From NCBI GenBank assembly GCA_004357015.1, contig SMXE01000128.1, positions 1 to 17,179 of the forward strand: a stretch of 17,179 nt of DNA. Reading direction: 5' to 3'. Positions 1 to 17,179 of this stretch are shown here, piece by piece. The translations under genes were made by a program, and so were the position numbers. Source of the DNA: Caldithrix sp. GTDB taxonomy: Bacteria; Zhuqueibacterota; Zhuqueibacteria; Oceanimicrobiales; Oceanimicrobiaceae. The notes below the pieces were generated by a model that searched no databases, was not told the origin of the DNA, and worked only from the letters and a program-made list of their open reading frames with translations. The first letter of the stretch is position 1, and every line of letters begins with the position of its first letter.

Positions 1-46
1 AAGCACGAAATAATTCGGACATTTCTGATCGGAAAATTAGAGAACT

Positions 47-1246
47 ATGGCACACATTAGATACTTGACAGCGGGCGAGTCGCATGGACAGGCACTGGTT
101 GGCATTCTTGAAGGCATGCCGGCCGGCCTGGAGATTTGCGAAGAAGAAATCGCCAGAGACTTGCAGCGCCGGCAAATGGGACATGGCCGTGGTGGCAGAA
201 TGAAAATTGAAAAGGACTGGGCGCAGATTCTTACCGGCGTGCGTTTCGGCCAGACCCTGGGCAGTCCGGTTGCACTTCTCATCGAAAATAAAGACTGGAA
301 GAACTGGACAACAAAAATGTCTGTGGCACCGGTCAGCCATTCTGTCAAAGAGGTCGTGGTGCCCAGGCCCGGCCATGCGGACTACGCTGGTGCAATCAAG
401 TACGGCCACGGTGACATCCGAAATGTACTGGAACGCGCCAGTGCGCGCGAAACCGCTATGCGGGTTGCGCTGGCCGCCATTGCGCGCAAATTTCTGGCGG
501 CATTTTCGATCAAAATCATCAGTCACGTGCTGCGGATTCACAATGCCAGCAGCGGATTTTCTGTTGCCCGGCTGGGCACGAAGGACCAGGCGCCGTTCAG
601 CCTTGACGAAATCAGCGAACTCGCTGACCGCTCAAACGTTCGCTGTTTGGACGAGGCGGCCGCGGAACGCATGGTGGCGAGAATCGACGAAGCAAAAAAG
701 AATCGCGACACTGTCGGTGGCGTGTTTGAGGTCGTGGCCCTGAATGTTCCGGTCGGGCTCGGCAGCCACGTGCACTGGGATCGCAAGCTGGACGCCCGCA
801 TCGGCGAGGCCATGATGAGCATCCCGGCTATGAAGGGCGTGGAAATTGGCCTTGGATTTGAGGCGGCCGGCATGGTCGGCTCGGACGTGCACGATCCGAT
901 CCATTTTGATCAGCAGACGCACACGTACTACCGCTCACGCAACCACGCGGGTGGGCTGGAAGGCGGGATCACGAACGGCATGCCCTTGGTGGTACGGGTG
1001 GCCATGAAGCCGATCTCAACCTTGCTCAAGCCGCTGGATTCGGTAAACATGCAGACGCACGAAAAGACTGCGGCGCACATCGAACGCAGCGACGTATGTG
1101 CGGTGCCGGCGGCGTCCATCATCGGCGAGTCGATCTTGAGCCTGGTGCTGGCCGACGCCTTTCTCGAAAAATTTGGTGGAGACTCCGTGGCGGAGATTCG
1201 GGAGCGCCATGAGGCTTGGCAAGCCAATGTCGCAGGCAAAAAGTAA
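47..1246 (+). CDS. aroC: Chorismate synthase
   Basis: Chorismate synthase catalyses the last shikimate-pathway step: 5-enolpyruvylshikimate-3-phosphate loses phosphate to give chorismate, using reduced FMN, in the cytoplasm. The 399-residue product opens with the family N-terminus (T-A-G-E-S-H-G at residues 8-14). It has the R-P-G-H-A-D block near residue 106, the central signature G-H-G-D-I-R-N-V followed by R-A-S-A-R-E-T around residues 120-137, and the late E-G-G-I-T-N-G-M block that helps bind FMN and substrate. The length is within the family range, slightly longer than the E. coli enzyme. The ATG at 47 is chosen because it gives the canonical N-terminus; only a weak purine stretch (agagaa) lies upstream. 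The 3' end overlaps the start of aroK, and aroQ follows, so this is a co-transcribed aromatic amino acid cluster. Any promoter lies mostly or wholly before the window. Confidence 0.97.
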   Translation: MAHIRYLTAGESHGQALVGILEGMPAGLEICEEEIARDLQRRQMGHGRGGRMKIEKDWAQILTGVRFGQTLGSPVALLIENKDWKNWTTKMSVAPVSHSVKEVVVPRPGHADYAGAIKYGHGDIRNVLERASARETAMRVALAAIARKFLAAFSIKIISHVLRIHNASSGFSVARLGTKDQAPFSLDEISELADRSNVRCLDEAAAERMVARIDEAKKNRDTVGGVFEVVALNVPVGLGSHVHWDRKLDARIGEAMMSIPAMKGVEIGLGFEAAGMVGSDVHDPIHFDQQTHTYYRSRNHAGGLEGGITNGMPLVVRVAMKPISTLLKPLDSVNMQTHEKTAAHIERSDVCAVPAASIIGESILSLVLADAFLEKFGGDSVAEIRERHEAWQANVAGKK

Positions 1247-1760
1247 CATCTATCTGATCGGTTTCATGGGCGCGGGTAAGACCACGATAGGCAAGGCCCT
1301 GGCCGCGCTGCTTGGTTACTCGTTTTGGGACACAGATGAACTGGTCGAAAAGCAGGCGCGCGCGCCCATTACCAAAATTTTCGAAGAGCACGGTGAAGCC
1401 TATTTCAGGAAGGTAGAATCAGACGTTGTGAGGCAGGTTGCTGATCGGAGTGGCCTTGTGGTTGCACTCGGCGGCGGAGCCGTGCTGGCAGAGGATAATT
1501 GGGTGTCGATCCAGCAATCTGGCCTGTCCGTTTATTTGAAGTGGCCCCAGGATGTCCTAATTCACCGAATTTTGGACGGCAGTAAGCGTCCGCTGGTGGC
1601 GGCACTCCCGCGCCATTTGCGGCGGCAACAGCTTGCAGAGCTTCTCAATTCGCGGGAGCCGGTCTATCTGAAGGCTGACTTCTGTATTACCTGTGAGAAA
1701 AGCCAGTCTCCTGATGCCATCGCATCTTTGATTGAAACAAAAATAGGTGAGCGGAGATGA
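1227..1760 (+). CDS. aroK: Shikimate kinase
   Basis: Shikimate kinase phosphorylates shikimate at the 3-hydroxyl with ATP. Counting from the ATG at 1227 (177 residues), the Walker A loop G-F-M-G-A-G-K-T lies at residues 12-19. The D-T-D motif (35-37) binds Mg2+ and shikimate. R61 and E64 lie in the F-R-K-V-E segment, G-G-G is at 82-84, and a lid arginine sits in the S-K-R-P-L segment. All residues expected for activity are visible. The start is uncertain. An in-frame ATG at 1209, with ggag just upstream, adds six residues, and the frame is open back to 1173. All candidates lie inside the end of aroC, so translation is probably coupled. 1227 is preferred because it places the beta-1/P-loop at the usual distance from the N-terminus. 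The gene ends in an ATGA overlap with aroQ. Confidence 0.93.
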   Translation: MSQAKSNIYLIGFMGAGKTTIGKALAALLGYSFWDTDELVEKQARAPITKIFEEHGEAYFRKVESDVVRQVADRSGLVVALGGGAVLAEDNWVSIQQSGLSVYLKWPQDVLIHRILDGSKRPLVAALPRHLRRQQLAELLNSREPVYLKADFCITCEKSQSPDAIASLIETKIGERR

Positions 1761-2269
1761 AAAATATCGCAGTCGTGCACGGACCGAACCTGAATCTTCT
1801 CGGCGAAAGAGAGCCTGAAGTTTACGGCGCCATGACGCTTGCAGACCTAAATCAGGAAGTGACAACTTTTGCTCAGGCAATGGGTTTGGAAATCAGAGTT
1901 TTTCAATCCAATTCAGAGGGCACCATGATTGACTTTCTGCATGAGCAGCGCAAGTGGGCCGACGGCGTTGTGATCAATCCGGCGGCCTTCACCCATTACA
2001 GCTATGCCTTGCGCGATGCAATTGCCGCCATTGGTCTGCCTGTGATTGAAGTGCACTTATCCAACATTTTGGAACGCGAAGAATTCCGGCGCCACTCAGT
2101 CGTAGCAGATGTTTGTGTGGCGCGCCTTATGGGACTGGGATACAGAGGGTACCTGCGCGCTCTCGAACATCTCGTCGGTTTTGGAGTTAGAAAAGAATTA
2201 GACAATCAGGTGGCCCAATCGAATGACCTTGACACAGGTCTGAAAACCTGCGTCAACCTTCTAAAATAG
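1757..2269 (+). CDS. aroQ: Type II 3-dehydroquinate dehydratase with C-terminal extension
   Basis: This type II (dodecameric, trans-eliminating) dehydroquinase converts 3-dehydroquinate to 3-dehydroshikimate. The N-terminus H-G-P-N-L-N-L-L-G is typical. R18 and Y23 (in E-V-Y-G) match the catalytic Arg/Tyr pair. The F-Q-S-N-S-E-G, N-P-A-A-F-T-H-Y-S and I-E-V-H-L-S-N blocks follow, then R-R-H-S. The ATG overlaps the aroK stop (ATGA), which shows translational coupling. The product is 170 residues, while the family usually ends near 140-150, so roughly the last 25-30 residues (from about G-F-G-V-R-K) are extra. The stop is TAG at 2267-2269. The same frame then stays open to 2617 and encodes a GAF domain that lacks its own start, so the extra tail fits as the first helix of that GAF domain. 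The enzyme call is firm; whether the tail is a natural end or a cut fusion is open. Confidence 0.95.
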   Translation: MKNIAVVHGPNLNLLGEREPEVYGAMTLADLNQEVTTFAQAMGLEIRVFQSNSEGTMIDFLHEQRKWADGVVINPAAFTHYSYALRDAIAAIGLPVIEVHLSNILEREEFRRHSVVADVCVARLMGLGYRGYLRALEHLVGFGVRKELDNQVAQSNDLDTGLKTCVNLLK

Positions 2270-2305
2270 CGCTTCCCAAAGTACACGTGGGCTGGCATTT
2301 ATCTG

Positions 2306-2617
2306 GTGGAAGGGGACGAACTTGTGCTGCACAATTTTATCGGTAAGCCATCGCCGCATGAGCGCATTCCCATCGGAAAGGGTGTTTGCGGCGCTGCGGT
2401 AGCAGCGGAGGAATCGATCATCGTGCCAGACGTAAACGCAGACCCGAGATATCTGGCATGCAGCATCGAAACGAAATCGGAAATCGTGGTGCCCATTTTC
2501 GCCGGGCCGCAAGTGGTCGGGGAGATCGATATTGACAGCGACCAACCAGATGCCTTCCACGAGGGCGACCGTGAAATGCTTGAGTCGTGTGCCGAAATAT
2601 TGGGCAAACTCTTCTGA
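2306..2617 (+). CDS. GAF domain, free-methionine-(R)-sulfoxide-reductase type, lacking its own N-terminus
   Basis: About 103 residues form the core of a GAF domain resembling the fRMsr/MsrC family, which reduces free methionine-R-sulfoxide. Visible are R-I-P-I-G-K-G-V-C-G, V-P-D-V-N-A-D-P-R-Y-L-A-C, S-E-I-V-V-P-I and E-I-D-I-D-S, all hallmarks of this subgroup. Two of the three cysteines known from E. coli MsrC are present (in G-V-C-G and L-A-C). The one in the G-K-x-A-C segment is replaced, so activity is uncertain. The frame opens right after the aroQ TAG; codons 2270-2305 already encode the first GAF strand (F-P-K-Y-T-W-A-G-I-Y-L). GTG at 2306 is the first conventional start and would delete that strand, and no convincing ribosome binding site precedes it. 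The domain may be the C-terminal half of an interrupted AroQ-GAF fusion, a readthrough product, or a decaying gene. The domain identity is firm; its independent expression is not. Confidence 0.6.
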   Translation: MEGDELVLHNFIGKPSPHERIPIGKGVCGAAVAAEESIIVPDVNADPRYLACSIETKSEIVVPIFAGPQVVGEIDIDSDQPDAFHEGDREMLESCAEILGKLF

Positions 2618-2674
2618 ATCTCTGTGCAAGACTTCAACATCTTCTGATTGTTCGACAGGAAGTGGAATGATACT

Positions 2675-2715
2675 TGCCATAAGTCCAGTGTAATTTTCTG
2701 ACTGACTTTATGGCA
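2675..2715. promoter_or_regulatory. Inverted repeat upstream of lon
   Basis: TGCCATAAGTC at 2675-2685 faces GACTTTATGGCA at 2704-2715. Eight bases pair perfectly, then three more after a one-base bulge, around an 18-base AT-rich spacer. It ends 20 bases before the lon ATG and just before the ribosome binding site (taagg, 2724-2728). No T-run follows, so it is not a terminator. It could be an operator for a dimeric regulator or an mRNA hairpin controlling lon. The symmetry is visible; the role is inferred. Confidence 0.45.
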
Positions 2716-2735
2716 TACAAAAGTAAGGTTTTCTC

Positions 2736-5180
2736 ATGAAACATGGTCATCTATTCGATAGCGAGGATGTGGAAAAGGTAGACTTGCCTAACGTTGCCGG
2801 CGAAGACCCGGAAGAAACAGAGCGACCGGAAAATTTCAATCTTGAGATTCCGCAGGTGCTTTCCATTCTGCCTCTTCGTAACACTGTGGTCTTTCCGCAC
2901 CAGATCATCCCCATCTCCGTTGGCAGAAAGAAATCGATCAAACTGGTTGAGAGCACTCGCGAAGGCACAAAGCTGATCCTTCTTGTAGCGCAGAGGGATG
3001 GCAAGGTGGAAGGTCCCGGTCAGGACGACATCTTCCGCTGGGGCACCATCGCGTCGGTCATGAAGGTGTTTAAAATGCCAGACGGCACACAAAGTGTCAT
3101 GGTGCAGGGCTTGAGTCGGGCACGAATTGTAGAGTTCACCCAGTTTGAGCCATTCTTTAGAGGTCTTATCCAGCCGCAGAAAGAGGTAGTGGTTGAAGGT
3201 GTGGACATTGAGGCGCTGGTAGGGAATGTGCGGACCCTTTTTGAGAAAATTGTTGGCCTCGCACCCTATCTTACGCCGGAACACGTCATGCTGGTGCAGA
3301 ATACGGATGCGCCGGGCAGGCTGACGGACATCATCATTTGGAATCTGAATGTCTCGACTGCTGACAAACAAGAAATCCTGGAGTTGGCAGACGTCAAAGG
3401 CCGGCTGGAAAAGTTGAATTACATCCTGACCAAGGAGTTGCAGATCCTTGAGCTGGGCAGCAAAATTCAGTCAGAAGTGCAGGGGGAGATCAACAAGACG
3501 CAGCGAGAATACTACCTGCGCGAGCAGTTGAAGGCGATCAAGAAAGAACTGGGTGAAGCTGAAGACGACCGCACGGCTGAAATAGCAGAGCTGCGCAAGA
3601 AGATAAAAGACGCGAATATGTCTAAAGAGGCAAACGAGGTTGCGCTGAAAGAACTGGACCGCCTAGGGAAGATGCCACCCGCGGCCGCAGAATATACTGT
3701 ATCCCGCACCTATCTGGACTGGCTCATCGAGGTACCGTGGAGTAAGAGTACCGAAGACAACCTGGACATCGCAGCGGCAAGGGCGGTGCTGGATGAGGAT
3801 CACTATGACCTTGAAAAAATCAAGAAACGAATTCTGGAGTATCTCGCGGTCCGGAAGTTGAAAAAGGATATGAAAGGACCCATCCTGTGTTTCGTCGGGC
3901 CTCCGGGGGTAGGGAAGACCTCGCTCGGTAAGTCCATCGCAAGAGCTCTGGGCAGAAAATTCATGCGCATCTCCCTGGGTGGCGTTCACGACGAGGCCGA
4001 AATACGTGGCCACCGCAGAACTTACATTGGCGCATTGCCCGGCAGAATTATTCAGGGGCTAAAGAAAGTTGGCTCTAACAACCCGGTATTCATGCTAGAT
4101 GAAATTGACAAGGTTGGACAAGATTTTCGGGGTGACCCGTCTTCAGCGCTGTTAGAGGTGTTGGACCCGGAGCAGAACTTTGACTTCTCAGACCACTATT
4201 TGGAAGTCCCCTTTGATTTGTCGCAAGTGATGTTCATCACAACTGCCAACCTCGCCGATCCGATCATCCCAGCTCTTCGAGACCGCATGGAGTTAATTGA
4301 ACTACCCGGCTACACAGAGCATGAAAAACTCAACATCGCAAGAGAATATCTGATCCGGAAACAACTCACAGAACATGGCCTGAGGGAGTCGCAGTTGACT
4401 TTTGAGAATGATTCCATCATCGCCATCATCAACGCCTACACAAGGGAGGCAGGGGTTCGCAACCTCGAGCGGGAAATTGCCGCGGTCTGCCGCGGTGTCG
4501 CCATGGAAGTGGTGGAGGGTAAAACGGATTCCAAAACCATTCGAGCAGACGATCTGCACCAGTATCTTGGCTCCATTAAGTTTTTCTCCGAAGTTGCTGA
4601 GCGAACGTCCCGCTCAGGGGTTGCCACGGGACTGGCGTGGACACCAGCCGGCGGCGATATCTTGTTTGTAGAAGCGAACAAGATGCCGGGCACGGGTCAG
4701 CTCACGTTGACCGGGTCACTGGGGGATGTCATGAAGGAATCGGCGCGGGCGGCCTTGAGCTACATCCGATCACGGGCAAGTGAACTGAAAATATCGAACG
4801 ACATGTTCAGGAAATGGGACATCCACATCCACGTGCCAGCCGGTGCGATACCAAAGGATGGTCCTTCTGCCGGTGTGACACTGTTTACATCTCTGCTGTC
4901 GCTTTTGACAGACAGAAAGGTGAGAAATGACATTGCCATGACCGGGGAGATCACCTTGCGCGGATTGGTTCTGCCTGTTGGTGGCATCAAGGAGAAAGTA
5001 CTTGCCGCGCACCGGGCCGGGATCAAGAAGGTTCTGCTGCCGGAAAAAAATCGCACAGATTATGAGGACATTCCTGAAACCGTTCGCAATGAACTTGAGT
5101 TTACGTTTGTCAAAGAGGTGGAGGATGTCATTCGATTTGCGCTGGAACGATCCGGACAAAAATTGTCTCAAAAAAAGTAA
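2736..5180 (+). CDS. lon: ATP-dependent Lon protease (LonA type)
   Basis: Lon is a cytoplasmic homo-hexameric AAA+ serine protease that degrades misfolded proteins and specific regulators. The 814-residue protein has the LonA layout. An N-terminal substrate-binding LON domain spans about residues 38-230 (starts I-P-Q-V-L-S-I-L-P-L-R-N), followed by a helical/coiled region to about 340. The AAA+ module has Walker A G-P-P-G-V-G-K-T at 388-395 and Walker B V-F-M-L-D-E-I-D. The C-terminal protease domain carries the Ser/Lys dyad: S711 in K-D-G-P-S-A-G and K754 in G-G-I-K-E-K, 43 residues apart as in E. coli Lon (S679/K722). All key residues are intact. The ATG at 2736 has taagg seven bases upstream. 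The gene is separated by 118 bases from the GAF frame and by 191 from the next gene, so it is probably its own transcription unit. No CIRCE or clear heat-shock promoter was seen. Confidence 0.97.
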   Translation: MKHGHLFDSEDVEKVDLPNVAGEDPEETERPENFNLEIPQVLSILPLRNTVVFPHQIIPISVGRKKSIKLVESTREGTKLILLVAQRDGKVEGPGQDDIFRWGTIASVMKVFKMPDGTQSVMVQGLSRARIVEFTQFEPFFRGLIQPQKEVVVEGVDIEALVGNVRTLFEKIVGLAPYLTPEHVMLVQNTDAPGRLTDIIIWNLNVSTADKQEILELADVKGRLEKLNYILTKELQILELGSKIQSEVQGEINKTQREYYLREQLKAIKKELGEAEDDRTAEIAELRKKIKDANMSKEANEVALKELDRLGKMPPAAAEYTVSRTYLDWLIEVPWSKSTEDNLDIAAARAVLDEDHYDLEKIKKRILEYLAVRKLKKDMKGPILCFVGPPGVGKTSLGKSIARALGRKFMRISLGGVHDEAEIRGHRRTYIGALPGRIIQGLKKVGSNNPVFMLDEIDKVGQDFRGDPSSALLEVLDPEQNFDFSDHYLEVPFDLSQVMFITTANLADPIIPALRDRMELIELPGYTEHEKLNIAREYLIRKQLTEHGLRESQLTFENDSIIAIINAYTREAGVRNLEREIAAVCRGVAMEVVEGKTDSKTIRADDLHQYLGSIKFFSEVAERTSRSGVATGLAWTPAGGDILFVEANKMPGTGQLTLTGSLGDVMKESARAALSYIRSRASELKISNDMFRKWDIHIHVPAGAIPKDGPSAGVTLFTSLLSLLTDRKVRNDIAMTGEITLRGLVLPVGGIKEKVLAAHRAGIKKVLLPEKNRTDYEDIPETVRNELEFTFVKEVEDVIRFALERSGQKLSQKK

Positions 5181-5296
5181 TCTGAATCAACAGAATACAT
5201 TTCATGCAACACACGTGTCCGAGACCGGATGTGTGGAGACTGAGTTTTGACTAATAAAAACAACCCCTTCTGCGAATTGTGTCATCCCCTTAGCCC

Positions 5297-5312
5297 TGGC
5301 ACAGTGTTTGAA
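5297..5312 (+). promoter_or_regulatory. Possible sigma-54-like promoter (imperfect)
   Basis: The sequence TGGCAC-N5-TTGAA lies about 60 bases before the start at 5372. The -24 half matches the sigma-54 consensus (TGGCAC-N5-TTGCA) perfectly, with correct spacing. The -12 half has GA where the critical GC is expected. This is a candidate only; no enhancer-binding regulator gene is in the window. Confidence 0.25.
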
Positions 5313-5371
5313 TCGTTGCCATTCTCAAAAATCAACTCTTCGATTCATTGTGATACGCAGGGGTCCTTGGC

Positions 5372-5893
5372 ATGAAAGAACTGTTCTATTTTTCCACCTC
5401 CGACCTGATGATTCAGGTTTCTTATAAGAGCGACTTAAACTCGATCCACTATTTCTCCCACCGCTCCCTCTCCTTCGGCGAACGCGTTGTTGTTGAGCAA
5501 TATCTCCTGACCAACGTTGCTGTCAAAACAGAGTACTACAAAAAGCACCCTGCGATGTTAAATTATAATGGTGTTGACAGTAAGCTCGTAAAAGAACTGA
5601 ACCAGTTTCATCTGAAAAACACGATGAACCTACTTAAGGAAAAAGAGCGGGAGGTTAAGACTTCAGTCAAGAAATTGATTGATAAGTCTATGTCAAGTTA
5701 CTATTTTGAACAGATCGGAAACGCAATTTTGGAATTCAGAGATATTGTTGATGATTCCCTCGGCGATGAAATGTTGAGCTCCTACCGAAGAAAGTTGCGG
5801 CAATTGATAGAGGCCTACAACGTCTATTCGGCCAAGAAGGTGACGCTCGATGAGATTGTTCCGGAAGACCTGAAAGGGCATTTACAAACATAA
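5372..5893 (+). CDS. Hypothetical protein, 173 aa
   Basis: I do not recognise a family. The product is 173 residues, soluble in appearance, with no signal peptide or membrane segment. The first 60 residues are mixed and rich in Y, F and S. From about residue 65 onward it is mostly helical and charged, including a lysine/glutamate-rich stretch (L-L-K-E-K-E-R-E-V-K) near residue 90 that could form a coiled coil. Coding is supported by a good Shine-Dalgarno (aggggt, 5359-5364) about 8 bases before the ATG, by a full-length uninterrupted frame and by the tight fit between lon and the next gene (56 bases downstream). It may be co-transcribed with the beta-barrel/TPR gene that follows. No function is proposed. 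Confidence 0.75.
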   Translation: MKELFYFSTSDLMIQVSYKSDLNSIHYFSHRSLSFGERVVVEQYLLTNVAVKTEYYKKHPAMLNYNGVDSKLVKELNQFHLKNTMNLLKEKEREVKTSVKKLIDKSMSSYYFEQIGNAILEFRDIVDDSLGDEMLSSYRRKLRQLIEAYNVYSAKKVTLDEIVPEDLKGHLQT

Positions 5894-5916
5894 TTTATCT
5901 GTAAGCTCGCTAATCA

Positions 5917-5934
5917 ATTTCACAAATTTCACAA
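5917..5934 (+). repeat. Tandem 9-base repeat in a leader
   Basis: ATTTCACAA occurs twice back to back (5917-5925 and 5926-5934), directly before the ribosome binding site (aaaggag, 5937-5943) of the secreted barrel/TPR gene. It may only be a low-complexity A-rich leader, or it may be a small binding site. Confidence 0.4.
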
Positions 5935-5949
5935 CAAAAGGAGTTTTCC

Positions 5950-7194
5950 ATGAAAAACTGGATTGCGACCCTGGTGTTCGTTGCTGTCCTGACCACACTG
6001 GGCAGCGCGGTGTTTGCGCAATCGGGCAAAGGCGCATTTGGCATCGGCTTTAACGCGGGGGCTATGAAGATCTACGGTGACCGTCCCGAGGAAAGTTTTG
6101 GCGTCGGCGGCGAGGGTACCTTTTCGTATCGACTGCTGCCATTTGCAGACATAGGGCTGGCTGTCGGCTATGGACAGTTGAAATACAACTTTGTGCCTGG
6201 GACCAACGGTACCACCACGGACCTTATCAACGTAGACCTGAAGAGCAACTGGGAACTCCTCTCACGTGGCGTATTTAGGCCCTATATCACGTTGGGGGGC
6301 GGCATAATCAGTTACAATATCCGGGGTTCTGCATTCGGACGCAGCATTGACCCCACCGCTTTTGGCGGCGGCGGCTTTCGCGTGCAGTTCAATCCGACCT
6401 GGAACTGGTATGTGGGAGCAGATTACCGATTTACTAAAACCGACCGGTTGGATAACAACAGGGACGAGGGCAGCGCTGACGACGGGTTTCTTAACTTCAG
6501 ATCAGGTATTACGTACCAGTGGGGAGGCAGAAGAGACAGAACGTCGGATATCATCGCAGATGCAAGGGCGCCCATTTACGAGGTAGACGACACCGGATTT
6601 TTCGATGCACCATCCGGATACTCCGAAACAGAAACAAAGAACATGGAAGAGTATGTGAAATTGAAGTCTCGGGTCGACCAGATTACCTCCTCTGTCGATT
6701 CCAGAGACAGAGAAATCCTTGACCTGCAGCGCACACTGAGTGAGCGTAAGAGAATGTTGGCCTCACTTGAGAATCAGGTCGCAAGCAAAGCAGGGAGTGT
6801 TCGGATTCCACGAAGCGCTTCCATGTCAGGCTTCTCTGAAATATATGAGCAGGCCTTGACGCATTATTACAACAAGAGCTTTGGCGAGGGGATTTCTCTC
6901 TTCCGGATGTTGCTGCAACAGTATCCGAACCACGCGCTTGCCAGCAACTGTCAGTTCTGGATTGCACAGAGTTTTTTCTCTATGAACCGCTACCAGGAAG
7001 CGATTGACGCGTATTTCACAGTGCTGGATTTTGAGCGCTCTCTTAAAAAAGATGACGCGTTGTTCTTTCTCGGGAAGTCGTACTTAAAAATGGGCTCGGG
7101 AGATCGCGCACGCCAATCGTTTGGTCGTTTGATGCAGGACTATCCGGCCAGTGAGTACCGGCAGCAGGCCCAGGGTTACCTGGCCAAATTGTAG
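5950..7194 (+). CDS. Outer-membrane beta-barrel protein with coiled coil and C-terminal CpoB/YbgF-like TPR domain
   Basis: The 414-residue protein starts with a Sec signal peptide, with likely cleavage after V-F-A at residue 23. Residues about 28-195 form alternating amphipathic strands rich in G, Y and aromatic residues (for example A-D-I-G-L-A-V-G-Y-G and N-W-Y-V-G-A-D-Y-R-F), as in small 8-stranded OmpW/OmpX-like barrels. A linker leads to a heptad-rich coiled coil at about 220-275. Residues about 292-414 are TPR-like repeats resembling the C-terminus of CpoB/YbgF (Y-E-Q-A-L and F-R-M-L-L-Q-Q-Y-P followed by A-S-N-C-Q-F-W-I-A). The order suggests an outer-membrane anchor displaying a periplasmic TPR scaffold, possibly linked to Tol-Pal or envelope assembly; that role is inferred. 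The start has a strong aaaggag six bases upstream. A terminator follows at 7233-7305, so this gene ends its transcription unit. Confidence 0.85.
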   Translation: MKNWIATLVFVAVLTTLGSAVFAQSGKGAFGIGFNAGAMKIYGDRPEESFGVGGEGTFSYRLLPFADIGLAVGYGQLKYNFVPGTNGTTTDLINVDLKSNWELLSRGVFRPYITLGGGIISYNIRGSAFGRSIDPTAFGGGGFRVQFNPTWNWYVGADYRFTKTDRLDNNRDEGSADDGFLNFRSGITYQWGGRRDRTSDIIADARAPIYEVDDTGFFDAPSGYSETETKNMEEYVKLKSRVDQITSSVDSRDREILDLQRTLSERKRMLASLENQVASKAGSVRIPRSASMSGFSEIYEQALTHYYNKSFGEGISLFRMLLQQYPNHALASNCQFWIAQSFFSMNRYQEAIDAYFTVLDFERSLKKDDALFFLGKSYLKMGSGDRARQSFGRLMQDYPASEYRQQAQGYLAKL

Positions 7195-7232
7195 TGGCTG
7201 CGCACTGAAAAATTCTTGTTCTGTTTTTCACG

Positions 7233-7305
7233 GGTAGACAACCGTTCTAACTGAAGCCCATCCAATTCATACTTGAGTCCCATTGGGCGGTTGTCTGCCT
7301 TTTTT
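7233..7305 (+). terminator. Rho-independent terminator with long loop
   Basis: GGTAGACAACCG (7233-7244) pairs with CGGTTGTCTGCC (7288-7299) as a 12-bp stem with one U-G wobble. Six T residues (7300-7305) follow immediately. The 43-base loop is long, and an alternative inner GCCCA/TGGGC pairing exists (7256-7260 with 7284-7288). The position, 38 bases after the barrel/TPR gene and before the next gene, fits a terminator. Confidence 0.75.
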
Positions 7306-7384
7306 ATTATTGCTTGATTTTTTCCCTAAATACCCTTAATCTTGTTTCGGCAACCAGTTCCATTGTCGTCGGATTTTCATTTTC

Positions 7385-7389
7385 AGGAG
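7385..7389 (+). promoter_or_regulatory. Ribosome binding site that decides the start at 7399
   Basis: AGGAG lies nine bases before the ATG at 7399. The frame is open back to a TTG at 7342, which has no such site, and the ATG places the receiver-like domain directly at the N-terminus as expected. Confidence 0.75.
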
Positions 7390-7398
7390 AGTTCCTTC

Positions 7399-9396
7399 AT
7401 GAATAATCTCGCCGTGCTCATTGCCGGGACCAGCAGTTCATATCTCGAAATCTCCAAAAAAATGCTAAAATTCCACTATGATAATTGTGAGGTGGATTTC
7501 GCTCACTCAGGCAAGGAGTGCGTCGACAAAGGACTGGCCAAAGCGTATGAGCTCATTCTGTTTGATTACGAACTTGGCGATATGACCGGCCTGGAGGTCA
7601 TCGACGCCATCAAAGCGCAAGCTCCCGGGCGAAATCTTGTCATGCTTATCGAGGAGGGGGACGAAGTAAAAGCAATACAGGCTCTTGAAAAAGGCGCCTG
7701 CGATTATATCCTCAAAGCGCGTGGCTATTTGACGGCGTTGCCGTTCACCATCCGCAGCATTCTGGAAAAGAAACATCTACGCATCCCGCAAGCGCGGACA
7801 AGCAGCCCAGCCGAGGAAAGGACAGAGCGGCGTGTGAGTGAAGGGCACTTCATTCTGGACCGGAAAGGCCGGATTCTATCCGCGAACCGCGATATTCAGA
7901 TTATAACGGACTTCTCCGAGGAGGAGTTGCTTGAACTAGCGTTCACCGATTTGTTGCCTGACGAAAGCGAAAAGGTGTTCAACGATTGCCTGAGCGCGAT
8001 CGAGGCCAATGGCAGCGAAGGCACGCCATTCAAAGCGGAGGTTGTAAACAGGCATGGGGACAGAGTGCCGCTCGAAGTGGTCTTGACGCCCATCAGGGAC
8101 GAACACAAGAATGTTCTGAGCTATCGCGGACGCGTTTCCAGCGAGCAGGTGGCACACGCAGTAAAATCTGTTGATTCCCGTATCGATCAGCTCAAAATGG
8201 TGCAGCAAATTTCCCAGACAATCACATCCAGTTACGATGAAACGCTCGGAGTTTTCCTCGAAAACATTCTGGAACTCGCATCCCAAACCTTCGGCTTCGA
8301 ACGGGCAACCATCGCGTTGCTCGATAAACGCAAGAGCGCCTTTGTGAAGCAGGCAATGGTAGGCTACGCCTCCTTCCCGTCGGCGGAGCACCGGCTCATT
8401 GAGGTGCCTTTCGATGTGATCGATAAGGTTTTCTCAAATCGATTTCGTGTCAAGGTCATTTATTACAACCAGAAGCAGCGTGACCCTGCCGGCTACCTGA
8501 ACTCGAAGTTTCCCGAGCGCCGGACCCAGCGGCGGCGGCCGCCTTCACAGTGGCATCCCCGCGACCTGGTGTTGGTTAACTTGATGAACCAGGATGATCG
8601 TACCTTTGGTTATATTTCGCTGGACAAGCCAATTCCGCATCTTGCCCCGGACCGCAGTACTTTTCACAATCTTGAGATTTTCGGACAGTTCGTTTCATTC
8701 GCCATCGAAAACTACTATCAGTTTTCATCCATCGAGAAGCGCTCGCGACGGCTTAAGCAGATGCTTGTCACCAGCAATATTTTTAAGTTGCATCTCAGTC
8801 TGAATGACCTTTTGAAAGAGGTGGTTTGGTCAGTGAGATTCTCGCTCAATTTTAACCTCGTTGCCCTCGGCCTTATCAGCAAGCGGTCGGGGGATCTGGA
8901 GATGAAGGCAATCGCGTGTGACGACAAGGTTAAGCGCACCCAATTGAGTGAGTTGAATTTTCCAATCAAGCCGTTGTCTGGTTTGCTGCGCACCGAATAT
9001 CATTGCGGCCGCTCTTATCTCGTTGCCCGGGAAGAGGAGCTGCTTAAGACATTTAAGCATATTTATTACGGCCCCAAGCTCGATGATAACGTGAACGGGC
9101 ATTGGCCAATGTGGGGTTTGCTGCTCGTTCCCATCAAGTCGCGGGAAGGGAAAATAATTGGCATGTTGATGGCGGATGACCCCGGAGATAACCGTGTACC
9201 AGGAAAAGACGTCATCAGCCTGCTGGAGATCATGGCAAATCAAGTGGCCATTGCGGTGGACAATCGAATCTTGTATGTTCAGGCGGCTCGGCATACCAAC
9301 GATTCCGGCACGAATGGAATCTCCAAACGCGATATTTTCCCCGCACGCAAAACCCACAGCACGCGCCATCGATTTGTTGACCGCTTTTTCAAATAG
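7399..9396 (+). CDS. REC-PAS-GAF-GAF sensory protein with degenerate receiver and no output domain
   Basis: The product is 665 residues from the ATG at 7399. Residues about 4-115 fold like a response-regulator receiver. D56 (L-F-D-Y-E-L) matches the phospho-acceptor and K106 (Y-I-L-K-A) the conserved lysine. The acidic Mg2+ pair is missing (A-G-T at 9-11) and the switch Thr/Ser is I84, so phosphorylation is doubtful. A PAS domain follows (about 147-250; F-I-L-D-R-K-G-R-I-L-S-A-N). Two GAF domains come next (about 262-440 and 440-632), each ending in the typical long helix (A-N-Q-V-A-I-A-V-D-N-R in the second). The first GAF carries an Arg-rich insert near R-R-T-Q-R-R-R. No kinase, GGDEF, phosphatase or DNA-binding domain is present; the last 35 residues are polar and uncharacterised. 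It probably senses ligands and acts through protein contacts, perhaps on the partner-switching genes downstream, which is an inference from proximity. Confidence 0.85.
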   Translation: MNNLAVLIAGTSSSYLEISKKMLKFHYDNCEVDFAHSGKECVDKGLAKAYELILFDYELGDMTGLEVIDAIKAQAPGRNLVMLIEEGDEVKAIQALEKGACDYILKARGYLTALPFTIRSILEKKHLRIPQARTSSPAEERTERRVSEGHFILDRKGRILSANRDIQIITDFSEEELLELAFTDLLPDESEKVFNDCLSAIEANGSEGTPFKAEVVNRHGDRVPLEVVLTPIRDEHKNVLSYRGRVSSEQVAHAVKSVDSRIDQLKMVQQISQTITSSYDETLGVFLENILELASQTFGFERATIALLDKRKSAFVKQAMVGYASFPSAEHRLIEVPFDVIDKVFSNRFRVKVIYYNQKQRDPAGYLNSKFPERRTQRRRPPSQWHPRDLVLVNLMNQDDRTFGYISLDKPIPHLAPDRSTFHNLEIFGQFVSFAIENYYQFSSIEKRSRRLKQMLVTSNIFKLHLSLNDLLKEVVWSVRFSLNFNLVALGLISKRSGDLEMKAIACDDKVKRTQLSELNFPIKPLSGLLRTEYHCGRSYLVAREEELLKTFKHIYYGPKLDDNVNGHWPMWGLLLVPIKSREGKIIGMLMADDPGDNRVPGKDVISLLEIMANQVAIAVDNRILYVQAARHTNDSGTNGISKRDIFPARKTHSTRHRFVDRFFK

Positions 9397-9425
9397 CCAT
9401 CACATCCGTCCCATGGTATTTTACC

Positions 9426-9454
9426 TTGACTTGTAATTGCTGAATTCTTAGTTT
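9426..9454 (+). promoter_or_regulatory. Weak candidate promoter
   Basis: TTGACT (9426-9431) is a good -35 match, followed after 17 bases by TAGTTT (9449-9454), a poor -10. It lies about 60 bases before the lipoprotein start, within the 114-base gap after the preceding gene. Confidence 0.2.
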
Positions 9455-9510
9455 GTATCACTTTATGGGTATGACGTTTTCGCCACTAATTACGGGTTAG
9501 TTTTCTGAGC

Positions 9511-10782
9511 TTGATTTTTCGCCGGCTTCCTCAAACCGCCTTCATTCTTAGCTTTTTGACTATCAGCGCCTGTGCAGATCGCGACAGGGCCAATCCTCTA
9601 GATCCCAAGAACCCCGATACCGAGGGAAGACCAACAGGCCTGCGAGTCACTTCAAATCGTGATACAGTTTGTGTAAGCTGGGACCGAATTGATTTGAAAG
9701 ATTTGACCAGTGTGCGGCTCGAGCGCAAGCCCGACAGTGAGAGCCACTTTGCTGAACTCGCCCTATTGCCGCCCGACGTTAGCGGATTCGAGGATCTGAA
9801 TGTGGTGTTCGGAATCGAATATGCGTACCAGATTACGGCTGTCGGAGACGATTTTGAGAGCGCGCCATCGGATCAGGTCACTATCGAACCCGGCCCTACT
9901 TTCAATTGGATCGGGGAAAACCCTACGGCCGGATCAGGACGGCTGCTCAAGGTCACACATGACGCAAAGCATCTGGTTCGAAGCACGTCCGGTTTTCTGA
10001 CCATCTTAGATCTCGAATCCAATCCTAAAACCGGGGAAGTCTGGGCTGTAGACTTCGTGACCGCGGTGCTTGCACAGATAATCCGGGTGTCGCCGACGGG
10101 GCGTATTCAGACGCCCATTATCGACCTTGCGGGAGCGCGTGATTGTGCGTTGGATGTAGATTCAGGCGCCCTGTGGGTTGCAGACGTGGTCGATAGCGTG
10201 GTGGTGAAGTTGAATGCAGAGGGTGATGAACTATTCAGAGTATCGGGCTTTGGTAGTCCCACGGTCGTCGGGATTGACCAGAGAAACGGTGATTGCTGGG
10301 TTGGCGATGAAAGCAGAAAGCAGGTCATCAAGGTTAGTTCTGACGGGGTTCAACAGTTGATTTCCTCCCAGCCATTTGATGCTGTGCAGTGGCTGACAGT
10401 GAATTCAGGTGATGGCTCGGTTTGGGTAAGTAGCGGCACGAGGATCGTCAAGCTGACGGAGTTTGGGGATTTCGAGCTTGCGATTGCGGACACTTTCACG
10501 TTTGCGCGGCGAATCGCGGCGAACGATAGCACTGGTGAGATCTGGGTGATGAATTGGGATCCGTCCACTATTACCAAGTACACCGCCGATGGCCAGAAGG
10601 TTTTTGAGTTGGGAGGATTTGCGCGGCCGGAGGACATCGCTATCAATCTATTCGACAACAGTTGCCTGGTGTCCGACACAGAAAATGATCGAATTGTAAA
10701 GGTCAGCGCTGCAGGCGAGGCAACGGTGGTGCAAGAGATATCCTTCCCGAGCGCGATTGCGATTCAAAACGACATCCAATAG
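9511..10782 (+). CDS. Lipoprotein with Fn3-like domain and NHL-type beta-propeller
   Basis: The 423-residue product has a lipoprotein signal peptide: R-R near the start, a hydrophobic core, then lipobox I-S-A-C with C21 as the acylated cysteine. The motif N-P-L-D-P follows within ten residues. Residues about 40-130 resemble a fibronectin type III fold (P-T-G-L-R-V, V-C-V-S-W, Y-A-Y-Q-I-T-A-V). Residues about 140-423 contain six repeats of the NHL/YVTN kind with the pattern A-D/N-x-x-x-G-x-x-W-V (G-A-L-W-V-A-D, G-D-C-W-V-G-D, G-S-V-W-V-S-S, G-E-I-W-V-M-N), a six-bladed propeller. It is probably an envelope-anchored binding protein; its ligand is unknown. The start is TTG at 9511: an in-frame TAA lies at 9487 and no ATG intervenes. 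The ribosome binding site is weak, but the signal peptide is complete from here. Confidence 0.85.
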   Translation: MIFRRLPQTAFILSFLTISACADRDRANPLDPKNPDTEGRPTGLRVTSNRDTVCVSWDRIDLKDLTSVRLERKPDSESHFAELALLPPDVSGFEDLNVVFGIEYAYQITAVGDDFESAPSDQVTIEPGPTFNWIGENPTAGSGRLLKVTHDAKHLVRSTSGFLTILDLESNPKTGEVWAVDFVTAVLAQIIRVSPTGRIQTPIIDLAGARDCALDVDSGALWVADVVDSVVVKLNAEGDELFRVSGFGSPTVVGIDQRNGDCWVGDESRKQVIKVSSDGVQQLISSQPFDAVQWLTVNSGDGSVWVSSGTRIVKLTEFGDFELAIADTFTFARRIAANDSTGEIWVMNWDPSTITKYTADGQKVFELGGFARPEDIAINLFDNSCLVSDTENDRIVKVSAAGEATVVQEISFPSAIAIQNDIQ

Positions 10783-10891
10783 CACGGCATGCGGCACGGG
10801 GTCTATCGTCTCAGTTAAATTGAATCATTTTTTCGGTTTAAGCCGTAAAGTATTTCCTGTGGTCTGTTATTTGCAAAGGTATGTGAAGAGG

Positions 10892-10920
10892 TTGCAATTT
10901 CGCTCCAGGGGTTTTATCTT
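10892..10920 (+). promoter_or_regulatory. Candidate sigma-70-type promoter for the partner-switching operon
   Basis: TTGCAA (10892-10897) and TATCTT (10915-10920) are separated by 17 bases in the 238-base gap before the STAS gene. Each hexamer matches 4 of 6 consensus bases. It would give a leader of about 95 bases. The rest of the gap (10783-11020) holds no gene that I can support. Confidence 0.3.
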
Positions 10921-11007
10921 ATAAAGTGCGGCAACAATTATGAAAACCGTTTGCAGGGATATCATCGAGAAATTGCGAACAGAGCTTTGTGAGGCTACAC
11001 TATGTGT

Positions 11008-11014
11008 AAAGGAG
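11008..11014 (+). promoter_or_regulatory. Strong ribosome binding site for the STAS gene
   Basis: AAAGGAG, extending into GG, sits six bases before the ATG at 11021. It is the strongest Shine-Dalgarno in the window, and the kinase and phosphatase genes that follow have much weaker sites. This would favour excess anti-sigma antagonist. Confidence 0.75.
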
Positions 11015-11020
11015 GAGTAA

Positions 11021-11374
11021 ATGGAAGGATTTGAAGTAACCCCTAATGAGCACAGCGGTATCTCTATCCTGGCTTTAAAGGGATACCTGGATGCGCACAC
11101 CGCGCCTGCTCTGGAGACTGCATTCCAAAAGTTGATTGATGACAAGAAATACAACATCATTGTAAATTTTACAGACCTCAATTACATCAGCAGCGCTGGT
11201 CTGGGTGTCTTTATGGGTTTCATCGAGGACATTCGCAAGAACAGTGGCGACATTAAGCTGACAAACATGAAACCTAAGATTTACCGCGTTTTTGATCTGC
11301 TTGGTTTTCCAACGCTTTACGACATACTGGATGAGGAGGAGAAGGCGATTGAGAAATTCAATAAGCCTTCATAG
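11021..11374 (+). CDS. STAS-domain anti-anti-sigma factor (RsbV/SpoIIAA-like)
   Basis: The 117-residue single STAS domain covers nearly the full length. The family phosphorylation loop appears as Y-I-S-S-A-G-L-G-V at residues 55-63. S58 aligns with the phospho-acceptor serine of SpoIIAA/RsbV, and the usual preceding Asp is replaced by S57. In the known partner-switch mechanism the unphosphorylated protein binds the kinase/anti-sigma factor, and phosphorylation releases it. Early residues (G-I-S-I-L-A-L-K-G-Y-L-D-A) form the standard first strands and helix. It is the first gene of a run with an RsbW-like kinase 66 bases downstream and an RsbU-like phosphatase after that, which supports the role. 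No specific orthologue is claimed because the controlled sigma factor is not visible. Confidence 0.93.
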   Translation: MEGFEVTPNEHSGISILALKGYLDAHTAPALETAFQKLIDDKKYNIIVNFTDLNYISSAGLGVFMGFIEDIRKNSGDIKLTNMKPKIYRVFDLLGFPTLYDILDEEEKAIEKFNKPS

Positions 11375-11440
11375 CACGGATGCGAAACACGACTTAATTA
11401 AACCGGTGAAGCAGCGAGAAGTCTACAGGCCATAAAGGCA

Positions 11441-11878
11441 GTGAACATTTTGCCCAAGACACAGAAAAAATTTCACTTACAGCTCCCTAGCCAGTCAAAC
11501 AACCTTGCGCTCATCCGTGAACTGGTCAGCAAAGTTGCGTCTCAGGTGGGATTTGATACTGACGAGGCAAGCAAGATAGAACTTGCCGTTGATGAAGCGT
11601 GCACCAACGTGATAAAACATGCCTATAGCAACAACGCCAATGAAATGATCGACGTGTTAATCAAAATTGATAACAGAAAGCTCATCATAATAGTGTCAGA
11701 CAAAGGCAAGGGTTTCAATCCGGATAAAGTACAAGTCCCCGACCTTAACGATTCCATAAAATCAGGCCGGACCGGGGGCCTGGGTATCTGCCTGATCAAG
11801 ACCCTGATGGATAAAGTCGACTTCAGCATGAAGCCCGGTCTCAAGAATCAGGTAAAAATGATAAAATACTTGCGCTGA
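11441..11878 (+). CDS. HATPase anti-sigma factor / serine kinase (RsbW/SpoIIAB-like)
   Basis: This GHKL-ATPase of 145 residues is expected to phosphorylate the upstream STAS protein and bind an alternative sigma factor or other target. The N-box reads E-L-A-V-D-E-A-C-T-N-V at about 47-57, with E52 as likely general base and N56 as Mg2+ ligand. The G1 box is D-K-G-K-G-F at 87-92. The G2 box is G-G-L-G-I at 112-116. The length is typical for the family. The start is uncertain: GTG at 11441 has aaagg only two bases upstream, while TTG at 11450 would have better spacing and lose three residues. The gene sits between the STAS protein and the PP2C phosphatase, 28 bases before the latter, which is the classic partner-switch arrangement. 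The target is unknown. Confidence 0.92.
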   Translation: MNILPKTQKKFHLQLPSQSNNLALIRELVSKVASQVGFDTDEASKIELAVDEACTNVIKHAYSNNANEMIDVLIKIDNRKLIIIVSDKGKGFNPDKVQVPDLNDSIKSGRTGGLGICLIKTLMDKVDFSMKPGLKNQVKMIKYLR

Positions 11879-11906
11879 GCACCGCCATTCTAACCACTCC
11901 AATATT

Positions 11907-13628
11907 GTGGACCGCGACCTAAAAGAACAATACGAGCTTCAATCGCTGTTCGATCTCAGCAAGGTTCTCAATTCGTCCCTCAATCTCAAAACCATTCTCG
12001 ACACACTGCTGCTGACGCCAATGGGCAAGTTTCTAATTGGCAAAGGCGTTGTTTTCCTGGCAGATGAGCAGCACTGCTTCACAATCGAGACACTCAAGGG
12101 CCTACCTAAATCCCTGATCGGAAAGCGCCTCAAGATTGACGATTTCCCGACAAAGCCGACATTCGTGGCCGACGCCCCAAGATCGCCTTGGCAGGTCTTG
12201 CTTGAGCAAAACGGAATTCAACTCGTTATCCCCATCCTGCACGATGGCAGCATACTGGGCCTGATAGGATTCGGCCCCAAGTCTATCGGCGGCGAGTACA
12301 CGGGCTCGGATCTTAATTATCTTTATTCCCTCTCAAACATCGCGGCGACTGCTGTACAGAACGGAATCATCTTCCAGGAACTTCATGAAGCAAACAGGAA
12401 GCTTGAGAAAAAGATTCAGGAGTTGAACACGCTTAGCGAAATCGACCGCGAGCTAAACTCGACCCTCTCTTCTCTGGATAGCAAGAAAGTCGTAAATCTG
12501 CTGGCTTACAGCATCATGGGTGAACTAATGGTCAACAGATGCCTGATCTGGCTGGCGGTGGATGGCAAGATGGTCTTGTCGCTGAACAAAGGATTTCAGG
12601 ATGAGGAAGTAGATAAGATCGTGAGCGACGCTTCGATTGTTGACCACTTTTCCAGCATCGATGCGCCAGTGATTGTAAGCGGTGCAAAGGATGATGTGTA
12701 CGCAAAACTCAGAGAAGCCGGCATCGCAGTTTTGGTTCCGATGCGCATCGAAACCGAGACCAAAGGCATGGTCGCCCTCAGTGAGAAGATCACGAAACTT
12801 CCTTTTGTTCAGGAGGATATAGATTTCCTGACGATACTGGGCAATTGGTCAAGCATGTCTATTGAGACGGCCAGATTGATCGAGGAAGAAGTTGAGAAGA
12901 AGAAGTTAGAAGAGGAACTACGCATCGCCAGTGAAATTCAGAAGCAGCTGTTGCCGGAGACCTGCCCCAAAATTGATGGTTTTGAAATAGCCGCGACCAA
13001 TGAACCCTCGCTGCAGATCGGCGGGGACTACTACGATTGCATAAAACTAAACGAGGATGAGTACATTCTTTGCATTGCCGATGTTTCTGGCAAAGGCGCT
13101 CCGGCGGCGCTGCTGATGGCCAATGTACAGGCGAGTTTACACGCGCTTGTGGGGATAGGGTTGACCATCGCTCGGGTCACAGAACGGATAAACGAAATTA
13201 TCTATCGCAACACGACCTACGACAAATTCATCACATTCTTCATCGGTTTGCTCAATGTCCGGGAGAGAAAACTATATTCTGTGAATGCGGGCCACAACCC
13301 CCCATATATCTTCCACAAGGATCGCTCTTTTCAAACGTTAAATGAAGGTGGCCTGATTGTCGGTGTGATGCCGGGGGTGCAATACAGCAGCGAATCCACT
13401 GAGCTGAAATCCGGAGATTGCATTGTCATGTTCACCGACGGCGTATCTGAGGCAATGAACGCCAAAGACGAGGAGTTTGAGGAACACAGAATCGAAGCCT
13501 GCATCGCCCGAAACTACGATTTGCCGGCTCAGGATTTGCTTGAGGCGCTCATCGGCGAGGTCAAGGCGTTTTCCGCCGGCTGCCCGCAGGCAGATGATAT
13601 AACAGCACTGATCATCAAAGTGCGCTGA
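11907..13628 (+). CDS. GAF-GAF-PP2C serine phosphatase (RsbU/SpoIIE-like)
   Basis: The 573-residue soluble protein has two GAF sensor domains (about 20-155 and 175-325). Each is followed by a helical linker, the second rich in E and K (E-E-E-V-E-K-K-K-L-E-E-E-L-R). The C-terminal SpoIIE/PP2C domain covers about 345-573. Metal-binding acids are intact: D374 and D377 in G-G-D-Y-Y-D, D392 in A-D-V-S-G-K-G, D511 in F-T-D-G-V-S-E and D563/D564 in A-D-D-I-T. It should dephosphorylate the phospho-STAS protein in response to a cytoplasmic ligand sensed by the GAF domains; the ligand is unknown. The start GTG at 11907 has no clear Shine-Dalgarno and lies 28 bases after the kinase gene, so translation may depend on upstream ribosomes. 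The start is therefore less certain than the domains. Confidence 0.93.
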   Translation: MDRDLKEQYELQSLFDLSKVLNSSLNLKTILDTLLLTPMGKFLIGKGVVFLADEQHCFTIETLKGLPKSLIGKRLKIDDFPTKPTFVADAPRSPWQVLLEQNGIQLVIPILHDGSILGLIGFGPKSIGGEYTGSDLNYLYSLSNIAATAVQNGIIFQELHEANRKLEKKIQELNTLSEIDRELNSTLSSLDSKKVVNLLAYSIMGELMVNRCLIWLAVDGKMVLSLNKGFQDEEVDKIVSDASIVDHFSSIDAPVIVSGAKDDVYAKLREAGIAVLVPMRIETETKGMVALSEKITKLPFVQEDIDFLTILGNWSSMSIETARLIEEEVEKKKLEEELRIASEIQKQLLPETCPKIDGFEIAATNEPSLQIGGDYYDCIKLNEDEYILCIADVSGKGAPAALLMANVQASLHALVGIGLTIARVTERINEIIYRNTTYDKFITFFIGLLNVRERKLYSVNAGHNPPYIFHKDRSFQTLNEGGLIVGVMPGVQYSSESTELKSGDCIVMFTDGVSEAMNAKDEEFEEHRIEACIARNYDLPAQDLLEALIGEVKAFSAGCPQADDITALIIKVR

Positions 13629-13697
13629 AGTAGCACCAACACATGCCACAATTCAAAAACGTACGATTGACTACGGATTAAGGGTCGGGAACCGGAC

Positions 13698-15008
13698 TTG
13701 GAAAGGCGGGAGCAACTTCGTCGGGAGATTTCACGCTTTGGATTGGCAGCCCTGGCAATCAATGGCTTAATCGGCGCCGGCATCTTTGCCCTGCCTGCCG
13801 CGGTCATACAGCAGGCGGGCGCATTCAGCCCGGCCGTTTTCGCTATTTGCGGCGTTCTTATGCTGACGGTCGTGCTGTCCTTTGCTCAGGCCGCGAGCTA
13901 TTTCCGGGGGACCGGCGGCCCGGTGCTTTACGCCAAAACTGCGTTCGGCTCCTTCGTCGGTTTTCAAACGGGCTGGTTGCTGTACATCGGCCGGGTCACA
14001 GCTTTGGCCGCCAATAGCAACGCGCTTGTAAACTACGGCGGTCTTCTGTGGGACGGCCTGGCTGAAGGGTTTGGCCGCGCACTCGGGATTGTTGTCTGCT
14101 TTGTTTTTTTCACGACAGTTAACACGGTCGGCGTTCGTCGGGGCATGGCCGCCACAAATTTTCTAACCATCCTCAAATTGCTGCCTTTGTTGTTGTTTAT
14201 TGCGGTCGGAATTTCTTATATTAAACCTCAGGAAATTGTCGGCGCCGCGCCGCTGCCCGTGGGGACCCTGGCTGGAACGCTGCTGCTTGTGGTTTACGCT
14301 TTCGTCGGATTTGAAGGTGCGGTCGTGCCTGCAGGGGAATCCAAAAGTCCGAGACTGGATATACCCCGGGCGCTGCTGCTGACCCTTGGGTTTACGGGCG
14401 TGCTCTATATCATCATTCAGGCGATTTGTGTGGCGGTGCTGCCAGAAGGAACTGCGACACAAACGCCGGTCGCGGATGTTGCCAGACTGATGGTCGGTGC
14501 ACCTGGCGCGTGGATTATGACACTTGCCGCGTTCTTGTCCATTGCGGGGAACATCTCTTCAATCATGGTGACTGCTCCACGAATGACCTACGCTATGGCG
14601 CGGGACAAGACCCTGCCCATCTGGTTTGCCAAAGTGCATCAAAGCCACCAAACCCCGACGACTTCCATCATCTTTCTTGGTGTGGTAGGATTGGCTCTGG
14701 CGCTGACTGGTACGTTTGTCTGGCTGGCAATCATGAGTTCCCTCGCGCGTCTGATTGGCTACGGCGTATGCGTTGCAGCTTTGCCAAAGTTAAAAAAGAA
14801 GTTCGCCGCTGGGGCAACTGCGTTCAACTTGCCGGGTGGTCTGTTGATTCCGGCAATTGCATTGCTGCTCTGTGTGTGGCTGGCTGCACAGGCTGATGCG
14901 AGATCGTGGGGCATGACGGCGGCTTTTATGGTGGCTGGGACGGTGTTGTATCTGGCAACACGCAAAATACCCGTATCAAAGAATATGGACGCACCATGCA
15001 AGGACTGA
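13698..15008 (+). CDS. APC-superfamily amino acid permease
   Basis: The 436-residue integral membrane protein has about twelve hydrophobic segments in the LeuT-like APC fold. The first helix carries the family substrate-site motif N-G-L-I-G-A-G-I-F at about residues 22-30. A later segment, Y-A-F-V-G-F-E-G-A, matches the conserved helix 6 motif (F-x-G-F-E) of amino acid/polyamine/organocation transporters, followed by G-E-S-K-S-P-R-L-D-I-P-R-A, a typical loop. It most likely imports or exchanges an amino acid at the inner membrane; the substrate cannot be read from sequence. The start is TTG at 13698 with ggga seven bases upstream, and no ATG is available before the first helix. It lies 69 bases after the phosphatase and 89 before the receiver-phosphatase gene in the same direction, so it may belong to the same transcript. 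Confidence 0.9.
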   Translation: MERREQLRREISRFGLAALAINGLIGAGIFALPAAVIQQAGAFSPAVFAICGVLMLTVVLSFAQAASYFRGTGGPVLYAKTAFGSFVGFQTGWLLYIGRVTALAANSNALVNYGGLLWDGLAEGFGRALGIVVCFVFFTTVNTVGVRRGMAATNFLTILKLLPLLLFIAVGISYIKPQEIVGAAPLPVGTLAGTLLLVVYAFVGFEGAVVPAGESKSPRLDIPRALLLTLGFTGVLYIIIQAICVAVLPEGTATQTPVADVARLMVGAPGAWIMTLAAFLSIAGNISSIMVTAPRMTYAMARDKTLPIWFAKVHQSHQTPTTSIIFLGVVGLALALTGTFVWLAIMSSLARLIGYGVCVAALPKLKKKFAAGATAFNLPGGLLIPAIALLLCVWLAAQADARSWGMTAAFMVAGTVLYLATRKIPVSKNMDAPCKD

Positions 15009-15097
15009 ACCATGTGATAGTAACTTTACTGCATGAATGTGACCACACAACCGCACACAATTCCGAATTATAGCACTTCAAGTTAACGACTCAAACG

Positions 15098-16243
15098 ATG
15101 GCAAACATACTCATCGTCGATGACGAAAAATCGATTACCTACCTGCTTTCTGAAGTCTTGCAGAAAGATGGTCACGACGTCCGGACACTCTCGGATGGCA
15201 AGATGGTTAAAGATGACCTGAGGAAACACCACTACGACCTCGTGGTTTCGGATTTACACATGCGACAGGTAGGCGGCATCGAGGTGCTGAAGACCGTCAA
15301 AAACAAGGATGAAAACACGGAAGTCCTGATTTTAACCGGGCACGGAACCATCTCCACCGCCGTTGAGGCCATGAAGCTGAGTGCGTTCGAATTCCTCACC
15401 AAGCCTATCGATATGGAGGAGTTCCGGCTTAAGGTGCAGAAGGCGCTCGAGCGCAGAAGTTTCAAGATCAAAATCGAACGACAGCAAAAAGAGATCCGCG
15501 AACAGCAGGAGATGATCCGGAGGGACCTCCAACTGGCAGAGCACGTGCAGAAAAGCCTGGTGCCGAAACCATTGCACCTGCCCAACCTGGAAGTCTCCGT
15601 CAAGCATTTGCCGATGATCGGCGTCGGCGGGGATTTCGCCGATATCTATTACGACGGCATTGAAAATGTTTACCTCACACTCGTCGACGTCACCGGCCAC
15701 GGCATCACCGCGGCGCTGCTGGTGAACCGCATCTGCAGCGAAATCCGTAACCTGGTTCGCGATAAGCGGCAGCCGTCATCCATTTTGTACACGCTTAACG
15801 ACTTCATATTCGAAGCCTTCGAAGGCATGGCGACGTTTCTGACGATGTTCTGCGGCATTTTGAACCTGCGAAAAAAATCATTTACCTACGCTGGCAGCGC
15901 GCATCCGGCCGTTATCCTGTGGCGTAGCCGCGAAAACAAATTTCTTAAGCTGGAATCACAGAATATCATCATCGGTTATGAAAAAAGAGACGAAAACAGG
16001 TTCTTGCAAGACACTGTGATGCTGGGCGCGGAAGACAAGCTTTTAATGTACACCGACGGCATCATCGAAACCGAAGACGCTGACGGCAAACAGTTGGGCA
16101 TTAATGGCTTTATCAATTTTTTAAAGTCGAGTATTTATTTGCCCGGCGACGAGATCATGGATACCATTTTGAACGGCATCAATGAATTCAGCCCACAGCC
16201 GATCAAGGATGATGTGTTTTTGATTCTGGCCGGGTTGAAATAA
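15098..16243 (+). CDS. Response regulator with PP2C (RsbU-type) phosphatase output
   Basis: The 381-residue protein combines an intact receiver (about 1-120) with a PP2C/SpoIIE phosphatase (about 140-381). Receiver residues are canonical: D8/D9, phospho-acceptor D52 (V-V-S-D-L), T80 (I-L-T-G) and K102 (L-T-K-P). A charged helix at about 118-150 links the halves. Phosphatase acids are D179 and D182 (G-G-D-F-A-D), D197 (V-D-V-T-G-H-G), D320 (Y-T-D-G) and D371/D372 (K-D-D-V-F). It should turn a two-component phospho-signal into dephosphorylation of an STAS-type partner, plausibly the one encoded at 11021. No histidine kinase is in the window. The ATG at 15098 gives the usual receiver N-terminus although its Shine-Dalgarno is weak. 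It resembles E. coli RssB or HsbR-type regulators only in layout. Confidence 0.94.
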   Translation: MANILIVDDEKSITYLLSEVLQKDGHDVRTLSDGKMVKDDLRKHHYDLVVSDLHMRQVGGIEVLKTVKNKDENTEVLILTGHGTISTAVEAMKLSAFEFLTKPIDMEEFRLKVQKALERRSFKIKIERQQKEIREQQEMIRRDLQLAEHVQKSLVPKPLHLPNLEVSVKHLPMIGVGGDFADIYYDGIENVYLTLVDVTGHGITAALLVNRICSEIRNLVRDKRQPSSILYTLNDFIFEAFEGMATFLTMFCGILNLRKKSFTYAGSAHPAVILWRSRENKFLKLESQNIIIGYEKRDENRFLQDTVMLGAEDKLLMYTDGIIETEDADGKQLGINGFINFLKSSIYLPGDEIMDTILNGINEFSPQPIKDDVFLILAGLK

Positions 16244-16258
16244 ACCTATTGGGGTATT

Positions 16259-16386
16259 TAAGTAGTGTCTGAACTAAAACTCGTTCCGGGTAGTCATTCC
16301 CGCTTTGTTTTGTGCCGGAATCCCCTGATTGGGATAGGGCATGCAGGAAAAACAGGCGAAGGCCGTATTCGGTCAGACACTAAGTA
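16259..16386. mobile_element. MITE-like insertion, 116 bp, with 6-bp target duplication
   Basis: GTGTCTGA at 16265-16272 and its exact inverse TCAGACAC at 16373-16380 are the ends. Extended to 16 bases, the two ends agree at 13 positions. The 6-base sequence TAAGTA is present directly outside both ends (16259-16264 and 16381-16386), as expected for a target site duplication. The interior has no ORF. It contains an imperfect hairpin (ATTCCCGC near 16296 with GCCGGAAT near 16314). No transposase is nearby, so mobilisation would need one encoded elsewhere. Confidence 0.65.
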
Positions 16387-16422
16387 AGTAGCCGCTGGCG
16401 CAGACAATACGAATTTCCCTTT

Positions 16423-16426
16423 GGAG
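16423..16426 (+). promoter_or_regulatory. Ribosome binding site for the M50 protease
   Basis: GGAG six bases before the ATG at 16433. It supports that start over the in-frame ATG four codons later. Confidence 0.6.
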
Positions 16427-16432
16427 TCGTTG

Positions 16433-17179
16433 ATGAATGCATCAATGAATGAACGCGAATTTACATACGAACCGCCGCCGAGCGGTTCAACGACTTACAC
16501 CCCCAGACGTTTGAAACTGCTTGACAAACTAAACAGCCGCAACCCCCGGCTCAATGTTATTTTGTTTATTTGCACTTGTGTGACGACATTTGCCACGGGC
16601 TGGCTTCAAAACGGCGCCTGGCAGGCCGGACTTTGGTATGGCGGCGGCATCATTGCCATTCTGTTTGCGCACGAAATGGGGCACTACCTGATGTGCCGCA
16701 AGCACGGCATCAAAGCTACATGGCCATTCTTCATACCATTTCCGCCGCTGGTGAATCCGTTTGGCACGCTTGGCGCAGTCATCAAGATGGAGTCCGTGAT
16801 TCCAAGCAGAAAGGCCTTGTTTGATGTAGCCGTGGCTGGCCCCCTGGCAGGCCTTGTTCTGACGATTCCGGCGATCTATTTCGGCGTTATCATGTCGGAT
16901 GTTGTCGAGGCGACCGCGACGCAGGCCGACGGTGTGGTCTACCTTGGGGAGTCGTTTCTCTACTCCATTCTCTCTGACTTTGCCATTGGTTCGTTGCCGG
17001 AGGGCCAGGATGTGATGCTGCATCCGCTGGCATACGCCGGGTGGGCCGGGCTGTTCGTGACTGCTCTGAACCTGTTGCCGATCGGGCAACTGGATGGCGG
17101 ACACATCGTTTACGCGATGATCGGCGAGCGCCACCAAATGGTCGCCACACTGGCGTTGGTTGCCTTCGGAGCAGTTGCC
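16433..17179 (+). CDS. M50-family (site-2-protease type) membrane metalloprotease, 3' end outside window
   Basis: The frame is open for 249 codons to the window end without a stop, so the gene is partial. After a polar, proline-rich N-terminus of about 38 residues comes a first membrane helix (about 39-56). A second hydrophobic segment follows, carrying the zinc motif H-E-M-G-H at residues 80-84. Then come F-F-I-P-F-P-P (a conserved loop in this group), the A-G-P-L-A-G helix and the second metal motif N-L-L-P-I-G-Q-L-D-G-G-H, whose Asp completes the zinc site. These features define intramembrane M50 proteases, which cut transmembrane anti-sigma factors or other membrane proteins. It resembles the variants with short loops and no visible PDZ domain. 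The 116-bp insertion lies just upstream and may have affected its promoter. The substrate is unknown. Confidence 0.88.
   Translation, partial: MNASMNEREFTYEPPPSGSTTYTPRRLKLLDKLNSRNPRLNVILFICTCVTTFATGWLQNGAWQAGLWYGGGIIAILFAHEMGHYLMCRKHGIKATWPFFIPFPPLVNPFGTLGAVIKMESVIPSRKALFDVAVAGPLAGLVLTIPAIYFGVIMSDVVEATATQADGVVYLGESFLYSILSDFAIGSLPEGQDVMLHPLAYAGWAGLFVTALNLLPIGQLDGGHIVYAMIGERHQMVATLALVAFGAVA

Follow-up and report, generated by a model that had tools for sequence, protein, structure and literature searches.

In the 17,179-nucleotide stretch of DNA considered here (hereafter the window), the frame at positions 1757–2617 encodes AroQ, a type II dehydroquinase, meets a single TAG at 2267–2269, and then encodes a GAF domain. 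This arrangement raises the question of whether the stop codon separates two genes, is read through during translation, or breaks a gene fusion, and, in the last case, whether the break is carried by the living cell or is an error in the assembled sequence. The features of the locus are as follows.

47..1246, + strand: aroC, chorismate synthase, first in the conserved order aroC-aroK-aroQ (Pfam Chorismate_synt, E 1.4e-122)
1209..1760, + strand: aroK, shikimate kinase (exact start uncertain, with ATG 1209 one option; Pfam SKI, E 2.2e-42, from frame 1173–1757)
1757..2176, + strand: AroQ catalytic domain, residues 1–140
2177..2266, + strand: AroQ tail, residues 141–170, comprising the end of the AroQ last helix and then the first GAF helix (from the model of relative P0002)
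2267..2269, + strand: in-frame TAG (codon 171), where the first GAF helix ends
2270..2614, + strand: remaining GAF domain, resembling type II free methionine-R-sulfoxide reductases (fRMsr), with C211 (2387–2389) and C235 (2459–2461)
2736..5180, + strand: lon protease gene (Pfam Lon_C, LON_substr_bdg, AAA)

The aroQ frame opens at ATG 1757, overlapping aroK (stop TGA 1758–1760) by four bases, and beyond the TAG it stays open to TGA 2615–2617. An earlier note had read the frame in this way, as open past the TAG to 2617 and encoding a GAF domain, and both the open reading frames and Pfam agree: DHquinase_II covers residues 3–139 of the AroQ part (E 1.1e-57), and GAF is recognized in the 115 residues 3' of the TAG (E 9.2e-13). 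The GAF match begins at profile position 21, and the part after the TAG accordingly lacks the beginning of the domain. The earliest in-frame start codon 3' of the TAG, GTG 2306, falls within the first GAF strand of the model, and inspection by eye of the 20 bases upstream revealed no obvious ribosome-binding site. The GAF part thus lacks both its first helix and a good start, as that note had also proposed. A run of 115 codons would stay open by chance with a probability of about 0.4% if equal codon use is assumed; a chance open frame was ruled out because fused proteins match the window protein on both sides of the stop.

The AroQ half scores 194 bits against the Pfam profile (cut-off 23.3) and 188.8 against TIGR01088 (cut-off 169.85). 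Residues R18, Y23, N74, H80, H100, and R111, which we take to be the catalytic-type Tyr, Arg, Asn, and His residues of type II dehydroquinases, are all present and are invariant in 120 listed relatives. Relative to a type II 3-dehydroquinate dehydratase, the window gene adds a C-terminal GAF enzyme domain and a tail of 30 residues (141–170), matching the 25–30 residues beyond the usual AroQ end that had been estimated earlier.

Elsewhere in the window, positions 11021–16243 hold a cluster encoding STAS, HATPase_c_2 (anti-sigma type), GAF-SpoIIE, and response-regulator-SpoIIE proteins with an amino-acid permease between them, a set that looks like a partner-switching regulatory system.

The AroQ-GAF fusion among related genomes

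Homologs of AroQ of about 285 residues with a C-terminal GAF domain, which the earlier note had proposed as a check, were readily found. The query was the window protein with X at the stop, under length limits that exclude most lone AroQ proteins, and the best 120 of 7786 matches were all AroQ-GAF fusions of 272–295 amino acids without that stop. The protein P0002 (286 amino acids) differs from the window protein only at positions 57, 171 (the TAG codon), and 224; it is known here as a protein alone and may come from the window's own population or one very close to it. Among the 120 listed relatives column 171 varies, with R in 44, E in 34, D in 13, A in seven, Q in six, K in four, and other residues in 12.

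Matches over both domains were detected in 18 of the 82 genomes of the phylum that were searched, the window's own included. The fusion is confined to three families, f1 (7/8 genomes), f8 (7/8), and f6 (4/7), and among the relatives of the window's genome within its own family six of seven are fused. None of the 17 fused relatives in the phylum carries an internal stop. In all 13 fusion loci that were fetched (L004–L016), the fusion gene has aroC and aroK as neighbors and follows both. A lon match lies downstream in nine of the 13, and most of the fetched f1 and f8 loci have lon in this place; none was found in L012, L013, and L015, which belong to f6, and L004 ends too early. A scan of the contigs of named genomes for the fusion recovered one distant AroQ only.

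Phylogenetic reconstruction of the AroQ domain placed all 135 fused homologs in one clade (support 0.92) together with 20 unfused AroQ, and the tree therefore does not settle whether fusion occurred once or several times. In the GAF-domain tree, 14 matches from the GAF search lie within the clade of fused homologs (support 0.90). Two short GAF records among these 14, P0197 and P0275, begin in an apparent AroQ part and may be fragments. Three short GAF records of the fused clade (P0200, P0216, and P0275) start near the junction, and these may be natural splits, broken copies like that of the window, or fragments produced by gene calling. One record among 120 listed matches, P0139 (223 amino acids), is an AroQ-CDGSH fusion; it resembles the window fusion in joining AroQ to a C-terminal redox-type domain but carries CDGSH where the window fusion carries GAF.

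Collectively, these observations provide good support for a conserved fusion of AroQ with an fRMsr-type domain. Full-text literature searches, whose coverage left out most subscription journals, turned up no AroQ-fRMsr fusion in the title or opening abstract lines of any paper found, nor did a search that combined KSB1 with the shikimate pathway.

The GAF half and its junction with AroQ

By fold and residues, the GAF half looks like an fRMsr of type II. Its modeled fold matches solved fRMsr structures, the nearest being the type II fRMsr of Thermoplasma acidophilum (Ta0848; 40% identity over 128 columns, rmsd 1.0), and in an ungapped alignment C211 and C235 fall on positions 60 and 84 of the 4mmn chain. 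A review gives Cys60 and Cys84 of the T. acidophilum enzyme as critical to activity and Cys84 as the nucleophile (PMC6211008). C211, C235, Glu242, Asp258, and Asp260 are invariant in 121 fused homologs, in 120 listed GAF-search matches (mostly standalone, although P0197 includes part of AroQ), and in seven unfused homologs of the phylum. A further column, which in type I fRMsr enzymes presumably holds a third cysteine, is His in the window, in 121 of 121 fused homologs, and in 119 of the 120 listed GAF-search matches. The earlier note had taken the GAF domain for a redox or small-molecule sensor; the fold and both cysteines point instead to a methionine-sulfoxide reductase-like enzyme.

Ta0848 is a standalone protein, whereas the window GAF follows AroQ within a fusion, and the two halves share a helical junction. 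The structural model of P0002 (m928e884ede4e, pLDDT 95) indicates that the AroQ tail provides the first GAF helix: the last AroQ helix (130–155) extends into the tail, a second helix spans 158–172 with the TAG site at its end, and a strand follows at 178–185, together forming a normal GAF N-terminus. The fRMsr structures 3rfb and 3ksf align with the model over residues 135–286 and 133–286, respectively. The suggestion that the AroQ tail and the codons downstream of the TAG together compose a normal GAF N-terminus is thus borne out in the model.

Of the 64 phylum genomes that lack the fusion, 39 have a separate GAF-part match (E ≤ 1e-12), compared with none of the 18 that encode it (Fisher p 1.1e-6, a value that is too small given that the genomes are related). 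From this distribution, the fusion appears to take the place of a standalone fRMsr gene. The window's genome also encodes two MsrB (SelR) proteins, which could likewise act on Met-R-sulfoxide. Other families of the phylum also have fusions whose C-terminal half is the same kind of GAF (L051:991–1827 in G008, L052:929–1816 in G013, and L053:1515–2357 in G037; Pfam was run on those of G008 and G037). There the partner is an AhpD-like domain of the carboxymuconolactone-decarboxylase (CMD) family with a cysteine pair, rather than AroQ, and it is possible that this pair serves as a built-in electron donor for methionine-sulfoxide reduction.

The separate GAF matches in those 39 genomes would also suit a reading in which the window holds two genes, an AroQ and an independently started GAF protein. 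Against this reading, the part after the TAG is without its first helix and meets its first start codon only within the first strand, six of seven same-family relatives are fused, and no adjacent split pair was found in the eight unfused genomes whose AroQ match crosses a stop (G023, G049, G050, G053, G056, G065, G070, and G071). In these eight the match crosses one stop each (one TAG, one TGA, and six TAA), and no GAF match was found behind the lone AroQ in the stretch fetched, although the contigs of G049 and G056 end soon after; a second, partial AroQ match in G022 also crosses a stop. We considered the stops in the eight genomes as counterparts of the window TAG and rejected them, as each merely ends a lone AroQ. 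With the fused relatives, the position of GTG 2306, and the modeled junction taken together, we reject two separate genes for this family and regard such an arrangement in the window as extremely improbable.

Origin of the stop codon

We consider it very probable that the window holds a copy of a conserved AroQ-fRMsr (type II) fusion that was broken by a recent nonsense change or by a base error. Of what had been proposed earlier, the interruption of a fusion by one stop stands, given intact relatives of about 286 amino acids, and point mutation and base error both stand as alternatives. Programmed amber readthrough had been proposed as well, and it did not fare so well.

Programmed or leaky readthrough would yield AroQ together with a minor AroQ-GAF form, and the intact, coding-like GAF stretch downstream is compatible with this. 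However, the stop is conserved in none of the 17 fused relatives in the phylum, and TAG closes 101 of 350 coding-like open reading frames in a sample of 60 contigs plus the window (494,654 of 2,216,483 bases). In-frame extensions with a coding-like character were found after 9 of 101 TAG (the window case included), 13 of 114 TAA, and 10 of 135 TGA codons, with no difference between TAG and the other two (Fisher p = 1.0), and most of these extensions may be neighboring genes in the same frame. Within the window itself, four of the 12 other main frames end in TAG (ends 7194, 9396, 10782, and 11374). TAG thus behaves as an ordinary stop in the sampled part of the genome, which makes programmed readthrough unlikely. 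In addition, the genome encodes release factor 1, and no CUA anticodon was found among the 17 tRNA genes identified in an assembly that is only 70% complete (Rfam finds 17 genes; ARAGORN, applied to 11 of these 17 loci, reports 17, and each has a sense anticodon). Together these results led us to set aside both programmed readthrough and stop reassignment as unlikely, and we give translation through the TAG very little chance.

Within the preferred reading of a broken fusion, a recent nonsense change and a base error appear about equally likely. The GAF domain of the window shares 71.2% identity with those of six same-family relatives, which share 67.8% among themselves, and by coding score the GAF stretch and AroQ are equal. 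No other damage was found in the domain, suggesting that the change is very recent, is a minor variant, or is a base error of assembly.

If the TAG arose from an error of sequencing or consensus building in the metagenome contig, the living cell keeps an intact fusion. This account, to which we assign a probability approaching one half, draws on the near-identical and intact P0002, on the absence of decay in the GAF domain, and on the difference being confined to one codon, whose column is variable. Against it, the other window genes that were run against Pfam have long unbroken frames, and the contig does not look poor in general.

If the TAG is instead a real and recent nonsense allele, the strain produces only AroQ, its fused fRMsr having been lost. 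The intact P0002 and the otherwise undamaged GAF domain speak against such an allele, as does the lack of another GAF-part match at E ≤ 1e-12 in this genome (only 70% complete). In its favor, the AroQ domain is complete, the two MsrB genes could compensate in part, and the GAF domain has been lost elsewhere in the group. In G004, of the same family, AroQ ends at 143 amino acids (L017:1495–1926), the order aroC-aroK-aroQ-lon is kept, and no GAF match was found, a pattern that probably reflects natural loss of this domain from the fusion. In G033, of family f6, the C-terminal part of a 302-amino-acid frame (L032:1354–2259) is not recognized as GAF by Pfam and, by eye, is missing the second catalytic cysteine motif; it looks like a degenerate GAF. 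These two genomes suggest that the GAF domain is not always needed and that its loss is tolerated in places, and a real nonsense allele in the window is therefore plausible; we place it, too, a little below an even chance.

Predicted function and significance

The intact protein is predicted to be bifunctional, with the AroQ half forming 3-dehydroshikimate and the GAF half reducing free Met-R-sulfoxide through C235, the cysteine that matches Cys84 of the T. acidophilum enzyme. The TAG, if real, would yield a 170-residue product in which an orphan helix follows the complete AroQ domain, and the GAF enzyme would probably be lost because the remainder is without a good start. The earlier note had suggested that such a GAF might sense or regulate shikimate flux, which would be speculative. 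In a similar vein, the fRMsr domain might make AroQ activity in the assembled enzyme dependent on the methionine-sulfoxide or thiol redox state. We think such coupling improbable; were it to hold, aromatic amino-acid and quinone synthesis would answer oxidative stress, and nonsense alleles would uncouple the two.

The TAG itself, whether it is a base error or an ordinary nonsense mutation, is of minor consequence. The fusion joins two housekeeping enzymes, one acting early in aromatic synthesis and the other repairing oxidized free methionine, and we know of no metabolic link between these activities. The named records among the best 120 matches are all annotated as "3-dehydroquinate dehydratase" and are assigned to candidate division KSB1, Calditrichaeota, Caldithrix, or just "bacterium", and the methionine-repair half of these proteins is thereby hidden in annotation.
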